Positions 1 through 64,000 of a stretch of 64,000 nucleotides of DNA are shown one piece after another. The number at the start of each line of letters is the position of its first letter. The first letter of the stretch is position 1. The stretch is from Clostridia bacterium (GTDB taxonomy: Bacteria; Bacillota; Clostridia; Christensenellales; CAG-138), in the NCBI GenBank assembly GCA_017524445.1, contig JAFXVP010000002.1, forward strand, positions 1 through 64,000, in the 5' to 3' direction. Both the position numbers and the translations under genes were made by a program. A model generated the notes under the pieces. It was not told where the DNA came from and did not search any database. It worked only from the letters and a program-made list of their open reading frames with translations.

Positions 1-1177
1 AAAGGATCGCCTTATGAACGGCCGGATCGTATTTTTTCAGAAGTCCGAAGGACTTTTCGATATTTGTGCGCGAAGCGGCTAAGATCGTCAGAAGCGTCTT
101 ATAGCAGCTTTGCAGCGCGAGCGCCGGGGTATTGAAAAAAACCGGGTTCAGGCCGTCGGTGACGTCCTTGTACTTGCTCTTTTTTACGGTTTTTTCTCTG
201 ACCAGTTTGGTCCCGAGCTTCTCGAACAGTCCCGTCATCGGCAGCAGCGCAAGGGCGCAGCCGAGATTGAAGATCGTATTGGTGTTCGCGATCATGCCGG
301 AGTTGGCAGTTTTTTCCCAAAGCTTATCCAGAAGTCCGATCTTGTACACGATCGTCACGACGAGCAGAACGAGGATCGATTTGCTGAGGTTATAGAGGAT
401 ATTGACAATGCCGACGCGACGCGCCTCCGCCTTTGAGCCGATGGAGATGACGATGGCAGTGGTCACGCAGTCGCCGAGATAGACGCCGACGATGACCGAA
501 TAGATCGACTTGAACATCAGCTTGCCGGATTGGGAAAACGCCTGCAGAATACCGATGGTCGCCGAGGAGCTCTGCAGTGTGAACGCGACGCCTGCGCCGG
601 TGACGTAGCCGAGAAACGGATTGTCCCCAAGCCGTGAAAAGAGCGTTTCAAAGACACCGGACTCCGAAAGCGTGTTGACCGCACCGGTCATATTGAGAAG
701 ACCCGAGAACAGAATGCCGAAACCGATCGCAATATTGCCGACAGAACGAGCATTTTTGAAAAAGCTTGTCATGATCAGCACGATGCCGATGATGAGCGCG
801 ATCGGCGCGAGCGTGGACGGCTGAAAAAAGCGCAGAACCGACGAACCGGACGAGTCGATGTCCAGAAGACGGATGATCTGTCCGGTGACCGTAGTGCCGA
901 CGTTTGCGCCGATGATGATGCCGAGCGACTGATGCAGCGTCAGAATGCCGGCGCCGACAAGACCGGCGGTAATGACGATCGTCGCGGTGGAAGACTGAAT
1001 GAGCGCGGTTACCAGAACACCGAGCACAAAGGCCTTGAGCGGATTGTCCGTTACCTTGCTCATCGCTTTTTTCAACGTGCCGGATGAATTCTCTTTCAGG
1101 GAATCGCCCATCAGGCGCATGCCGTAAAGGAACATCGCCAGACCGCCCAAAAGAGATATCACATTGAAAACGTCCAT
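1..1177 (-). CDS. Na/Pi cotransporter family protein, partial (3' end outside window)
   Basis: The start is ATG at 1177, after a GAGGAGACAGT leader. The frame stays open to base 1, so only about 392 codons are visible. The product is hydrophobic from the start (VISLLGGLAMFLYGMRLMGD) and carries the two inverted repeats typical of the NptA/SLC34-like family. Each repeat has a QSS motif (LIQSSTATIVIT, then TLQSSSATIGIL), the sites that bind Na+ and phosphate in the family. It should be a membrane-embedded phosphate or anion importer. A PhoU-like tail, if present, lies beyond the window. It is divergent from a paralogue at 1458, with back-to-back promoters between them. Confidence 0.85.
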   Translation of the reverse strand, partial: MDVFNVISLLGGLAMFLYGMRLMGDSLKENSSGTLKKAMSKVTDNPLKAFVLGVLVTALIQSSTATIVITAGLVGAGILTLHQSLGIIIGANVGTTVTGQIIRLLDIDSSGSSVLRFFQPSTLAPIALIIGIVLIMTSFFKNARSVGNIAIGFGILFSGLLNMTGAVNTLSESGVFETLFSRLGDNPFLGYVTGAGVAFTLQSSSATIGILQAFSQSGKLMFKSIYSVIVGVYLGDCVTTAIVISIGSKAEARRVGIVNILYNLSKSILVLLVVTIVYKIGLLDKLWEKTANSGMIANTNTIFNLGCALALLPMTGLFEKLGTKLVREKTVKKSKYKDVTDGLNPVFFNTPALALQSCYKTLLTILAASRTNIEKSFGLLKKYDPAVHKAIL

Positions 1178-1219
1178 ACTGTCTCCTCGACTGATCGAAT
1201 CGCATACTTTCTTATTATA

Positions 1220-1249
1220 ATGATATCACGCCGATCGCAAATTCGTCAA
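1220..1249 (-). promoter_or_regulatory. Sigma-A-like promoter for the leftward Na/Pi gene
   Basis: Read on the minus strand, TTGACG (1244-1249) is followed after 18 bp by TATCAT (1220-1225). The start codon lies about 43 nt downstream. Confidence 0.55.
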
Positions 1250-1393
1250 GACCGCGTCCTTTTCCGACGGGACGCGGCCCCTGACCGCCCGTTCGCGCCG
1301 TCCGAAAGAAAGCCGTATCCCCGAAACCGTACAAGCCGGCATCCGCCGTTCCGCGTTTACGCGATTTTTACGCAAATTGTTTGCGTTCAACAG

Positions 1394-1422
1394 TTGAAAA
1401 CGCGTTCCGTTTCTGTTACGAT
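1394..1422 (+). promoter_or_regulatory. Sigma-A-like promoter for the rightward Na/Pi gene
   Basis: TTGAAA (1394-1399), a 17-bp spacer and TACGAT (1417-1422) are followed by GGGGAGG and ATG at 1458. The remainder of 1178-1457 shows no gene. Confidence 0.65.
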
Positions 1423-1457
1423 AATAAATAGGAATATAAGGGGGAGGATGCGTTTTT

Positions 1458-3092
1458 ATGACCATCGAAAACTGGCTTGGAATCATTGGCGGTATCGCCA
1501 TATTCCTGTTCGGTATCAAGATCATGGGTAACGGCATCGAGCGATTGGCAGGCGCAAAACTGAAGTCGATCCTCGAAAAGCTGACGACTAACCGTTTCCT
1601 CGGTTTGTTGGTCGGTACCGTGATCACCGGTATCATTCAAAGCTCAAACGCCGTCTCGGTCATGACAGTCGGTTTTGTCAACGCGGGGCTGATGCCGTTG
1701 GAAAACGCGGTCGGCGTCATCATGGGCGCGAACGTCGGTACGACCATCACCGGTCAGCTCATCGCGTTCAACATCGACACCTACGCGCCGATTATCGCAT
1801 TTGCCGGCGTTATGGCGATGACGTTTTTGAAAAAGCGCCCCTGGAACGATATCCTTTACGCCCTGACCGGTCTCGGGCTTCTGTTTATGGGCATGATGCT
1901 GATGAAAGAGCACATGCTGTATCTGAAAAACGAAGCGTGGTTCGTCAATCTGATCGCAAATCTCAATAACCCGCTTCTTGCGGTGCTTGTCGGCACGATC
2001 ATGACGATGCTTCTGCAGAGCGTGTCCGCGTCGGTCGGCGTTCTGCAGGCGATGGCGATGTCCGGCGCATTGGGCGCGCATCCGCTTACGATCGCGGTTT
2101 ACCTCATCTGCGGACAGAACATCGGCTGCACGATGGTTTCGATCCTCGCTTCCGTCGGCGGCACGAAGGACGCAAAGCGCACCGCATGCATCCACGTGCT
2201 GTTCAACGTGTTTGCTTGTCTCATCTGCATCCTCCTGCTGCAGCTTTTCCCCGGTGTGCTGACCCTGATCGAGCGGATCTCCGGCAGCGTCAACGGCGGG
2301 CCGAACTATGCGCAGCAGCTCGCGAACGCGAACACGTTCCTGAAGATCGCGGCGACGCTCATCATGTTCCCGCTTTCGTCGCTTCTCATCAAGCTCTCGC
2401 GTCTGATCATTCGCGGTGAGGATAAGCTTGAAGGACGGCGGCTCATCCACATCGTCGGCGGCAAGGACTTCGGTTCTTCCGTGACAGCCGTTGCGTCCGT
2501 TGAGAAAGAAACTGAGCGTATGTATGATATCGCGCATGAGAATCTGCAAAAGACATACGCCGCGATGACCGCACCCAGAAAGAACGATCTCGACGGCATC
2601 GGCGAAAACGAGGAAACGCTCGACTGGCTGAACTCCGAGATCTCGAAGTACCTTGTGGAGATCAACCGGAACGGTCTCGGCGAAGCCGACGCGCGTTCCG
2701 TCGATCGTATGCATCACGTGATCGTCGACTACGAGCGTATCGGCGACCATGTGAACAACATCGCGGGCTATATCCAGCACATGCGTGAAAAGAAGATCAA
2801 CTTCTCCGAAGCGGCGATGGATGAGATCGCGCCGCTGTTCCTGAAGGTTTTGAACATTGTCGGAGACGCGCACACCTGCATGCAGAATCCGAAGGCGGTT
2901 CCGCTTTCGGACATTGCCAGACGCGAACAGGAGGTCGACGATCTCGTCGATCTGTACGAGAACAACCACATCAAGCGTCTTTCCGAGGGCAAGTGCTCCG
3001 CGGAGATCGGCATGCTGTATGTCGAAGCGCTCACCGACCTTGAGCGTATCTCCGACCACGCGCTGAATATCGCCGAAGCAGGACAGGCATAA
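1458..3092 (+). CDS. Na/Pi cotransporter with C-terminal PhoU-like domain
   Basis: The 544-residue product has a hydrophobic N-terminal transporter part (about residues 1-320). Family QSS signatures are IIQSSNAVSVMTVG near residue 70 and LLQSVSASVGVL near 195; the second reads QSV rather than QSS. The C-terminal 200 residues are soluble and helical with PhoU-like features, including two similar segments containing DYERIGDHVNNIAG and DLERISDHALNIAE. This is the standard architecture of Bacillota NptA-type Na+-dependent phosphate transporters. Shine-Dalgarno GGGGAGG precedes the ATG. A strong terminator follows, so it is probably monocistronic. The substrate is assigned from family knowledge only. 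Confidence 0.9.
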   Translation: MTIENWLGIIGGIAIFLFGIKIMGNGIERLAGAKLKSILEKLTTNRFLGLLVGTVITGIIQSSNAVSVMTVGFVNAGLMPLENAVGVIMGANVGTTITGQLIAFNIDTYAPIIAFAGVMAMTFLKKRPWNDILYALTGLGLLFMGMMLMKEHMLYLKNEAWFVNLIANLNNPLLAVLVGTIMTMLLQSVSASVGVLQAMAMSGALGAHPLTIAVYLICGQNIGCTMVSILASVGGTKDAKRTACIHVLFNVFACLICILLLQLFPGVLTLIERISGSVNGGPNYAQQLANANTFLKIAATLIMFPLSSLLIKLSRLIIRGEDKLEGRRLIHIVGGKDFGSSVTAVASVEKETERMYDIAHENLQKTYAAMTAPRKNDLDGIGENEETLDWLNSEISKYLVEINRNGLGEADARSVDRMHHVIVDYERIGDHVNNIAGYIQHMREKKINFSEAAMDEIAPLFLKVLNIVGDAHTCMQNPKAVPLSDIARREQEVDDLVDLYENNHIKRLSEGKCSAEIGMLYVEALTDLERISDHALNIAEAGQA

Positions 3093-3107
3093 AGCCAAAA
3101 TCACAGG

Positions 3108-3136
3108 AAGCGGGGATCCATTCCCCGCTTTCTTCT
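3108..3136 (+). terminator. Intrinsic terminator after the Na/Pi gene
   Basis: The arms AAGCGGGGA and TCCCCGCTT form a hairpin followed by TCTTCTT. The hairpin is symmetric and could also act on leftward transcripts. Confidence 0.75.
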
Positions 3137-3237
3137 TGCAGATTCACATCGGCGGACAGATCCGAACCCGAATGCCTGCCGATACGGAAATACCTTCGCG
3201 CGGCCGAATGGATCTGTTTTTTCAGCCGCCGCCGTTT

Positions 3238-4815
3238 TCAGCGGATGCGCGGCGTGCCTTCCTGCTGCTCCGTAACCGAATCGATCTTTTCACCGGAGAA
3301 GCGGAACAAATGCAGGACGCGTTGTGACGCGCCCGTTTCATCGATACGGTATGCTTCAGCAAGCAAAGAGCCATCCGCGTTTTCCGTAATGCCGCACAGA
3401 CGCCATCCGATCGGCTGCGCCGTCGGTTTGCGGAAAGCCAGCATGCCGTCCCTGTCTGCATAGTATCCCTCGCAGAAGCGATTGATCTCCGCCGTCTGCA
3501 TCAGCTTGGAGAGCAGATTCCGGAAAAGCGAATACTCCAAATCCGTAACGACCCATCCGTCCTCCGTATCGGTCTGCACAAACTGTTCCGTGTTCGCGCC
3601 GAAGAAACGAACGATATCAAACGGCGCCGATTCTCTTTCGCTCAGAAAGCGGTAGTAATAGCAGATACAGATAACCTGCCTCGATTCCCAGTTGTCTACC
3701 CGTATCTGCGGGAACAGGGATTCCGGACAGACCGGCGCATACTCCTGAGACAGCGTTTCCACGTTCTGCGTGTGGTTCTCCAGCATGTAATCGTCCGAAA
3801 CGGCAAAGTACTCGTATTCCGACGGCAGCAGGCCGGCGTCCCACGTCGGGTCGAACTGATAGTATTGCCCGTCGATGCGCGCGACGTTCCAGATGTGAGA
3901 TCCGCGCGGGATCGGATCGCTGACGTATCCGGCGATGTACATGCAGTCGATCCCGGCAAGATTATACAGATAATACAGCGCCTCCGAGTATCCGGCGCAG
4001 ACCGTCTTGCGTTTCACAAGCGCATCGTACAGAAGAAGCTGTTTCCCATTCTCATAATAGTCGTTATAGTCGTACTCGACGTTGTCGGCAAGATACCGAT
4101 ACAAATACAGCGCAGTCTGAAACTCGGTGCTCCCCTCGGGAACGGTGTCGACGATTGCCTGCGCCGCGGCGACTCCCTCGAGATAATACTGCACGCACCG
4201 GGCGTCCGGGATACCGTTGATCGTCACAAGGACATAGGTCAGCGTTTCACCGGTTTCCGTTTCAAAGCTCTGCACGTCCAGCGAACCGATCCCATTTCCG
4301 TCGATATAATAGATGCGGTTCAGCATCTGATGCACGCCGAGAATGTCCGCATACGTAAACTCGGTCGTCGGGATGGAAAATCGACTGTACCCGTGCGCAA
4401 GCGCGTAATCCAGCGTGACCGTCAGCGATTTCAGATTGTCCGGGATATACCGGTCCAAAGACTGCGTGCGCGGCAATTGGTCCGGTCGATACGCAAGGAC
4501 TTCCGTCTTTGGGACATTGACGATGTGTTCGTTTTTGTCGGCGTCGACCTCATAGAAGGCGATCTCATCGGGCGTGATGACGCCCTCCGGCAGCGTGCTG
4601 ATCCGGAATGCTCTTGCCCAGGTGAGCGAGATCTCCTCCCGCAGCGGTTCCGTCGGCGCGGGGGTCTCGTCAGGCACGGGCGCTTCCGTCAGCACGGGAG
4701 TTTCCGTGGGGATCGGCGTTTCTGCTGACGCCGTCTGCGCTGCGTTGCTGTCTCCGCATCCGAGGATCATCAATCCGCAGAACAGGACGATCGCAAGGAT
4801 CCATAGCTTTTTCAT
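3238..4815 (-). CDS. Transglutaminase-like lipoprotein
   Basis: The start is placed at ATG 4815 (MKKLWILAIV), because AGGAG lies 8 nt upstream; an upstream in-frame ATG at 4848 has no such site. The 525-residue product has a lipoprotein signal ending in ILGC, then a Thr/Pro/Glu-rich tether (about 20-60). A transglutaminase-like domain lies in the middle: Cys in KTVCAGYSEALYYLYN, His in RGSHIWNV and Asp in YQFDPTWDAG form the expected Cys-His-Asp triad. It is probably anchored on the outer membrane face and acts on cell-wall or extracellular peptides; the substrate is unknown. The ~250 residues after the core match nothing I recognise. Confidence 0.8.
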   Translation of the reverse strand: MKKLWILAIVLFCGLMILGCGDSNAAQTASAETPIPTETPVLTEAPVPDETPAPTEPLREEISLTWARAFRISTLPEGVITPDEIAFYEVDADKNEHIVNVPKTEVLAYRPDQLPRTQSLDRYIPDNLKSLTVTLDYALAHGYSRFSIPTTEFTYADILGVHQMLNRIYYIDGNGIGSLDVQSFETETGETLTYVLVTINGIPDARCVQYYLEGVAAAQAIVDTVPEGSTEFQTALYLYRYLADNVEYDYNDYYENGKQLLLYDALVKRKTVCAGYSEALYYLYNLAGIDCMYIAGYVSDPIPRGSHIWNVARIDGQYYQFDPTWDAGLLPSEYEYFAVSDDYMLENHTQNVETLSQEYAPVCPESLFPQIRVDNWESRQVICICYYYRFLSERESAPFDIVRFFGANTEQFVQTDTEDGWVVTDLEYSLFRNLLSKLMQTAEINRFCEGYYADRDGMLAFRKPTAQPIGWRLCGITENADGSLLAEAYRIDETGASQRVLHLFRFSGEKIDSVTEQQEGTPRIR

Positions 4816-4973
4816 TTCTTGTGCTCCTTTCTCTCCCGGAAGATCCACAGGCGTACACGGAAAGCCGAACCTTTTTCGGCTCTATGAAAGCCCGGCGCGA
4901 TCCCGATGCCAAACGTCTGCTGTGTCTCCTATATCTCATAGACACTTCAAAGCGCCGAAATGTGACATGATCC

Positions 4974-5011
4974 GAAAAAAAGGATCCGTGCAGAATTGCA
5001 CGGACCCTTTG
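4974..5011 (-). terminator. Terminator at the end of the opp operon
   Basis: On the minus strand a GGTCCGTGC...GCACGGATCC hairpin is followed by seven T. It lies just past the stop of the 85-residue membrane protein gene. Confidence 0.8.
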
Positions 5012-5018
5012 ACCGGAA

Positions 5019-5276
5019 TTATTTCAGCCAGATCTTTTCACAGAACAGAATGAACAGAACCGCGCCGCCGAGGAATATCCCGATGACCGTAAAGATTGCC
5101 AGGAGCGAACCGCGGATGGCGGCTTTCCCCTCCGGCGACCGCGGCGACACCTTAAACCTGCCGGATTCGTCCGTACCGGTTTCGGATTTCGGACGATACC
5201 ACGGCATTCCGTCAACGTTCATGTTGACGATCGTTTCGCCGTCGTCCTCTTCATATCTGTCCCGTCGTTTTGACAT
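5019..5276 (-). CDS. Small single-span membrane protein at the end of the opp operon
   Basis: This 85-residue protein starts MSKRRDRYEEDD, has a hydrophilic acidic half, then one hydrophobic span (about 57-80, LLAIFTVIGIFLGGAVLFIL) near the C-terminus. It begins 2 nt after the oppF stop and is followed by the operon terminator, so it is co-transcribed with the transporter. I do not recognise a family. It may be an accessory subunit of the permease or simply an operon passenger. Confidence 0.65.
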   Translation of the reverse strand: MSKRRDRYEEDDGETIVNMNVDGMPWYRPKSETGTDESGRFKVSPRSPEGKAAIRGSLLAIFTVIGIFLGGAVLFILFCEKIWLK

Positions 5277-5278
5277 CG

Positions 5279-6403
5279 TTACTTGTTACCCTTTTGCTTT
5301 TCGGTGCTTCCCTTTTCGCCCTCTTCGGCCTTCATCTTCGCAACGAGCTCATCCAGTTCCTTCTGGCGCTCCGGCGTGTTGAACAGATGGCACGCGCAGA
5401 AGTGTTCGGGCTCAAGCTCCTTGAAGTCGGGCTGAATATATTTGCACACTTCCATGCACTTGCGGCAGCGGGTGTGGAATTTGCAGCCGGACGGCGGATT
5501 TGCCGGGGAAGGAATGCTTCCTTCCAGAATGATACGGTTAACCTTGTAGTCCGGATCCGGGTACGGAATTGCGGAGAACAGCGCTTCCGTGTAGGGATGC
5601 TTCGGATTCGCGTAGATCTTCTCGGTCGGCGCAAACTCGACCATGTTGCCGAGATACATGACGCCGACGGTGTCGGAAATGTACTCGACGACGGACAGAT
5701 CGTGCGAAATGAACAGGTAGGTCAGACCGAACTGCTTCTGCAGATCACGCAGAAGGTTGATGATCTGCGCCTGAATGGAAACGTCCAGAGCGGAAACCGG
5801 CTCGTCGCAGACGATGAAGTCCGGGTTCAGAGCAAGCGCACGCGCGATGCAGATACGCTGACGCTGACCGCCGGAGAACTCATGCGGATAACGCGGCTTG
5901 TAGTAATCCGGCAGACCGCATGCTTCCATGACGCGCGAGATGTAATCGTCGAACTCTTCCGGCGGAACGATGCCGTGTTCGCGAACCGCTTCCCCGATGA
6001 TCTCACCGATCGGAAGACGGGGCGAAAGACTGGCGTACGGGTCCTGGAAGATGATCTGGATGTTCGGGCGTTCCTTGCGGAGATCGTTCTTGCTCAGCGC
6101 AAAGATGTCCTTGCCGCCGATGAACACCTGTCCATCCGTCTTTTCGATCAGTCTCAGAAGCGTACGGCCGATGGTCGATTTGCCGCAGCCGGACTCGCCG
6201 ACCAAACCCATCGTTGTGCCGCGCTTGATCTTGAAGGAGACGTCGTCGACCGCTTTGACGTTGCCGACCGTGATCTTGAAGAAGCTGGACTTGATCGGGA
6301 AGTATTTCTTCAGGTTTTTGACAACCACGAGGTTATCGGGGTCATTCTCTGCTCCATCGAAGATCGATGAAGTATATTCATCATAGACTTTTACTTCTTC
6401 CAT
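5279..6403 (-). CDS. oppF: Oligopeptide ABC transporter ATP-binding protein OppF
   Basis: The 374-residue ABC ATPase has Walker A GESGCGKST (about 69-77), the ABC signature FSGGQRQRI and Walker B FIVCDEPVSALD. Near the C-terminus is the Opp/Dpp-specific tail with clustered cysteines (CKFHTRCRKCMEVC). It powers peptide import together with OppD. The gene starts 1 nt after the oppD stop, and its Shine-Dalgarno GGAGGAG lies within the oppD 3' end, implying translational coupling. The C-terminal 30 residues are Lys/Glu-rich. Confidence 0.93.
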   Translation of the reverse strand: MEEVKVYDEYTSSIFDGAENDPDNLVVVKNLKKYFPIKSSFFKITVGNVKAVDDVSFKIKRGTTMGLVGESGCGKSTIGRTLLRLIEKTDGQVFIGGKDIFALSKNDLRKERPNIQIIFQDPYASLSPRLPIGEIIGEAVREHGIVPPEEFDDYISRVMEACGLPDYYKPRYPHEFSGGQRQRICIARALALNPDFIVCDEPVSALDVSIQAQIINLLRDLQKQFGLTYLFISHDLSVVEYISDTVGVMYLGNMVEFAPTEKIYANPKHPYTEALFSAIPYPDPDYKVNRIILEGSIPSPANPPSGCKFHTRCRKCMEVCKYIQPDFKELEPEHFCACHLFNTPERQKELDELVAKMKAEEGEKGSTEKQKGNK

Positions 6404-6404
6404 C

Positions 6405-7586
6405 TCACAGCTCCTCCACGTTTACAGCTTTCGGATAACCGAGGACCTCGCCCTTATCGATGTAACGATAGCAGGAAACGACGTGCGTATCGTTGATCTT
6501 GATGGCAGGCGGATAATCTCCGTTGCATTGCTCGCAGCGCATTTCGCAGCGATCACGGAAATAGCAGTAGTTCGGCATGTTGACCGGGTTCGGAACATTG
6601 CCGGGAATGTTGTACAGCGTATCGGACTTGTGGCCGACGACCGGCTTGGACTTCATCAGACCGATGGTGTACGGATGCGACGGATGGTGGTAAATGTCCG
6701 ACGCCGTGCCCTTCTCGATGACGCGGCCTGCATACATAACGACGACGTAGTCCGCCATGCCCGCGACGACGCCGAGGTCGTGCGTGATCAGCATGATCGA
6801 GGAGTTGACCTTTTCCTTCAGGTTCTGCAGCAGATCGAGGATCTGCGCCTGAATGGTAACGTCCAGAGCCGTGGTCGGCTCGTCTGCGATGATCAGCGTC
6901 GGGGAGCACGCAAGCGCGATCGCGATGACGATACGCTGGCGCATACCGCCGGACAGCTCGTGCGGATACATCTTGTAAACGCCTTCCTTGTTCGCGATAC
7001 CGACCATTTCGAGCATCTCGAGCGTACGTGCCTTGACCTGCTCCTTCGTCCAGTCGGGATGATGCAGGAACAGAACCTCGTCGACCTGATCGCCGATGCG
7101 GAAGACCGGGTTCAGGGACGTCATGGGCTCCTGGAAGATCATGGAGATCTCGTTGCCGCGGATGTCCTCCATCACGGAGTTCGGCGTGTTGACGATGTTG
7201 TACGCCGTGCCGTCGCCCTTGTTGAAACGGATCTCGCCGCCGACGACCTGACCGCTCGGACGCTGCAGAAGTTGCATCAGCGAGAGGGAGGTGACGGACT
7301 TGCCGCAGCCGGACTCGCCGACGACGCCGACGGTCGAATGCTTCGGAACCTCGAACGAGACGCCGTCGACCGCGCGGACCGTGCCGACGTCGGTGAAGAA
7401 GTACGTGCACATGTTGTCGAATTCGACAACGTTGTTCTCGTCCTTCATCTTGGTCGTGTACAGCTTCGGATCCTTGTTGGCGTCCGCACGCTGTGCCTCT
7501 AATTTGCGGGTGACTTTTCGATTGAATCTGGTAATTTTTCTCGATTCACGCGCGGAAATATAGGAGGATTTTTTCTTTTGTTCCAT
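6405..7586 (-). CDS. oppD: Oligopeptide ABC transporter ATP-binding protein OppD
   Basis: The 393-residue ABC ATPase has Walker A GESGCGKSV, signature LSGGMRQRI, Walker B TLIIADEPTTALD and the H-loop ITHDLGVV. The C-terminal oligopeptide-transporter extension carries the Cys cluster CYFRDRCEMRCEQC. About 50 extra basic residues precede the ABC domain, beginning MEQKKKSSYISARES. AAGGAGG lies upstream of the ATG. It pairs with OppF as the nucleotide-binding heterodimer of the importer. Confidence 0.93.
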   Translation of the reverse strand: MEQKKKSSYISARESRKITRFNRKVTRKLEAQRADANKDPKLYTTKMKDENNVVEFDNMCTYFFTDVGTVRAVDGVSFEVPKHSTVGVVGESGCGKSVTSLSLMQLLQRPSGQVVGGEIRFNKGDGTAYNIVNTPNSVMEDIRGNEISMIFQEPMTSLNPVFRIGDQVDEVLFLHHPDWTKEQVKARTLEMLEMVGIANKEGVYKMYPHELSGGMRQRIVIAIALACSPTLIIADEPTTALDVTIQAQILDLLQNLKEKVNSSIMLITHDLGVVAGMADYVVVMYAGRVIEKGTASDIYHHPSHPYTIGLMKSKPVVGHKSDTLYNIPGNVPNPVNMPNYCYFRDRCEMRCEQCNGDYPPAIKINDTHVVSCYRYIDKGEVLGYPKAVNVEEL

Positions 7587-7599
7587 GACTCACGCCTCC

Positions 7600-9657
7600 T
7601 TACTGCTTGGATTTCGGATCGTACGCATCGCGCAGACCGTCGCCGACAAAGTTGAATGCGATAACCGTCAAGCAGATCAGCAAGCCGACGGGGATCCAGA
7701 TGTAAGCATAGTGTGCCATTGCGGATGCGGAAGATACCGAGTTGATGATCGTTCCCCAGGTAGCCAGCGGGTGCTTGACGCCCAGGCCGAGGAAGGACAG
7801 CGTCGACTCCGTCAGAATCGTACCGCCCATGCCCATCGTCGCGGAGACGATCAGCTGCGGCATGACGTTCGGGATCAGGTGACGGAAGATGCGGTGCTTG
7901 ACACGGATACCGGTCGCCTCTGCCGCAAGCATGAACTCCTGCTCACGCAGCATGAGGATCTGACCGCGGACCAGACGGGCAACGCCTGCCCAGCCCATGA
8001 TACCGAGCATCGCCATCATGACGATCAGTCGGATGTAGGTGTCAAGTCGCATTGCGTCCATCATCGCGCCGAGGATGATCATGATCGGCATCGAAGGCAG
8101 GCAGTAGAAGATATCGACCAGTCGCATGATCAGGAAGTCGACCCACTTGCCGTAGTAGCCGGCAAGACCGCCCATGATGATACCGAGGAAGCACTCGAGG
8201 AAGACGACCACGAAGCCGACCATCAGGGAGATACGGCCGCCGTACATGATACGCGCGAACACGTCGAATCCGTCGCCGTCCGTACCGAGGATGTGCGCGC
8301 CGCTCGGCGCCGCGAACGTATCAATAACGTAGGTGATCTGGTCGCAGTTGATCGTGTACTGACCGACTTCCTTCTGCGTGATGCGCAGTTCGGTATCCGC
8401 ATACTGAAGCTTGCCGTTTTCATCGTACTGATAACGGCCGTCTTCGGTCTGCATCGGGATCGCGTGCGTGAACGCCGATTTGATCTCGCCGCGGGAAACC
8501 ATCGCATTGATCTCTTCGGCAAGCGCTTTCTTGAGCTCGTATTCAACGGTATCGTCGCCGTTGTAGCGGCGGATGATGAAGTGCGTCAGCTCGCCGAATT
8601 CCTTGCCGGAGTCGTCCTTGATGATGTAGGCGCCGTCCTCTTCCTTTACGGTATAGGACTTGCCGTCCGCCGTGAAGGTTCCGCTGCCGAACGCTGCCAG
8701 CAGCGCGTTGTTCTTAAGCTCTGCGGAGACCGCCGCGCCCTTTTCGATCGTGTCGATGCCCAGGGTCGTATAGATCCTTGCAAGCTTCTTTTCACCGACC
8801 TGATAGGCGGTATAGACGTCCTCGTTGACAGTGACGATATAATCCTTGCCGTCCACGGTGAAGAGCTCGCCGCTTTCGACCGCCGCAAGCGCAGCGTCTT
8901 CGAACGCACCGGGCATCGCCGCAACGCCCTTTTCATAGAGGAAGTCCTGCGTCAGCGCCGTGATCGTGAAAGACTTTTTGGAGCCGGGCTCAAAGTAATA
9001 CGTCGTGCCTTCGAACTCGAACTCACCGGACTTGTTGCCCTTGCAGTTTGTCTTCAGGGCTTCAACAAACGCTTCTCCGAGATCAACGGACGGATCGTTG
9101 TATTTCAGCGTTTTCGCAATGCCGTCGAACGAACCGATCTCTGCAAGGTTGCTGCCGAAGACCGCGATCTTTTTGCTGTCCGCGAAACCGTTCAGCGTAT
9201 ACAGCTCGTCGCTGTTCTTTTCGATCTCGTAAACGGCGTTCATACCTTCGACAAAGAGGGTTTGTTTGCCGTCCGCGTTCATCGCTTTGATGTTCGTGGT
9301 CATCTTGCGGTTGACGCCGCTTTCGACCTCGACGGAAGGATCGACTTCGTTCGTCTCAAACGTCGTATTGTCCTTGACGGAGGCATAGTTGGTGTTCAGC
9401 GTGTCGTAGCGGTAGAAGATGTCCTTCTGCCCGTAGGGGTAGAAGATCGGCCCGAGGAACGACAGGATGAACATGATCACCAGAAGCGTCGTGCCGAAAA
9501 CCGCAAGACGGTTCTTGATGAAGCGCTTGAAAACCTTGCGTCCCGGGGAAAGGACCTTGACACGGCTGACGTCGTCAAGCTTGACTTCGCCGTTATCGGT
9601 CTTGACCTGGGATGCTGCTCTTGCTTTGAGGGTCTCATTCAGATTGTAGCTTGCCAT
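7600..9657 (-). CDS. oppC: Oligopeptide ABC permease OppC with ~340-residue extracytoplasmic insert
   Basis: At 685 residues this is about twice the usual OppC length. A cytoplasmic N-terminus and first span (about 50-75) are followed by a roughly 340-residue hydrophilic insert. The canonical binding-protein-dependent permease core comes next, from DVFARIMYGGRISLMVG onward, with the EAA-type loop EFMLAAEATGIRVKHRIFRH. The insert holds three related beta-rich blocks: GEFEFEGTTYYFEPG, ELFTVDGKDYIVTVNED and GTFTADGKSYTVKEED. Being placed after span 1 it should face outside, where OppA docks. The frame is intact. Function as a peptide permease follows from its neighbours. Confidence 0.9.
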   Translation of the reverse strand: MASYNLNETLKARAASQVKTDNGEVKLDDVSRVKVLSPGRKVFKRFIKNRLAVFGTTLLVIMFILSFLGPIFYPYGQKDIFYRYDTLNTNYASVKDNTTFETNEVDPSVEVESGVNRKMTTNIKAMNADGKQTLFVEGMNAVYEIEKNSDELYTLNGFADSKKIAVFGSNLAEIGSFDGIAKTLKYNDPSVDLGEAFVEALKTNCKGNKSGEFEFEGTTYYFEPGSKKSFTITALTQDFLYEKGVAAMPGAFEDAALAAVESGELFTVDGKDYIVTVNEDVYTAYQVGEKKLARIYTTLGIDTIEKGAAVSAELKNNALLAAFGSGTFTADGKSYTVKEEDGAYIIKDDSGKEFGELTHFIIRRYNGDDTVEYELKKALAEEINAMVSRGEIKSAFTHAIPMQTEDGRYQYDENGKLQYADTELRITQKEVGQYTINCDQITYVIDTFAAPSGAHILGTDGDGFDVFARIMYGGRISLMVGFVVVFLECFLGIIMGGLAGYYGKWVDFLIMRLVDIFYCLPSMPIMIILGAMMDAMRLDTYIRLIVMMAMLGIMGWAGVARLVRGQILMLREQEFMLAAEATGIRVKHRIFRHLIPNVMPQLIVSATMGMGGTILTESTLSFLGLGVKHPLATWGTIINSVSSASAMAHYAYIWIPVGLLICLTVIAFNFVGDGLRDAYDPKSKQ

Positions 9658-9671
9658 TGAATTATACCCCC

Positions 9672-10661
9672 TTACTCAAGACGTACTCTCGGGTCAACCG
9701 CGCCGTACAGAAGGTCGGAGATCAGGTTGCCGAGCAGTGTCAATATGGAAATAAACGCCAGATAGAACATGGTGAACGGAACGTCCGCCTGAACCATCGA
9801 TTCGTATGATGCAAAGCCGATGCCGCGGATCGCGAACAGCGTTTCCGTGATCAGCGCGCCGGAGAACAGTCCCGGCAGCGATCCGCCGACCATGGTCACC
9901 AAGGGGATCAGCGTATTGCGGAACGCGTGATAGTTGATGACTTTCTTCTCGGGAACGCCTTTTGCGCGCGCCGTACGGATGTAGTCCGAGTTCAGAACCT
10001 CGAGCATGTTCGTACGGGTGTAACGCATCAATCCGCCGATGGACAGAATGCTCAGTGTGATCGCCGGCAGGACGAAGTGCTTCGCAACGTCGAGGAACTG
10101 CATAAACGGCGATAAACTGTCATAATACTTTCCCTGCATACCGGACAGATCGAACCAGCCGAGCTTTACGGAGAAAACGTATTTCAATACCGTTGCCAGG
10201 AAGAAGGTCGGCAGCGAAATACTGACCATTGCGAAGACGGTCGTGAAATAGTCCAGAAAACCGTATTGCTTCTTTGCCGCAACGACGCCCAGAGGGATCG
10301 CAATAAAAATTTCAACAAGCAGGGTCACTACCCCGAGTGCAAAGCTGTACCAGATCGTATTGCTGAACTCTTCGGTTACAGGAATCGTCCATCTCCAGCT
10401 GTCACCCCATTCTCCTCTTATCGCCGTCCTCAGCCAGGTAAAATAGCCCCGAACGACGCCCTGATCCATACCGTACTGGCTCTTCAGATCGTTGAGCCAT
10501 TCCGTCGCGCTCTTGCTCGCGCCGGGTCTGGATGCAAGCTGCTGCGCCTTCGTCTCCAGGTAGCTGCCCGGCATGTTGTACAGCAGGGCGTAGACCAGGA
10601 ACATGACGAAGAACAATATTATGATGCTATATAGCACACGTCTTACTGTAAACTTCAGCAT
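9672..10661 (-). CDS. oppB: Oligopeptide ABC permease OppB
   Basis: The 329-residue permease has six predicted spans. Its first span, VLYSIIILFFVMFLVYALLY, and the EAA loop (YIRTARAKGVPEKKVINYHAFRN) match the DppB/OppB family. It ends with the family's SDLLYGAVDPRVRLE. GGTGGAG precedes the ATG. It forms the translocation channel with OppC. It is separated from oppA by a strong nested hairpin but lies on the same strand. Confidence 0.93.
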   Translation of the reverse strand: MLKFTVRRVLYSIIILFFVMFLVYALLYNMPGSYLETKAQQLASRPGASKSATEWLNDLKSQYGMDQGVVRGYFTWLRTAIRGEWGDSWRWTIPVTEEFSNTIWYSFALGVVTLLVEIFIAIPLGVVAAKKQYGFLDYFTTVFAMVSISLPTFFLATVLKYVFSVKLGWFDLSGMQGKYYDSLSPFMQFLDVAKHFVLPAITLSILSIGGLMRYTRTNMLEVLNSDYIRTARAKGVPEKKVINYHAFRNTLIPLVTMVGGSLPGLFSGALITETLFAIRGIGFASYESMVQADVPFTMFYLAFISILTLLGNLISDLLYGAVDPRVRLE

Positions 10662-10696
10662 TCACTCCACCACTCTCATAAAAAAGTAGGACAAAA

Positions 10697-10750
10697 AACA
10701 ATCATTTACGGCGGAAGGGGATGTTGAAGCATCCCCTTCCAACGATTGTT
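10697..10750 (-). promoter_or_regulatory. Nested intercistronic hairpin between oppA and oppB
   Basis: An uninterrupted 11-bp stem (10713-10723 with 10730-10740) sits inside an outer 7-bp stem (10697-10703 with 10744-10750). On the minus strand the 3' side runs into TTTTTTG. This position, after a binding-protein gene and before the permeases, is typical of a processing, stabilising or partial-termination hairpin that keeps oppA mRNA in excess. Confidence 0.75.
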
Positions 10751-10779
10751 ACAACTCAGATTGCCGTAACCGTTTTGGC

Positions 10780-13275
10780 TTATTGTGCAACCACTGCCAT
10801 CGTGGTCTCCCAGTTGCCGAACAGACCCCAGAACGGCGTCATGTCAGGCGTGACGGTATCGATGACGATACGCTGCGTGGAAACCGTGGTGCATTCCTTT
10901 CTCTGATAGGTCGGAAGCTCGCAGCCCCAATCCATGATGATTTCCATAGCTTCCTTGTAGGTCGCCTTACGGAAGTCGGTATCAGCGGAGGTACGGCCTT
11001 CGATGATCAGCTCATCGAGGTGCGCATCCTGGACCTGATAGTGGTTGGAGTTCGTGTTCTGACCGTTTGCATTGCGGGAGTGATAGACCTGATACATATC
11101 CGGGTCAACGCTCGCCTGCCATGCTGCTGCCCACATATCGGCAGTGTTGGCTTCGAGGTTGTTGTTCCAGGTAGAGGAGTTGACGTCGTTCACCTGCAGC
11201 TTGATGCCGAGCTCTTCGCAGACATTGGATGCTGCAACCGCGATGCCGTATGCCGGGTGGTCCTGCTGACCTGCGCCGGGGATCATGATCTCGAAGGACG
11301 GAGCGTTGACGAACATGCCGGTCGCTTCATCGAATTCGATGCCTGCGCCCTTGAAGAAGCCGATTGCCGCATTCTTCGCCGCTGCGTACTTCTCTTCGTC
11401 GTTCATGCCTTCGGTGTAGATCGGGTTGCCATCCACGTCGACGGAGTATGCATTCTTGTAACCTGCATCGGTCGGCTGCGGAGCTGCCCAGGAGGTGTTG
11501 GAGATCGGGTACTGGATGACCACTGCGCGATCGCCATAGTAGGAGTTGATAACGGTGTCACGATAGACTGCCATCAGCGTCATGAAGCCCTTGCGGAGGT
11601 TCTTGGATTCGGTGGAACCCAGCTCGTTGTTCATGCAGACGCGGTTTGCGTTGATGCCGATGTAGCCGTAGCCGCGGTAGTCAACGAGGTAAGTCGTGAT
11701 GACGTCGCCGACGAGCTCGCCGTTGCTGTTGAGGTCCTTGATCGCCTTCAGAGCCGCGTCGTTGATGGACGGGGCCGCGAGGTCGAACGTGCCGGTGCCG
11801 ATGCCCGGGATGTAGTCGGAGTCAGTGCCTTCCTGCATGAGCAGCGTCTCGATTGCCGGAGCGCCCAGGAAGTACGTCGGGTTCGCCTTGAAGGTGATAA
11901 CGCCGTTGTTGTAACCTTCGAAGGTGTACGGGCCAGCGCCGAGCGGCTTGTCGGTGTGCGCCTTGACGCCGGAGAGGTCGCCCTTCTTGAAGCCGAAGGA
12001 GTTGTTCGCGTAGTCATAGAGCGCTTCGTCGCCGTAGTAGTGGAGCGGCGCGAGCCAGAAGCTCATGTTGTAGATCGCCGTTGCATCGAACTCGGTGCAA
12101 TGTACGGTCATGGAGTAATCGCCGGTGCGGATGATGCCCGGGATGCTGGTCATGCTGTCGTTGGTGGTGACCCACTCATCGAAGCGCGCATAGTTGTCGC
12201 CGAGTTCTGCCTGGAGCAGTTCTGCAAACGACTTGGTCGCAGCTTCCTTCTCGATACCGTCAGCGCTCATGTCATAGTCATAAGCTGCCTTGATCTGTGC
12301 GAAGTATTCTTCCGGCGTGTCGCAGGGTTCGAAGCCCCAGAGCACGCAGCCGAACTGGTTCATCAGAGCGGGATCTGCCGCAACGTCTGCATAGGTCAGA
12401 TCCGGATTGAGGTAACCCTGAACGTACTTGTCATCGGCATAGGACGCGTTGACATAGTCAACGATGTCCTGCGCAAACTTTGCACCTGCCGCATTGAACG
12501 CGGTCCAGAAGGTGTTGTAATCTTCCTCGGTGAAGTTGTCGTTCGCGGTGTAGCCGCCTTCCTTCGTTGCTGCAACGAGGCCGAGACGGGAAGCCATGGA
12601 CTTGTAGTAGTCATTGATGCCTTCGATCGGGAGTGCATACAGCGTGGAGGAACCGTCGTACGTCGGGTCTGCGCAAACGTAGATGCCGAAGATAACGTCA
12701 TCGATCGTTGCCGGTACGCCGTCGGAGAAGACGATGTCGTCTCTCATGACGATGTTGTAGTCAACGGTGCCGTCGTCGTTCTGAACAACTTCAACGTTTG
12801 CCATGCCATAGTAGGTGTAGTCCTTGCCGTTGTAGGGAACGGTCGTGCCTTCGATGCCGTTGTTGATGACAGCACCGCCACGGTCGCTTGCGAGGATACC
12901 GGTCACAACCATGCCGACTGCATCGCCGTCATACGCGGTGGTGTAGAAGAACGGGCTGAACTTCTGACCGAAGGTCGCTTCCGCATAGACCGCTCTGGTT
13001 CCCGCAACCGTGTGGGACTCGAACGTCGGGCCCTTCGGCGGGACGATCGGTTCGGGTTCGGGCTCGGTGGGCTCAGCGGGCTGTTCGGCGGGCTGCTCAG
13101 CGGGCTGTTCCGCGGGCTGCTCAGCGGGCTGTTCCGCGGGCTGTTCCGCGGGCTGCTCAGCGGGCTGTTCTGCAGGCTGTTCGGTTACCGGTTCGGGGTT
13201 GGTCTGGCATGCTACGAGCGCAAAAACCATAACCAGTGCCAGAAGCAGGCATACGAGAGTCTTAGTTTTTCTCAT
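10780..13275 (-). CDS. oppA: Oligopeptide-binding lipoprotein OppA
   Basis: The 831-residue substrate-binding protein (SBP family 5) has a lipoprotein signal with lipobox FALVAC (Cys23). A tether of about ten AEQP repeats (roughly 29-72) follows, then a long periplasmic-binding-type domain. It is larger than the usual 540-600 residues, mainly through insertions in the first lobe. Shine-Dalgarno AAGGAG lies within the end of the upstream TTG-initiated gene, which overlaps this one by 14 nt. It captures oligopeptides outside the membrane and delivers them to OppBC. Confidence 0.9.
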   Translation of the reverse strand: MRKTKTLVCLLLALVMVFALVACQTNPEPVTEQPAEQPAEQPAEQPAEQPAEQPAEQPAEQPAEQPAEPTEPEPEPIVPPKGPTFESHTVAGTRAVYAEATFGQKFSPFFYTTAYDGDAVGMVVTGILASDRGGAVINNGIEGTTVPYNGKDYTYYGMANVEVVQNDDGTVDYNIVMRDDIVFSDGVPATIDDVIFGIYVCADPTYDGSSTLYALPIEGINDYYKSMASRLGLVAATKEGGYTANDNFTEEDYNTFWTAFNAAGAKFAQDIVDYVNASYADDKYVQGYLNPDLTYADVAADPALMNQFGCVLWGFEPCDTPEEYFAQIKAAYDYDMSADGIEKEAATKSFAELLQAELGDNYARFDEWVTTNDSMTSIPGIIRTGDYSMTVHCTEFDATAIYNMSFWLAPLHYYGDEALYDYANNSFGFKKGDLSGVKAHTDKPLGAGPYTFEGYNNGVITFKANPTYFLGAPAIETLLMQEGTDSDYIPGIGTGTFDLAAPSINDAALKAIKDLNSNGELVGDVITTYLVDYRGYGYIGINANRVCMNNELGSTESKNLRKGFMTLMAVYRDTVINSYYGDRAVVIQYPISNTSWAAPQPTDAGYKNAYSVDVDGNPIYTEGMNDEEKYAAAKNAAIGFFKGAGIEFDEATGMFVNAPSFEIMIPGAGQQDHPAYGIAVAASNVCEELGIKLQVNDVNSSTWNNNLEANTADMWAAAWQASVDPDMYQVYHSRNANGQNTNSNHYQVQDAHLDELIIEGRTSADTDFRKATYKEAMEIIMDWGCELPTYQRKECTTVSTQRIVIDTVTPDMTPFWGLFGNWETTMAVVAQ

Positions 13276-13936
13276 TTTTGTATCTCCTTATCTTTTTTAT
13301 ATCACGACGGTGGCTTTCGTCTCCGCGCGCTATACGGGTTATTTCCGGATCTTCATCCGGATAAGCGATCCTTGCCGTTCCGCATTGAACCATCGAGAGA
13401 TCCCTGCGGAGAAAAAAAATCGCAAAGGATGCGGCGAGGATCATCAGGGTGATTCCGAGAAAGATCATATCCGTCACGGTTTCGCCGTTGATCGCCCACG
13501 AAACGATATGGCCGATCGCCGAGACGCCGGACAGGATCGCTGCGCTGATGCCGGTTGCGGCAAAGCGGTCGCCGATCTTATCCCGATGCTCCCGCGTGAC
13601 CTTGTCGGTCGCGCGCCACATCCGAACGGCTGCCGTTCCCATAAAGAAGATCGGGAACATCAGCCCCACGAACGGAATAATCACGTAATACTGTTCGATC
13701 GCGATCACGTCCTGATTCCGTTCATTGATCCCGGTGAGAAGCAATGCGCCGATGAACGCCGCCGCAAGCAGTCCCACAAGAATCGTAAAGAGGATCTTTC
13801 TCTGTCTGACGAGCGCTGCCGGTTTCTCGAAGCAGAACCAATCGCCTCTGTAAACCGCCTTGGTTACCAACTTTCCGGTTCTCGGATCCACCACGTTTTC
13901 CAGGCGGTAATCCGACGTATACTTTGTTGATACCAA
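13262..13936 (-). CDS. Four-span membrane protein heading the opp operon (TTG start)
   Basis: The start is TTG at 13936, with AAGGAG 8 nt upstream and no ATG nearby. The 224-residue product has four hydrophobic segments (roughly 48-70, 83-105, 125-148 and 155-175) and charged ends. It resembles no family I can name. The stop overlaps the oppA start by 14 nt, and the oppA ribosome site lies inside this gene, so the two are probably translationally coupled. Two tandem promoters lie upstream. Confidence 0.65.
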   Translation of the reverse strand: MVSTKYTSDYRLENVVDPRTGKLVTKAVYRGDWFCFEKPAALVRQRKILFTILVGLLAAAFIGALLLTGINERNQDVIAIEQYYVIIPFVGLMFPIFFMGTAAVRMWRATDKVTREHRDKIGDRFAATGISAAILSGVSAIGHIVSWAINGETVTDMIFLGITLMILAASFAIFFLRRDLSMVQCGTARIAYPDEDPEITRIARGDESHRRDIKKIRRYKNEKN

Positions 13937-13980
13937 TACAGCGTCTCCTTTTCGAAAGAATACTCCTCGATTACCATTTG

Positions 13981-14009
13981 ATTATATCCCATGTCTCATA
14001 GAATTTCAA
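13981..14009 (-). promoter_or_regulatory. Proximal promoter of the opp operon
   Basis: On the minus strand TTGAAA (14004-14009), a 17-bp spacer and TATAAT (13981-13986) give a near-consensus promoter about 45 nt before the TTG start. Confidence 0.75.
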
Positions 14010-14127
14010 CTGTTTTTTTTTCACAGAGACATGTTTTCAAAAAAACCGGATCGGAAAAGCGTCATTTTTGTCGCAACCTGCGGCCTTGTCTGCAGTTCCG
14101 ACAGTTCTTTTTCCTTGATGCGGACCT

Positions 14128-14156
14128 ATTATAGCGTATAAATGCCGCAAATGCAA
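14128..14156 (-). promoter_or_regulatory. Distal promoter of the opp operon
   Basis: On the minus strand TTGCAT (14151-14156), a 17-bp spacer and TATAAT (14128-14133) would yield a leader of about 185 nt. It lies back to back with the MFS promoter at 14189. Confidence 0.7.
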
Positions 14157-14188
14157 GTATAAAAATACCGCCTCGACGTCCGTTCCGC

Positions 14189-14217
14189 TTGTGCTCCTTC
14201 GCAATATCTGCTATACT
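14189..14217 (+). promoter_or_regulatory. Promoter giving a leaderless MFS transcript
   Basis: TTGTGC (14189-14194), 17 bp and TATACT (14212-14217) are followed 6 nt later by the ATG at 14224. Transcription should start at or next to the A of the start codon. Confidence 0.65.
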
Positions 14218-14223
14218 GCTGCC

Positions 14224-15546
14224 ATGGAAGAAAAACCGCTCCCGCTCTGGGACAAAAACTTTACGATCATAACGGTCGGTTCTCTGATCTCCATGCTCGG
14301 CTCCGCGGTCGCGGGGTGGGCAATGGGACTTTTGGTATACGCCGAAACGGAGAACTCCCTTGCGTTTGCCGCGTTCATGATCCTGTACAGTCTTCCCCGC
14401 ATTCTGCTGCCGCTGTTCGTAGGCCCGTATCTCGATCGCTTCTCGCGGTGCAAGGTCATCTATACGCTGGATTTCGTCTCCGCCGGTCTTTACGTGATCC
14501 TTTTCTTCATATTATATAACGGCTGGTTCAACTACTATGCCTTCCTTGCGGGCAGCGTGCTGATCGGCTCGATCGACAGCGTTTACAACGTCGCGTACGA
14601 CAGCTTGTACCCGAACCTGATCCCGAAGGGCAATTTCCGCAAGGCGTACTCGGTTTCAAGTCTGCTCTATCCCCTGTCCGCCGCCGTGATGATCCCCGTT
14701 GCGGGTATTGCCTATACGATCAGCGACAAGGGCATCGCGTTTCTGTTCCTGTTCAACGCGCTGACGTTTCTGATCGCCGCGATCTTCGAAACGCGCATCC
14801 GTCTCGACGAAACGCAGGTCCGTTCCGAAGAATCGACGGGTTTTTCGCAGTTCGTCTCCGATTTCAAGGAAGGGATCGCCTATCTGAAACAGGAAAAAGG
14901 CCTCATGGTCATCACTGTGTACTTTTTCGCCACGACGCTCTGCGGCGGCGTGATGAACGTGCTGCTGCAGCCGTACTTCTACCGCATGGCGCCGGAGACC
15001 ATCCCCGCGCCGTTTGCGACCGGCGTACTGCTGTTTACCGTCATCGAGGCATGCAACACGGTCGGACGGCTCGCGGGCGGCGGCGTTCAGTATTTTCTGA
15101 AATACCCGACCGACAAGAAATACGCCATCGCCGTGTTCGTGTATCTCGCGATCTGCGTGCTCGAGGGCGGCTTTCTGCTTTTGCCGAACTCACTTTGGTG
15201 GGTCATGTGCCTCTTTAACTTCGTCGCCGGCATGCTCGCCGTCAACAGTTACAACATCCGCATCGCGGCGACGCAGAGCTACGTGCCGGATTCGATCCGC
15301 GGCCGGTTCAACGGCGTGTTTCTCATGTTCAACGTGCTCGGCTCGATCCTCGGACAGGTGATCGGCGGCTGGGCAGGCGCTTTGGTCAACGACCGCGAAG
15401 CGGTGATCGCGCTCGGCGCGGCGTCGTTCCGGCTGACCGTTCCGCACGTGGTGCTGCTGATCAACGCGATCAACGTGCTCTGCGTGTTGTTCATCATGCT
15501 GCCGGGCAGGAAGTATGTAAAAAAGATCTACAACGTCCCCATCTGA
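14224..15546 (+). CDS. MFS transporter
   Basis: The 440-residue protein has about 12 hydrophobic spans. An MFS A-motif-like loop lies after span 2 (VGPYLDRFSRCKVIY), and the match is best to drug-efflux-like MFS members of Bacillota. ATG 14224 is chosen because the reading frame upstream (a GTG at 14191) lies inside the promoter. There is no Shine-Dalgarno, and the -10 hexamer ends 6 nt before the ATG, so the mRNA is probably leaderless. A second MFS gene follows 21 nt downstream. The substrate is unknown. Confidence 0.85.
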   Translation: MEEKPLPLWDKNFTIITVGSLISMLGSAVAGWAMGLLVYAETENSLAFAAFMILYSLPRILLPLFVGPYLDRFSRCKVIYTLDFVSAGLYVILFFILYNGWFNYYAFLAGSVLIGSIDSVYNVAYDSLYPNLIPKGNFRKAYSVSSLLYPLSAAVMIPVAGIAYTISDKGIAFLFLFNALTFLIAAIFETRIRLDETQVRSEESTGFSQFVSDFKEGIAYLKQEKGLMVITVYFFATTLCGGVMNVLLQPYFYRMAPETIPAPFATGVLLFTVIEACNTVGRLAGGGVQYFLKYPTDKKYAIAVFVYLAICVLEGGFLLLPNSLWWVMCLFNFVAGMLAVNSYNIRIAATQSYVPDSIRGRFNGVFLMFNVLGSILGQVIGGWAGALVNDREAVIALGAASFRLTVPHVVLLINAINVLCVLFIMLPGRKYVKKIYNVPI

Positions 15547-15567
15547 TCGTTTCGAAAGGATGCGCAT

Positions 15568-16614
15568 ATGAACGGGATCGCCGAAAACCGCATATTTGTA
15601 CGAAGAACGGCGCTGCTGTCGGTCGTGCACGCCGCGGTGGACCTTGCCTGCGCCGCGCTGTTCTTTTCCGTGCTGAAGGGCGACGAGCTCTGGCTGGGCA
15701 TGGTGCTCTACAACGCCTGCGCGTTCCTCTTCCAGCTTCCGATGGGCGTCGTCGCAGACAAGCTGAACCGCAACATGCTCTTTGCCGCGGTGGGGTGCGC
15801 TTTGGTCGCGTTTGCGTTCGGGCTTCGGTCCGTGCCGATCCTTGCCATGGTCGTCGCGGGACTCGGCAACGGCGCGTTCCATGTCGGCGGCGGGATCGAG
15901 ATGCTGAACGGATCGGAAACGAAAGCCGGTCCGCTCGGCGTGTTCGTCTCCCCCGGCGCGATAGGACTGTATTTCGGGCGGGTCTTTTCCTCCGCAATGC
16001 TTTCTCTGCCGTGGCTGCTGCCCGCGATCCTGCTTGCACTCAGCGCGGCGATCCTGCTGCTCGGAAAAGCGGAATTCAAAGAGGGTTCGCATAATGCAGA
16101 GTTGTCCTTCGATCTGCCGAAAGGTGGGATATGGCTTCTTGCCCTGCTGTTTTTCGTCGTCGTGCTGCGCTCGTTTATGAGCACGACCGAAGCGTTTTCG
16201 ACCGGCGATTTCCTCTCCGGCTCCGATTCGTGGCGGATCGGTCTCATCCCCGTGCTGTGCCTTGCGCTCGGCAAGGCGGCGGGCGGGTTCATTGCGGACC
16301 GCAACGGACGGATCCCGACGGCGATCGTCTCGCTCGGGCTCTGCGCGCTGTTTCTCTTCTTCCCGCTGCACCCGATCCTTGCGCTTGTTGCGCTCTTCCT
16401 GTTTAATATGTCCATGCCGCTGACGCTGTTTGCCTCGGCGCGGCTGCTGAAAGGAGCAAAGGGCACGGCGTTCGGGCTTTTGACCGCAGCGCTGTTCCTC
16501 GGCGTCGTGCCGTTCTTTCTCGGCGTGCAGATCCCGGCGTCGAATATCCTGTTCGGCGTGCTTGCCGCCGTTTCGGGCGTGCTGCTCGTGATCGGGCTGA
16601 AGGAGCCGAAATGA
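15568..16614 (+). CDS. MFS transporter, compact
   Basis: The 348-residue, Ala/Leu/Gly-rich protein has about 11 predicted spans. An MFS-like loop after span 2 reads MGVVADKLNRNMLF, and GNGAFHVGGGIEML follows span 4. AAAGGA precedes the ATG. It is shorter than a typical 12-span MFS protein but its frame is continuous. It overlaps the next gene by ATGA and so belongs to an operon with the small membrane proteins and the M28 peptidase. The substrate cannot be read from the sequence. Confidence 0.75.
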   Translation: MNGIAENRIFVRRTALLSVVHAAVDLACAALFFSVLKGDELWLGMVLYNACAFLFQLPMGVVADKLNRNMLFAAVGCALVAFAFGLRSVPILAMVVAGLGNGAFHVGGGIEMLNGSETKAGPLGVFVSPGAIGLYFGRVFSSAMLSLPWLLPAILLALSAAILLLGKAEFKEGSHNAELSFDLPKGGIWLLALLFFVVVLRSFMSTTEAFSTGDFLSGSDSWRIGLIPVLCLALGKAAGGFIADRNGRIPTAIVSLGLCALFLFFPLHPILALVALFLFNMSMPLTLFASARLLKGAKGTAFGLLTAALFLGVVPFFLGVQIPASNILFGVLAAVSGVLLVIGLKEPK

Positions 16615-16949
16615 GCTACCCGCTGTCGCTCGTGCTTGCGCTTCTGATGACGGAAGCGATCGAGATCCCTGTGTGCCTCCTATGGGGCATGCGCGGACGC
16701 GATCTCATCTTCGTCGTTCTTGCGAACGTGCTGACGAATCCGCTCCTGAACGTGCTGTACGCGATCGCGTATGTGTATACGCGGATCCCGCCCGCTGCGG
16801 CGCTCGCCGTGCTGGAATCTGCCGCCGTCGCAGCCGAATGGATCGTCTACCGGTCCGCGACCCAAACAAAGCGTCCGTTTCTCGTTTCCCTGACCGCAAA
16901 CGCCGTGTCCTTCGGGCTCGGTTTGCTGATAACGACATTCATATTATAA
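16611..16949 (+). CDS. Small membrane protein, three to four spans
   Basis: The 112-residue, highly hydrophobic protein begins MSYPLSLVLALLMTEAIEIP and has three or four spans. The start overlaps the upstream stop by 4 nt (ATGA), implying coupled translation. It resembles small uncharacterised Clostridia membrane proteins, but I assign no function. Confidence 0.65.
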   Translation: MSYPLSLVLALLMTEAIEIPVCLLWGMRGRDLIFVVLANVLTNPLLNVLYAIAYVYTRIPPAAALAVLESAAVAAEWIVYRSATQTKRPFLVSLTANAVSFGLGLLITTFIL

Positions 16950-16961
16950 GGAGGTATGCTT

Positions 16962-17126
16962 ATGTTCCGTATCATTGGGGATATTGCCGTCGAACCGTGG
17001 GAGCCGGTGAAACCGACCCCTGCGCCGTCGCCCATCTGGACGATCCTCGGGATCGTCGCAGGCGTCGCCGTGATCACCGCCGTCGTGATCGTGATCCTGG
17101 TCAAAAAGAAGAAAGGCGGTAAATGA
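16962..17126 (+). CDS. 54-residue single-span protein, tandem copy A
   Basis: Shine-Dalgarno AAGGAGG lies 7 nt before ATG 16962; an in-frame ATG at 16956 is too close to that site. The product has a short Glu/Pro N-terminus (VEPWEPVKPTPAPSPIW), one hydrophobic span (about 27-46) and a basic tail KKKKGGK. It is clearly a paralogue of the next gene, sharing EP(W/F)E, PSPIW and the Lys tail. The tail predicts an N-out, C-in orientation. No known family is recognised. Confidence 0.6.
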   Translation: MFRIIGDIAVEPWEPVKPTPAPSPIWTILGIVAGVAVITAVVIVILVKKKKGGK

Positions 17127-17128
17127 CA

Positions 17129-17281
17129 ATGGGCATTCTTTGGGATGAAGTCATCGAACCGTTTGAGATCGTAAACGACCCGTCGCCGATTTGGTGGATC
17201 CTCGGCGTGGTAGGCGCCGTCGCGGCGGTCACCGCGGCGCTCATCGTGCTGCTGAAAAAGAAGAAAAATAAGGAGAAATGA
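17129..17281 (+). CDS. 50-residue single-span protein, tandem copy B
   Basis: The start is ATG 17129 (MGILWDEVIEPFEIV); an alternative in-frame ATG at 17123 overlaps the copy A stop. The product repeats the copy A design: EPFE, PSPIWWILGVV, one span and the tail KKKKNKEK. The M28 peptidase gene starts 1 nt after the stop, with GGAG inside this gene as its ribosome site. It was probably produced by tandem duplication. Function unknown. Confidence 0.6.
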   Translation: MGILWDEVIEPFEIVNDPSPIWWILGVVGAVAAVTAALIVLLKKKKNKEK

Positions 17282-17282
17282 A

Positions 17283-18512
17283 ATGAACAACCGGGCTCTG
17301 AAACAAATCTTTACGGACACCGATTTCGTCCACCGCAGCGGCACGCCGGAGGAACTGCGCGTCGCGGAATACCTCAAAGCGCGCTGTGAAGCGCTCGGGG
17401 TACCTGCACATCTCGAATCCTTCCCCGTGCCGATGGGCGAGATCGAGGAAGCGCACGTTTACGCGGACGGCAGGGAGATCCCCGCGAAGGGATTCTTCTG
17501 CTGCGGCAGCGGCGAGGTCGAAGGCGAGCTTTACTACATGCCCGCGCAGGACAAGGTCTCTGTCGCCGGCGCAAAGGACAAGATCGTGCTGATGGATACG
17601 GCGGGCATCGGGTTCTTCGGCTATCAGGACCTCATGAAGGCGGGCGCGAAGGGCATTCTGTTCCAGTACGGTGATCTTCACAACGGGAATCACGACATCG
17701 ACGAGCGTGACCTTCGCGCACACGTCGTCGGCGAGGAGCGCAAGGTGCTCTGCGCCATGCTGCACGTTTCCGAGGCGGTCGCGCTTGTGAAAAACAGGAC
17801 GAAGCGCGTGCGCATTGCGATCCGGCAGCGCGAATACGAAGGCGAATCGCACAACGTCGTTGCGGAGATCCCCGGCAAAAACCGCGAGTGGATCACGCTT
17901 TCCGCGCATTACGACACCACCGCGCTCTCTCACGGCTCCTACGACAACATGACCGGCTGCGCGGGACTCTTGGGCGTGATGGACGCGCTGAAAAACAAGC
18001 CCAAAAACTACGGGCTCCGTTTTGTCTTCTGCGGCAGCGAGGAGCGCGGGCTTCTGGGCTCCAAGGCGTACGTGCGCGATCACGAGGCGGAGCTCGGCGG
18101 CATTGCGCTGAATATCAATCTCGACATGATCGGCACGATCATGGGCAAGTTCCTCGCGCGGGTCTCCGCCGAAGAGAAGCTTGCGCACTACATCGAATAC
18201 ATGGGCGCGGAGCTCGGCTTCCCCGTGGACGCGAAGACCGGCGTGTATTCCAGCGATTCGACGCCGTTCGCCGACAAGGGCGTTCCCGCGCTGTCGTTCG
18301 CGCGGATCGCAAGCGCCGCCGTCGCGCCGATCCATTGCCGCTTCGACCGGCCGGACGTGCTTTCGATGGATCAGCTGCAGAAGGATATCGCCTTTATCGC
18401 GGAGTTCACCCGCCGCATGGCGTGCGCCGCGGTATGTCCTGTCGGGCGCGAGATCCCCGATCCGGTCAGAAAGGAACTGGACGAATACCTGTTCCGGAAA
18501 CGCCGGTCGTAA
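17283..18512 (+). CDS. M28 family zinc aminopeptidase
   Basis: The 409-residue protein has the M28 metal-binding sequence in order. His/Asp lie in SAHYDTT (about 206-212), the bridging Asp in YDNMTGCAG, the catalytic Glu pair in CGSEERGLLG, Asp in NINLDMIG, and the last His in APIHCRFDRPD. The first 130 residues contain a PA-like inserted domain. No signal peptide is evident, so it probably acts in the cytoplasm on peptides. Its place in an operon with transporters is compatible with peptide turnover, but that link is inferred. Confidence 0.9.
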   Translation: MNNRALKQIFTDTDFVHRSGTPEELRVAEYLKARCEALGVPAHLESFPVPMGEIEEAHVYADGREIPAKGFFCCGSGEVEGELYYMPAQDKVSVAGAKDKIVLMDTAGIGFFGYQDLMKAGAKGILFQYGDLHNGNHDIDERDLRAHVVGEERKVLCAMLHVSEAVALVKNRTKRVRIAIRQREYEGESHNVVAEIPGKNREWITLSAHYDTTALSHGSYDNMTGCAGLLGVMDALKNKPKNYGLRFVFCGSEERGLLGSKAYVRDHEAELGGIALNINLDMIGTIMGKFLARVSAEEKLAHYIEYMGAELGFPVDAKTGVYSSDSTPFADKGVPALSFARIASAAVAPIHCRFDRPDVLSMDQLQKDIAFIAEFTRRMACAAVCPVGREIPDPVRKELDEYLFRKRRS

Positions 18513-18529
18513 GCGAATCCGGATATTTA

Positions 18530-18556
18530 AAAGCGGGGCGATCTGCCCCGCTTTTC
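18530..18556. terminator. Bidirectional terminator between convergent M28 and CPBP genes
   Basis: A 9-bp stem AAGCGGGGC/GCCCCGCTT is flanked by A/T runs on both sides, serving the rightward M28 operon and the leftward CPBP gene. Confidence 0.75.
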
Positions 18557-18570
18557 GCGTTATTGAACTG

Positions 18571-19542
18571 TTATGAGACCCATTCGGTCATGATGAACAG
18601 ACCGGTAAAGACCACGCAGGCGACGATGAAGCCGGCGTTGATATAAAACGGTCTTCGAAAACGCGGCAGATCGGATTCGATCGGCAGGAACCGTCTGCGG
18701 CCGCGAACCAGGAAGATCACGCCGACCACGACCAGTCCGATCGTCAGCGAGCCGACCAGCATCGTGGCAAGCGTGCCGAGCATCGCCATGCCCTCGCTCC
18801 CCTCGCCTGCCGTCTGAAGCCGCTGTACCAGAAGCGGAAGGAGTCCGCCGAGCGTGTTCATGCCCATGTGCAGCAGGATCGTATAGCGGATGTTTCTCGT
18901 ACGCCGGTAGATGATCCCGAGCAGAACGCCGATCGGAAACGCGTACAGAAACTGCGTCAGGTTGCCGTGGATCAGCCCGAACAGCAGCGCGGAATACAGG
19001 ATCGCGTCCATCGGATGATACGCGGAGAGCCGATCGATCAGCGCTTTGCGGAAGAACAGCTCCTCCGCGACAGGCGCAAGGATCACCGTGCTCAGGATCA
19101 CGGCCCAGGGATCCATCGCAAGGATCATATCCGCTGCCGGATCGGTCAGATCCCCGCCTAAAAGCCCGAAGATCCTTCCGGGAATCGACCCGGCGACCGC
19201 AAGCGCATAGACGCACGGAAAGAAGAACAGCAGCATCGGAACGCGCAGCGGCGTCCGTTCCGCCCCGTCGCTTTGCAACGCCGGATCCTTCGGAATACGG
19301 CGCAGAAGCAGAAGCCACGCAATCGGCATCGCGATCAGGTCCATGACGACGGTATTGACGATCAGCCAAAGATCCGCCCCGAGCTGCTCCGGCAGTACCA
19401 GATCACGTGTCAGATACTGATAAAGGATGACCAGCGCATAGCCGATCGCCATGGTGACGACCGCGGCGAACGCGCAGCGCGAAGCCGTACGGCGCGCGCC
19501 GTTCCGATCGGGCAGAATGATTTCTTCCGGCAGCGTTTCCAT
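18571..19542 (-). CDS. CPBP family intramembrane metalloprotease
   Basis: The 323-residue, multi-span protein has the conserved motifs of CAAX-protease/bacteriocin-processing (ABI) proteins. These are EELFFRKAL (EExxxR, about 160), FGLIHGN (FxxxH, about 189) and HMGMN (HxxxN, about 227). These residues form the metal site and catalytic Glu of the family. It lies 6 nt downstream of the AAA-CYTH gene and is probably co-transcribed with it. The substrate is unknown. Confidence 0.88.
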   Translation of the reverse strand: METLPEEIILPDRNGARRTASRCAFAAVVTMAIGYALVILYQYLTRDLVLPEQLGADLWLIVNTVVMDLIAMPIAWLLLLRRIPKDPALQSDGAERTPLRVPMLLFFFPCVYALAVAGSIPGRIFGLLGGDLTDPAADMILAMDPWAVILSTVILAPVAEELFFRKALIDRLSAYHPMDAILYSALLFGLIHGNLTQFLYAFPIGVLLGIIYRRTRNIRYTILLHMGMNTLGGLLPLLVQRLQTAGEGSEGMAMLGTLATMLVGSLTIGLVVVGVIFLVRGRRRFLPIESDLPRFRRPFYINAGFIVACVVFTGLFIMTEWVS

Positions 19543-19548
19543 CGTCGT

Positions 19549-20649
19549 TCACCGAATGCGCGCCATCGCGTAGTTCTGATAGTCCGGATCGTCGGTGACC
19601 TCGCGGATCACGCGGAAGTTCTCCGGGACCGTGATCTCCGCGTCCGGATCGTTCAGCTCGACCTGCAGCATCGCCTTGTCCTGCCATGCCGGATAGAAAT
19701 CGACTTCGTACGCGTGCGCGTCGTCGACCAGACAGTAGCGCGTCTTGCGGATCGGCATGCACATCGGGTCGGCTTCCATCATGAGCTGCTGATAGTCATC
19801 GAGCGACAGCCGCTTTTCGGTCTCGATCCGGCTGCCGTCCGTGCCTGTGCAGTGCGTCGTCATATAATAAATGTAGCTGCCGTCGTTTCCGCGCATGCAG
19901 ATGCGGCGCTTTTCGCCGCGGACGTCGGTAAGGTACGTCTGAATGATCTCGACACGGCGGCACGCGGGATGCGCTTCGAGCCACGCGCGGTCCGGCGTAT
20001 CGATCAGGAACCGTCTCGCATGCGCAAACGGCGCGGGCTTGCCCAAAGCCGTCATGACCTCGCGCAATAGCCGCACGAGCTTGTCGTTGAAGTCGGTCGC
20101 GTTGTCGATGATGCGCAGGTGCGGATGCCCCGCCCACGCAGCGAGCGTCTTTGCGTCGAGCTCGATCGCCTCCTCGAGCGTTTCGACGCGCGCGGTGTTG
20201 TTGTCCGTCGTATAGAACGCCTCCGCGCCTTTTGCCGCCGTCACCATGTGGAACACGGCGTCGTACTTGTCGCGGAACGCGACCTCGTTCTGCCCGAGCT
20301 CCTTCAAAATCGCGGCAAACTCCTCCGGCTCCATATAGGGCTTATCGTCCATCGAGCCGCGGTCGCAGACGATCACGACCTCGTCCGACGCGCTGGCTTC
20401 CGCCGCCTGACGGTAGATCTGCTCCCGCAGAAGCTGATAGCGCACCTGTACGCGCTGAAAGTCGAAATTCGATTTCGAAGCGCGCGCGGTCACGCCGCTG
20501 TTGTTGAGATCGGTGCACGTCTCCGGAATGAACATGACGGCGTAGCCCGCGTCGGTCAACGCGTTCTGCAGCCAGCTCATCGCGGTCGTTTTGCCCGCGC
20601 ACGGTCCGCCCGTGATGACGATGGTATGGATGTGATTTGCCTGTTCCAT
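19549..20649 (-). CDS. AAA ATPase (AAA_28-type P-loop) fused to a CYTH domain
   Basis: The start is ATG 20649 (MEQANHIHTIVITGG), with GGGAGG 4 nt upstream. The 366-residue protein has an N-terminal P-loop kinase/ATPase domain with Walker A GGPCAGKTT (about 14-22) and DRGSMDDKPY. A C-terminal CYTH-like triphosphate-tunnel domain follows: VEIIQTYL, KRRICMRG, IETEKRLSL, YEVDFYPA and VELNDPDAE supply the alternating acidic and basic residues of the tunnel. CYTH domains hydrolyse or cyclise triphosphates. This fusion occurs in Bacillota, but its physiological substrate is unknown to me. Confidence 0.8.
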   Translation of the reverse strand: MEQANHIHTIVITGGPCAGKTTAMSWLQNALTDAGYAVMFIPETCTDLNNSGVTARASKSNFDFQRVQVRYQLLREQIYRQAAEASASDEVVIVCDRGSMDDKPYMEPEEFAAILKELGQNEVAFRDKYDAVFHMVTAAKGAEAFYTTDNNTARVETLEEAIELDAKTLAAWAGHPHLRIIDNATDFNDKLVRLLREVMTALGKPAPFAHARRFLIDTPDRAWLEAHPACRRVEIIQTYLTDVRGEKRRICMRGNDGSYIYYMTTHCTGTDGSRIETEKRLSLDDYQQLMMEADPMCMPIRKTRYCLVDDAHAYEVDFYPAWQDKAMLQVELNDPDAEITVPENFRVIREVTDDPDYQNYAMARIR

Positions 20650-20662
20650 GGATCCTCCCTTT

Positions 20663-20729
20663 CGGAAAATGAAGAATGAAGAATTCAGGTGGATTTTCCG
20701 GAGGAAAATCTTCTTTTTCATTCTTCTGG
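20663..20729 (-). repeat. AT-rich inverted repeat between spoU and the AAA-CYTH gene
   Basis: An 8-bp stem GATTTTCC/GGAAAATC with a 3-nt loop is extended by AAGAATGAA/TTCATTCTT arms. It has no T-run, so it is more likely a processing hairpin or short intergenic repeat than a terminator. Confidence 0.5.
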
Positions 20730-21464
20730 TATTGCGTTCAGGATCGTCTGCATCATCAGCGCCGCGAACACCGCGGCGTTCAGCGATTCGGCGCGTCCGC
20801 GCATCGGCATGCGGTAGAGCGTGCACTGCGCCGCCGTCTCCTCCGAAACGCCCTGTCCCTCGCTGCCGATCACCAGCGCCGTGCGCCGCGTGATCGAGGG
20901 AAGCGTTTCGCTGCCTTTCAAGTGCCCGCAGATGCAGGTAAAGTCCTGCGCGATCAGCCGCGAAAGCTCGCCTCCCGGAATCCCAATATAAATAGGAAGA
21001 TGATAGGTCGATCCCATCGCCGCGCGAAGCGCCTTCGGAGAAAACGGATCGGCGGAATCGGGGCTAAGGAGCACGCCCGAAGCGCCGAGCGCGTCCGCGG
21101 TGCGGATGATCGTTCCGACGTTGCCGGGATCCTGCAGCCGGTCGAGTACGACGACGAGCCCTTCCGGATAGACCTCCGGGCAGGCGGTATCGGGTGTTTC
21201 CACGACCGCGCAGAGGTTCTGCGGCGTTTTTGCGCTTGCGATCGCGTCCATGACGCCGTCGCTCACGAAGATCGTTTCGATCCCGTCGAAGCCCTTTGCG
21301 CTTTCCTTTGCAAACACGGTTTTCACACGCGCGCCGGAAGCGACCGCGTCGGAAACAAGCTTGTCGCCTTCGATGAGGTGCAGGCCGGTCTCCCTCCGCG
21401 CTTTCGCGTCCTGTAATGCGCGCGCGCTCTTTACGCGCTCGTTGCTCCTGCTGGTGATGATCAT
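20718..21464 (-). CDS. TrmH/SpoU-family RNA 2'-O-methyltransferase
   Basis: The start is ATG 21464 (MIITSRSNERVKSARAL), with GAGG upstream; an in-frame extension upstream runs through a terminator hairpin. The 248-residue protein has an N-terminal SpoU substrate-binding part and a SPOUT knot. Motifs are LDRLQDPGNVGTIIRTADA (motif 1), LVIGSEGQGVSE (motif 2) and YRMPMRGRAESLNAAVFAAL (motif 3, shown here at its 20-residue core). It should methylate a ribose in rRNA or tRNA. It sits 3' of rpmB beyond a terminator. Confidence 0.88.
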   Translation of the reverse strand: MIITSRSNERVKSARALQDAKARRETGLHLIEGDKLVSDAVASGARVKTVFAKESAKGFDGIETIFVSDGVMDAIASAKTPQNLCAVVETPDTACPEVYPEGLVVVLDRLQDPGNVGTIIRTADALGASGVLLSPDSADPFSPKALRAAMGSTYHLPIYIGIPGGELSRLIAQDFTCICGHLKGSETLPSITRRTALVIGSEGQGVSEETAAQCTLYRMPMRGRAESLNAAVFAALMMQTILNAIPEE

Positions 21465-21478
21465 ATGTCCTCTGCGAC

Positions 21479-21501
21479 AAAAAGCCACCGAAAAGGTGGC
21501 T
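21479..21501 (-). terminator. Terminator after rpmB
   Basis: On the minus strand AGCCACC, a 5-nt loop and GGTGGCT are followed by TTTTTG, between rpmB and the SpoU methyltransferase gene. Confidence 0.8.
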
Positions 21502-21522
21502 CCTGTTTTTCTCAAGGATTGC

Positions 21523-21714
21523 TCAGTTGCTTCTTGCGACCTTGCCGGAACGCAGGCAGCGAGTGCAGACGCTCATCTTCTGAACGCGCCCGTCGACGAC
21601 GACGTGCACGGTCTGGATATTCGGCGCCCAGCTGCGCTTGGTCTTGCGATTGGAATGGCTGACCAGATTGCCGGACATGGTTCCTTTCTTGCAGACTTCA
21701 CAGAACTTACCCAT
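21523..21714 (-). CDS. rpmB: 50S ribosomal protein L28
   Basis: The 63-residue protein begins MGKFCEVCKKGTMSGNLVSH and contains NRKTKRSWAPNIQ and a second Cys pair VCTRCLRSGKV. This is the zinc-binding (C+) form of L28. AAGGAGG lies upstream of the ATG. It has its own promoter and terminator, as is usual for rpmB in Bacillota. Confidence 0.97.
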   Translation of the reverse strand: MGKFCEVCKKGTMSGNLVSHSNRKTKRSWAPNIQTVHVVVDGRVQKMSVCTRCLRSGKVARSN

Positions 21715-21749
21715 TCAGTCCACCTCCTTGCTAAAACTCGAACATTGCA

Positions 21750-21778
21750 ATACTACCACAAGGATTTCAACAATGCAA
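21750..21778 (-). promoter_or_regulatory. rpmB promoter
   Basis: On the minus strand TTGCAT (21773-21778), 17 bp and TAGTAT (21750-21755) lie about 35 nt upstream of the rpmB start. Confidence 0.65.
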
Positions 21779-21862
21779 GCATTATTTTTACAAATCTGAC
21801 TTTTTTTCAGAGAATATATTGCTTTTTCGGGGCTTTGCGGCAATTCCGGGACACGAAATCAG

Positions 21863-21896
21863 CGCATGCCGAAGAAATCGTTCTGCCGGAGCGCCT
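21863..21896 (-). repeat. Duplicate of the trmL 3' end (left flank of cassette)
   Basis: This 34-bp stretch matches 24298-24331 with one internal mismatch. Read on the minus strand it still encodes ALRQNDFFGMR followed by TGA, the exact C-terminus of TrmL. No other part of trmL is present here, so it is a boundary repeat rather than a gene. Confidence 0.8.
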
Positions 21897-21909
21897 TTTG
21901 ACTGCAAGA

Positions 21910-22152
21910 TCATCGGATCTCCTGTTCTAAATTCTCAAACAGATCGGAATCGAAAAACTGCCGCAGACTGATCCCGAGCCCGTCGCAGAGCTTTTGGATC
22001 GTCGAGACCGATGCGCTGTGATTCCGCCCGCCGGTGATGTTCTGCAGCGTGGACTGCGTGATCCCCGATTTCATTGCAAGCTTGTTGACCGTGATATTCC
22101 GCTCCGCGATCAGCTCCATTATACGTGCCCTTGTCGCTTCTCCTGCCGTCAT
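21910..22152 (-). CDS. XRE-family helix-turn-helix regulator
   Basis: The 80-residue protein is almost entirely a Cro/C1-type HTH (about 8-68). It contains NITVNKLAMKSGITQSTLQN as the HTH core and VSTIQKLCDGLGISLRQFF after it. GGGAG precedes the ATG. It is divergent from the three-gene operon and likely controls it and itself through the 70-nt intergenic space. Its C-terminus is close to the left trmL-end repeat. Confidence 0.88.
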   Translation of the reverse strand: MTAGEATRARIMELIAERNITVNKLAMKSGITQSTLQNITGGRNHSASVSTIQKLCDGLGISLRQFFDSDLFENLEQEIR

Positions 22153-22194
22153 TCTGTTCTCCCGCTATTCCGTATTCTATGCAGATATTACCGA

Positions 22195-22253
22195 AATAAC
22201 CTCAAAATAGTTACCTCATTTGAGTTGACATTTGAACTTGCCCATGTTATTCT
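22195..22253 (+). promoter_or_regulatory. Cassette operon promoter with candidate XRE operator
   Basis: TTGACA (22225-22230), 17 bp and TATTCT (22248-22253) form a strong promoter. Just upstream, two TAACCTCA/TTACCTCA-like direct copies and a CTCA-TT-TGAG palindrome overlap the -35 region. They are the natural candidates for binding by the adjacent XRE protein; that role is inferred. Confidence 0.55.
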
Positions 22254-22306
22254 TATCATAAGCGACATCGTTCGCAATTATTCATTATTAGTTTGGAGGA
22301 AAAGCA

Positions 22307-22813
22307 ATGGCCCGCTTAGAATCAACAAGTGTTACATGCAAGCCGGAAGAAGAAAACAGTAGAATTGATTTATTTGAACGTTTCGGTTGGACACTGAAAT
22401 CTTCTCAGGAGATTTTCAACAAAGATTCTCATACCGAAGTTCAACACGGAACCCGATACAGCGTAACGGAGACGACTAACTATGTGAAGCTTGTTTTCAC
22501 AAGAGATAAGGATATGCCGTATTACAATGAAATTGTCTCGCTTGAAAACAAATACAACTCTCTTACAACCCCTCCCCCATCTTTCAAAAAAGGAATGAAG
22601 ATTTTGATCTGGGCAGGCATTATTTTGATGTTTGTACTTACGACGATCATCAGAGTAACGTGGCTGAATGTTATTTTTACGCTGATCGGAATTGCAGGTA
22701 TCGTGTTCTTCTTCATTCTTCGCGCCAAAGGAAAGAAAGCGGATGCAGCCGCTTTGCAGAAGATGCATAAGGTTCAGGACAAGATTCTGAAGCAGGTCGC
22801 CAACTATGTCTGA
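22307..22813 (+). CDS. Two-span membrane protein of the trmL cassette
   Basis: The 168-residue protein has a soluble N-terminal domain (about 1-95), two adjacent spans (about 102-122 and 126-145) and a basic C-terminal helix. TTTGGAGG lies upstream of the ATG. Its codon use is AT-richer than the neighbours (many Lys, Asn and Ile). No family is recognised. It is first in the cassette operon, followed by zinc-ribbon/LRR and lipoprotein genes. Confidence 0.7.
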   Translation: MARLESTSVTCKPEEENSRIDLFERFGWTLKSSQEIFNKDSHTEVQHGTRYSVTETTNYVKLVFTRDKDMPYYNEIVSLENKYNSLTTPPPSFKKGMKILIWAGIILMFVLTTIIRVTWLNVIFTLIGIAGIVFFFILRAKGKKADAAALQKMHKVQDKILKQVANYV

Positions 22814-22830
22814 AGCCTATATTTGATCTT

Positions 22831-23475
22831 ATGCCTTTACTTGATCTAACCTGCCGCAGCTGCGGGGCAAAACTATCGGATATGCCGGATCGGGACAGAT
22901 TTTTCTGTCCCTTTTGCGGTGCGCTCTATGTGAAAGAACAATCAATTGTTCAGAACATCACAAATATAACCTGTGATTCCGTACAGGTTTCGATTGCCGA
23001 TTTTGAAATACGTTCCGGCACGCTCATCAAGTACAACGGCAGTGCGTCCGACGTTGTTGTTCCGGATACCGTATCGATTATCGGATCCCAAGCATTCTCC
23101 GGATCTGCTGTTCAAACCGTCAAAATTCCGGATTCTGTTCATACCATAGAAGCCTATGCGTTTTCCGATTGCTCCGCTCTTCGAAAGGTTGATCTGCCGA
23201 GCTCCCCTTTAAAGATCGGAAATCGCGCTTTTTTCCGCTGCCGGGTTCTGAAAGAAATGCAGCTCCCGGCGGAGGTTACCCTTCCGTACGGCGAAAACTA
23301 TCCGTTTCTCGGAACGCCGATTGCCGAGGCGATTAACCGCCAAGCAGAAATCCAACAAGAACAAGAATTGAGAGATTTTCGCATTTTAAACAATCTATGT
23401 CCGGATTGCGGCGGAATGCTTTTTTTCGGAAGATGCACCCAATGCGGATACCGGAAGACTAAAAAAAGACGGTAA
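22831..23475 (+). CDS. Zinc-ribbon / BspA-type leucine-rich repeat protein
   Basis: The 214-residue protein begins with a zinc ribbon (CRSCGAKL then FFCPFCGALY). BspA/LRR_5-type repeats follow (about 60-140; IGSQAFSGSAVQTVKIPDSV and similar), with a second zinc ribbon at the C-terminus (CPDCGGMLFFGRCTQCGY). No signal peptide is seen, so it is probably cytosolic and binds a partner through the LRRs. The start ATG is 18 nt after the previous stop with only a weak ribosome site, suggesting coupling. Zinc ribbons flanking an LRR_5 block are unusual. Confidence 0.75.
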   Translation: MPLLDLTCRSCGAKLSDMPDRDRFFCPFCGALYVKEQSIVQNITNITCDSVQVSIADFEIRSGTLIKYNGSASDVVVPDTVSIIGSQAFSGSAVQTVKIPDSVHTIEAYAFSDCSALRKVDLPSSPLKIGNRAFFRCRVLKEMQLPAEVTLPYGENYPFLGTPIAEAINRQAEIQQEQELRDFRILNNLCPDCGGMLFFGRCTQCGYRKTKKRR

Positions 23476-23508
23476 CGCAAGCTGTCGATCGAAAAAGGAT
23501 AGCAACAA

Positions 23509-24249
23509 ATGAGAAAACCCGCATATTTATCAATCATGATTCTGATTTTGATCTGCATCTGCGGATGTGCTGTATTGAATCATAAAGACGCCGATCAGAA
23601 TCTCTATAAGGACTTTATCGGTTCCTGCAAAAAAGAAATCAAATCCACCACAGAGGAAACCCTTGGGTCAATCACCAGTGAAATCGACGAGCTTTTTGAA
23701 GAAGAATCCGAAAAACCCTCCGATAAATGGCTTGATTCTTCCGTTGTCGGCATTTGGCGGATCGAGGACGAAACGAATCAGAATTTCTGTCTTTTGGATC
23801 TGAAGAAAGACGGTTCCGGACATATTTCCGGATATAAGGGCGAATGGTATATCACAAAAGGAAAGCTCCACATTGCCATTCCCATCTCCGACACCGCGAT
23901 AAGCGTGAATGCCGATACGTTCGAGTATTCAGTCAACGGGAATACGCTTTATTTGGACGGCAAAGCATATACCAGAATCACGGAAACGCCCGATCGTTCA
24001 TCCGCTGCGTCTTCTCTTGTCGGAACATGGGTCATTGACGGATCTGCATCCGACGAATATCCAACTGAGCTGAAGCTGAAAAAAGACGGCACCGGGAAAG
24101 TGGGCGACGACGCCCTTAACGGCTGTTTCTGGTGCATTGACGAGGATATGCTGTATTACGAAACACAACTGTTCGAGTATTGTTTCTTCACTTATCGCGT
24201 GGAAGGCAAAACCCTGTACTTGGACGATGTTGCATATACAAAGCGCTGA
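23509..24249 (+). CDS. Lipoprotein with two lipocalin-like repeats
   Basis: The 246-residue protein has a signal peptide ending in CICGC (lipobox). A charged linker (about 30-75) and two similar beta-rich units follow. Unit 1 runs from VGIWRIEDETNQNFCLLDLK to NTLYLDGKAYTRI; unit 2 from VGTWVIDGSASDEYPTELKL to KTLYLDDVAYTKR. Both resemble the small lipocalin-like/DUF5640 domains of Clostridia lipoproteins. It is the last gene of the cassette operon, outside the membrane. Function unknown. Confidence 0.75.
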   Translation: MRKPAYLSIMILILICICGCAVLNHKDADQNLYKDFIGSCKKEIKSTTEETLGSITSEIDELFEEESEKPSDKWLDSSVVGIWRIEDETNQNFCLLDLKKDGSGHISGYKGEWYITKGKLHIAIPISDTAISVNADTFEYSVNGNTLYLDGKAYTRITETPDRSSAASSLVGTWVIDGSASDEYPTELKLKKDGTGKVGDDALNGCFWCIDEDMLYYETQLFEYCFFTYRVEGKTLYLDDVAYTKR

Positions 24250-24260
24250 CAGCATTCTCG

Positions 24261-24286
24261 AAACCCCGCAAGGGGTTTTCTTTTTT
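24261..24286 (+). terminator. Terminator of the cassette operon
   Basis: AAACCCC, loop GCAA and GGGGTTT are followed by TCTTTTTT. Confidence 0.85.
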
Positions 24287-24293
24287 ACTTCTT

Positions 24294-24755
24294 TCACCGC
24301 ATCCCGAAGAAATCGTTCTGCCGGAGCGCCTCGTAAACGACGATCGCCACAGCGTTTGAGAGGTTCAAAGAGCGCTGTCCGTCGCCCATCGGAATGCGGA
24401 TCGCCTCGTTTTCGTGCGGAACGAGGATCTTTTCCCCGAGCCCTGCGGTCTCCTTGCCGAAGACGAGAAAATCGCCGTCCCGAAATGCGACCTCATCATA
24501 GCGATGTTTCGCGTGCGTGGAGCAATAGAAAAACCGCGCGTCGGGGTACGCCGCCCAGACCTCCTCGATGCTGTCGTGATAGAAGAGCGTCAGCGAATGC
24601 CAGTAGTCGAGCCCGGCCCTTTTTAAGCTTTTGTCGTCGGTCGAAAAGCCGAGCGGACGCACGAGATGCAGCGCCGCGCCCGTCACGGCGCAGGTACGGG
24701 AAATATTCCCCGTGTTGCTCGGGATCTCCGGTTCCACCAATACAATATGAAGCAT
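24294..24755 (-). CDS. trmL: tRNA (cytidine(34)-2'-O)-methyltransferase TrmL
   Basis: The 153-residue, single-domain SPOUT protein has LVEPEIPSNTGNISRTCA at the N-terminus (motif 1), FGKETAGLGEKIL (motif 2) and IPMGDGQRSLNLSNAVAIV (motif 3). The length and motifs match TrmL (YibK), which methylates the wobble ribose of certain leucine tRNAs. GGAGG precedes the ATG. Its final 34 bp are repeated at 21863-21896. Confidence 0.93.
   Translation of the reverse strand: MLHIVLVEPEIPSNTGNISRTCAVTGAALHLVRPLGFSTDDKSLKRAGLDYWHSLTLFYHDSIEEVWAAYPDARFFYCSTHAKHRYDEVAFRDGDFLVFGKETAGLGEKILVPHENEAIRIPMGDGQRSLNLSNAVAIVVYEALRQNDFFGMR
24298..24331 (-). repeat. trmL 3' end, right flank repeat of cassette
   Basis: This is the native copy of the 34-bp sequence (33 of 34 identical to 21863-21896), still inside the intact trmL reading frame. 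Confidence 0.8.
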
Positions 24756-24772
24756 GATGACCTCCGGTCAAA

Positions 24773-24799
24773 TGCAGAATGCAGAATGCAGAATGTAGA
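24773..24799. repeat. Short tandem repeat GCAGAAT
   Basis: About four 7-bp units (GCAGAAT, the last GTAGAAT) lie between trmL and the VanW gene. It is probably simple slippage; no function is inferred. Confidence 0.6.
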
Positions 24800-24852
24800 A
24801 TAGCACAAATGCGGAGTAAATGCAAATTTTCATAAAACTAAATGAAAATCTA

Positions 24853-24881
24853 TTGAGAATCCGAAACGACCTTGTTATAAT
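24853..24881 (+). promoter_or_regulatory. Promoter giving a leaderless VanW transcript
   Basis: TTGAGA (24853-24858), 17 bp and perfect TATAAT (24876-24881) end 8 nt before the ATG at 24890. Confidence 0.75.
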
Positions 24882-24889
24882 ACGGTATC

Positions 24890-26797
24890 ATGACTCAGTC
24901 TGCGACCATGGGCGCAGTACGCCCTCAACTGAATACCGAAACCGCTTCCGCGCGCGACTGGAACGCGCGCAGAACGGCAAGCGCACAGCCGAATCGCAGC
25001 GCGGAGGATCCCTTCGCCGCTGCGAAAGGTACGCTGCGCTTTGCAAGCGAACGGAATGCATCTCAAAACGAGGCGACGGCTCAGCCAGTCCGTGCGGCGT
25101 CCGCTTCCGCGGGGCGTTCCTCTTCCGGTTCGTCCGCACGCGGTACCGCGAGCCGCGCTTCTTCGACTCGCACTGCGTCCGGCGGTTCTTCCCAACCGCC
25201 GAAGAAGCGCAAACGCAGAAAAAAGAAGACGCGCCGTCTGTTCTTCCTTGCCATCGGTTTTCTGGTGTTCGCGGTGATCGTCCTTCTGACGGCGATCCTG
25301 CTTGCCGGAAACTGCGGAAAGAACTGCAAAGCGTCCGCCGCCTCCGCGACGCCGGAGCCGGATGCGTCCCTCATGCCGATCGAAACGCCCGTGCCAATCA
25401 CCGACGAGACCGTCATCTCGCACGACGCGGTGATCGAGGACGTGCGCGTGCGGAATCTGACCGTGCGCGAGGCGCGCGAGCAGGTCAAACGCGCGCTGGA
25501 AGAAAAGCGCGGCGCTTTTGATATCACGGTTTCCTATGAAAGCTACGATCCGCTGATGCTGAACGCCGATACGATCGGGCTCACTTACAGCGAAGCGGAT
25601 CTTGACGACGCGCTGAAAAACGCGGCGCGCGGAACAGCGGACGAAGTCACGCTGCCGATGACCTTTGACGGCGAACTGATGAGAAACGCGCTCTATGCGT
25701 TGAACGACAAGATCCCGAACCACGCGGTCAACGCAAGCGTGACGGTCAAATGGAAGACCAACAAGGTCGGCGACGTCAAGTATCAGCAGCCGTACTGGGA
25801 CTTCACGGCCGGAACGAACGGCGCAAAGATCGACTTTACCGATCTGGAAAATCAGATCACCGAGGCGATCGAATCGGGCGATTATACCGCGTCGCTGACG
25901 CCGAAGGTCACGGTCTCCGAACCGGAGATCACGCTCGAATCGCTGCAAAGCCAGCTCACGCTTCTCGGCAGCTACACGACGAGCTACTACTTCAAGGGCT
26001 CGACGTCCACAGACGCGGCGCTCGTCGAAAACCGCATGGGACGCGACGCGAACATCACCAAGGCGATCGGCATGATGCAGATCACGGAGTTGGCGCCGGG
26101 CAAGTCCTTCAGCTTCAACAAAAAGACCGGCGACCGCACCGAAAAGAAGGGCTGGGCGCTCGCGAACGCCATTCAGGACCAGACCTATACAAAGGAGCCC
26201 GGCGGCGGCGTGTGCCAGGTCAGCACGACGATCTTCAACGCGATCCTGCGCGCCGGCATCACCAATATTTCACGGCGCGGACACAGCATCCCGAGCGACT
26301 ATGTGACGAAGGAATTCCGCGACGGACTCGGCTTCGACGCGACGGTGGACACCAAGCATATCGATTTCAGCTTCAAGAACGACACCGGCCACACGATCTA
26401 CATGTTCATCTACATCTCCAAAAACAAGGAGAGCAGCCGCAAGAAGAACATCAACGTCGAGATCTACGGACAGGCGGAAGAGGGCGTCGAATACCGCTGC
26501 CGCAATGAGATCCTTGAGGAGACCTTCTGGAAGGACGACGAAAGCAAGTTCGAGTACGAATACGTGAACACGCTTCCCGCCGGAAAGCAGGAGCAGATCC
26601 GCAAGCCGCACGACGGCTATGTCGTGAAGACGTACGTGGATAAATACAAGGACGGCGTTTATGTCAAGACCGTGCGCACGGAGGAGACGACCTACAAGGT
26701 CATCTATCCGAAATACAACGTCGGTCTCTCCACCCCGACGCCGTCGCCGACCAAGACGCCGAAGCCGACGGCCACGCCTGACACGGACGATTGGTAA
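24890..26797 (+). CDS. VanW family membrane-anchored protein
   Basis: The 635-residue protein has a long Ser/Ala/Arg-rich cytoplasmic N-terminus (1-105), a basic KKRKRRKKKTRR stop and one span (about 117-142). Two extracytoplasmic peptidoglycan-binding-like modules follow. The VanW domain comes next, with GGGVCQVSTTIFNAILRAG near residue 437. A G5-like segment (about 560-605) and a Thr/Pro tail close it. There is no Shine-Dalgarno, and the promoter predicts a leaderless mRNA. VanW-domain proteins are cell-wall associated; their enzymatic role is unsettled. Confidence 0.87.
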   Translation: MTQSATMGAVRPQLNTETASARDWNARRTASAQPNRSAEDPFAAAKGTLRFASERNASQNEATAQPVRAASASAGRSSSGSSARGTASRASSTRTASGGSSQPPKKRKRRKKKTRRLFFLAIGFLVFAVIVLLTAILLAGNCGKNCKASAASATPEPDASLMPIETPVPITDETVISHDAVIEDVRVRNLTVREAREQVKRALEEKRGAFDITVSYESYDPLMLNADTIGLTYSEADLDDALKNAARGTADEVTLPMTFDGELMRNALYALNDKIPNHAVNASVTVKWKTNKVGDVKYQQPYWDFTAGTNGAKIDFTDLENQITEAIESGDYTASLTPKVTVSEPEITLESLQSQLTLLGSYTTSYYFKGSTSTDAALVENRMGRDANITKAIGMMQITELAPGKSFSFNKKTGDRTEKKGWALANAIQDQTYTKEPGGGVCQVSTTIFNAILRAGITNISRRGHSIPSDYVTKEFRDGLGFDATVDTKHIDFSFKNDTGHTIYMFIYISKNKESSRKKNINVEIYGQAEEGVEYRCRNEILEETFWKDDESKFEYEYVNTLPAGKQEQIRKPHDGYVVKTYVDKYKDGVYVKTVRTEETTYKVIYPKYNVGLSTPTPSPTKTPKPTATPDTDDW

Positions 26798-26851
26798 GCC
26801 CGGAACGCGCGGCACTCGCCGCGCGTATCATCAGCAAACAGGAGCGCATCC

Positions 26852-27283
26852 ATGAAAAAGAACTATGCCCTGAAATTTATCACTGTCGCCATGATCATCG
26901 CGGCGATGGTGCGCATGATCTTCGGATTCATGATGATCAATTTCATCTCGAACTCGACCATCTATGAGGTGGTATCGCCCGAGATCCTGCGGATCTCGAT
27001 CTTTGCGCTCGCCTTCGTGGTGCTGAACGTGGTCGCGGAGCTGATCGCCGGGTTCGTCGGCGCCGTGAATTGGGAGGAAGCCGAACGCGCGCCGGCATGC
27101 TTCATCTGGGGCCTGATCTCTCTCGTTACCGGCGTCGTCGCCAATATCCTTCAGATCCGCTGCGGATACGGAGCAAGCGTGTACGCATGGATCCTCGGCG
27201 TCGGCGTTCCCGCGCTGTACACCCTTGCGGCGCTGGTTTTCCTGATCTTCCGCGTGAAGCCGAAAAAGAATGCGGCCAACTGA
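26852..27283 (+). CDS. Four-span membrane protein
   Basis: The 143-residue protein has four hydrophobic segments (roughly 8-32, 48-70, 83-105 and 112-133) and the C-terminal basic motif RVKPKKNAAN. AACAGGAGC lies upstream of the ATG. It is 54 nt downstream of the VanW gene and likely shares its transcript, ending at the terminator at 27312. No family is recognised. Confidence 0.7.
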   Translation: MKKNYALKFITVAMIIAAMVRMIFGFMMINFISNSTIYEVVSPEILRISIFALAFVVLNVVAELIAGFVGAVNWEEAERAPACFIWGLISLVTGVVANILQIRCGYGASVYAWILGVGVPALYTLAALVFLIFRVKPKKNAAN

Positions 27284-27311
27284 CCGCCGCAAAAACTCCC
27301 GCCATAACGAC

Positions 27312-27352
27312 AAACGCCCTGCTCCGGTCGATTCCCGGAACAGGGCGTTTTT
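27312..27352. terminator. Terminator between convergent genes
   Basis: Arms AAACGCCCTG and CAGGGCGTTT enclose an inner CCGG/CCGG stem, followed by TTG on the plus strand. It separates the VanW operon from the leftward tatD operon. Confidence 0.75.
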
Positions 27353-27360
27353 GATACGGA

Positions 27361-28128
27361 TCATCGCAGTCCAAACGCTTTGAAGCTATTCTCAAACAGC
27401 GTTTCGGCGAGCGTTTCCGGGTCGAGCCCGCGCAACTCCGAAAGCTTAGAAAGCGTCAGCACGATGCGGCGCGGATCGTTTCGCGTACCGCGGAACGGCA
27501 CCGGCGTCATGTACGGGCAGTCCGTTTCGATCAGCAGCCGGTCAAGCGGCAGCTTTCCCGCGATCTCCCATTGATGCACCGCATTTTTGAACGTCAGCGC
27601 GCCGCCGAACGCGATGTAGAGCCCGAGGTCGATACATTCCTTCGCGATCTCGCAGCTTGCCGAAAAGCAATGCATCACGCCCGAAAGATCCCCGCGATAG
27701 CGCCGCAGAAGGTCCATCGTGTCGCCGTGCGCTTCACGGTCGTGGATGATGACTGGCCGATGCAGCTTTGCCGCAAGCGCAAGCTGCGCGTCGAAGCAGT
27801 CCCGCTGCACGTCGCGCGGGGAAAAATCGTAGTGATAATCGAGCCCGATCTCGCCGATCGCGACCATGCGCTCACGCGTCAGCGCGTCTTTGATATGATC
27901 GAGCGTTTCCGGTCGGAACTCGTCCGCGGAGTGCGGATGCACGCCCGCGCTTCCGAAAAAATACGGAACACGTTCAACGAGCGCAACGACCCGGTCGATA
28001 CCAGCCTCGTCGCAGCACGCCTCCATGACGTGCGCGATCCCTGCCGCGGGAAGCGAAGAGAGCAGTTCTTCGCGGTCCGCGTCGAACTGCTCGTCGAGGA
28101 GATGTGCGTGTGTATCGAAGATGCGCAT
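27361..28128 (-). CDS. tatD: TatD family metal-dependent hydrolase (DNase)
   Basis: The 255-residue TIM-barrel protein has DTHAHLL at residues 4-10, GVHPHSADE, EIGLDYHYDF, HDREAHGDT and IETDCPYMTP. Together these supply the metal ligands and catalytic Asp of TatD nucleases. The start codon overlaps the metG stop (TAATG), so the two are translationally coupled; metG-tatD is a common Bacillota pairing. Confidence 0.93.
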   Translation of the reverse strand: MRIFDTHAHLLDEQFDADREELLSSLPAAGIAHVMEACCDEAGIDRVVALVERVPYFFGSAGVHPHSADEFRPETLDHIKDALTRERMVAIGEIGLDYHYDFSPRDVQRDCFDAQLALAAKLHRPVIIHDREAHGDTMDLLRRYRGDLSGVMHCFSASCEIAKECIDLGLYIAFGGALTFKNAVHQWEIAGKLPLDRLLIETDCPYMTPVPFRGTRNDPRRIVLTLSKLSELRGLDPETLAETLFENSFKAFGLR

Positions 28129-30077
28129 TACCGCACCACCCAGCCCGCGGGCAGGTCCTTGACCGGCGACAGGAACGCAAGCTCCTTGTCCTCCGGGTCG
28201 GACGCGGCGAGGATCATGCCGTGACTTTCGACGCCGCAGAGGGTGACCGGCTTGAGGTTTGCGACGAGCACGACCGTCTTGCCGACGAGGTCCTCGGGCT
28301 TATACCAGTTCTTGATGCCGGACACGACCGTACGCTCCTCATTGCCGAGCGAAACCGTAAGCTTCAGAAGCTTCTTCGAACGCTTGACTTCCTCGCACGC
28401 GACGACCTTTGCAAGACGCAAATCGAGCTTCCCGAACTCGTCGTAGGTGATCTCGTCCTTGATCGGCGGCAATGCGGGCTGCTCCGGCTCTGCGGGCTTT
28501 TTCTGCTTTGCCATCAGCGCTTCCGCCTGTTCCATTACGACCTTCGGATCGAGGCGGGCAAAGAGGATCTCGGGCTTTTCCGCGACCTTGTTTTCCGACG
28601 GATACAGTCCGAAGTGCTCGAGCGATTCGATGTTGCGCGGCTCAGCGCCGATCTCTTTGAGGATCCGCTCCGCCGTCGCCGGCAGGAACGCGCGGAGAAG
28701 GTTTGCGCCGATCGAGATGCTCTCGATGAGGTTATACAGCACTTCCGCGAGACGGTCCGCTTTCTCCGGGTCCTTCGCAAGAACCCACGGCGCGGTCTCG
28801 TCGATATACTTGTTGCAGCGGCGGAAGATATTGAAGATCTCCTCGAGCGCGTCCGAAATGACGAGCTCGTCCATCGCCTTTTTCACGCAGTCACGCGCGC
28901 CGACAGCGACTGCTTTGAGTTCCGCGTCGACCGGTTCCGCGACGCCGGTGTCCCGTACCGTGCCGCCGAAATATTTGTTGCTCATGGCGACCGTACGGTT
29001 GACGAGGTTGCCGAGCGTGTTCGCAAGGTCCGCGTTCAGCCGTTCGATCAGCGTATCCCACGTGATCGTGCCGTCGTTGTCGAACGGCATGTCGTGCAGC
29101 ACGTAGTAGCGCACCGCGTCTACGCCGAACAGATCCGCGAGGTCGTCGGCATACATGACGTTGCCCTTGGACTTGCTCATCTTGCCGTCGCCCTGCAGAA
29201 GCCAGGGATGCCCGAAGACGGTCTTCGGCAGCGGGAGGTCAAGCGCCATCAGGAAGATCGGCCAGTAGATCGTGTGGAAACGGATGATATCCTTTCCGAT
29301 CACGTGCAGATCGGCAGGCCAGAGTTTTTTGAACAGTTCCGAGGATTCGCCGCCGCAATTATAGCCGATGCCGGTGATGTAGTTTACCAACGCGTCGAGC
29401 CAGACGTAGACGACGTGCTTCGGATCGAAATCGACCGGAATCCCCCACGAAAACGACGTGCGCGACACGCAGAGATCCCGCAGTCCCGGCAGCAGGAAGT
29501 TGTTCATCATCTCGTTCTTGCGCGAAACGGGCTTGATGAAATCGGGATGCGTGTTGATGTAGTCGATGAGCCGGTCGGCGTACTTGCTCATCTTGAAAAA
29601 GTACGCTTCCTCCCTTGCGGGCTGCACGTCTCTGCCGCAGTCCGGGCACTTGCCGTTCACGAGCTGCGACGGCGTGAAGAACGATTCGCACTCCACGCAG
29701 TACAGACCTTCGTACGCGCCCTTGTAGATGTCGCCCTTGTCGTACAAATATTTAAAGATCTTCTGAACGGCTTGGACATGATCGTCGTCGGTGGTGCGGA
29801 TGAACCGGTCGTAGCTTGTGCCGACAAGATCCCAGAGCCGCCTGATCTCGCCGACAACGCCGTCGGCGTATTCCTTGGGCGTGACGCCTGCGTTCTTCGC
29901 CTTCGTTTCGATCTTCTGACCGTGCTCGTCTGTGCCGGTCTGGAAATAGACGTCGTAGCCCTCGTAGCGCTTCCAGCGCGCAATGGAATCCGCGAGGATC
30001 GCCTCATAGGTATTGCCGATATGCGGCTTGCCCGATGCATAGGGGATCGCGGTGGTGATGTAATACTTCTGTCTCAT
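28128..30077 (-). CDS. metG: Methionyl-tRNA synthetase
   Basis: The 649-residue protein begins MRQKYYITTAIPYASGKPHI, with the HIGH-type motif at about residue 17. A zinc knuckle has Cys pairs CVEC and CPDC near 128-150, KMSKS lies in DGKMSKSKGN (about 299), and the C-terminal EMAP/Trbp111-type tRNA-binding domain is present (KVVACEEVKRSKKLLKLTVS). AGGAGAGG lies upstream of ATG 30077, inside the end of the preceding methyltransferase gene. It catalyses charging of tRNA-Met. Confidence 0.97.
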   Translation of the reverse strand: MRQKYYITTAIPYASGKPHIGNTYEAILADSIARWKRYEGYDVYFQTGTDEHGQKIETKAKNAGVTPKEYADGVVGEIRRLWDLVGTSYDRFIRTTDDDHVQAVQKIFKYLYDKGDIYKGAYEGLYCVECESFFTPSQLVNGKCPDCGRDVQPAREEAYFFKMSKYADRLIDYINTHPDFIKPVSRKNEMMNNFLLPGLRDLCVSRTSFSWGIPVDFDPKHVVYVWLDALVNYITGIGYNCGGESSELFKKLWPADLHVIGKDIIRFHTIYWPIFLMALDLPLPKTVFGHPWLLQGDGKMSKSKGNVMYADDLADLFGVDAVRYYVLHDMPFDNDGTITWDTLIERLNADLANTLGNLVNRTVAMSNKYFGGTVRDTGVAEPVDAELKAVAVGARDCVKKAMDELVISDALEEIFNIFRRCNKYIDETAPWVLAKDPEKADRLAEVLYNLIESISIGANLLRAFLPATAERILKEIGAEPRNIESLEHFGLYPSENKVAEKPEILFARLDPKVVMEQAEALMAKQKKPAEPEQPALPPIKDEITYDEFGKLDLRLAKVVACEEVKRSKKLLKLTVSLGNEERTVVSGIKNWYKPEDLVGKTVVLVANLKPVTLCGVESHGMILAASDPEDKELAFLSPVKDLPAGWVVR

Positions 30078-30078
30078 A

Positions 30079-31521
30079 TCATTTCCTCTCCTTATTCCTG
30101 TCATTGTACGGACCTTCGGGCGATTTGTCAATCACAAATATCCACGGGCTTAAGCCCCCTGCCGCCGTACGGCGCTTTTCGCAAAGCGAAAGATTCGGAT
30201 TCTCCTTGATAAGCCGTTCCAGAAGCCGAGCGTCCGCGGTATAGAGCACGGCTTTTCCGCCGTCGTTCAGATAATACGGCAGCCGCCTTAAAAACTTTGC
30301 GTACAGCGTTTCATTCTCGCGGTGCGAGCCGACGCGCGTGCCGAACGGAAGGTTACTGAGCACGAGGTCCGCGCCTTCTTTCGCTTCAAAGTGCAGGATG
30401 TCGCGGCAGATGAACCGCGCCCTGCTTTCCCCCGCCTTGGCGTTCTCCCGCGCAATGCGAACTGCCGTACTGCTCTTGTCCACGCCGATAAGCGATCGGC
30501 AACGCGCCTGCGTCTCACAGGCGAACAGCAGCGAACCCGATCCGCAGAACGGATCGAACACGCTTGGACGCTCCTTTTTTACAAGCGACAGCGCGTATCG
30601 CGAAAGCGCGTGCGCCATCGCGGGATGGATCGAAGCGGGCAGCGTGCCCACGCGCCACGGATAGCGTTCGTCCTTCACGTTCCAAAGCTTCCAGTAGAGA
30701 TCGCAGATGTCGTTTCGCGAGTCGATGCGCAGCTCACAGTCGTACGCCGACGGATTGTTGTGCCCGTCCAAAAGGACTTTGAGCTTTTCGATGAACCCGC
30801 CGCGGTCCTTAAGATATCCGCGGATCTCGATGCGGTAATACGTCCCGATGCAAGTTTTCGCCGCGGCGGCGATCGCCTTCGGCTCCATCGGAACGTCCTT
30901 TGCGATCGGCAGCAGCGCCTCCGTCATGCAGTTCGCGCGATAGACCCGCGCAATATCCGCCGTTTTCACCTGTACCGCGTCGCCCCGGATCGTTCCGGAA
31001 AGTCCGAGTGCCGAAAGCTCGTCCCGTAATTCATTCGCAAAGCCGTGCGGCGCAAAGCAGAGGATCTCTTTCGGCGCGTCAAGCGTTTCGCGCGTGCCGG
31101 TCGGGACGGTTTCGAACCGCTGCATGGCTTTTTCATACGCGATCGTGATCTCGGCGATATGCTTGTCCGTCTCCGGCGATTCGGAGACCGGGATGCGGTA
31201 AGAAAGGAGCGCGTCCTTTGCGCCGAGCTTTCCGAGCGCCAGAAGCAGGCTCGGCACGGCAAAGAGCGTCGTTTCGGTTTCAAGCGCAGAAACGAGAAGC
31301 GGCACGTCCGCTGCGTTTTCGAGCGCACCGAGCAGCCGATAGACGTTCTTTCGCGCCTTCGGCGAATCGCTTCTTGCGAGCGTTCCGAGGATCGACCGAT
31401 CCCCGAGCGCTTCTTCGATCTCCGCCCTGCCCTGCTTCGTTTTGGCAACTGCGCAGAGCGCGGACAGCGCTTCGACCGCCGTTTCGCTGTTCAGTTTTTG
31501 AACAAGCTCCGCCGCCGTCAT
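30079..31521 (-). CDS. HEAT-like repeat / THUMP / RNA N2-guanosine methyltransferase fusion
   Basis: The 480-residue protein starts with helical HEAT-like repeats (about 1-115). A THUMP-like RNA-binding region follows (about 140-260), then a RlmL/Trm14-type Rossmann methyltransferase with DPFCGSGSLLFACE (about 323) and the target-base motif SNLPFGTRVG (about 390). It should methylate guanosine N2 in rRNA or tRNA; the exact target is unknown. It overlaps murG by ATGA upstream and touches metG downstream. The added repeat domain is not part of standard RlmL or TrmN. Confidence 0.8.
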   Translation of the reverse strand: MTAAELVQKLNSETAVEALSALCAVAKTKQGRAEIEEALGDRSILGTLARSDSPKARKNVYRLLGALENAADVPLLVSALETETTLFAVPSLLLALGKLGAKDALLSYRIPVSESPETDKHIAEITIAYEKAMQRFETVPTGTRETLDAPKEILCFAPHGFANELRDELSALGLSGTIRGDAVQVKTADIARVYRANCMTEALLPIAKDVPMEPKAIAAAAKTCIGTYYRIEIRGYLKDRGGFIEKLKVLLDGHNNPSAYDCELRIDSRNDICDLYWKLWNVKDERYPWRVGTLPASIHPAMAHALSRYALSLVKKERPSVFDPFCGSGSLLFACETQARCRSLIGVDKSSTAVRIARENAKAGESRARFICRDILHFEAKEGADLVLSNLPFGTRVGSHRENETLYAKFLRRLPYYLNDGGKAVLYTADARLLERLIKENPNLSLCEKRRTAAGGLSPWIFVIDKSPEGPYNDRNKERK

Positions 31522-32582
31522 GCGTTCGCCGCTTCGCGGATCATGCGGAGGATCGTTTCGGTGCCGTCGACGCCCTCTGCGTTTTTCATGGTTTCGATAT
31601 ACTGTTCCCGCGCGTCATACAGCGCGAGGACTTCTTTTTGAATGCTCTCCGCGCTGACCTCGTTCGCAAGGAGTACGCGTGCGTAGCCGCGCTTTTTGAA
31701 GTATTCCGCGTTCAGCTCCTGATCCCCGCGCGTGCTCGCCCCCGAAAGCGGCAGCAGCAGCATGGGTTTTTGAAGCGCCAAAAGCTCGAACACGGCGTTT
31801 GCGCCGGCGCGGGACACGACGACGTCCGCAAGCGTGAACAGGTCCGCCATCTCGTCGCTGACGTATTCGTACTGCACGTATCCGGGCACTTTGACGGTTT
31901 CGTCCAGCTTGCCCTTGCCGCAAAGATGCACGACGTCGAAGGTTTTTAAAAGTTCCGGCAGCGCTTCGCGCACGGCGACGTTGACCGAAAGCGCGCCGAG
32001 GCTCCCGCCGGTGACAAGCAGCACGGGTTTTGTTCCGGAAAGCCCGGTAAACGCAAGCGCCTTTTCGCGTGATCCGCGATAGAGTTCCGGACGGATCGGC
32101 GTGCCGGTATGCACGCCCTTATTGCCCTTCACGAACGGAACGGTGTCCGAAAACGTCACAAGCACCCGATCCGCAAAATGCGCGTCGATCTTATTCGCAA
32201 GCCCGGGCGTATAGTCCGATTCATGCGTCAGTACGGGACAGATCCCCTTTGCCGCCGCGACGACGGGCACGGAAACGTAGCCGCCCTTACTGAACAGCAC
32301 GGCTGGCTTCAGTTCCTTCAGGATGCGCTTTGCCTGATGATATCCTCTTTGCACGTGGATCGGCATGGTGAGCGTCTTGAGACTCGCGTAGCGACGGAGC
32401 TTGCCCGAGTCGATCTCGTGATACGTCACGTCGGGAACCGCTGCGATAAGGTCCTTTTCCATGCCGGACGTGCCGATATAGTGAATGTCCCATTCCGCGC
32501 GGTCCAACTTCTCGATCAGCGCGAGGTTCGGCGTCACGTGACCCGCCGTACCGCCGCCCGTAAAGACGATGGTTTTCTTCAT
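31518..32582 (-). CDS. murG: UDP-GlcNAc:lipid I N-acetylglucosaminyltransferase MurG
   Basis: The 354-residue GT-B glycosyltransferase has the N-terminal loop GGGTAGHVTPNLAL and the second loop GGSLGALSVNV. The UDP-GlcNAc site segment is VSRAGANAVFELLALQKPML. GGGGGAG precedes the ATG. It makes lipid II at the cytoplasmic membrane face and lies directly downstream of a transpeptidase gene, a sensible peptidoglycan pairing. Confidence 0.95.
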   Translation of the reverse strand: MKKTIVFTGGGTAGHVTPNLALIEKLDRAEWDIHYIGTSGMEKDLIAAVPDVTYHEIDSGKLRRYASLKTLTMPIHVQRGYHQAKRILKELKPAVLFSKGGYVSVPVVAAAKGICPVLTHESDYTPGLANKIDAHFADRVLVTFSDTVPFVKGNKGVHTGTPIRPELYRGSREKALAFTGLSGTKPVLLVTGGSLGALSVNVAVREALPELLKTFDVVHLCGKGKLDETVKVPGYVQYEYVSDEMADLFTLADVVVSRAGANAVFELLALQKPMLLLPLSGASTRGDQELNAEYFKKRGYARVLLANEVSAESIQKEVLALYDAREQYIETMKNAEGVDGTETILRMIREAANA

Positions 32583-32623
32583 TTTATTCTCCCCCTCGGT
32601 TCTATCCTATGCGCAAAAGCGTC

Positions 32624-34993
32624 TCAGTTTCCGCTGTCCGCCGACGAGATCAGCGCAAGCTTCGTTTCGCCGGGCTTCGTCAGCTCGTCGTCCTTTAAGA
32701 GCGCGCGCGCGATCACAAACTTCATCAACGCGTATTCCTCGGGCAGGTTCTCCATGTCGAGCTCGAGCATGACGAGCACCAGACGCTCGTCCTCCGGCTT
32801 CACCTCGCCGCCGTCCTTACTCGCCTGACGGAACCCGGTGAACCACGCGATCTCCTTCTTGGACTGCGAATTCTTATCCTTCTTGTTTCCGACCTCCGCC
32901 GTTCCCGTCTTGCCCGCGATCACAAACGAGCGAACGCCGAGGTTGCGCGCCGTGCCGCCGTGCTCCTGACGGCACACGCCGATCATCATGTTGGCCATCG
33001 TTTCGGCGTTTGCCTTGGAGCAGATCGTTTTCCACGTTGTGTTCTCCGTATGGCGGTACATTTCGGTATAGTTCTGCCCCTCCGCCTGCCAGATGGATTG
33101 GACGATGTACGGGACCGGCGCTTTGCCCTCGTTGCGGAACGCAGCGATATAGCACGCCATCTGCAGCGGCGTTACCAGAAGCTCGCCCTGTCCGTATCCG
33201 CTCATCGCGAGCAGGTTGTAGGTCTCGACGCTCTCCTCGTTCTTGATCTGCGATTTCTGTGTCGGCAGATCGAACGGGACGTTCTCGCCCATGCCGATGT
33301 ACGCAAGGTATTCCTTGAACCGATCCCACCCGAGCTTGATCGCAAGCCACGAGAAGAAGATATTGTCCGAGTCGATGATGCTCGATTCCATGTTCATCGG
33401 CGTATGGCGGTTGGAGTTGCCGGTACGCGTGATCTCGTCGATGCCGGTATAGGCGTACGTGCCCTTCTTGACCTCCCACACGTCCTTGTAGCCGCTCGAG
33501 GTCTTATAGCGCGCGTTGTGGATGTTCTTCATCTCCTCCTCGGGGAAGACCGTGTCCGGCGTCACGATGCCCGCCTCCAGCGAGCCCACGCCGGTGAACG
33601 GCTTGAACGAGGATCCGGGCGCGTAAAGACCCTGGATCGCGCGGTTCAACATCGGCGTCTGCGGGTCTTCCTGCATTGCTTCAAACGCTTCGGTGCCGAC
33701 GGCGCCGCGGCTGAACGCTTCGGCGTCATAATCCGGGAAGGAATACAGCGCTTCGATCGCGCCGGTCTTCGGGTTCATGACGATCACCGTGCCGGAGATG
33801 TTGTCCGTATAGACGACGGTTTTAACGACCTCCTCCACGCGCTGCTGCATCTTGATGTCCAGCGTCAGGTGCAGGTCCTGTCCGTCCTTTGCGGGGTTGT
33901 TGTACAGCGTCTGGCGGTTTGTGCCGTCCTTTCCCTGGATGTACGCGTAACCGCCCTTCTCGCCGCGGAGCAGGTCTTCATACTCCTGTTCAAGCCCGAC
34001 GTATCCCATCCAGCTGTCCTTTTCATAGACCCAGATGTCGTCGTCCGAGATGAGGCCCGACGGCTCCGCCACGGTCTCGCCCCTGCGCCGTTTTTCGATC
34101 TCTTTCCACGTCGCCTCCCACATGACGGACGCAAAGCCCAGAAGGTGGGACGCGCTCCGTCCGTACGGGTATGCGCGGAAGCGCGTGGACGTCATGGCGC
34201 CGTTGCGGTCGATGCCGATGCCGGTGATCGAAAGCAGCTTTTCCTCCAGCGTTTCGTCCATCTGATCGGGATAGAGCTTTGCGATAACGGCGGAGGAATT
34301 GGTGCTGTAGATCGCCTTCTTCACGATGTCCTCGTATTCCTCCTGCGGCGTGCCGGACGGCTTCAATACCGGGATGGAAAGAATCTGTTTTAAGACCGTT
34401 TCCTTCTCGTTCTCCGGGATCTGGTTCGGGACGCAGAAGACCGTCACGGGCGAAAGGTTCTTGACGAGCAGCTCGCCGTTGCAGTCGAAGATCTCGCCGC
34501 GCTTCGGGTAGTTGACGCCGATGAGCAGCTTGTCCCCCCATTGCATCGTCGGAAAGATCAGCGCCGGCGTCCACTGGATGCCCCAGCGTCCGTTCTCGTA
34601 CAGCGCGTTGATCGTGTAGTCGTTCGTCATCTCGCCGAGCGAGGTGTCGTACGTCATCTGAAAATCGACCGAGCTCGTGATCGACGCGTCGGATACGGTG
34701 CGCACGATGTAGCTGATCTCCTTCAAGCCCACCGCTTCGAAGATCTGCTGATACTTTTCGGCAAATTCCGTTGCGGAGATCATCGGATCGCCCGCGTTCG
34801 TGTCCTCGCCGGTCGTGTTCTTGACCGAATTGCTGAGCAGATCGTAGGCCGCGCCGTAGCTGCCTTCCGCAATGTATTCGATGAACGCAAGACAGACGTC
34901 GCTGCCGTTTCCGTGCGACGTCGTACATCCGAGCGGCAGCATCGCGCCGATCAGCATAAAGAGAATTAAAATAAGGCAAATCCCTTTTTTCAT
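32624..34993 (-). CDS. MecA-type class B penicillin-binding protein
   Basis: The start is ATG 34993 (MKKGICLILI), since GAGGG lies 8 nt upstream; in-frame ATGs further up lack ribosome sites. The 789-residue protein has a lipoprotein-like signal (LPLGC), an NTF2-like MecA_N domain (about 30-150) and a dimerisation domain. The transpeptidase has SSFK (about 460), SDN in IIDSDNIFF (about 541) and KTG in AGKTGTAEVG (about 692). MecA_N-type PBPs are low-affinity in some Bacillota, but affinity cannot be judged here. Confidence 0.9.
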   Translation of the reverse strand: MKKGICLILILFMLIGAMLPLGCTTSHGNGSDVCLAFIEYIAEGSYGAAYDLLSNSVKNTTGEDTNAGDPMISATEFAEKYQQIFEAVGLKEISYIVRTVSDASITSSVDFQMTYDTSLGEMTNDYTINALYENGRWGIQWTPALIFPTMQWGDKLLIGVNYPKRGEIFDCNGELLVKNLSPVTVFCVPNQIPENEKETVLKQILSIPVLKPSGTPQEEYEDIVKKAIYSTNSSAVIAKLYPDQMDETLEEKLLSITGIGIDRNGAMTSTRFRAYPYGRSASHLLGFASVMWEATWKEIEKRRRGETVAEPSGLISDDDIWVYEKDSWMGYVGLEQEYEDLLRGEKGGYAYIQGKDGTNRQTLYNNPAKDGQDLHLTLDIKMQQRVEEVVKTVVYTDNISGTVIVMNPKTGAIEALYSFPDYDAEAFSRGAVGTEAFEAMQEDPQTPMLNRAIQGLYAPGSSFKPFTGVGSLEAGIVTPDTVFPEEEMKNIHNARYKTSSGYKDVWEVKKGTYAYTGIDEITRTGNSNRHTPMNMESSIIDSDNIFFSWLAIKLGWDRFKEYLAYIGMGENVPFDLPTQKSQIKNEESVETYNLLAMSGYGQGELLVTPLQMACYIAAFRNEGKAPVPYIVQSIWQAEGQNYTEMYRHTENTTWKTICSKANAETMANMMIGVCRQEHGGTARNLGVRSFVIAGKTGTAEVGNKKDKNSQSKKEIAWFTGFRQASKDGGEVKPEDERLVLVMLELDMENLPEEYALMKFVIARALLKDDELTKPGETKLALISSADSGN

Positions 34994-35029
34994 AATGTAA
35001 ACCCTCGGGGTCATAAATTTCCGTTTATC

Positions 35030-35035
35030 ATTATA
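35030..35035 (-). promoter_or_regulatory. -10 element upstream of the PBP-murG-metG operon
   Basis: A perfect TATAAT on the minus strand lies about 40 nt before the PBP start. The -35 region is not clear. Confidence 0.45.
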
Positions 35036-35121
35036 ACAGATGAAATGCAATTTGTGTGACTTTTTTGCGATCGTTTTCAAAAAAGACGCTTTTCCGTCGC
35101 ATTTTCGTCATACGATGGACC

Positions 35122-35697
35122 ATGAACATCGTGATCCTGTTTCTGCTGCTCGCCGGGATCGGCGTCTCGCTGCTTTCGGGAACCGCGGACGGCGTGCTCA
35201 CTGCGCTGCAAGGCGGCGCGTCCGACGCCATCCAAACCGTGCTGCGGCTTTCCGGCGCGTATCTTGTCTGGATGGGGCTTATGAACGTCGCCGAAAAAGC
35301 CGGGCTGATCCGTTCGCTGTCCCGACTGCTGTCCCCCGCGCTTTCCCTGCTCTTTCCGAACGCGGGCAAGGCAAAAGAGGCGATCTCTTTAAACCTTGCC
35401 GCAAACATGCTCGGCATGGGCAACGCCGCGACCCCCTACGGACTGAAGGCCATGCGCCTTTTGAACGAATCGAACCCGTACGCAGGCGTCGCCACGGACG
35501 AAATGTGTACGCTGCTTGTGATCAATGCCTCGTGCCTCGAGTTGTTTCCCACAACGCTCATCGGTCTTCGGGCAAGCTGCGGTTCCGCGCGTCCCGCCGC
35601 GGTCGTGCTGCCGACGCTTCTCAGTTCTCTTGCGGCGACGCTCGTCGCCGTCGTGCTCTGCCTTACGTTCACACACCCATGCCGGTCGCGATCCTGA
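35122..35697 (+). CDS. spmA: Spore maturation protein A
   Basis: The 191-residue, multi-span nucleoside-recognition-like protein carries the SpmA signature region AISLNLAANMLGMGNAATP, then GLKAMRLL and LLVINASCLELFPTTLIGLR. No Shine-Dalgarno precedes ATG 35122; a TACGAT hexamer lies 5 nt upstream, but the -35 is weak, so leaderless initiation is only possible. The 3' end overlaps spmB by 19 nt. In Bacillus SpmA/SpmB affect spore core dehydration. Confidence 0.9.
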   Translation: MNIVILFLLLAGIGVSLLSGTADGVLTALQGGASDAIQTVLRLSGAYLVWMGLMNVAEKAGLIRSLSRLLSPALSLLFPNAGKAKEAISLNLAANMLGMGNAATPYGLKAMRLLNESNPYAGVATDEMCTLLVINASCLELFPTTLIGLRASCGSARPAAVVLPTLLSSLAATLVAVVLCLTFTHPCRSRS

Positions 35698-36182
35698 TCC
35701 TTTTGCTGCTCATCTGCGCCGCCTTCCGCCGCGTCAACGTCTTTCAGGCGTTTTGCGAAGGCGCGGCGCAGGCGCTCCCGCTGATGAAGACGATCCTGCC
35801 GACGCTCGCGGTCTTTTCGGCGGCGATGGCGCTGTTTCGGCACAGCGGCGCGTTCGATCTGCTGTCTTCGTTCCTCTCCCCCGCGTTTCATGCGCTCCGC
35901 GTCGATCCCGCGCTCGTGCCCCTGCTCGTCGTGCGCCCGTTTTCCGGCAGTGCCGCGCTTGCCGCGCTCACCGATATCTTTACGCAATACGGCCCCGATT
36001 CGCGCGTCGGGCTCACGGCAAGCGTGCTCCTCGGCTCCTCCGAAACGGTCTTCTATACGCTCGCGCTGTACTTCGGCAGCGTCGGGATCAAAAAGACGCG
36101 CTTTGCCGTACCCGCGGCGCTTGCCGCCCTTTTCACCTCCGTCGTCACCGGTCTGCTCTTTTCGTCGCTGTTCTTCGGATAG
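35679..36182 (+). CDS. spmB: Spore maturation protein B
   Basis: The 167-residue membrane protein begins MPVAILILLLLICAAFRRVN. It contains EGAAQALPLMKTILPTLAVF, VRPFSGSAALAAL and GSSETVFYTLALYFGSVG, all typical of SpmB. It is out of frame with, and overlaps, the spmA end, indicating tight coupling. The pair supports an endospore-forming ancestry. Confidence 0.92.
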   Translation: MPVAILILLLLICAAFRRVNVFQAFCEGAAQALPLMKTILPTLAVFSAAMALFRHSGAFDLLSSFLSPAFHALRVDPALVPLLVVRPFSGSAALAALTDIFTQYGPDSRVGLTASVLLGSSETVFYTLALYFGSVGIKKTRFAVPAALAALFTSVVTGLLFSSLFFG

Positions 36183-36198
36183 ATTGCATGCGGGCTGT

Positions 36199-36318
36199 GC
36201 CCGCAATTCACGCATCGAAAACGCAATTCACGTCCGGCAGAGACAATTCACGACGGGCCCGCCGTCAATTCATGTGCGAAGCACGATCCACGCGGGGCGT
36301 CGGGGTCGGCGCCCCGCT
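36199..36318 (+). repeat. Mini-hairpin array, AATTCA separators
   Basis: Four AATTCA(C/T) separators begin at 36205, 36225, 36245 and 36267, about 20 bp apart. Between them lie short self-complementary cores such as GCGGGC-TGT-GCCCGC, GACGGG-CC-CGCCGTC (partial) and GTGC-GAA-GCAC. It ends in a GC-rich hairpin (about 36292-36318). The cores differ but each folds on itself. Confidence 0.7.
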
Positions 36319-36332
36319 TAAAAACTGCAATT

Positions 36333-36458
36333 ACCCCCTGTGTGCAGCAGTGTAAAATTTGTAAATATTGTAAATGTGTTTCAATGACGGATTTCAGCAT
36401 ATATGATACTCTTTACAAAACTTACATTTTTTACAATATTTACATTCCTTACACACCC
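36333..36458 (+). repeat. Iteron inverted-repeat element, copy 1
   Basis: It opens with ACCCCCTGTGTGCAGCAG. Then TGTAAA iterons start at 36351, 36360 and 36369 (exactly 9 bp apart). An AT-rich centre follows, and an inverted arm has TTACA at 36413, 36422, 36431, 36440 and 36449 (again exactly 9 bp apart), ending ACACACCC. The opening matches copy 2 (60835-60966, opposite orientation). No coding capacity. Confidence 0.75.
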
Positions 36459-36565
36459 AGTACGGATCGCGTTTGTGTTTTTCGACAGTCTGCGCTTCGC
36501 TTCGACGGAAGATCGCACGCTTTCCGCGCGTACCGTCGCCTCCTGCACGGCGCATCAATATTACA

Positions 36566-36594
36566 TGGACAGACGGGAAAATATGTGCTATGAT
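36566..36594 (+). promoter_or_regulatory. Promoter for the HerA-like ATPase gene
   Basis: TGGACA (36566-36571), 17 bp and TATGAT (36589-36594) lie 35 nt before the ATG. Confidence 0.55.
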
Positions 36595-36628
36595 ATGTTT
36601 GAAAATATCGAGTTCTGCGGAGGCATGT

Positions 36629-38221
36629 ATGCTGATCGACAACCGAATCCTCGTCGGCAAGGGCGAGACCGAAGCGTTTATCCTTCCCGAAATGGCAAAC
36701 CGCCACGGCATGATCGCCGGCGCGACCGGCACGGGCAAGACCATCACCCTGAAAGTCATGGCGGAATCGTTTTCCGACCTCGGCGTTCCGGTGTTTTTGG
36801 CTGACGTCAAAGGGGATCTCTCGGGCTGTGTCAAGCCCGGTGAGATGACCGACAAGATCGCAAAGCGGCTCGAAAACGTCGGCGTCGATCCCGAGACGTT
36901 CGAAATGCGCCGCTATCCCGTGCGCTTCTGGGACGTGTACGGCGAGGGCGGACATCCGGTCCGCACGACGGTTTCCGACATGGGCGCGGAGCTTTTATCC
37001 CGCCTTCTGGGACTTTCCGACGTACAGACCGGCGTACTGTCGATCGCGTTCCGCGTGGCGGACGACAACGGCTGGCTTCTCATAGACCTCAAGGACCTGC
37101 GCGCCATGGTCGCCTATATCACCGAGCACGCGGGCGAGCTTCTGCATCAGTACGGCACGATTTCAAAGCAGTCCGCCGGCGCGATCCAGCGCGCGCTTTT
37201 GCAGCTTGAGGACGCGGGCGGGAACCTGTTCTTCGGCGAGCCCGCGATCGACCTCCATGACTGGATGCAGACCGATGAGGACGGACGCGGCTACATCAAC
37301 GTGTTCCACTGCGCAAAGCTCTATCAGAGCCCGCTGCTCTATTCGACCTTTATGCTGTGGCTCCTTGCCGAGCTGTTTGAACAGCTTCCCGAGGTCGGCG
37401 ATCTCGAAAAGCCGAAGCTCGTGTTCTTCTTTGACGAGGCGCATCTGCTGTTCAGTGACGCAAAGAAGGCGCTTCGCGACAAGGTCGAGCAGGTCGTGAA
37501 GCTGATCCGCTCGAAGGGCGTCGGCGTCTACTTCATTTCGCAGCAGCCGTCCGATCTGCCGGACCCGGTGCTTGCGCAGCTAAGCAACCGCGTACAGCAC
37601 GCGCTCCGCGCTTATACGCCCGCCGAGCAAAAGGCGATCAAGACCGCCGCGGCGACGTTCCGCGTGAATCCGAAGTTCAATACCGAAGAGGTGTTAAGCG
37701 AGCTCGGCACCGGCGAAGCGCTCGTGAGCTTTCTTGACGCGAAGGGCCGTCCGTCGATCGTCGAGCGCTGCACGATCCTGCCGCCGCAGTCCATGATGGG
37801 CATGATCGACGGCGAACGCCGGAAAGCCGAGATCATGGCGGACACGCTCTACGGCAAGTACGACGAGCCGGTCGACAACGAATCCGCCTACGAGATCCTG
37901 ACCGGCAAGGCCGAAGCCGACGCAAAGGAAAAGGCCGAGGCCGCCGAACGCGAGGCCGAGGAAAAGGCGCGCGAAAAGCAGGAAAAGGAAGAAGCAAAGG
38001 CAAAAGAAAAAGCCGAAAAGGAAGAAGCGAAGGCAAAGGAAAAGGCCGAAAAGGAAGAAGCAAAGGCGAAGGAAAAGGCCGAAAAAGAGAAGGCAAAGAA
38101 GAAGAAAAAGGCGACCTCCGCGCTCGGCAAGGTCGCATCCTCCGCCGCCACGTCCATCGGACGGCAGGTCGGCAATTCCCTGTTCCGCGGGATCCTCGGT
38201 ACGCTCAAGAAGCTGTTTTGA
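36629..38221 (+). CDS. HerA/DUF853-type helicase-like ATPase
   Basis: The start is ATG 36629 ([20 protein letters not shown]), with GCGGAGG 5 nt upstream. The 530-residue P-loop ATPase has Walker A GATGTGKT (31-38), Walker [11 protein letters not shown] (about 266-275) and [12 protein letters not shown] as the arginine/sensor region of the DUF853 (YjgR-like) family. The C-terminal 110 residues form a Lys/Glu/Ala coiled coil made of [11 protein letters not shown] repeats. HerA-like ATPases are hexameric DNA translocases, but this subfamily's task is unknown. It is co-transcribed with the next gene. Confidence 0.87.
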
Positions 38222-38237
38222 CGAAAGGAGAGTCATT

Positions 38238-38807
38238 ATGCCGCTGTACTGTGAAAACTGCATGAAGGTCGTGGAAGGGCCTCTTTGCCCCGCCTGCCGG
38301 AACCGGAAGCTAAAAGAGGTCGAGCCCGGCGATTTCTGTCTCGTCGCGGAGGTGCACTATATGCAGGCGGAGATGCTGAAGGAGCTTTTCGCGGACAACG
38401 ATATCCCCTGCACGGACCGTTCCGTGCTCGGCGCGGGCATCACCGTGAATCTCGGCGTCAACGTGGGCTTTACCCGGCTGTACGTGCCGTACGACCGGCT
38501 GGACCTTGCGAAGGAGCTGTACGACGCCTATTTCAACGCGCCGGAAGCGCCGGACACGCTGCGTGAAGTTCTGATCGGGCACGTTTATCGTCACTTCAAG
38601 GGCGGGCTGTACCGCGTCGAGGGCGTCGCGAAGCATTCCGAAACGCTTGAGGAATACGTCGTGTACCGTAAGCTCTATGATGACAAATCGCTCTGGATCC
38701 GTCCGAAGGAGATGTTTTTGTCCCCGGTCGACCGCGAGAAGTATCCGGACGCTATGCAGGAATTCCGCTTTGAGCCGGTCGATGAAAACGCCGAAGATCC
38801 TGAATAA
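38238..38807 (+). CDS. Zinc-ribbon / DUF2007-like / DUF1653 protein
   Basis: The 189-residue protein has an N-terminal zinc ribbon (CENCMKVVEGPLCPAC). A DUF2007-like signal-transducing segment follows (AEVHYMQAEMLKELFADNDI, about 37-100). A C-terminal DUF1653 domain (VYRHFKGGLYRVEGVAKHSE, then LWIRPKEMFLSPV) closes it. GAAAGGAG precedes the ATG. It follows the ATPase by 16 nt. These domains are known but uncharacterised, and this combination is uncommon; it may be an adaptor for the ATPase (inference). Confidence 0.75.
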   Translation: MPLYCENCMKVVEGPLCPACRNRKLKEVEPGDFCLVAEVHYMQAEMLKELFADNDIPCTDRSVLGAGITVNLGVNVGFTRLYVPYDRLDLAKELYDAYFNAPEAPDTLREVLIGHVYRHFKGGLYRVEGVAKHSETLEEYVVYRKLYDDKSLWIRPKEMFLSPVDREKYPDAMQEFRFEPVDENAEDPE

Positions 38808-38832
38808 TCGGCTTGAATTCATATATTTATAC

Positions 38833-38866
38833 AATCGCCGTATACAACCGTATGCGGCGATTTTGC
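38833..38866 (+). terminator. Terminator after the HerA operon
   Basis: A 13-bp hairpin (38833-38845 with 38850-38862, one G-T wobble) is followed by a short T-run (TTTTG). Confidence 0.65.
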
Positions 38867-38919
38867 ATGGTTTTTCTTGATATCCAATGTAAAAATCACG
38901 AAAAATATTCATACAATGT

Positions 38920-38948
38920 TTGCATTTTCAAATGCGCGGTGCTATACT
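38920..38948 (+). promoter_or_regulatory. Promoter of the SAM riboswitch
   Basis: TTGCAT (38920-38925), 17 bp and TATACT (38943-38948) place the start near 38955, at the first base of helix P1. Confidence 0.7.
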
Positions 38949-38952
38949 CGCA

Positions 38953-39078
38953 TTGCCATCAAGAGTGCGCGAGAGACAAGCTCCGTGACCGCACAGCAAC
39001 CTGCCTGAGTAAGGTGCTAAGGCTTGAGCGATGGCAAGATAAAAACGTTCCGTCCCGGCGATCTGTCCGGGACTTTTT
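38953..39078 (+). ncRNA. SAM-I/IV-like riboswitch with terminator
   Basis: P1 pairs TTGCCATC (38953-38960) with GATGGCAA (39030-39037). P2 pairs GTGCG with CGCAC around a kink-turn-like internal loop. The SAM-I core GCAACC (38996-39001) and AAGGTGCTAA (39011-39020) form P3. There is no P4. Loop 2 CAA can pair with TTG at 39024-39026, and loop 3 GCC (39003-39005) with GGC (39021-39023), the two pseudoknots expected in the SAM-I/IV variant. The terminator GTCCCGG/CCGGGAC plus TTTTT (39052-39078) follows 15 nt later. I see no obvious antiterminator. The next gene starts 100 nt beyond. Confidence 0.65.
39052..39078 (+). terminator. Riboswitch terminator
   Basis: A 7-bp GC-rich stem with an 8-nt loop is followed by TTTTTCTTTTC, 15 nt after riboswitch helix P1. 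Confidence 0.85.
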
Positions 39079-39178
39079 CTTTTCATTGTAAATTTTACAT
39101 ATAAAATCGAAAAAAAGTGCAACAAAACGCGCAGATATGTGGTATGATAGAAAGAGATTTTGTATGCGAGGTACAGGT

Positions 39179-40519
39179 ATGAAACAAAGACGCAGCGGTT
39201 GGACGCGGATCATCACGCTCCTTCTGGTGCTTGCCCTGCTCGGCGGGGGCGTATATTATCTATATCAGCGTGATTTCGGAGGCAGCGGAGAATCTGCCTA
39301 CGTGCAGTCCGTTTCGGCGATCATCGGCAGCGGAAACGTCGGTCTCTACGCGCAGTACAACGGCGTTGTGGAGGCGAAGGAAGTCAAAGAGATCAATCCC
39401 AACGGCAGCATGCCCATCAAGGAATGCTACGTTTCCGCCGGCAGTAATGTACGGGAAGGCGAGCCGCTGTTCTGCTATGACGTGGACGATCTCGAGCTCC
39501 AGTACGCGCAGATCGAGATCGACATCTCCGGCGTCGAAAACAACCTCCGCACGTATCGCGACCAGCTCAGCGCGCTGAACACGAAGCTCAGCAAGGCGAA
39601 AGAGGAAGAGCGCTACACGATCGAGCTCGATATCCAGACGGTCGAGCTGAACATTCGCAAGGCGGAATTCGATCTTGAAGACAAGCATCGCCGCGCAGAC
39701 GAGATGCGCAAGGTGATCGACGCAAGCGAAGTTCTCTCCCCCGTGACCGGAACGGTGCGCTCCGTGCGCGACAATTCCGGTTCCTATGATCCCTTCGGCT
39801 ACGGCTACGGCGACGGCAGCGGCGCGTACATCACCATCATCGCGGGCACGGCGTTCTGCGTCAAGGGCACCGTGGACGAGCAGACGATCTACACGCTCTA
39901 CGCGGGCATGCCGGTTCTGATCCGCTCCCGCGTGAGTGACCGCGTCCTGCACGGCACGATCTATCGCATCGATACCGAATCATCCGACAGCAATCAGGGC
40001 GGCATGATCTACTACGGCGAGGGCGAACGTGCCAGCAAGTACGCGTTCTACGTGGAGCCGGAAAGCATTGAGGGGCTGATGATCGGTCAGCACGTCGTGA
40101 TCGACCTCAACACGGATACGGATACGAGCACCGCGCTGATGCTGCCCGCCGCGTTCCTGTTCGAGGAAAACGGCAGTTACTTCGCATGGGCGGCCGACGC
40201 GGACGGACGCATCGAAAAGCGTGCCGTCACGGTCGGAACGTACGACGAGGAAACCGAGTGTTGGGAGATCCTTGACGGGCTTACAAGGCGGGATCGCATC
40301 GCGTTCCCGGATGAAACGATCCACGCCGGCATGCTTGCGACGGAAACGGCGTACACCGACTCCGGCGATATCGACGGTACGACCGCGATCCCCGAAGGGG
40401 GCATGACCGGTACGTGGCAAACGTCGGACGACGGTATGACAGATTCGGATTATCCTAAGGATGACGGCTCGCCGGAAGTGCCGGACAACGGCGCCGACGC
40501 CGTGGATTTCGGAGGCTGA
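39179..40519 (+). CDS. MacA/HlyD-type efflux adaptor 1
   Basis: The start is ATG 39179 (MKQRRSGWTRIITLLLV), with GAGG 7 nt upstream. The 446-residue protein has one N-terminal span (about 9-29), a lipoyl/barrel-sandwich half and an alpha-hairpin (about 115-185, heptad-rich). The second lipoyl half is SPVTGTVRSV, followed by a beta-barrel and membrane-proximal domain and an acidic Asp/Gly/Thr tail. It should link the permease to the outside of a Gram-positive cell. It is first of four co-oriented genes (adaptor, ATPase, adaptor, permease). Confidence 0.85.
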   Translation: MKQRRSGWTRIITLLLVLALLGGGVYYLYQRDFGGSGESAYVQSVSAIIGSGNVGLYAQYNGVVEAKEVKEINPNGSMPIKECYVSAGSNVREGEPLFCYDVDDLELQYAQIEIDISGVENNLRTYRDQLSALNTKLSKAKEEERYTIELDIQTVELNIRKAEFDLEDKHRRADEMRKVIDASEVLSPVTGTVRSVRDNSGSYDPFGYGYGDGSGAYITIIAGTAFCVKGTVDEQTIYTLYAGMPVLIRSRVSDRVLHGTIYRIDTESSDSNQGGMIYYGEGERASKYAFYVEPESIEGLMIGQHVVIDLNTDTDTSTALMLPAAFLFEENGSYFAWAADADGRIEKRAVTVGTYDEETECWEILDGLTRRDRIAFPDETIHAGMLATETAYTDSGDIDGTTAIPEGGMTGTWQTSDDGMTDSDYPKDDGSPEVPDNGADAVDFGG

Positions 40520-40520
40520 T

Positions 40521-41198
40521 ATGCTGATCCGTCTCGAACACATTGAAAAAACGTACGGCACCCCGGACCGACCGGTCCCGGTGCTGCACGACGTCAATTT
40601 TGCCATGGAGGAAGGCGCGTATTACGCGATCATGGGTCCTTCCGGCTCCGGCAAGTCAACGCTGATGAACATCCTCGGGTATCTCGATACGCCGACCGGC
40701 GGAACCTATTATTTTGAGGACGTCGACAACAGCCGCGCGTCCGACGCCGAGATGGCGAAGATCCGCAACGAAAAGATCGGATTCGTGTTCCAGTCGTTCC
40801 ATCTGCTGCCGCAGCGCAAAGCATGGGAAAACGTCGCGCTGCCGCTGCTGTACGGAAACGTGCCGAAAAAGGAACGGCGCGCACGCGCCGAACAGGCGCT
40901 CTGTGAAGTCGGTCTCGAAGACCGCATGGACTTTTTCCCCACGCAGCTTTCCGGCGGTCAGTGCCAGCGGGTCGCGATCGCACGGGCGATCTGCACGCGG
41001 CCGAAGCTGCTCCTTGCCGACGAACCGACCGGCGCGCTGGATTCGAAATCCGGTCAGCAGATCATGGATATCTTCGACGCGCTGCATGAACGCGGCATGT
41101 CGATCATGATGATCACGCACGAGCTCGCGGTCGCAAGGCGCGCTTCCCGCATGCTCTTTATCTACGACGGTGTCTTGACGGGAGGCGATGAGCCATGA
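40521..41198 (+). CDS. MacB/LolD-type ABC transporter ATPase
   Basis: The 225-residue ATPase has Walker A GPSGSGKST (39-47), signature LSGGQCQRVAIARA, Walker B LLLADEPTGALD and H-loop MMITHELAV. This is the MacB/FtsE/LolD subfamily, which powers mechanotransmission rather than classical pumping. GGAGG lies 5 nt before ATG 40521. The stop overlaps the next start by ATGA. Confidence 0.93.
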   Translation: MLIRLEHIEKTYGTPDRPVPVLHDVNFAMEEGAYYAIMGPSGSGKSTLMNILGYLDTPTGGTYYFEDVDNSRASDAEMAKIRNEKIGFVFQSFHLLPQRKAWENVALPLLYGNVPKKERRARAEQALCEVGLEDRMDFFPTQLSGGQCQRVAIARAICTRPKLLLADEPTGALDSKSGQQIMDIFDALHERGMSIMMITHELAVARRASRMLFIYDGVLTGGDEP

Positions 41199-43450
41199 AA
41201 CGTACATTGAAGATCGTTCTCGTCAGCATCCTGTGCGTCGCGCTGATCGGCGGCAGCATCTTTGCCTACGTGAAGCTCCGCAAGCCCACGCCGTGCGAGG
41301 TCTATCCCGCCATGAACTGGATGATGTCCTACATGCCGAACCAATCGTATCTGTACGGCATCGTGACCTCGGACGCATCCCAGATCATCACGAAGAACAA
41401 CGAGCGCAACGTTCTTGAGGTGCTCGTGTCGCCTGGCGACGTCGTCTCCGTCGGCGATCCGCTTTTACAGTACGACGCGACGCGCTCGCAGCTCTCCTTT
41501 GAAGAAAATCAGCTGGATCTTCAGAAGCTCGAAAATCAGCTCCGTTCCGAATACGTCGACTACAAGCGGTTCTCCGGCACGGATTATCCGGACCCGCTTC
41601 TGACGCCGACGCCGTCCCCCACGCCGACCCCCTCGCCGACGCCCAAGTCGGCCTCAGCCGAAGACGTCGGCGGCGCAAGACACCTGTCGCTCCGGACGGG
41701 CGACGATCCGGTCGCTCCCGTCAGCGGAACCGGCACCGAGGCGGACCCGTTCGTGTATGAATTCGAAGCGGCGGCTCCCGTGACCTACGCCTTTATCCGA
41801 TCGCTTATTGCGCAGGCTCCGGAACACGCGTCCGCCGTCTTCGCGCGGATCGTGCAGCCCGAAGCGGAGATCCTGCTTTCGGTCACACTGTCCGAGGAGG
41901 TCTCTTTCTCGGTCAATCTCAAGGGTGAATCCGCACCGACGCCCACGCCAAGCGGGGACCCGGACGAGTCCGGGGAGGATCCCGTCTATCCCGACCCGCC
42001 GATCGGCGGCGAAGGCACCGAGACCAATCCGGTCGTCTATTCGTATACGCCCGGCATGACCGTCACGAACGCGTTTTTGAAAGCGCAGTCCGAACTCGCC
42101 GCGTCGCAGGAAGCGAGCATGTATGTAAAGCTGCAGGCGGAACAGTTTTCGATTGATCTCGTGTTCGAGACGGACGGCACATTCTCATTTACTACGACTG
42201 TGAACACGGCTGAACCGACGCCGACCCCGACGGCAACCGCGAGCGCGGAACCCACGCCGACCGCAACGGCGACGGCAAGTGCGGAGCCCACCGCAACGGC
42301 AACCGCAAGCGCGGAACCCACGGCAACGGCGACCGCAAGCGCGGAACCCACCGCAACGGCGACTGCAAGCGCGGAACCCACCGCAACGGCGACTGCAAGC
42401 GCGGAGCCCACGGCTACGGCGACCGCAAGTGCGGAACCGACCGCAACGGCGACCGCAAGCGCGGAACCCTCCGCAACCGCGACCGCAAGCGCGACGGCGA
42501 CGGCAACCCCAACGGCAACACCGACACCTACCGCAACGCCGACGGCGACCCCGACGCGCACGCCTACCCCGACGCCGAAACGCACGCCCACTCCGACGCC
42601 GAAACGCACGCCCACCCCGACTCCGAAACGCACGCCCACCCCGACGCCGCGGCGCACGCCGACCAAGAAGCCCACGGCGACCCCGACGCCCACGCCGTAT
42701 GACGAGGCGGCACATATGACAAAGGAAGAGCGCGCCACGCGCGCAAAGGAGATCGCGGCGAGCATCCGCCAGGACGAGCTGCTCTACCGTCAGCTCGTGC
42801 TCGACATCGAAAAGGCGGAGAGCAGCGGTCTCGAAGGCATCCTGTACTCCGAGATCAACGGCACGGTGATGACGGCCGTGCAGCCGGATGAAGTCACGCT
42901 CGGCGAGGTGCTCGTGGAGGTGCGCGGCGGCACCGGACTGCACATCAGCGTGATCGTCGGCGAAGACGAACTTCAAAACTACCCTGTCGGCACCGAGCTT
43001 TCCGGCTTCTCCTATCAGATGCAGGACACCGTGACCGCGCGGGTCGCGCAGGTCGGCACCATGCCGATTTCCACCAACTATTCCGGAAACGGCAACCCGA
43101 ATTCCTCCGGATATCTTCTGGTGCTCGACATCACCGGCGACGTGATCCCGGGCGTCGGCGAATACATCGAGTTTTCGGATTATTCCTCGCTGTTTGAACA
43201 GGGCACGATCTATCTGCACGAAGCGTTTCTGCGTGAGATCAACGGCGTGACCTGTCTTTACGCCGCGAACGAGGACAACGTGCTCGTGAAGTACACCGTG
43301 ACGACCGGCAGCCGGCAGAACGAATACGTCGAGCTGATCGGTTCGCCGATCTCGGCTGAGGACCGCATCGCGTTCCCGTACGACAAGAACTGCAAGGAAG
43401 GCAATCCTGTCGAGGACGCGAAGGGCGGCGTCTTCTACGGCGGCTGGTAA
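41195..43450 (+). CDS. MacA/HlyD-type adaptor 2 with long Pro/Thr/Ala insert
   Basis: The 751-residue protein has a signal/anchor (about 5-25) and a first lipoyl half (VLEVLVSPGDVVSVGDPLLQ). The alpha-hairpin is broken by an insert of about 370 residues, then the hairpin return and second lipoyl half follow (EGILYSEINGTVMTAVQPDE). The insert contains two tandem related domains (GTGTEADPFVYEFEAAAPVT and GEGTETNPVVYSYTPGMTVT), then a TATASAEPTA minisatellite (30-bp units, about 42,230-42,510) and TPTPKRTP repeats. The frame is intact. The insert is probably an extended spacer. Confidence 0.82.
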   Translation: MKRTLKIVLVSILCVALIGGSIFAYVKLRKPTPCEVYPAMNWMMSYMPNQSYLYGIVTSDASQIITKNNERNVLEVLVSPGDVVSVGDPLLQYDATRSQLSFEENQLDLQKLENQLRSEYVDYKRFSGTDYPDPLLTPTPSPTPTPSPTPKSASAEDVGGARHLSLRTGDDPVAPVSGTGTEADPFVYEFEAAAPVTYAFIRSLIAQAPEHASAVFARIVQPEAEILLSVTLSEEVSFSVNLKGESAPTPTPSGDPDESGEDPVYPDPPIGGEGTETNPVVYSYTPGMTVTNAFLKAQSELAASQEASMYVKLQAEQFSIDLVFETDGTFSFTTTVNTAEPTPTPTATASAEPTPTATATASAEPTATATASAEPTATATASAEPTATATASAEPTATATASAEPTATATASAEPTATATASAEPSATATASATATATPTATPTPTATPTATPTRTPTPTPKRTPTPTPKRTPTPTPKRTPTPTPRRTPTKKPTATPTPTPYDEAAHMTKEERATRAKEIAASIRQDELLYRQLVLDIEKAESSGLEGILYSEINGTVMTAVQPDEVTLGEVLVEVRGGTGLHISVIVGEDELQNYPVGTELSGFSYQMQDTVTARVAQVGTMPISTNYSGNGNPNSSGYLLVLDITGDVIPGVGEYIEFSDYSSLFEQGTIYLHEAFLREINGVTCLYAANEDNVLVKYTVTTGSRQNEYVELIGSPISAEDRIAFPYDKNCKEGNPVEDAKGGVFYGGW
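42230..42510 (+). repeat. 30-bp coding minisatellite in adaptor 2
   Basis: About seven to eight near-identical 30-bp units encode SAEPTATATA. Synonymous third-position differences (ACGGCGACC, ACGGCAACC, ACGGCGACT) show units of different ages. Confidence 0.85.
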
Positions 43451-43463
43451 GGAGGTGCTTTCG

Positions 43464-44717
43464 ATGTTGGAAAACTTCCGCGAAGCCTTTGACGGCATTC
43501 GCTCCCATAAGCTCAGAAGCGCGCTGACGATGCTCGGCATCATCATCGGCATCGCCAGCATCATTGCGATCTCCTCCACGATCATGGGCACGAACGAGCA
43601 GATCAAGGATAACCTCGTCGGCTCCGGTTCGAACGTCGTGACCGTCCGCCTCTATCAGGGCGATTACCCCTTTGAAAGCGCCTGGTCGACCGTGCCGGAG
43701 TATATCCCGGCGCTGACGGACGAGACGCTCCGTGAGATCCGCGCGATCCCCGAGGTCGCAAGTGCGGCATACTACGCGCAGCGCGACGCCTACGGGCAGA
43801 TCCGAAGCGGCGACAGCGCGCTGTCCGCCGGTACGGTCTACGGCGTCGACCGATCCTATCCCGCGGTGTACGGCTACACCATCCGCGCGGGGCGCAGTCT
43901 GACCGAAAGCGACTGTACAAACTTCCGCAAGGTCGCCATGATCGACGAAACGGTCTCCGCCGCGCTGTTTGCCGGCGCGAATCCGGTCGGCAAAACGATC
44001 GACATCTGCGGCGAGCCGTACGTCGTGATCGGCGAGTTCACGGCCGCGTCGAGCTTCCGTCCCACGGTGACGACGCTCGACGAATACTTCACCTACAACA
44101 CCTCCTCCGGCGGCAAGGTGCTGATCCCGTTCTCCACGTGGCCGGTGCTGTTCCGCTACGACGAGCCGCTCTCGCTCGTGATCCGCGCCGTGGATACCGA
44201 TTCCATGACGACGGCGGGCCGGAAAGCCGAGGAGGTCTTAAACGACACGATCCGGCAGGAGAATCCGGAGGTCCGCTATAAGAGCGAGGACCTTCTGGAG
44301 CAGGCAAAGAATCTGCAGGAGCTAAGTAGCGCCACGAACCGGCAGCTGATTCTCGTTGCGGGGATCTCGCTCATCGTCGGCGGCATCGGCGTCATGAACA
44401 TCATGCTCGTGTCGGTCACGGAGCGCACGCCGGAGATCGGGCTTAAAAAAGCGCTCGGCGCGCGCAGACGGCGCATCTCGGCGCAGTTTCTGATCGAAGC
44501 GGGCGTGCTGACCTGCTTCGGCGGCATCCTGGGCGTGCTCGTCGGGATCGGGCTTGCCTACGGCATTTCAAAGGTTTCCGGCGTACCGATCTTCATCAGC
44601 TGGTACATCGTCATTCTGACGGTCGTGTTCTCGTTCGTGATCGGCATGTTCTTCGGCGCGATCCCCGCCTACCGCGCAGCGCGGCTTGACCCGATCGACG
44701 CACTGCGGCACGAATAA
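43464..44717 (+). CDS. MacB/FtsX-type ABC transporter permease
   Basis: The start is ATG 43464, with AAGGAGG 8 nt upstream. The 417-residue protein has span 1 (about 20-45, ALTMLGIIIGIASIIAISST). A large extracytoplasmic MacB_PCD domain (about 50-285) precedes three C-terminal spans within an FtsX domain. The conserved mechanotransmission segment is VTERTPEIGLKKALGARRR. It ends AYRAARLDPIDALRHE, the family's hallmark C-terminus. With the ATPase and two adaptors it forms a complete export machine; the cargo is unknown. Confidence 0.93.
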   Translation: MLENFREAFDGIRSHKLRSALTMLGIIIGIASIIAISSTIMGTNEQIKDNLVGSGSNVVTVRLYQGDYPFESAWSTVPEYIPALTDETLREIRAIPEVASAAYYAQRDAYGQIRSGDSALSAGTVYGVDRSYPAVYGYTIRAGRSLTESDCTNFRKVAMIDETVSAALFAGANPVGKTIDICGEPYVVIGEFTAASSFRPTVTTLDEYFTYNTSSGGKVLIPFSTWPVLFRYDEPLSLVIRAVDTDSMTTAGRKAEEVLNDTIRQENPEVRYKSEDLLEQAKNLQELSSATNRQLILVAGISLIVGGIGVMNIMLVSVTERTPEIGLKKALGARRRRISAQFLIEAGVLTCFGGILGVLVGIGLAYGISKVSGVPIFISWYIVILTVVFSFVIGMFFGAIPAYRAARLDPIDALRHE

Positions 44718-44730
44718 AATAACGAATGAA

Positions 44731-44770
44731 CAAAGGGTGTTGGGAATTTCTCAATACCCTTTGTTTTTTT
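44731..44770 (+). terminator. Terminator of the export operon
   Basis: CAAAGGGT...ACCCTTTG forms a hairpin followed by seven T. Confidence 0.85.
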
Positions 44771-44784
44771 AGCGTAATCCTTGA

Positions 44785-44852
44785 AAGATCCTTCGCTTCG
44801 CAAGATCCTTCGCTTCGCAAGATCCTTCGCTTCGCAAGATCCTTCGCTTCGC
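44785..44852. repeat. Four perfect 17-bp tandem repeats
   Basis: Four adjacent copies of AAGATCCTTCGCTTCGC lead into TCAGGATGACAC. Each unit contains a small GCGAAG-type inverted motif. It resembles intergenic repeats common in gut Clostridia genomes. Confidence 0.9.
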
Positions 44853-45145
44853 TCAGGATGACACGACAAGGTTGGTTTACAGAGCACAGTCCGCTGTTAT
44901 GTTGCTTGACGGGGCGTCCGGGAGGCCGCCCCCCTACAGTATGTTTACGCCTATATGAATACCTTTGCCGGAAGAACGATATAAGAAACATACCGGCGGA
45001 TTGTAGGGGCTGACGTCCTCGGCAGCCCGCCAAAAAGCACAACAGCGCTGTCGGCAACGCCCCGAAGATCGCACCCGAATACCGAAAAGCACAGCAGCCG
45101 GTGAATTGCTTCACCGGCCGCCGTTTCATTTACGGAGGAAACTGT
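44853..45145. repeat. Gene-free stretch with dispersed inverted repeats
   Basis: It holds GC-rich inverted pieces: GGCCGCCCCCCTACAG at about 44922-44938 against TTGTAGGGGCTG at 45001-45012, and GCCGGTGAA/TTCACCGGC (45097-45118). The last may weakly terminate the leftward gene ending at 45146. No reading frame with coding character is seen. Confidence 0.55.
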
Positions 45146-46681
45146 TCAGTTTTCGGGACGCGGCTTGATGTGCAGATCGCCGTCCCAGTCGCGGTATTCG
45201 GGCACGTACTGCTTGCCTGTCGCGGCGTTCACGTAGACCGTGTCCGCGACCCAGCCGGTGTTGATGCCGACCCAGAAGAAATCATCGTTCGCGTAATGCT
45301 CCGCATATTTCAGCACACCGTCCTCGAAGCCGAGCTCGTAGACCGTGCCGTCCTCGAGCCAAACGTCCATCGTACAGTAATGATCATCCGCAACCGCGTT
45401 CACGTCGACGTTCTTCACCGCCTTGCCGTGCGTATCGCCGTCATACGTGCCGAGTGCGGTGAACAGGTTTTCACCGATCTGTCTTACGACCGCTTCATAT
45501 TCCGCGCCGCCCATGTCGTCGTACGGAATATCCAAAAGATCCTTGCACGGGATGACGCAGTCCAGTCGGATCACATCGCGCGAATATGCCGACACCGTCA
45601 TTTCAAACCGGTCTCCGGTGATCACCCAGCAATCCTCGCGCGCGCCGCTGTCGTCACGGTAAAAGGTCGCCTTGAAGTCTTCCTGCTTTTTTGCTTCTTC
45701 TCCCGAAAGCTGATTGTACAGGCGATACAGCAGTGAGGTGATCTTTCTGTCGCCGACCATCTGATCCTCTCCGAACGCAGGCGCTTCCGCTTCCGCAAAG
45801 TTTCTCGGGTACGCCGGCGTCTCATAGTCGAACTGCATATCCGCAAGGAAGTATTCGCATTCGAGCATCGTCTCCTGATTCGGATAAACCGCGAACTGCC
45901 AGAGCTGATCGCCGCAGTACGAGAACGCAAGACATTCGTCCGTGTCGGTCGTGAGCATATAAACGCCCTCGTGCATCCACTGATTGTTGTTATCGCGATA
46001 CAGCACCGCGGATTTGTAGCCGAGCTTTTCCGCAAGCCGCAGCGCGTCCTTTTCACGGTCGATCGTGACCGTTTCCGGATACGTCAGAAGATCGGCGCAC
46101 AGAAGCTTCCAGTCCGTCTCGCGAACCGTCACAATGTAGGCCCCCGCCGGGTCGGTCACACGCAGAAACGCGTCACGGTCGCCATCCTTGTCGGTGTACA
46201 GAACCACGCTCGCCGCTTCAAGCGAATAGCCCGTGAGTTCCTCGTACGATTTCCCATACAGAATTTGCGTATACTCCTCCGCCGCCTGTCTGGCGAGATT
46301 CTCTTCTTCCGCGCTCGCTGTATACTGATCCCAGAACATCTTATTATCCGCATTGCAGTAACCCGTCCGAATGGGGATCGCGTACTGTCTGCGTCGCTGT
46401 ACCTCCTCAGTGATGGTCCTGATCATGTCCGGCGAAAGCTTCTCCTCCTCCGGCACGGGCGACGGCGTGGGAACGGGATTCGTCAGTTCTTCCGCAGATC
46501 CGTTCTCCGCAGACGTCGTTTTGTTCTGTTCCTCCTTCGCTTCCGCGACGGTCGCAAAGGTCTTGCCTTCCTTGGAGAATCTGATCACGCCGGTCAGCAC
46601 CAGTCCGGACAGGACGCCGAGGCACAGGACGCCGGAAAGCGCGATCAGAAGCACTTTGTGTTTTGTTAAGAATGTTTTCAT
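45146..46681 (-). CDS. Membrane-anchored extracytoplasmic protein next to the two-component system
   Basis: The start is ATG 46681 (MKTFLTKHKVLLIALSGVL), with AAAGGAGG 9 nt upstream. The 511-residue protein has one N-terminal span (about 9-32), a Glu/Thr/Pro linker (about 45-80) and a large extracytoplasmic part. That part contains several YTxxDGDR- and GxxY-type beta-rich segments and no catalytic motif I recognise. It begins 70 nt beyond the histidine kinase end, and its promoter region carries the same TTACAA repeats as the regulator promoter. It is probably a target of the two-component system. Confidence 0.7.
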   Translation of the reverse strand: MKTFLTKHKVLLIALSGVLCLGVLSGLVLTGVIRFSKEGKTFATVAEAKEEQNKTTSAENGSAEELTNPVPTPSPVPEEEKLSPDMIRTITEEVQRRRQYAIPIRTGYCNADNKMFWDQYTASAEEENLARQAAEEYTQILYGKSYEELTGYSLEAASVVLYTDKDGDRDAFLRVTDPAGAYIVTVRETDWKLLCADLLTYPETVTIDREKDALRLAEKLGYKSAVLYRDNNNQWMHEGVYMLTTDTDECLAFSYCGDQLWQFAVYPNQETMLECEYFLADMQFDYETPAYPRNFAEAEAPAFGEDQMVGDRKITSLLYRLYNQLSGEEAKKQEDFKATFYRDDSGAREDCWVITGDRFEMTVSAYSRDVIRLDCVIPCKDLLDIPYDDMGGAEYEAVVRQIGENLFTALGTYDGDTHGKAVKNVDVNAVADDHYCTMDVWLEDGTVYELGFEDGVLKYAEHYANDDFFWVGINTGWVADTVYVNAATGKQYVPEYRDWDGDLHIKPRPEN

Positions 46682-46718
46682 GGCTTTCTGCCTCCTTTCT
46701 ACGGCCCCATCGTAGCAC

Positions 46719-46762
46719 GGAACTTGTAACGGAGTCCTCACAGAGTTGTATCTAACTTGTAA
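46719..46762 (-). promoter_or_regulatory. Candidate response-regulator operator (11-bp phased)
   Basis: On the minus strand successive 11-mers read TTACAAGTTAG, ATACAACTCTG, TGAGGACTCCG and TTACAAGTTCC. A TACGAT -10 follows a few bases on. Three of four 11-mers fit TACAA(C/G)T, as expected for an OmpR-type dimer on one DNA face. It overlaps the last codons of the kinase gene. Confidence 0.5.
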
Positions 46763-47867
46763 AAAGCACCGACGCCGTCGTACCTTTGCCGGGTTCGGAG
46801 GCAAAATGCAAAGTTGCGCCGTGCAGGGCGGCGATCTCGTGGCACAGCGGCACGCCGAGCCCGCTGCGCACACTCGGGTTCTTTGCGTGCGACGGATCGT
46901 TGACATACTTCAGCTGCTCCGGCGTCATGCCCGCGCCCGTGTCGACGATTTCGATCACGCCGGGCGTCGCCCTGAGCTTCACGGGCGCGCCGGGCGCCGA
47001 CGCCTTCACCGCGTTTCCGATGAGGTTTCCGAGCATACTCAGAAGCAGCGCGCGATCGGCGGTGACCGCGTCCCATTTGATTTCCGTTTCGAGCGTCGGA
47101 TAGGTCGCCTTCAAATGTGCCGCAAGCTCAGCAAGCTTCACGCGCTCCGGCCGGAACACGTTCTTTCGCGCGTCGGCCATGGTCAGAAGCTTTTGCGAGA
47201 TCTCGCCGAGCCGTTCGCTCTCCGAGACGATGTAGCTTGCCGCCGTGTGTTGCTGCTCCGGCGTGAGCTTTGCGCGTTCCAATAGCTCGCCGTAGCCGCG
47301 AATGACCGTCAGCGGCGTCCGGAGCTCGTGTGCAAGCCGTTCGACCGGGCGATTGACGCGCTCCTGCATGACATACAGCGCCGCGGTGATGCCCGCGGTC
47401 AGAAGCGTGCAGATCAGCAGGGAGCCGATCGCCTGCCGCGTCATCCGGTGCATTTCATCCGTCACGTCCAGCCCGAAATGCAGCCACACGCCGTCCGAAA
47501 GCGTATCCGAGATCGCAAGCACGGTGCGTCCGTTTTGACTTACCCAACGCTCCCTGCCCGGCTCGACCGCGGGCGGGATCGGCTCGGTCGCGACCCACGT
47601 TTCACCGCCTTGTCCGAGTTCGAACGTCGCGCCGCCGCTGTCGTAGAGCGCAAAGCCGCGCGCGTATACGGCGCGGTTCTGTTCCGGGACGCTTCCGAAC
47701 ATGCCGTCGATCGCCAGCGCAAGCGCCTTTTCCTCGCCGAGCGCACGCGATTCGGTCGAGCGGAACGATGCGCGGACGTTTGACAGCAGCAAAACAAGCG
47801 TGCTGATATACAGCACGCCCGCCATCAGCAGGACGGTCAGCAGAAAACTTTTTTGCCGAAGCTTCAC
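46752..47867 (-). CDS. Sensor histidine kinase
   Basis: The 371-residue protein has an N-terminal span (about 10-30), an extracytoplasmic sensor (about 31-135) and a second span (about 140-162). The H-box is AHELRTPLTVIRGYGELL (His about 181). The catalytic domain has N-box LLGNLIGNAVKAS, G1 VDTGAGMTP and G2 SGLGVPLCHEI. The start overlaps the regulator stop by ATGA. There is no recognisable HAMP. The signal sensed is unknown. Confidence 0.93.
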   Translation of the reverse strand: MKLRQKSFLLTVLLMAGVLYISTLVLLLSNVRASFRSTESRALGEEKALALAIDGMFGSVPEQNRAVYARGFALYDSGGATFELGQGGETWVATEPIPPAVEPGRERWVSQNGRTVLAISDTLSDGVWLHFGLDVTDEMHRMTRQAIGSLLICTLLTAGITAALYVMQERVNRPVERLAHELRTPLTVIRGYGELLERAKLTPEQQHTAASYIVSESERLGEISQKLLTMADARKNVFRPERVKLAELAAHLKATYPTLETEIKWDAVTADRALLLSMLGNLIGNAVKASAPGAPVKLRATPGVIEIVDTGAGMTPEQLKYVNDPSHAKNPSVRSGLGVPLCHEIAALHGATLHFASEPGKGTTASVLFTS

Positions 47868-48517
47868 AGCCCCTCCTCAAACCGGTATCCGAGCCGGTAG
47901 ATCGTTTTGATCCTGTCGTCCAGACCGAGCTTTTTCCGAAGCCGCTGCACATGTACGTCGATCGTGCGCGATTCGCCGAGGAACGAGACGTCCCACGCCT
48001 CGCGCATCAGCCGCTGCCGCGACAGCGCAATGTTGCGGTTTTTGATCAGCACTTCCAGAAGCGCGTACTCCTGCAGGGTCAGATCGACCGGCTCGCCGCC
48101 CTTCGTCACCGTCTTTGCCTCGAAGTCGATCTCAAGATCGTCGATCTGATAGCGTCTTTCACTTTTATGCGTGCGGCGCAGAACCGCCTCGACGCGCAGC
48201 AAAAGCTCCGTCATTTCAAACGGCTTCACGATATAGTCGTCTGCGCCGCGCTCGAAGCCCTTGACCTTGTCCGCCGTCTCGCCGAGCGCGGTCAGAAAGA
48301 TCGCCGGCGTGCCCTTGAGCTTTTCGTATACCGAAAAGCCGTTCGTGTCCGGCAGCATCACGTCGAGGATCAGCAGATCGAGCGGCGTGCGCTCCGCGAT
48401 CGAAAGCGCTTCCTTTCCGGTGAACGCCTGCACGACCGTGTGCCCCACCATGCCGAGGTTCAGCGCAACGAGATCGTTGATCGCTTTTTCGTCCTCCAGT
48501 ACCAGAATACGAGCCAT
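47864..48517 (-). CDS. OmpR-family response regulator
   Basis: The 217-residue protein has a receiver domain with acidic pocket LEDE (7-10) and phospho-acceptor Asp52 in LLILDVMLPD. Thr in FLTALGE and Lys in DYIVKPFEM follow. A winged-helix output domain (about 125-217) closes it. GAGGG lies 6 nt before the ATG. Its promoter contains two TTACAACT copies 11 bp apart, so autoregulation is likely. Confidence 0.95.
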   Translation of the reverse strand: MARILVLEDEKAINDLVALNLGMVGHTVVQAFTGKEALSIAERTPLDLLILDVMLPDTNGFSVYEKLKGTPAIFLTALGETADKVKGFERGADDYIVKPFEMTELLLRVEAVLRRTHKSERRYQIDDLEIDFEAKTVTKGGEPVDLTLQEYALLEVLIKNRNIALSRQRLMREAWDVSFLGESRTIDVHVQRLRKKLGLDDRIKTIYRLGYRFEEGL

Positions 48518-48557
48518 CGTTTTCCCTCATTTCGACAGATTTCCTCTCCTTGCTTTG

Positions 48558-48589
48558 ATTATAACACGGCAGTTGTAACAGAGTTGTAA
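48558..48589 (-). promoter_or_regulatory. Promoter and candidate operator of the two-component operon
   Basis: On the minus strand TTACAACTCTG and TTACAACTGCC are adjacent 11-mers (plus-strand AGTTGTAA at 48571 and 48582). They are followed by a perfect TATAAT (48558-48563). The second half-site covers the weak -35, as expected for an activator of the OmpR class. Confidence 0.6.
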
Positions 48590-48639
48590 AAACACGTTGA
48601 ATAACCGCGGTTTATGCGAAAAGCTGTGCGGAAAAGGCA

Positions 48640-48664
48640 CAAAAAAGCTCCCCTTGCGGGGAGC
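48640..48664 (-). terminator. Terminator after proS
   Basis: GCTCCCC, loop GCAA and GGGGAGC on the minus strand are followed by TTTTTT. Confidence 0.85.
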
Positions 48665-48679
48665 GGTGAGGATCGTGGT

Positions 48680-50419
48680 TCAGATGCGTTCGGGGACTTT
48701 GGCGTTGACCGCGGCGATCAGCTCGCGGACTTTTGCGGAGATCGTTTCCGCCGCGGTGTCGATCGCGATATCCTCGCGGAAGGACTTGTCGCGCGCGGCA
48801 AGCTCGAACGCATTCCTTGAAAGCGTCTTCGGCGAGATGACCACGCGCACCGGCGCGCCGAGAAGGTCCGCGTCGGAGAACATGACGCCCGCGGAGACGG
48901 GACGGTCGTCGAAGAGTACCTCGACGCCCGCGGCTTCAAGCTCCTTATAGAGCTTTTCCGCCGCATTGCAGACGTCTTCGTTGTCAATGCGCAGCGCGCA
49001 GATCTCGACCTGCCACGGCGCGATCGTGATCGGCCAGATGGGACCGTAATCGTCGTGATGCGCTTCGCAGACCGACGCGATCAGCCGTCCGACGCCGATG
49101 CCGTAACAGCCCATGATCGGGTTCTTGCGCTCGCCGTTTTCCGCGTCGTAGGTCATGCCCATGGCTTCGGTATAGCGCTTGCCGAGCTGGAAGATATTGC
49201 CGACCTCGATGCCGCGGGAGATCTTCAGACTGTGCTTGCGGCAGTTCGGGCAGATGCCGCCCTCGACCGCCTTGCAGAGATCGAGATACTGCGTATCTTC
49301 GGGCAGATCGCGGGAAGGCGTGAAGCCGGACAGATGGTATTCGGGCTTGTTCGCGCCGCAGACGAGGTTCGTCGCGCCGACCAGCGAACGGTCGAACAGC
49401 ACGGTTGCCTTGGTTTCGAGATTGACCGGACCGATGTTGCCCGCCGCTAAGTTCGCGTTCTCGACATCAACCGCGGGGTGAATTTCCGCCTTCAGGTAAT
49501 TCGTGAGCTTGGTCTCATTGACCTCTTTGTCGCCGCGGAGGAAGATCAGCACGTAGGAATCGTCCGCGTTGCGCTGATAGACGACCGCCTTGCAGGTCTT
49601 TGCGTCGGTGACCTTCAGGTACTTTCCAACCTCCTCGATCGTCTTGGCGTCGCCGGTAAAGACCTCGGTGAGCGGCTCGAGCGTTTCGTCCGCTTTGTTT
49701 TCGGTGATCGCGTCGCACGCTTCCATGTTTGCGCGGAAACCGCATTCGGGGCAGGTCACGATGGTGTCCTCGCCAATGTCGGTTAAAAGCATGAACTCGT
49801 GGCTGATCTTGCCGCCCATCATGCCGGAGTCGGATTTCACCGCGATGACCTCGGGCACGCCCGCGCGGGCATAGATGCGCTCATACGCGCGGTAGCAGCG
49901 GTCGTAGTACGCTTCAAGGTCCTCCTGCGTAGTATGGAACGAGTACGCGTCCTTCATCGTGAACTCGCGCACGCGGATCAATCCGCCTCTTGCGCGCGGT
50001 TCGTCGCGGAACTTCGTCTGGATCTGATAGATCATGAACGGGTACTTCTGATACGTGCCCGCCACGTTCATCGCCATCTGCACCGCGGCCTCCTCATGCG
50101 TCATGCCGAGGACCATGTCCGCGCCGCCGCGATCCTTGAACCGCAGAAGTTCCTTGCCGATGGACTCAAATCTGCCCGAGCTCTGCCAAAGCGTCGCGGG
50201 CATGACGACCGGGAACAGGACCTCCTGTCCGTCGATCGCGTCCATCTCCTCGCGCAGGATCTGCTCGATCTTGTTCTGGATGCGCTTTGCCGGCGTAAAC
50301 AACGAATAGATGCCGTTGCCGACCTGCTTTATATAGCCGCCGCGCGTCATTAAGTTCTGGCTTTCGATATCGAACGCGCGCTCCTTGAACCGTTCGCCCA
50401 AAATGTTCTTTACCTTCAT
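48680..50419 (-). CDS. proS: Prolyl-tRNA synthetase (bacterial type with editing domain)
   Basis: The start is ATG 50419 (MKVKNILGERFKERAFDIES), with GGAGG upstream. The 579-residue class II synthetase contains motif 2 (KFRDEPRARGGLIRVREFTM, about 145-165). A YbaK-like INS editing domain follows (about 225-400). The catalytic C-terminal part has CYGIGVGRLIASVCEAHHDD, and an anticodon-binding domain closes it. This is the long bacterial form that clears mischarged Ala-tRNA-Pro. Confidence 0.96.
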   Translation of the reverse strand: MKVKNILGERFKERAFDIESQNLMTRGGYIKQVGNGIYSLFTPAKRIQNKIEQILREEMDAIDGQEVLFPVVMPATLWQSSGRFESIGKELLRFKDRGGADMVLGMTHEEAAVQMAMNVAGTYQKYPFMIYQIQTKFRDEPRARGGLIRVREFTMKDAYSFHTTQEDLEAYYDRCYRAYERIYARAGVPEVIAVKSDSGMMGGKISHEFMLLTDIGEDTIVTCPECGFRANMEACDAITENKADETLEPLTEVFTGDAKTIEEVGKYLKVTDAKTCKAVVYQRNADDSYVLIFLRGDKEVNETKLTNYLKAEIHPAVDVENANLAAGNIGPVNLETKATVLFDRSLVGATNLVCGANKPEYHLSGFTPSRDLPEDTQYLDLCKAVEGGICPNCRKHSLKISRGIEVGNIFQLGKRYTEAMGMTYDAENGERKNPIMGCYGIGVGRLIASVCEAHHDDYGPIWPITIAPWQVEICALRIDNEDVCNAAEKLYKELEAAGVEVLFDDRPVSAGVMFSDADLLGAPVRVVISPKTLSRNAFELAARDKSFREDIAIDTAAETISAKVRELIAAVNAKVPERI

Positions 50420-50464
50420 ATAATCCTCCAAATGGTTTGTGTTCTGTTGTTTCGACCGCATGAC

Positions 50465-50625
50465 GCCCACGGCGTCAATTCACGGCGTCAGCCAATTCAT
50501 GTGCGTCAGCACAATTCATGCGCGTCAGCGCAATTCATTCAAAACGAATTGACCTGCGGTCATGAATTGCCTTGCGGCATGAATTGCACCTTGCGGTGCA
50601 TGAATTGACCTGCGGTCATAAAATG
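50465..50625. repeat. Mini-hairpin array, orientation switch at centre
   Basis: The left half has AATTCA separators at 50477, 50494, 50513 and 50532, around cores GGC-GTCA-GCC, GTGC-GTCA-GCAC and GCGC-GTCA-GCGC. The right half has the reverse complement ATGAATTG as separator, around ACC-TGC-GGT, CC-TTGC-GG and CACC-TTGC-GGTG. The switch is near 50545. The array fills the proS-GNAT intergenic space. Confidence 0.75.
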
Positions 50626-50626
50626 A

Positions 50627-51340
50627 TCAATCCTTTTTTTCATACATCCAGTAGATCGCGCCGTCGGAAACGATCATGCCGAGCGATTCCTGAAGCTTTC
50701 TCGACGCGTCGTTTGTCGTGTAGATCTGTCCGTACGGCGTCCAGCCGCGGGAAAGCGTCAGGTTATGCAGCGCGATTTCCAAAGCCGAGCCGATGCCGCG
50801 CCGACGGAACTTCGGCAAAACCTCCAGCATGCCGGCGGAGCCGTCGCCGTGGAAGCCGATGAACCCCGCCATCTCACCGTCGACGTACGCCGCAAGCACG
50901 TCGCCCTGTCTTACGCGATCCTCGTAACGTTTCATGTCGCCGTCCGGATCGTAGACCGACATCAGAAACGGGACCTGTTCCAAAGGAAACGGTCGGATCT
51001 CGCAGACGTCCGGCACCGGGATCGGTTCCTTTTTCGGATAATACGCCTGCCAGCACGCCGAAGCGTGGTTGATGAACGGAAACGTCCTGAACACCGCGTC
51101 GCGCGAGGGCTCGTTATGCGCCACGAACAGGCAGCAGTCTTTGGGAACGGTTTTCAGCGCGCGCTCGCCCGCTTCGACCGTGTCGGACACGATCAGGCAG
51201 AAGCGGTCCATTTTCATCAAAAGCACCGCGTCGGGTTCGGCGTACAGCACCTTTGCGCCGCCGCGCTGAATCCCCTCGATCATGTCGATGCGCAGGGTCC
51301 TGTCCTGACCAAGATACGCAAGGATCTCCTGTTCGGTCAC
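50627..51340 (-). CDS. GNAT family N-acetyltransferase
   Basis: The start is GTG 51340, overlapping the upstream stop as GTGA, with GGGGG 8 nt before it. The 237-residue protein has a C-terminal GNAT domain with the acetyl-CoA pyrophosphate loop KFRRRGIGSALEIALHN. YTTNDASRKLQESLGMI follows. The N-terminal half is a divergent acetyltransferase-like domain. The substrate is unknown. Confidence 0.82.
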   Translation of the reverse strand: MTEQEILAYLGQDRTLRIDMIEGIQRGGAKVLYAEPDAVLLMKMDRFCLIVSDTVEAGERALKTVPKDCCLFVAHNEPSRDAVFRTFPFINHASACWQAYYPKKEPIPVPDVCEIRPFPLEQVPFLMSVYDPDGDMKRYEDRVRQGDVLAAYVDGEMAGFIGFHGDGSAGMLEVLPKFRRRGIGSALEIALHNLTLSRGWTPYGQIYTTNDASRKLQESLGMIVSDGAIYWMYEKKD

Positions 51341-52221
51341 GGCGTTACCCCCTTCACGTCCTTCGAAAAATGCTGATAATCCGGCTCGCCCTTGAAGTGT
51401 CCGCCCCATTTCCAGCCATGTTGTGTGAACAGCTTATAGCAAAGATCGTCCTCGGTGATCATGCCGGGGCGCAGGTTCGTCCGGTCGAGATACGGCTCGC
51501 TCTCCTTCGGGGAGAAGCTGCCGCCCGGCTTTACGTACGGGTTTTCAACCGGATTGACGTCGATCGCCGTGCCGTAGCTGTGGCGTGAAAAGTAGCTCTT
51601 TCCGGTGACCTTCCGGCAGCAGTATGCCGAAGTATTGTCCGCCGACATCGAGGGGCCGTCGTCGAACGGCTTGCCGAAATCGTCCAAAAGCTTTACCGAA
51701 CGCAGCGGATACTGCGCGTCATAAAGCGCTTCGAAGATCTCGATCACGTCCTTTGCAACCTTCTTATGCACCAGCAGCGCGCCTTCGTGCTCTTCGCCGT
51801 CGAAATCGACGTACAGGATATGCACGTAGCGGAGATCGTCGAGCTTGACCGGCGCGTCCTTCGGGTCCTCGGGATAGCTCATGCCGATCACGTAGCTTTT
51901 CAGCGCTTCGGTCGGCTTGCAGTACCAGAACGCCGCGTTGGTCTTCGATTCCGTGACGGCTTCATCCCGGAACGGATCCGGCGTCGGCGTGGGTTCTTCC
52001 GTCGGTTCCGGCGTGGGCTCCGGCGTTGGGGTCGGCGTCGGCACGGGCGGGAGCGTCTCGGACGGTTCCGTTTCCGAAACGGCGATCACGTCGTCCTCGA
52101 TCGCGGGCTCCGGCGTCGGCGCTTCGCCCGCGGGCGGTTCCGTTGCCGCAGTCTCCGGATTCGGTTGTACGCTGCAGGCGATCAGAAACAGAACGCACAG
52201 CAGCGGCAGGATTCGTCTCAT
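51337..52221 (-). CDS. M15 family D-Ala-D-Ala carboxypeptidase-like lipoprotein
   Basis: The 294-residue protein has a lipoprotein signal with lipobox FLIAC and a Pro/Thr/Glu-rich tether (about 20-85). A VanY/M15C-type domain follows, with metal ligands in SRHSYGTAIDVNPVEN and catalytic Glu and His in WGGHFKGEPDYQHF. It should trim peptidoglycan stem peptides or process endolysin-like substrates outside the membrane. No Shine-Dalgarno precedes the ATG, and the -10 lies 7 nt upstream, so it is predicted leaderless. Confidence 0.88.
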   Translation of the reverse strand: MRRILPLLCVLFLIACSVQPNPETAATEPPAGEAPTPEPAIEDDVIAVSETEPSETLPPVPTPTPTPEPTPEPTEEPTPTPDPFRDEAVTESKTNAAFWYCKPTEALKSYVIGMSYPEDPKDAPVKLDDLRYVHILYVDFDGEEHEGALLVHKKVAKDVIEIFEALYDAQYPLRSVKLLDDFGKPFDDGPSMSADNTSAYCCRKVTGKSYFSRHSYGTAIDVNPVENPYVKPGGSFSPKESEPYLDRTNLRPGMITEDDLCYKLFTQHGWKWGGHFKGEPDYQHFSKDVKGVTP

Positions 52222-52228
52222 AAAGGTG

Positions 52229-52257
52229 AGTATACCGCAAAATTTCCCGCTTGTACA
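52229..52257 (-). promoter_or_regulatory. Promoter giving a leaderless M15 peptidase transcript
   Basis: On the minus strand TGTACA (52252-52257), 17 bp and TATACT (52229-52234) end 7 nt before the ATG at 52221. Confidence 0.6.
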
Positions 52258-52279
52258 GAGCTTTCTTGTGTAATTTTAC

Positions 52280-52313
52280 AAAAAAGGAAGCCTCGCAAAA
52301 TGCGCGGCCTCCC
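52280..52313 (-). terminator. Terminator of the Nup-type ABC operon
   Basis: On the minus strand GGAGGCC-GCGC...TGCG-GGCTTCC is followed by TTTTTTG. Confidence 0.8.
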
Positions 52314-52327
52314 GAAGATTTGTCGTG

Positions 52328-52381
52328 CTATTTCAGTTCGAGCTTTTTGAGCTGCTGCTTTGCGATGCGCTCCCGCTTGCG
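52328..52381 (-). other. In-frame extension beyond an amber stop of the second Nup permease
   Basis: After the TAG that ends the permease at 52382-52384, the same frame stays open for 17 codons. They encode RKRERIAKQQLKKLELK and then a second TAG at 52328-52330. A basic Lys/Arg tail of this kind is normal for this permease family, so the first TAG looks like a recent point mutation. Confidence 0.6.
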
Positions 52382-53281
52382 CTACCCGCTGACGACGACG
52401 TAGACCATCATGATGATCGTGATGACGTACGGGATCGCGGAGGTCAGGTCCGCGTCGACAAGCTTGGAGCTTTGCAGCTGCAGGCCGATCGCGTCGAAGA
52501 AGCCGAACATCAGCGCGGCGAGAAACACCTTGACCGGGTTCGCGCCGCCGAAGATGACGCAGGCGAACGCGATAAAGCCGCGGCCCGCGACCATGCGCTG
52601 CCCGAACTGCCCGTTGAGGTTTCCGAGCGACAGATGCGCGCCGGCAAGCCCGCACATGACGCCGCACAGGATCGAGGCGATCCACTTCATCTTTTCGGGG
52701 TCCTTGCCCGCGGTGCGGAGCGTTTCGGGGGATTCGCCGGAAGCGCGGATCCAGAAGCCCATCGGCGTCCGGTAGACGAACAGCCACATGGCTGCTACCA
52801 GCACCCACGTAAGATAGACGAACAGGCTGTGCCCGGAGATCACGCTGCCGAGGAACGGGATATCCTTGATCAGCGGGATCGCGATGTCGCCGAGATGCGG
52901 CGCGTTCGAAATGCCCGCGGAGTCGAACAGAGTGCGGCTAAGGTACACCGTGATGCCGAGCGCAAAGGTGTTCAGCGCGCAGCCGATGATGAACTCGTCG
53001 CTCCGGAGCTTTACCGTAAACAGGGCGAAGAACAGCCCGACGAGGATCCCGAAGACGATCGAGGCGACGATGCCGAGCGCGGCGCTTGTGAGCGCGGTAC
53101 TTACCGCCGCCGCGGTGAACGCGCCCATCAGGATCATGCCGTCCATACCGATGTTCATGATGCCCGCGTGCTCGGTCATAAGTCCGCCGAGTGCGGCGAG
53201 CGCGACCGGCGTTGCGCTTCTTAACATCTGGTTCAGCGTACTGGACGCGACGGTCCAGAAGTTCCACGAATTCTCATTCAT
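52382..53281 (-). CDS. BmpA/Nup-type ABC transporter permease 2
   Basis: The start is ATG 53281 (MNENSWNFWTVASST), overlapping the previous gene by 8 nt. The 299-residue protein has eight to nine spans and family motifs GLMTEHAGIMNIGMDGMILM and GRGFIAFACVIFGGANPVKV. This matches the NupQ/YufQ permeases of nucleoside importers. The C-terminus is probably cut short by an amber codon (see 52328-52381). It pairs with the permease encoded at 53274-54389. Confidence 0.9.
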   Translation of the reverse strand: MNENSWNFWTVASSTLNQMLRSATPVALAALGGLMTEHAGIMNIGMDGMILMGAFTAAAVSTALTSAALGIVASIVFGILVGLFFALFTVKLRSDEFIIGCALNTFALGITVYLSRTLFDSAGISNAPHLGDIAIPLIKDIPFLGSVISGHSLFVYLTWVLVAAMWLFVYRTPMGFWIRASGESPETLRTAGKDPEKMKWIASILCGVMCGLAGAHLSLGNLNGQFGQRMVAGRGFIAFACVIFGGANPVKVFLAALMFGFFDAIGLQLQSSKLVDADLTSAIPYVITIIMMVYVVVSG

Positions 53282-54389
53282 GCGCTTCGCCCCCTTCCCT
53301 GCGCGCAAGGATCTCGCGCTGCGCCGCGCGTTTCTCCCTTGCATTATGGATCGCGGCGCGGACGCCCTTTTCGCCCGCCATGCAGAAGATGACCGCGGTC
53401 TGGATGATCCAGTAGATCTGGATCGGTACGCCGACGGTGTCCTCCATATAGATCGCGCCCCACTTGAGGACCGCGAAGATCAGCGAAATAATGATCGTCG
53501 GGATCGGCTGATACTGCGCGATCATCGCGACCATCAGCCCTTCAAAATAGTAATCGTTCGAGATGGACGACTGGTACTTGCCGGCTGCGCCGTACACGCG
53601 GAACATGCCGCAAAGTCCGCACATCATGCCGGAAACGACCATCGCAATGATGACGATCCGGTCCGCCTTGAGTCCCGCAAAGCGCGCAAAACGCGGATTG
53701 TCGCCGACGAGACGCATTTCGTAGCCCTTGGTCGTCTTCTGCAGAATGTACCACACGAGGAACGTGAGCACCGCCGAAACGATGATCGCGGTGGACAGGT
53801 TCGAGGCAGGGATCAGCTTTGTAAACATGAACGAGCGGTTCAAAGGACTTGTGTCGCTGACGACGCGCGGGCTCGGGTTTTTCCACGGACCCTTCGAGAA
53901 GTAACCGCAGATGAACACCGCGACCGAGTTCAGCATGATCGTGGTGATGACCTCGTTGACCTTCAGCTTGACCTTCAGGATGCCCGGGATGAACGCGTAG
54001 AACCCGCCGACGGCGATCGCGCCGAGCGCGGCGCACGGGATCGCGATCCACGGGGAAACGTCCTTGAGCCATACGCCGATCTGCGCGGCAAACAGCGCGC
54101 CGAGGATCAGCTGGCCTTCGCCGCCGACGTTGAAGATGCCGGCGCGGCTGCCGACGTCGCACGCGAGGCCGCACAGGCACAGCACCATGGCATATTCGAG
54201 CATGTTGCCGAAGTACAGCTTTGAGGAGAAGGACCCGCCGACCAGCGCGCCGAGCGCCTTTCCGGTGTCGTAGCCGGTGACGGTGAGAATGACGGTGCCT
54301 ATGAGAAGTGCGACGAACAGGCTGATCACGAGCGCGACGAGATAGCCGAAGTCAAACCGCTGCCTGATACGCTGCCAAAATGCATTCAT
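53274..54389 (-). CDS. BmpA/Nup-type ABC transporter permease 1
   Basis: The 371-residue protein has about ten spans and the family motif SRAGIFNVGGEGQLILGALF. A family-typical extracytoplasmic loop (KGPWKNPSPRVVSDTSPLNR) and GYEMRLVGDNPRFARFAGLK also occur. This is the NupP/YufP class. The start overlaps the ATPase stop by ATGA. It forms the channel for nucleosides or related ribosides with permease 2. Confidence 0.92.
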   Translation of the reverse strand: MNAFWQRIRQRFDFGYLVALVISLFVALLIGTVILTVTGYDTGKALGALVGGSFSSKLYFGNMLEYAMVLCLCGLACDVGSRAGIFNVGGEGQLILGALFAAQIGVWLKDVSPWIAIPCAALGAIAVGGFYAFIPGILKVKLKVNEVITTIMLNSVAVFICGYFSKGPWKNPSPRVVSDTSPLNRSFMFTKLIPASNLSTAIIVSAVLTFLVWYILQKTTKGYEMRLVGDNPRFARFAGLKADRIVIIAMVVSGMMCGLCGMFRVYGAAGKYQSSISNDYYFEGLMVAMIAQYQPIPTIIISLIFAVLKWGAIYMEDTVGVPIQIYWIIQTAVIFCMAGEKGVRAAIHNAREKRAAQREILARREGGEAHE

Positions 54390-55924
54390 GCCTTCGCCCC
54401 CTCTCCCGTGCCGGTCATGTAGAGACCGATCTCCTCCTTGGTGATCTCGTCCGCCCTGAATTCGCCGGTGATCTTGCCTTCATACAGCGTGATGATACGG
54501 TCGGAAAGGCGGAAGACCTCGTCGAGATCGGCGGAGCTTAAAAGGATCGCTGCGCCCGCGTTGCGCTGCTCGATGATGCGCGTATGGAAGAATTCCATTG
54601 CGCCGATGTCCACGCCGCGCGTCGGCTGTGAGATGACGAGCACCGGCGTATCGAAGCTGAATTCGCGCGCGACGACGACCTTCTGCATGTTGCCGCCGGA
54701 CATCGAGCCGACCTTCGTGTGGATGCCTGCGCCGCGGATGTCGAACTTTTCATACAGTTCGCTCGCGTACCGTTCGACCGTCGACCTGCGCTGATGAAAG
54801 CCAAACAGATTGAAGCGCTTTTCCTTCTGTTTTCCGACGAGCAGGTTGTCCGAAACCGTGGCGACCTTGTCGACGCCGGTTGAAAGACGGTCCTCCGGCA
54901 CATGCGACAGCCCCAGTTCGCGGATCTCGCCGGGCGTTTTGCCCGTCGCGTCATGACCGCAGACGGTCACCTTTCCGCGGTTGATCTTTCGCATACCGGT
55001 GATCGCCTCAAGGAGTTCGCTTTGCCCGTTGCCCTCGATCGCCGCAATGCCGAGCACCTCGCCCTTACGGACGGACAGCGACACGCCGCGCACCGCGGGA
55101 AGCCCGCGGTTGTCCGCAACATAGAGGTCGTCGACTTCGATCGCGACCTCGCCCGGTTCGCCGGTTTTTTCGAGATGATCGAACAGCACGGGACGGCCGA
55201 CCATCATGGACGCCAGCTTCTTTTCGTCGACGTCGCAGGTGTTTTCGACGCCGATGAGCTTGCCCTGCCGCATCACGCCGACGCGGTCGGAGATCGCCAT
55301 GACCTCATTCAGCTTATGCGTGATGATGATGACGGTCAGTTCCTTTTCATGGACAAGGCGGCGGATGACGTCAAAGAGCTCGTCCGTTTCCTGCGGGGTC
55401 AATACCGCCGTCGGCTCATCGAGGATCAGGATGTCCGCGCCGCGGTAGAGCGTTTTCAAAATCTCCACGCGCTGCTGAAGGCCGACGGAGATATCGCGCA
55501 CCTCGGCAGACGGATCGACCTCCAGCCCGTACTCCTTCACAAGCTCTCGCGTGATCTGTTCCGCTTTTTTGTTGTCGAACAGCACGCCCGCAGTCTTCGG
55601 CTCACGGCCCAGCGCGATGTTTTGCGCGACCGTGAACGAAGGCACAAGCATAAAGTGCTGGTGCACCATGCCGATGCCGCGGTCGATCGCAGCCTTCGGG
55701 CTGAAGTTCGTCACCTTTTCGCCGCGCACGTAAAGATTTCCCGCCGTCGGCGTGTTGATGCCGTACAGGATGTTCATCAGCGTCGACTTGCCTGCACCGT
55801 TTTCGCCGACCAGCGCGAACACCTCGCCGTTTCGGATCGAAAGGCTGATGTCGTCGTTTGCGAGCACGCCCGGAAACTCCATGGAAATGTGTTCAAACCG
55901 GATCTCGTCCGTCAAAGCCCTCAT
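54386..55924 (-). CDS. BmpA/Nup-type double-ABC ATPase
   Basis: The 512-residue protein has two ABC cassettes. The first has Walker A GENGAGKST (about 37-45), VGLQQRVEILK and LILDEPTAVLTPQE. The second has a degenerate P-loop, GIAAIEGNGQSELLEAI, and signature SGGNMQKVVVARE. This asymmetry is normal for the sugar/nucleoside family (RbsA/NupO). The start could instead be the TTG four codons downstream, because the AGGGGG site lies only 2 nt before ATG 55924. Confidence 0.92.
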   Translation of the reverse strand: MRALTDEIRFEHISMEFPGVLANDDISLSIRNGEVFALVGENGAGKSTLMNILYGINTPTAGNLYVRGEKVTNFSPKAAIDRGIGMVHQHFMLVPSFTVAQNIALGREPKTAGVLFDNKKAEQITRELVKEYGLEVDPSAEVRDISVGLQQRVEILKTLYRGADILILDEPTAVLTPQETDELFDVIRRLVHEKELTVIIITHKLNEVMAISDRVGVMRQGKLIGVENTCDVDEKKLASMMVGRPVLFDHLEKTGEPGEVAIEVDDLYVADNRGLPAVRGVSLSVRKGEVLGIAAIEGNGQSELLEAITGMRKINRGKVTVCGHDATGKTPGEIRELGLSHVPEDRLSTGVDKVATVSDNLLVGKQKEKRFNLFGFHQRRSTVERYASELYEKFDIRGAGIHTKVGSMSGGNMQKVVVAREFSFDTPVLVISQPTRGVDIGAMEFFHTRIIEQRNAGAAILLSSADLDEVFRLSDRIITLYEGKITGEFRADEITKEEIGLYMTGTGEGAKA

Positions 55925-55943
55925 TCCCCCTTTTCAATCATGT

Positions 55944-55981
55944 AAAAAAGCGGAAGCCGCCCAAAGCGGGCAGCTTCCTGC
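55944..55981 (-). terminator. Attenuating hairpin between bmpA and the ATPase gene
   Basis: On the minus strand GGAAGC-GCCC...GGGC-GCTTCC is followed by TTTTTT. It lies inside the operon, so it probably lowers expression of the membrane components relative to the binding protein. Confidence 0.75.
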
Positions 55982-55990
55982 GTCAAAACC

Positions 55991-57040
55991 TCAGTTTCTG
56001 GTGGTGTCGACCTTGATCTCGCCGGAGACGATCTTTGCCATGAGATCACCGACTACCGCCTTGACGTCGTCCGGGATCTGCTGGGTCGAGCCCTCTTCGC
56101 CGTAGCCGATGCCGACGTAGCCGTTCGACATATCCGCAACCCAGGTCGTGCCGAGCTGGGAAACGTCGCCGGAGACGATCTTTGCAATCGCATCATAGAT
56201 CGACTTGCCGACTTCCTTCTTCATCGAGCAGATGATGACGGCGTCGTTGATGTACTTCTGATCACTGTCAACGCCGATCGCGTAGAAGCCGCCCGCCTCA
56301 GCCGCTTCGAACACACCGTCGCCGGCTTTCGACGCGATCTGGAAGATAACGTCCGCGCCGCGGTCATGAAGGACCTTCGCGCAGTCCTTGCCCTTCGCCG
56401 GGTCGTCATAGTCGTTGGTGTAGTTCTTTTCGACCTTGATGTTTTCGTTGAAGTACTTCGCGCCCTGCTCATAACCCACGATAAAGTCGTTGATCGTGAT
56501 GGAATCCTCGCCGCCAACCGCGCCGATCGTTCCGGTCTTGCTCATCGCCGCCGCAATGTAGCCCGCAAGGAACGAACCCTCGTTCTGCGCATAGACGATG
56601 TTCAGCACGTTTGAAACAGGCGCGGAGGTCTCGTTGTCGATCCAGATGAACTTCACGTTCGGGAACTCCGGCGCGACGGTCTCGATGTCATAGAACTCCC
56701 AGCCGACGCACACGACGATGTCCGACTGCGCCGCCGCGTTCTGCATGCGGACGGTGTGGTTCTCACCGTTGCACTCGACAAACTTCACGTCCAGAGACGT
56801 AAAGTCCTTCGCAAGGCGTTCGCCGCCCTCCTTGGACGAATCATAGAACGAACGGTCGCCGAACGTGCCGGCAACGACGATGGTGACGGTCAGCTTATCC
56901 GGTACCGTGGACGGCGGTTCGGGCGTCGCTTCCGCTGCGGGCGTCTCGGGCTTGTCCGCCGGTTCCTCGGTCGTCTTGCAGGCCGCAAAGCAGCCGAGCG
57001 TCAGAACGAGCACCATAAGCAATGCGATAATTTTTTTCAT
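55991..57040 (-). CDS. BMP family nucleoside-binding lipoprotein
   Basis: The 349-residue protein has a lipoprotein signal with lipobox CFAAC and a Pro/Glu/Ala tether (about 22-48). A BmpA/Med-type binding domain follows, with GTFGDRSFYDSSKEGGERL, NEGSFLAGYIAAAMSKTG and IGVDSDQKY. These match nucleoside (purine) receptors such as PnrA. CAGGAGG lies upstream of the ATG. It feeds the permease and ATPase genes downstream. Confidence 0.93.
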   Translation of the reverse strand: MKKIIALLMVLVLTLGCFAACKTTEEPADKPETPAAEATPEPPSTVPDKLTVTIVVAGTFGDRSFYDSSKEGGERLAKDFTSLDVKFVECNGENHTVRMQNAAAQSDIVVCVGWEFYDIETVAPEFPNVKFIWIDNETSAPVSNVLNIVYAQNEGSFLAGYIAAAMSKTGTIGAVGGEDSITINDFIVGYEQGAKYFNENIKVEKNYTNDYDDPAKGKDCAKVLHDRGADVIFQIASKAGDGVFEAAEAGGFYAIGVDSDQKYINDAVIICSMKKEVGKSIYDAIAKIVSGDVSQLGTTWVADMSNGYVGIGYGEEGSTQQIPDDVKAVVGDLMAKIVSGEIKVDTTRN

Positions 57041-57081
57041 TTCATTTTCCTCCTGAAAATTGCCCTATTGGGTACGATACC

Positions 57082-57110
57082 AGTATAATACGGATCCGTG
57101 TTTTTTTCAA
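57082..57110 (-). promoter_or_regulatory. Promoter of the Nup-type ABC operon
   Basis: On the minus strand TTGAAA (57105-57110), 17 bp and TATACT (57082-57087) lie about 40 nt before the bmp start. Confidence 0.75.
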
Positions 57111-57187
57111 CCCGCTTTTTTCCACGAAATCGCACATGGACCGTCCGGATGCGGCGCAAACTAAACAAAACGAAAGGAGGTTTTTGC

Positions 57188-57352
57188 ATGGAACGAAACG
57201 ATCAGCAGATCGGCTGCGAAGTGGAAAGCTGCCGCTATAACGAGCAGGGCAAGCACTGCGCTTTGCGAAGCATTTGCGTCCGTCCCGCGTGGGGCTGCTC
57301 GTCCGGACGCGAGAACGAAAGCTTGTGCGGTTCCTACGAACACCGCAACTGA
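57188..57352 (+). CDS. DUF1540 domain protein
   Basis: The 54-residue, Cys-rich protein begins MERNDQQIGCEVESCRYNEQ. Its cysteines are spaced as in DUF1540 (GC-ESC-HCAL-IC-GC-LCGSY). AAAGGAGG lies upstream of ATG 57188. It is probably a small metal-binding cytosolic protein; in Clostridia such proteins are often sporulation-associated, but no function is established. Its own terminator follows. Confidence 0.85.
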   Translation: MERNDQQIGCEVESCRYNEQGKHCALRSICVRPAWGCSSGRENESLCGSYEHRN

Positions 57353-57357
57353 ACGCA

Positions 57358-57395
57358 AAAAGGACTGTCGCGCGTGACAGTCCTTTATTATTACA
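57358..57395 (+). terminator. Terminator after the DUF1540 gene
   Basis: AAAGGACTGT...ACAGTCCTTT forms a 10-bp hairpin followed by ATTATT. Confidence 0.8.
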
Positions 57396-57438
57396 TTACA
57401 GCCCCCGTTTTGCCGGATTCTGTCGAAAAGCGCCGCGC

Positions 57439-58215
57439 TTACGGCTCGACCACGATTGTGAGGGTCGCCGTAACGCAGTTGTTCATTTCCGCGGTCAGAA
57501 CATAGGTCACAGCAGCGCCGTCCGCAGCCGCAAGATCGATCTCGATCATTCCGTCGGTATATTTGACCGGTTCCGCTCCGTCGACAGACACGCCCGCATT
57601 CGGATCGCTCACCGTGCCGGACAGCTGATAAACGCCGTTCTCCCCTGCCTTTACGTGAATACTGCCGTCCTCAGCCGCTTCGAACGCGGACGTGATCCAG
57701 AACGAGAGCGTCGGGAAGGTATAGGGAACAACCGGACACTCGATCTCATACTCCGTACCGTCCGCGGTCGTGATCGTCACGTGCGGCGCGATCTCCCACT
57801 CCGCCGTCTCAAGCGGCGTGTCCGGGAAGAAAGTGTCGACCGGAATACGGACCTTGCGATAGGTCAGCTCGCCCTTGTTATTGGTATACGAATAATTGTC
57901 CTGTCCCGGAAGCTCGATCATAAGCGTCGCCCCGTCCGGGATCGCCGCGGTGATCTTGATCCGCTCTTCACCGCTCTCCTCGGTATACAGCTCCGTTTCG
58001 ACCGCCTTCCAGAGATCGTAATCCTCCGGCTCTTCGGTCGGCTGCGGTTCGGCAGTCGGTTCGGCCGTCGGCACGGCGGTCGGTTCGGGCGTCGGTGCGG
58101 TCGTGGGCGCGGCGGTCGACGGCTCGGCAGGCGGTTCGGGCTGCACCTTTCCGCCGCATGCAGACACGGAAAGCGCAAGCAGCAGCGCAAGTGCGAAGAT
58201 CAAAGTTTTCTTCAT
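57439..58215 (-). CDS. Lipoprotein with Pro/Thr tether and beta-rich domains
   Basis: The start is ATG 58215 (MKKTLIFALALLLALSVSA), with AAGGAG upstream. The 258-residue protein has lipobox SVSAC, a PTPEPTAVPTAEPTAEP-type tether (about 25-60) and two beta-sandwich-like modules of unknown family. The C-terminus is NNCVTATLTIVVEP. A decayed copy of this C-terminus lies just upstream (58272-58340). It is probably a surface-anchored accessory protein. Confidence 0.7.
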   Translation of the reverse strand: MKKTLIFALALLLALSVSACGGKVQPEPPAEPSTAAPTTAPTPEPTAVPTAEPTAEPQPTEEPEDYDLWKAVETELYTEESGEERIKITAAIPDGATLMIELPGQDNYSYTNNKGELTYRKVRIPVDTFFPDTPLETAEWEIAPHVTITTADGTEYEIECPVVPYTFPTLSFWITSAFEAAEDGSIHVKAGENGVYQLSGTVSDPNAGVSVDGAEPVKYTDGMIEIDLAAADGAAVTYVLTAEMNNCVTATLTIVVEP

Positions 58216-58271
58216 TATCGATTTCTCCTTATTGTTCATCAGAAAGTGTCTTATTCGGTCCTGTCAAGCAC

Positions 58272-58340
58272 TTACGCCTCGATGACGATCACGGCAAACG
58301 CCGCAGCGCAGTGTGCAATCAGGTGTACGTCGTCGTATCG
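58272..58340 (-). pseudogene. Remnant of a paralogous lipoprotein C-terminus
   Basis: Read leftward to TAA at 58272-58274, the frame gives AHCAAAFAVIVIEA. It aligns with NNCVTATLTIVVEP, the end of the adjacent 258-residue lipoprotein, in length and Cys/Val/Ile/Glu positions. No start or upstream domain survives. Confidence 0.4.
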
Positions 58341-58354
58341 CCGACAGGATCGAA

Positions 58355-58400
58355 ACAAAAGACCGCAAGCACAGGCAACCGTGCCCTCGCGTTGCGGTCC
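58355..58400. terminator. Terminator after the small lipocalin-like lipoprotein
   Basis: GACCGCAA/TTGCGGTC arms enclose a 23-nt loop and are flanked by TTTT (minus side) and TTTTT (plus side). It is primarily the terminator of the leftward gene ending at 58418. Confidence 0.6.
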
Positions 58401-58417
58401 TTTTTCAGGTAATTTGC

Positions 58418-58786
58418 TCAGTTCTTTTCAAAAATCAGATCCGTGCCGCTCTCCGGTTCGGTGAGCGTCAGCGTCGTACCGTCATAGACGAGATCGTAAA
58501 GGTGCTGCCCTGCTGCTTTGAGACTGACGGTATTGTTATCAAATGACCACTTCGCCCCGTCAATGGTTTCCCCGTCATTGATCAGGGTCGCAGAGGCGTT
58601 TGCCTTCAAGGTAAGCTGCATGTCAACGCCAATATCCGACGCTGTAAGCTCTATACCCTGCGCCTTCGCCCTTGTGAGCGTCCATGTGCCGATAACCGGG
58701 TTGTCCGGGTCTATGCCGCTCGCGCAAGCCATGAAGCAGCCGCAGATCAGAACGAGCGCCAGCACCAGTGCCAAAGTCTTTTTCAT
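58418..58786 (-). CDS. Small lipocalin-like lipoprotein
   Basis: The start is ATG 58786 (MKKTLALVLALVLICGCFM), with GAGGAGG upstream. The 122-residue protein has a lipobox (CFMAC). A single beta-rich domain runs from VIGTWTLTRAKAQGIELTAS to LYDLVYDGTTLTLTEPESG. It has the layout of the lipocalin-like/DUF5640 repeats in the trmL-cassette lipoprotein at 23509. It is located outside the membrane; ligand unknown. Confidence 0.75.
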   Translation of the reverse strand: MKKTLALVLALVLICGCFMACASGIDPDNPVIGTWTLTRAKAQGIELTASDIGVDMQLTLKANASATLINDGETIDGAKWSFDNNTVSLKAAGQHLYDLVYDGTTLTLTEPESGTDLIFEKN

Positions 58787-58891
58787 TATGATACCCCTCC
58801 TCATATTCGGTTTTATTCAGTATACCGCATCCTTTCCTGTTTTTCAACCTTTTTCAAGAAACGTTTCGTAAAGCCGACGCAGCGTCCCGGT

Positions 58892-59902
58892 TCAGCGACC
58901 CTTCGGCAGGCAGACGGAAAACGCAGTCGGGATCGACTGACCGCCGTCGGCACGGACAAAATCCTGTACGCCTTCTCCCGCCACGTCGGCGGCGTAGACG
59001 CGCATATGCCACTCGATGTGCGTGAAAACATGCTTTGCCGAATAGCTCAGAAGGTCGCCCGTGGGATGCAGACCGTGCGCGGTCAGCCATTCCATCGCCT
59101 TTTCGGTCGAAAGCGTGCCCGAAACGTTCGGCAGCTCGTAAAGTCCCGCCAGAAGTCCCTTGTCCGGGCGCTTATTCAGCAGCGGTGCGCCGTGATCGTA
59201 CAGCGCGAAGACCGTGCGGTCTTCGATCGCGCGCGGCTTTTTCGGCGATTTGTTCGGCAAAAGCCCCGCCGTACCCGCTTCACGCGCTTTGCAGATACCG
59301 TTCAGCGGGCAGGAACCGCAAAGCGGCTGTCCGTTCGGCACGCAGACCGTTGCGCCGAGCTCCATCAGCGCCTGATTGAACGTGCCCGGATCGGCAGGCA
59401 TGATCGCTTTCAGTTCGTCGAACACGCGCGTTTTCACCGCCGGGTCGGAAATGTCGGACGGGTCGTTCATAAGCCTTGCGTACACGCGCAGCACGTTGCC
59501 GTCGACCGCGGGCACGCGCTCGCCGTACGCGATCGACGCGATCGCGCCCGCGGTGTAGCTGCCGATCCCGGGAAGGGTCAGAAGCGTTTCGTACGTGTCC
59601 GGCATACGTCCGCCGTACCGTTCGCAGACGATCTGCGCGGCTTTTTTGAGATTCCTTGCGCGCGAATAGTACCCGAGCCCCTGCCAAAGGAGGTTCAGCC
59701 GGTCGTCCGCGACCGCGGCAAGCGCGTTTGCGTCCGGAAGCTCGGAATGAAAGCGCTCGTAATACGGAATCACCGCCGCGACGCGCGTCTGCTGGAGCAT
59801 GATCTCAGAGACCCAGATCGCGTACGGATCGCGCGTTTTGCGCCACGGGAGATCGCGGTGATGGTCGGGATACCATTGTAAAAGCAATGCGACAAAGTCC
59901 AT
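58892..59902 (-). CDS. mutY: A/G-specific adenine glycosylase
   Basis: The 336-residue protein has an HhH-GPD fold. The catalytic Glu lies in SEIMLQQTRV, the hairpin in LPGIGSYTAGAIASIAYG and the catalytic Asp in AVDGNVLRVYARL. The [4Fe-4S] loop is CVPNGQPLCGSCPLNGIC, spaced C-x7-C-x2-C-x5-C, one residue longer than the usual x6. A NUDIX-like 8-oxoG recognition domain ends the protein. There is no Shine-Dalgarno, and the -10 lies 6 nt before the ATG. It removes adenine opposite 8-oxoguanine. Confidence 0.94.
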   Translation of the reverse strand: MDFVALLLQWYPDHHRDLPWRKTRDPYAIWVSEIMLQQTRVAAVIPYYERFHSELPDANALAAVADDRLNLLWQGLGYYSRARNLKKAAQIVCERYGGRMPDTYETLLTLPGIGSYTAGAIASIAYGERVPAVDGNVLRVYARLMNDPSDISDPAVKTRVFDELKAIMPADPGTFNQALMELGATVCVPNGQPLCGSCPLNGICKAREAGTAGLLPNKSPKKPRAIEDRTVFALYDHGAPLLNKRPDKGLLAGLYELPNVSGTLSTEKAMEWLTAHGLHPTGDLLSYSAKHVFTHIEWHMRVYAADVAGEGVQDFVRADGGQSIPTAFSVCLPKGR

Positions 59903-59908
59903 ATAAAA

Positions 59909-59936
59909 AGTATATCATACGCGAGCGCGTTTGCAA
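59909..59936 (-). promoter_or_regulatory. Promoter giving a leaderless mutY transcript
   Basis: On the minus strand TTGCAA (59931-59936), 16 bp and TATACT (59909-59914) end 6 nt before the ATG at 59902. Confidence 0.65.
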
Positions 59937-59949
59937 AGGGGTCCCGCCC

Positions 59950-59978
59950 TTGACTTTGCGCGGGGGAATGGGTATACT
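59950..59978 (+). promoter_or_regulatory. Promoter of the DUF436 gene, upstream of a hairpin array
   Basis: TTGACT (59950-59955), 17 bp and TATACT (59973-59978) predict a start near 59985. The 215-nt leader would then contain the whole mini-hairpin array 59998-60182. Confidence 0.7.
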
Positions 59979-59997
59979 CAAGGTGCATTTGATGTAC

Positions 59998-60182
59998 CGA
60001 ACGGTGCAATTCATGCCGAAGGCAATTCACGGCGTCAGCCAATTCACGGCAAAGCCAATTCATGCGCGTATGCGCAATTCATCGGAATGCATTTCACCTG
60101 CGGTGAATGAATTGTTCTGCGGACATGAATTTCCTGACGGAATGAATTGCGGCTTCGCCGCGTGAATTGTCCTGCGGACATA
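59998..60182 (+). repeat. Mini-hairpin array inside the DUF436 leader
   Basis: The left half has AATTCA separators at 60008, 60024, 60041, 60057 and 60076. Their cores are GCC-GAA-GGC, GGC-GTCA-GCC, GGC-AAA-GCC and GCGC-GTAT-GCGC. The right half has TGAATT separators (60108, 60126, 60143, 60163), with cores TCC-TGAC-GGA and CGGC-TTC-GCCG and with TCCTGCGGA. The orientation switches near 60093. It ends directly at the ribosome site AAGGAG. Confidence 0.75.
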
Positions 60183-60199
60183 ATTAAGGAGCAATCACA

Positions 60200-60781
60200 A
60201 TGAACGAAACGGAAATCAAAAAACAGGTCAAAGAAGCGTTTGAAATCTTAATGAACGCGGCAAAGCCGGAACCGGGCTCGCTGCTCGTGCTCGGCTGCTC
60301 GACGAGCGAGATCGTCGGAAAGCGCATCGGCTCCGGCTCGTCCGAGGAAGCGGCAAAGGCGCTTCTGGACGCGCTGCTGCCGCTCGTCGAGGAAGCGGGG
60401 CTCGACCTTGCGGTGCAGGGCTGCGAGCACATCAACCGCTCGCTTTGCTGTAGCCGCGCGACCATGAAAAAATACAACCTCCAGCAGGTCTGGGTAAAGC
60501 CGTGGCTGCACGCGGGCGGCGCCTGCGTAACCGGCGCATATGCGCGCATTCCCGACGCGGTCATGGTCGAATCCCTGAACGGGCAGGCGACCCTCGGCAT
60601 CGACGTCGGCGACACGCTGATCGGCATGCATCTGCACTGCGTGGCGGTGCCGGTGCACAGTCCCCTGCGTCACATCGGTGAAGCGAACCTCGTCATGGCG
60701 TTTTCGCGGCCGAAGTACGTCGGCGGACCCAGAGCGCAGTACGACAACGTGCCGGTCGATCCCAAGCACGCACAGCAGTGA
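60200..60781 (+). CDS. DUF436 / TIGR01440 family protein (YwlG-like)
   Basis: The 193-residue protein has the family segments LLVLGCSTSEIVGKRIGSGS, VQGCEHINRSL and HCVAVPVHSP. These match the Bacillota YwlG/TIGR01440 family, whose biochemical function is not established. AAGGAG lies 8 nt upstream. The leader carries a nine-unit hairpin array, so expression may respond to RNA structure. Confidence 0.9.
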   Translation: MNETEIKKQVKEAFEILMNAAKPEPGSLLVLGCSTSEIVGKRIGSGSSEEAAKALLDALLPLVEEAGLDLAVQGCEHINRSLCCSRATMKKYNLQQVWVKPWLHAGGACVTGAYARIPDAVMVESLNGQATLGIDVGDTLIGMHLHCVAVPVHSPLRHIGEANLVMAFSRPKYVGGPRAQYDNVPVDPKHAQQ

Positions 60782-60796
60782 ATTACATCCGACGCA

Positions 60797-60827
60797 AAGG
60801 CGGAGCCGCAGGGCTTCGCCTTTTTTG
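60797..60827 (+). terminator. Terminator after the DUF436 gene
   Basis: AAAGGCGGAGCC and GGCTTCGCCTTT form a hairpin followed by TTTG. Confidence 0.8.
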
Positions 60828-60834
60828 CGACAAT

Positions 60835-60966
60835 ACGGGGGTGTGTGTAACACTGTCGCATTTGTCGCATTTGTCGCAGAGATGAATGATTATGATATAA
60901 TAATAGATATACAGCAGTATATTGACTACATTTGCGACATTTGCGACGCTGCTACACACAGGGGGT
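60835..60966 (-). repeat. Iteron inverted-repeat element, copy 2 (reverse orientation)
   Basis: On the plus strand TGTCGCA occurs at 60854, 60863 and 60872 (exactly 9 bp apart). An AT-rich centre and TGCGAC at 60933 and 60942 (9 bp apart) follow, then GCTGCTACACACAGGGGGT. The last part is the reverse complement of the opening of copy 1 (ACCCCCTGTGTGYAGCAG). The iteron differs from copy 1 (TGTAAATAT). Confidence 0.75.
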
Positions 60967-61031
60967 ATTTGTCACGCGGCGTCCGGACGCGCTTCCGTGC
61001 AAAAAAGTTTCGGAATAATCGAAAAAAACCT

Positions 61032-61060
61032 TTGCCTTTTGCAGCGGAATGGTTTATACT
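61032..61060 (+). promoter_or_regulatory. Promoter of the structured RNA / zinc-ribbon gene
   Basis: TTGCCT (61032-61037), 17 bp and TATACT (61055-61060) place the start at about 61066, the first bases of the RNA. Confidence 0.75.
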
Positions 61061-61065
61061 TGTGA

Positions 61066-61287
61066 GGATGTCCGAATTCGGGTCTGTGGTTGCAAGTCGA
61101 GGCCAGTCGCAGGCGAAACGATCCACGTAAGCGGGCCAAAGCGCCCGTGAGCATGGTGCGGCTTAGAAGTAAGTCCGGCCGGCGGTATTCCGCCGAGAGG
61201 GGCAGTAGTGGGGAGCACGGCTTATGAGCGAACCCTCCTGCCGGCGAGTGTGGGGGCAAAGACCAGGTCAGCCGAACGCGGAGATCA
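61066..61287 (+). ncRNA. Large structured RNA upstream of a zinc-ribbon gene (raiA-motif candidate)
   Basis: A long-range helix closes the RNA: GAT and TCCG-AA-TTCGG (61067-61081) pair with CCGAA-CG-CGGA and ATC (61272-61286). Inside lie CGGGC (61132-61136)/GCCCG (61143-61147), CGGCGG (61180-61185)/CCGCCG (61190-61195) with a TATT loop, and GAGGG (61197-61201)/CCCTC (61233-61237). The purine-rich joins look conserved. No terminator precedes the gene at 61323. Size, closed architecture and Clostridia host suggest the raiA motif RNA, but I cannot verify the consensus. RNase P, tmRNA, SRP and 6S RNA do not fit. Confidence 0.55.
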
Positions 61288-61322
61288 AAAATATCACCAA
61301 TCGCGAAGGGAACCAAATCATC

Positions 61323-61604
61323 ATGTACGAAGACAGAACACTGGTTTGCAGAGACTGCGGCAAGGAATTCATTTTCAGCGCGGGCGAGCAGGAATTTTAT
61401 GCAAAGAACGATTTCAAAAACGACCCCGTCCGCTGCCCGGAATGCCGGAGAGCACGCAAGAACGCCGCGCGCGGCCAAGCCCCGCGTGAGATGTTCGACG
61501 CGGTCTGCGCCTCCTGCGGCAAGCCCACCAAGGTGCCGTTCCAGCCGAGAAATGACAAGCCGATCTATTGCTCCGAGTGCTTTGCACAGCGCCGCGGCAG
61601 ATAA
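61323..61604 (+). CDS. Double zinc-ribbon protein (zf-trcl / CxxC-x17-CxxC type)
   Basis: The 93-residue protein begins MYEDRTLVCRDCGKEFIFSA. The first ribbon is CRDC and CPEC separated by EQEFYAKNDFKND-type sequence. The second is CASCGKPTKVPFQP to YCSECF, with CxxC pairs 17 residues apart. The ATG has a weak, distant ribosome site (GAAGGG, about 12 nt). The gene lies 36 nt after the structured RNA and is likely on the same transcript. These small cytosolic proteins are common in Clostridia and uncharacterised. Confidence 0.85.
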   Translation: MYEDRTLVCRDCGKEFIFSAGEQEFYAKNDFKNDPVRCPECRRARKNAARGQAPREMFDAVCASCGKPTKVPFQPRNDKPIYCSECFAQRRGR

Positions 61605-61621
61605 CAGCGAAACCCGACACA

Positions 61622-61651
61622 AAAACGGACAGAGCGATCTGTCCGTTTTTC
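61622..61651 (+). terminator. Terminator after the zinc-ribbon gene
   Basis: AAAACGGACAG, a 6-nt loop and CTGTCCGTTTT form an 11-bp stem ending in a T-run. Confidence 0.88.
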
Positions 61652-61687
61652 ATACATGAACGAAACCGTGTTGTTTGCGCAAGCAAA

Positions 61688-61830
61688 CATATCGTGCTGC
61701 AGAGTCAGTATATCGCGCTTGTGTGAGAAGGCATATCGTGCGGCATGAGCCGCATATCGTCTCCGTTGCGCTTCGCGCAAACGATATGCCCCTTCGGACA
61801 CGATATGCGCCTTGCGGCGCGCGGTATCCC
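61688..61830. repeat. Mini-hairpin array, CATATCGT separator family
   Basis: CATATCGT occurs at 61688, 61732 and 61753, with a variant TATATCGC at 61710. The reverse complement ACGATATG is at 61781 and 61800. Cores include GCGGC-ATGA-GCCGC and GCGC-TTC-GCGC. The layout (separator, hairpin, central orientation switch) mirrors the AATTCA arrays although the separator is different. A GC-rich tail (61831-61880) ends near the convergent gene. Confidence 0.7.
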
Positions 61831-61893
61831 CCCTCATCCGCCGCCTGCGGCGACACCTTCCCCACCGGGTGGTAAGGCTTTTTGACGCGCGGC

Positions 61894-62316
61894 TCACCAC
61901 CGTCTGGACAGCTCATAGAGCCCGCCGGTCGCCGCAAGGATGATCAGCACGATCGCCGCAGCGATCGCGGCGAGCACCAGTACGCACCAGAACGACCGCG
62001 CATAATTGCGGCGATTGATGTTCGCGCTGCTGCAGGAGAACACGATCAGAAGGATAAACCCCACGATCGGGATCGCAAACAGCAGGTTGTACCCGAAATA
62101 TGCCCACGGGCTGAGCGGACGAAGGCGTGCCGGAAGCTGGTCCTCCGTGATCTCTCTCTGCCGGATCACGATCGGCTGCACCGGCTGCTGCGGCGTCTGC
62201 CGGATCGGTTCGCTCACCGGGGGAACGTTCGCGCCGGGCCGATCGATTTTCGCGCCGCAATTCTCGCAGAACGCGGAGCCGTCTGCGATCTTATGACCGC
62301 ATTGTTGACAAAACAT
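61894..62316 (-). CDS. Zinc-ribbon two-span membrane protein
   Basis: The start is ATG 62316 (MFCQQCGHKIADGSAFCENC), with AGGAGG upstream. The 140-residue protein has an N-terminal zinc ribbon (CQQC and CENC) and a Pro/Gln/Arg linker (about 25-60). Two spans (about 65-90 and 105-130) end in LYELSRRW. This zinc_ribbon_2 plus membrane layout is common in Bacillota; function is unknown. It is divergent from the sigma factor operon. Confidence 0.8.
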   Translation of the reverse strand: MFCQQCGHKIADGSAFCENCGAKIDRPGANVPPVSEPIRQTPQQPVQPIVIRQREITEDQLPARLRPLSPWAYFGYNLLFAIPIVGFILLIVFSCSSANINRRNYARSFWCVLVLAAIAAAIVLIILAATGGLYELSRRW

Positions 62317-62451
62317 ATGTATTCCTCCTGTATTCTCAGTCGTCGCACGACTTTTTATATATAAAATTGTACAAAAGAACGCGGCGCTTGTCAACCGGTT
62401 TCGGACGTAAAAAGCCGGACCGCATCCCGACCGGCATACTTTTTTCTCCAC

Positions 62452-62483
62452 TGCGATACCGTTTGCCCGGTTCGTGCGTCTAA
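62452..62483 (+). promoter_or_regulatory. Candidate ECF-type autoregulated promoter
   Basis: TGCGATACC (62452-62460), a 16-bp spacer and CGTCTAA (62477-62483) resemble ECF sigma promoters (-35 ending AACC, -10 CGTC). The sigma gene starts 40 nt downstream. Confidence 0.45.
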
Positions 62484-62522
62484 TATAGTGAACGGCCGTG
62501 AAAAATGAAGGAGCAAACCCTT

Positions 62523-63035
62523 ATGAACGATGTAACCGAAACATTCAACACCGTATACGACGCGACGTTTCGCGAGCTGATGCGCTACTGCCTTCTGAAA
62601 GCGCCGATGGAGGACGCGCACGATCTTCTACAGAACACCTACACGCAGTTCTACCGTGCCCTCCAAAGGAAAGGCGTCCGCGCGATCCGCGATCCGAAGG
62701 CGTATCTGTTTACCGCGCTGAAGCACGAGATCGCAAGCTTCTACCGGTCCGGCGCGAAGCGAAGGACGGTCCCGCTCGAGCTCGTTTCCGACGAGCCGGA
62801 CGATATTTCCGTGGAGGACCTTTCGCTTGACCGCGCGGCGGTCGGCGACGTCCTCGACCGGTTGAAGCGCGAGCCCATAGAGACGCAGCGCATGTTTATT
62901 CTGTACTACGGCTACGGCATGAAGTTAGGCGACATTGCAAAGGAAACGGGCACGACGGAAGCGAGCGTCAAATCAAAGCTCGCCCGCGTGCGCAGAAAGC
63001 TCAGAACATCCTTCGGAGAGGAGAACACGTTATGA
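62523..63035 (+). CDS. ECF-type RNA polymerase sigma factor
   Basis: The start is ATG 62523 (MNDVTETFNTVYDATFRELM), with AAGGAG 9 nt upstream; an ATG at 62505 lacks a site. The 170-residue protein has region 2 (DAHDLLQNTYTQFYRALQRK, about 30-75) and region 4 (ILYYGYGMKLGDIAKETGTT, about 118-160). It overlaps the next gene by ATGA, the typical sigma/anti-sigma pairing. Confidence 0.92.
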   Translation: MNDVTETFNTVYDATFRELMRYCLLKAPMEDAHDLLQNTYTQFYRALQRKGVRAIRDPKAYLFTALKHEIASFYRSGAKRRTVPLELVSDEPDDISVEDLSLDRAAVGDVLDRLKREPIETQRMFILYYGYGMKLGDIAKETGTTEASVKSKLARVRRKLRTSFGEENTL

Positions 63036-64000
63036 AACACAGATCCGAACAAATTCTTTCCTTTGCGGAAAACGAACTGATCGAAAAAGAATCCATCCGC
63101 CGCGCGGTGCTTTCCGAAAAGCACGAACGGCAGAAAAAGCCGATCGCCTGGACAAAGATCCTGCTGCCGGTCGCGGCATGCCTCGTGCTGCTCTGCGGCG
63201 CGGTGCTTGCGATCCCGAAGGCAAGAGCCGAAGTCTTTCGCTGGTTTCGCATTGAGCGTCCCGAGCAGTATCTGACCGAGGATCCGGAGGCGCGTGTGCC
63301 GAATGAGCAGATCGATTCGCTGATCGTGCCGCCCGTATCCGACGAACCGACCGCAAACAAGATCCTGTCCGTTGACAGTGAACCGATCTGGCAGAGGATC
63401 GCCGAGGGCTTTCAGGTCGATCTCGGCGAGACCATGTACGACGGCAAGCAGCTGTACTTTGCGGTCACGCTGCACGGGCTGACCGCGCTGCCCGAGGTCG
63501 ATGCGTACACCGGCGGCAGCGCAACGCAGACGCGCGTTCCGACCGAGCAGATCGGCGAATTCTTCGAGGACGGCAAGGTCCCGGAAGAATACAAAAACGG
63601 CCTGATGTCGTTCTTTGAGGAAAGCATGGGACAGTATTTCCTGCACTTTGCCGACGGCACGGAGATCAACGGCGGATTTGTGTCTGCGCTCGAATCGAAT
63701 CCCGATTTCATGGCGGCGCTCGACCGCAACTACGACGAATACGGCGAGGATCCGCTTTCCGACGCCGACCGCGAGGCGATCAGCATGGATTCGATCCAAT
63801 GGCTTTCGGGGAACACCCTGACCGGCGCTGTGGTCTGCTATACCGGCGATACGATCCCGGTCCGGGAGAACGGAGAAACCGTCATGCGGGATACGCACGA
63901 CTATCTCAGGGAGCACGCAGACGAAAACGGCATCCTGACCGCAGAAGTGATCTACCGCGCGATCAGCACCATTCCGGACGTGACGGTGCATCTGGAAGCC
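63032..64000 (+). CDS. Anti-sigma factor (DUF4179-like), partial at window end
   Basis: At least 323 codons are visible and the frame is open at the window edge. A cytoplasmic N-terminus (about 1-38), one span (about 41-61, ILLPVAACLVLLCGAVLAIP) and a large extracytoplasmic domain follow. The layout matches DUF4179-type membrane anti-sigma factors. GGAGAGG lies just upstream, within the sigma gene. It probably sequesters the ECF factor until an envelope signal arrives. Confidence 0.8.
   Translation, partial: MKHRSEQILSFAENELIEKESIRRAVLSEKHERQKKPIAWTKILLPVAACLVLLCGAVLAIPKARAEVFRWFRIERPEQYLTEDPEARVPNEQIDSLIVPPVSDEPTANKILSVDSEPIWQRIAEGFQVDLGETMYDGKQLYFAVTLHGLTALPEVDAYTGGSATQTRVPTEQIGEFFEDGKVPEEYKNGLMSFFEESMGQYFLHFADGTEINGGFVSALESNPDFMAALDRNYDEYGEDPLSDADREAISMDSIQWLSGNTLTGAVVCYTGDTIPVRENGETVMRDTHDYLREHADENGILTAEVIYRAISTIPDVTVHLEA

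Follow-up and report, generated by a model that had tools for sequence, protein, structure and literature searches.

The origin of replication of PICIs is the region immediately 3′ of the rep gene, and in all PICI origins that have been analysed an AT-rich region lies between two sets of iterons (PMC6092414). In SaPIs, the C-terminal domain of Rep binds the downstream iterons, apparently as two hexamers (PMC7581432). The C-terminal domain of the SCCmec helicase Cch2 binds direct repeats that lie just downstream of its operon (PMC7581432), and the origin of pRN1 is located behind the rep gene, with a sequence that diverges fast (PMC4234260). IncQ plasmids readily give rise to ori-only satellites by deletions with 7-15 bp of microhomology, which start in the rep genes and retain the origin, and in such satellite populations plasmid sequence subsequently became integrated into the chromosome (PMC6925257).

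Here we describe an element of strikingly regular repeats at positions 36333-36458 of a 64,000-nucleotide stretch of clostridial DNA (the window, by which we mean this whole stretch). The element probably derives from the 3′ part of a small mobile primase-helicase replicon, as a solo copy of the region that holds its replication origin. Its parts, and a second copy of the same family in the window, are as follows.

36322..36332, no strand: outer flank (CTGCAATTA) before the C-run, from a comparison of copies by eye and the weakest part of this description
36333..36350, plus strand: terminal box ACCCCCTGTGTGCAGCAG, found again, exactly or nearly so, at other places in the genome and genus
36351..36374, plus strand: left arm of three 9-bp iterons TGTAAANNN
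36375..36411, no strand: AT-rich centre, the presumed melting site, with a 29-bp core of 31% GC
36412..36453, minus strand: right arm of five inverted 9-bp iterons TGTAA(A/G)NNN
36449..36458, minus strand: other terminal box GGGTGTGTAA, overlapping the outermost iteron in part
36461..36483, minus strand: what is left of the final 23 nt of the coding sequence of a RepA-like helicase, 19 of 23 identical to relative L066
60837..60965, no strand: second family copy, equally regular, with another unit (TGTCGCATT)

An earlier note on this DNA had placed TGTAAA iterons at 36351, 36360 and 36369, and TTACA iterons in the opposite orientation at 36413, 36422, 36431, 36440 and 36449. All of these positions are exact and every step is 9 bp, with CTTACA (TGTAAG) being the reading of two of the five right-arm units. 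The note had also held that this regularity exceeds chance, and indeed the three-unit TGTAAA pattern is absent from 100 dinucleotide shuffles, while a search of the window for three TGTAAA units at 9-bp pitch, allowing up to three mismatches, returned four overlapping matches, all at the element. The layout proposed for an element of about 130 bp likewise stands, but not its extent, since the related unit is longer than 126 bp and a gene-linked copy is homologous to it across 36340-36483. A TGTNNC-like motif was seen by eye about 4 nt outside the G/C run of other copies. The second copy in the window carries TGTCGCATT iterons at 60854, 60863 and 60872, inverted TGTCGCAAA iterons at 60930-60947, and a box at both ends. 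Elsewhere in the window, positions 41195-43450 hold a 751-aa open reading frame with a long Pro/Thr/Ala/Ser repeat (TATATASAEP units), which adjoins an ABC transporter and a membrane-fusion-like protein.

Both copies belong to a dispersed family. Further copies exhibiting the same phasing had been anticipated in this genome and its relatives, and copies were found in its own genome and in the genus, most of them with a conserved 9-bp pitch and three (L067, L050 and L052) with a pitch of 8 bp. The terminal box ACCCCCTGTGTGCAGCA, searched with up to three mismatches, has 15 matches in the window's own genome, of which a few of the weakest fall inside genes, and none in the reversed control; matches are also present in sister species. 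A pattern consisting of the box and TGT every 9 bp, in which the sequence of the unit is otherwise ignored, yielded 30 matches in six of 103 family genomes and none in the reversed control. All six genomes represent one genus of uncultured gut Clostridia. The genomes of the relatives are metagenome-assembled, including one from water-buffalo reticulum, and the assemblies are fragmented, such that the contig carrying L066 ends at the array.

Each copy is built from a G/C run, a TGTGTG(T/C)A(G/A)C box, two to 12 iterons, a centre whose length ranges from about 20 to 300 bp, inverted iterons, a second box and a second G/C run. Iterons of the types TGTAAA, TGTCGC, TGTTGC, TGTAGC, TGTCAC, TGTTGA and TGTTTA recur at 9 bp, and those of the types GTAACAGC and GTAGACGC at about 8 bp. 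The iteron sequence is common to both arms of one copy and different among copies. To quantify this pattern, the iterons were compiled manually and aligned at their TGT, which makes unit positions 1-3 agree by construction. Agreement at positions 1-5 is 0.89-1.0 within and between arms, at positions 4-5 it is 0.38-0.48 between different elements, and at spacer positions 7-9 it is 0.24-0.48 between arms. A conserved core with free spacers is therefore the signature expected of a sequence-specific duplex-binding unit rather than of a paired stem.

Several structural variants were also noted. In L271 (1520-1790) and L058, the middle region of the element has its own tandem repeat of about 20 bp (GAATGGTTACGGTAAACGG), the copy number of which varies between elements. 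The element L005 (own genome, C18:82300-82460) has a tandem duplication that takes in one of its ends and about 138 bp of adjoining flank. A minimal element, L044 (CCCCCCTGCGTGTAGCAGCGTAACACACACTCCCCCC; own genome, C71:20393), retains both boxes and almost no iterons, and it adjoins a helicase C-terminal fragment.

Several copies adjoin the 3′ end of members of one gene family, the product of which we compared with Pfam, PHROGs, NCBIfam and the PDB. This protein is a RepA-like helicase (AAA_25, E 2.7e-33) that matches RSF1010 RepA both in sequence (phmmer 2.4e-5 to 1g8y) and in fold (Z 21.6 over 218 residues). A CHC2 zinc-finger primase gene (E 6e-16) usually lies upstream of the helicase gene (L062, L092, L096 and L100), and the order in intact relatives is a palindrome, the CHC2 primase gene, the AAA_25 helicase gene, its stop codon, iterons, an AT-rich centre and inverted iterons. 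The palindrome CGGACAAAATTCCGGGAAAATTGTCCG is conserved at the 5′ edge of the primase-helicase unit in L062, L092, L094, L096 and L100, and is possibly an operator or a boundary of the unit. Arrays are situated immediately 3′ of the helicase gene in L065, L066, L067, L087 and others; the helicase stop codon overlaps the element in L065 (TAAAGGGGGTGTGTG) and abuts it in L066 (TAGGGTGTGTAAAG). Helicase genes with outward-pointing TGTCAC arrays upstream or downstream were seen in L067, L068 and L079 (own genome C40, and G007 C21), and in the genomes G000 and G007 the helicase gene is single-copy and occupies a shared position, ahead of a hutH-like gene. TGTCAC arrays on both sides of a helicase gene would join as the two-armed form in a circle.

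The window copy itself bears a trace of such a gene. Its minus strand, from 36483 to 36340, aligns with the 3′ end of the L066 helicase gene and the adjoining array over about 145 columns, with a score of 173 against a shuffle maximum of 29. Because this alignment also takes in the terminal 23 nt of the helicase gene, the window copy is a solo 3′ remnant. The similarity across these coding nucleotides (P about 8e-8 for a random stretch) is contiguous with the array alignment, and the window copy has CTG instead of TAG at the position of the helicase stop codon (36460-36458). Judged from these alignments, the window element is what remains of the ori side of a larger unit. Helicase sequence of 20 nt or more persists in seven of 19 entries, namely the window copy and six other solo copies, and the best match of a solo copy is nearly always a gene-linked copy of the same or the closest iteron type. 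The helicase gene occurs nine times in the window's own genome, as two full genes, two cut by contig ends (C35 and C45, the latter orthologous to the L066 locus) and five C-terminal fragments. A different derivative is represented by L090, wherein the first codons of the CHC2 gene are joined to the helicase C-terminus and array at a 7-bp microhomology, TCGAAGG.

The predicted structure of the helicase (mean pLDDT 86.7) ends in a helix-strand-helix-helix-strand-wing-strand succession characteristic of a winged helix. A Foldseek search with this C-terminal domain alone returned no match below E 0.08, and a further structural comparison yielded winged-helix matches at Z about 7, among them a modest match to the iteron-bound RepE initiator (Z 6.8 over 70 residues), with unrelated winged helices mixed in. 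Helicases associated with different iterons share 40-45% identity over their last 25 residues, with the rest of the proteins mostly 79-100% alike, and two pairs associated with the same iteron have tail identities of 91% and 95% (L090 was left out of this comparison). Physical adjacency alone could be the source of this co-switching. The suggestion that the element is a multimeric protein-binding site is well supported at the sequence level, given a 5-6 bp core repeated in both arms at fixed pitch with free spacers, a location behind an initiator-type helicase gene in relatives, and a C-terminal tail that switches with the iteron. The paired changes in helicase tail and iteron might also serve as a natural set for cracking initiator-iteron specificity.

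More distant homologues of the helicase within the genus carry arrays of other units at the same post-stop position (L069, L070, L071 and L072; the units of L071 and L072 are degenerate and were read by eye). Among 75 distinct helicase loci, which include viral contigs and mobilizable elements, seven exhibit a strong lag-9 self-match in the 150 bp behind the stop codon, compared to 0.3% of control windows. The units of these seven loci are unrelated in sequence, and the only other lag found behind helicase stop codons is a lag of 8 at one locus. Arrays outside the genus include L191 (ACGGCACAA, five times), L193 (TTGGCGGTC, in both arms), L213 (TTGGCAACC) and L201. A test for phased repeats in both arms was positive for eight of 89 loci, where shuffles predict 0.125; among 2006 genomic windows, 12 were positive. 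Viral relatives were recovered through alignment A1 (140, of which 80 were kept) and none through P0002 alone. Hardly any exactly repeated 6-mers turned up when the distant homologues were searched for them; the arrays were detected by the lag and both-arm tests. Because most distant loci fail strict repeat tests, an array behind the helicase is a strong tendency and not a law.

Arrays of unrelated sequence follow this helicase family in other prophages and mobilizable elements. The helicase loci range from an 8.5-kb relaxase/recombinase plasmid (L104) to L291, a small element that carries a helicase gene, an array, and genes for a gp3-like packaging protein (a match just under the Pfam cut-off), an HTH regulator and an integrase. 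An origin-like anatomy recurs behind RepA-like helicases of unrelated mobile elements, and a simple rule, to search behind the helicase stop codon for 8-9 bp iterons, suggests candidate origins.

The sequences establish the family, its place behind the helicase stop codon, the gene remnant at the window copy, the recurrence of unrelated 9-bp arrays and the joint switching of tail and iteron. Binding, melting, replication and the way in which copies spread are what these sequences, and analogy with described replicons, would predict. We envision that the iteron cores of 5-6 bp, spaced at 9 bp within each arm, are bound by the winged-helix domain at the helicase C-terminus, such that two oppositely oriented helicase assemblies form, one on each side of the AT-rich centre. 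These assemblies would melt the centre, whereupon the CHC2 primase or a host primase would start replication, as has been proposed for SaPI/PICI Rep at ori. Loss of genes would leave ori-only, 5′-truncated or internally deleted derivatives, and copies devoid of genes might be inert relics, or might be replicated in trans like IncQ satellite plasmids. In the window copy the gene is gone and the stop codon is changed; this copy may have no activity, may still be replicated in trans, or may act as a decoy. The solo copies would exhibit the fate of origins once the replicon decays in the chromosome.

Perhaps the solo iteron palindromes constitute a functional class of their own, either as ori-only satellites dispersed in the chromosome and replicated in trans by RepA-like helicases that match them, or as decoys that titrate the initiator of incoming elements, although we consider this rather doubtful. 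Decoys of this kind would amount to iteron incompatibility used to exclude incoming related elements, and the rapid switching of iterons and helicase wings would then reflect an arms race over initiator-origin specificity.

Sister genomes with both states of a site were found, permitting the comparison of occupied and empty sites that had been suggested. In several of them, the genes flanking the window element are present and the element is absent. At one orthologous site (L118) there is an apparent helicase-tail remnant, recognized by eye. The second window copy is missing from all 12 orthologous regions of sister species that are readable on both flanks, and the copy in genome G009 has a decayed version in the window's own genome and an empty site in three species. 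The inserted sequences extend beyond the boxes, and no clean target duplication was found at the sites compared. No transposase was recognized near the copies examined, where neighbouring genes were annotated in part and genomes are fragmented, and an integrase is absent from the two-gene CHC2-helicase units. The idea that the element is a non-autonomous mobile unit is supported in part, by the occupied and empty sites and by the truncated and internally deleted derivatives, but finds no counterpart in a target duplication or a transposase.

The mini-hairpin array said to adjoin the element is indeed its neighbour. In this array, at positions 36187-36300 of the window, CAATTCA(C/T)G units alternate with short hairpins. 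Comparable ATGAATTG/hairpin arrays are found next to other element copies (L035, L037 and L079), and an array of this type stands alone, without the element, at the orthologous site L110. We therefore regard the mini-hairpin array as a repeat family in its own right within the genus.

The comparison of sites also bears on whether the family might be a MITE-like transposon, in which a transposase would bind the TGTGTG(T/C)A boxes and iterons as ends and move short copies in trans, with the helicase gene carried along as a passenger. Two similar ends, inverted and each next to a G/C run, sites occupied in one species and empty in another, and the internally deleted derivative L090 all speak for such an arrangement. 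However, no transposase was recognized beside the copies examined, the inserted sequence runs past the boxes with no clean target duplication at the sites compared, and the iteron sequence varies more freely among copies than a shared transposase would tolerate. Moreover, elements that lack these boxes still have their array linked to the stop codon of the helicase gene. We thus find a transposon of this type improbable.

Placement directly behind the stop codon is also what one would expect of an operator or transcription-end structure, in which the repeats bind a regulator or the helicase and limit helicase expression with no origin function. Plasmid initiators commonly bind control sites as well. 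However, two arms around an AT-rich centre, and an array that is kept after the gene is lost, better fit an origin; there is no T run after the array, and position alone is not terminator-like because arrays are also present upstream of some helicase genes. Regulation as the sole function is accordingly quite improbable.

A long RNA or cruciform hairpin, the structure itself being selected, is highly unlikely. The arms of the window copy are 84% complementary over 25 nt and do fold (z -3.2 for DNA and for plus-strand RNA), and pRN1 provides a precedent for a stem-loop origin behind a rep gene (PMC4234260). However, the value for minus-strand RNA is only -1.4, inverted iterons fold by construction, and arms can be as unequal as 12 versus three units (C64). 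With spacers that do not pair between arms and arm lengths that differ, the long RNA hairpin raised in the earlier note was not borne out. Rfam gave no match at the element; the RNAs recognized in the window are a SAM riboswitch (38953-39037) and a raiA RNA (61073-61280; RF03072, 193.9 bits), the latter directly beyond the second element copy.

A coding repeat that reads TGT AAA NNN as Cys-Lys-X, to which the CKxCKx runs in open frames of the window copy and the C64 copy and synonymous-looking AAA/AAG variation lend some appeal, is hardly conceivable and was rejected, because the inverted arms cannot both read CKx in one transcript, the frame is broken by the 8-bp pitch of L067, L050 and L052 and by a frame shift in C44, the arrays begin behind a stop codon, and the other units would encode unrelated residues.

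The preferred interpretation, an origin left behind by a primase-helicase replicon, can now be set against the known systems. The pri-rep-ori modules of PICIs and SaPIs (SaPIbov1 and EcCICFT073; PMC6092414) resemble the units described here, including iterons whose sequence differs among elements. The helicase here is classed as RepA-like AAA_25 on comparison with Pfam, PHROGs, NCBIfam and the PDB. In contrast to PICIs, the amplified units are without integrase and packaging genes, and origin copies, solo or truncated, are scattered over the chromosome. Beside the window copy and the two-gene units, an integrase, a divergent regulator and terS are all absent; on present sequence evidence, the element would work like a PICI origin, and the window copy is itself not a PICI.

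RSF1010 and other IncQ replicons (RepA, RepB, RepC and oriV) have a hexameric helicase homologous to the one encoded here, and the L090 deletion at microhomology TCGAAGG recalls the formation of IncQ satellites. IncQ plasmids use a separate iteron-binding protein, RepC, and iterons of about 20 bp, whereas the two-gene unit here comprises only CHC2 and helicase, has no RepC, and is accompanied by 8-9 bp iterons. The alpha protein of phage P4 (ori/crr) and pRN1 also combine a primase-helicase, a C-terminal winged helix and a nearby repeat or stem-loop origin, but these are fused multidomain proteins, and pRN1 has an SF3 helicase and no iterons. SCCmec Cch2 belongs to another helicase family and has 5-nt iterons in a single direct-repeat region. 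Taken together, the PICI, SaPI, Cch2 and IncQ parallels lead us to read the element as the likely iteron origin from which a primase-helicase replicon once started, left stranded in the host chromosome.
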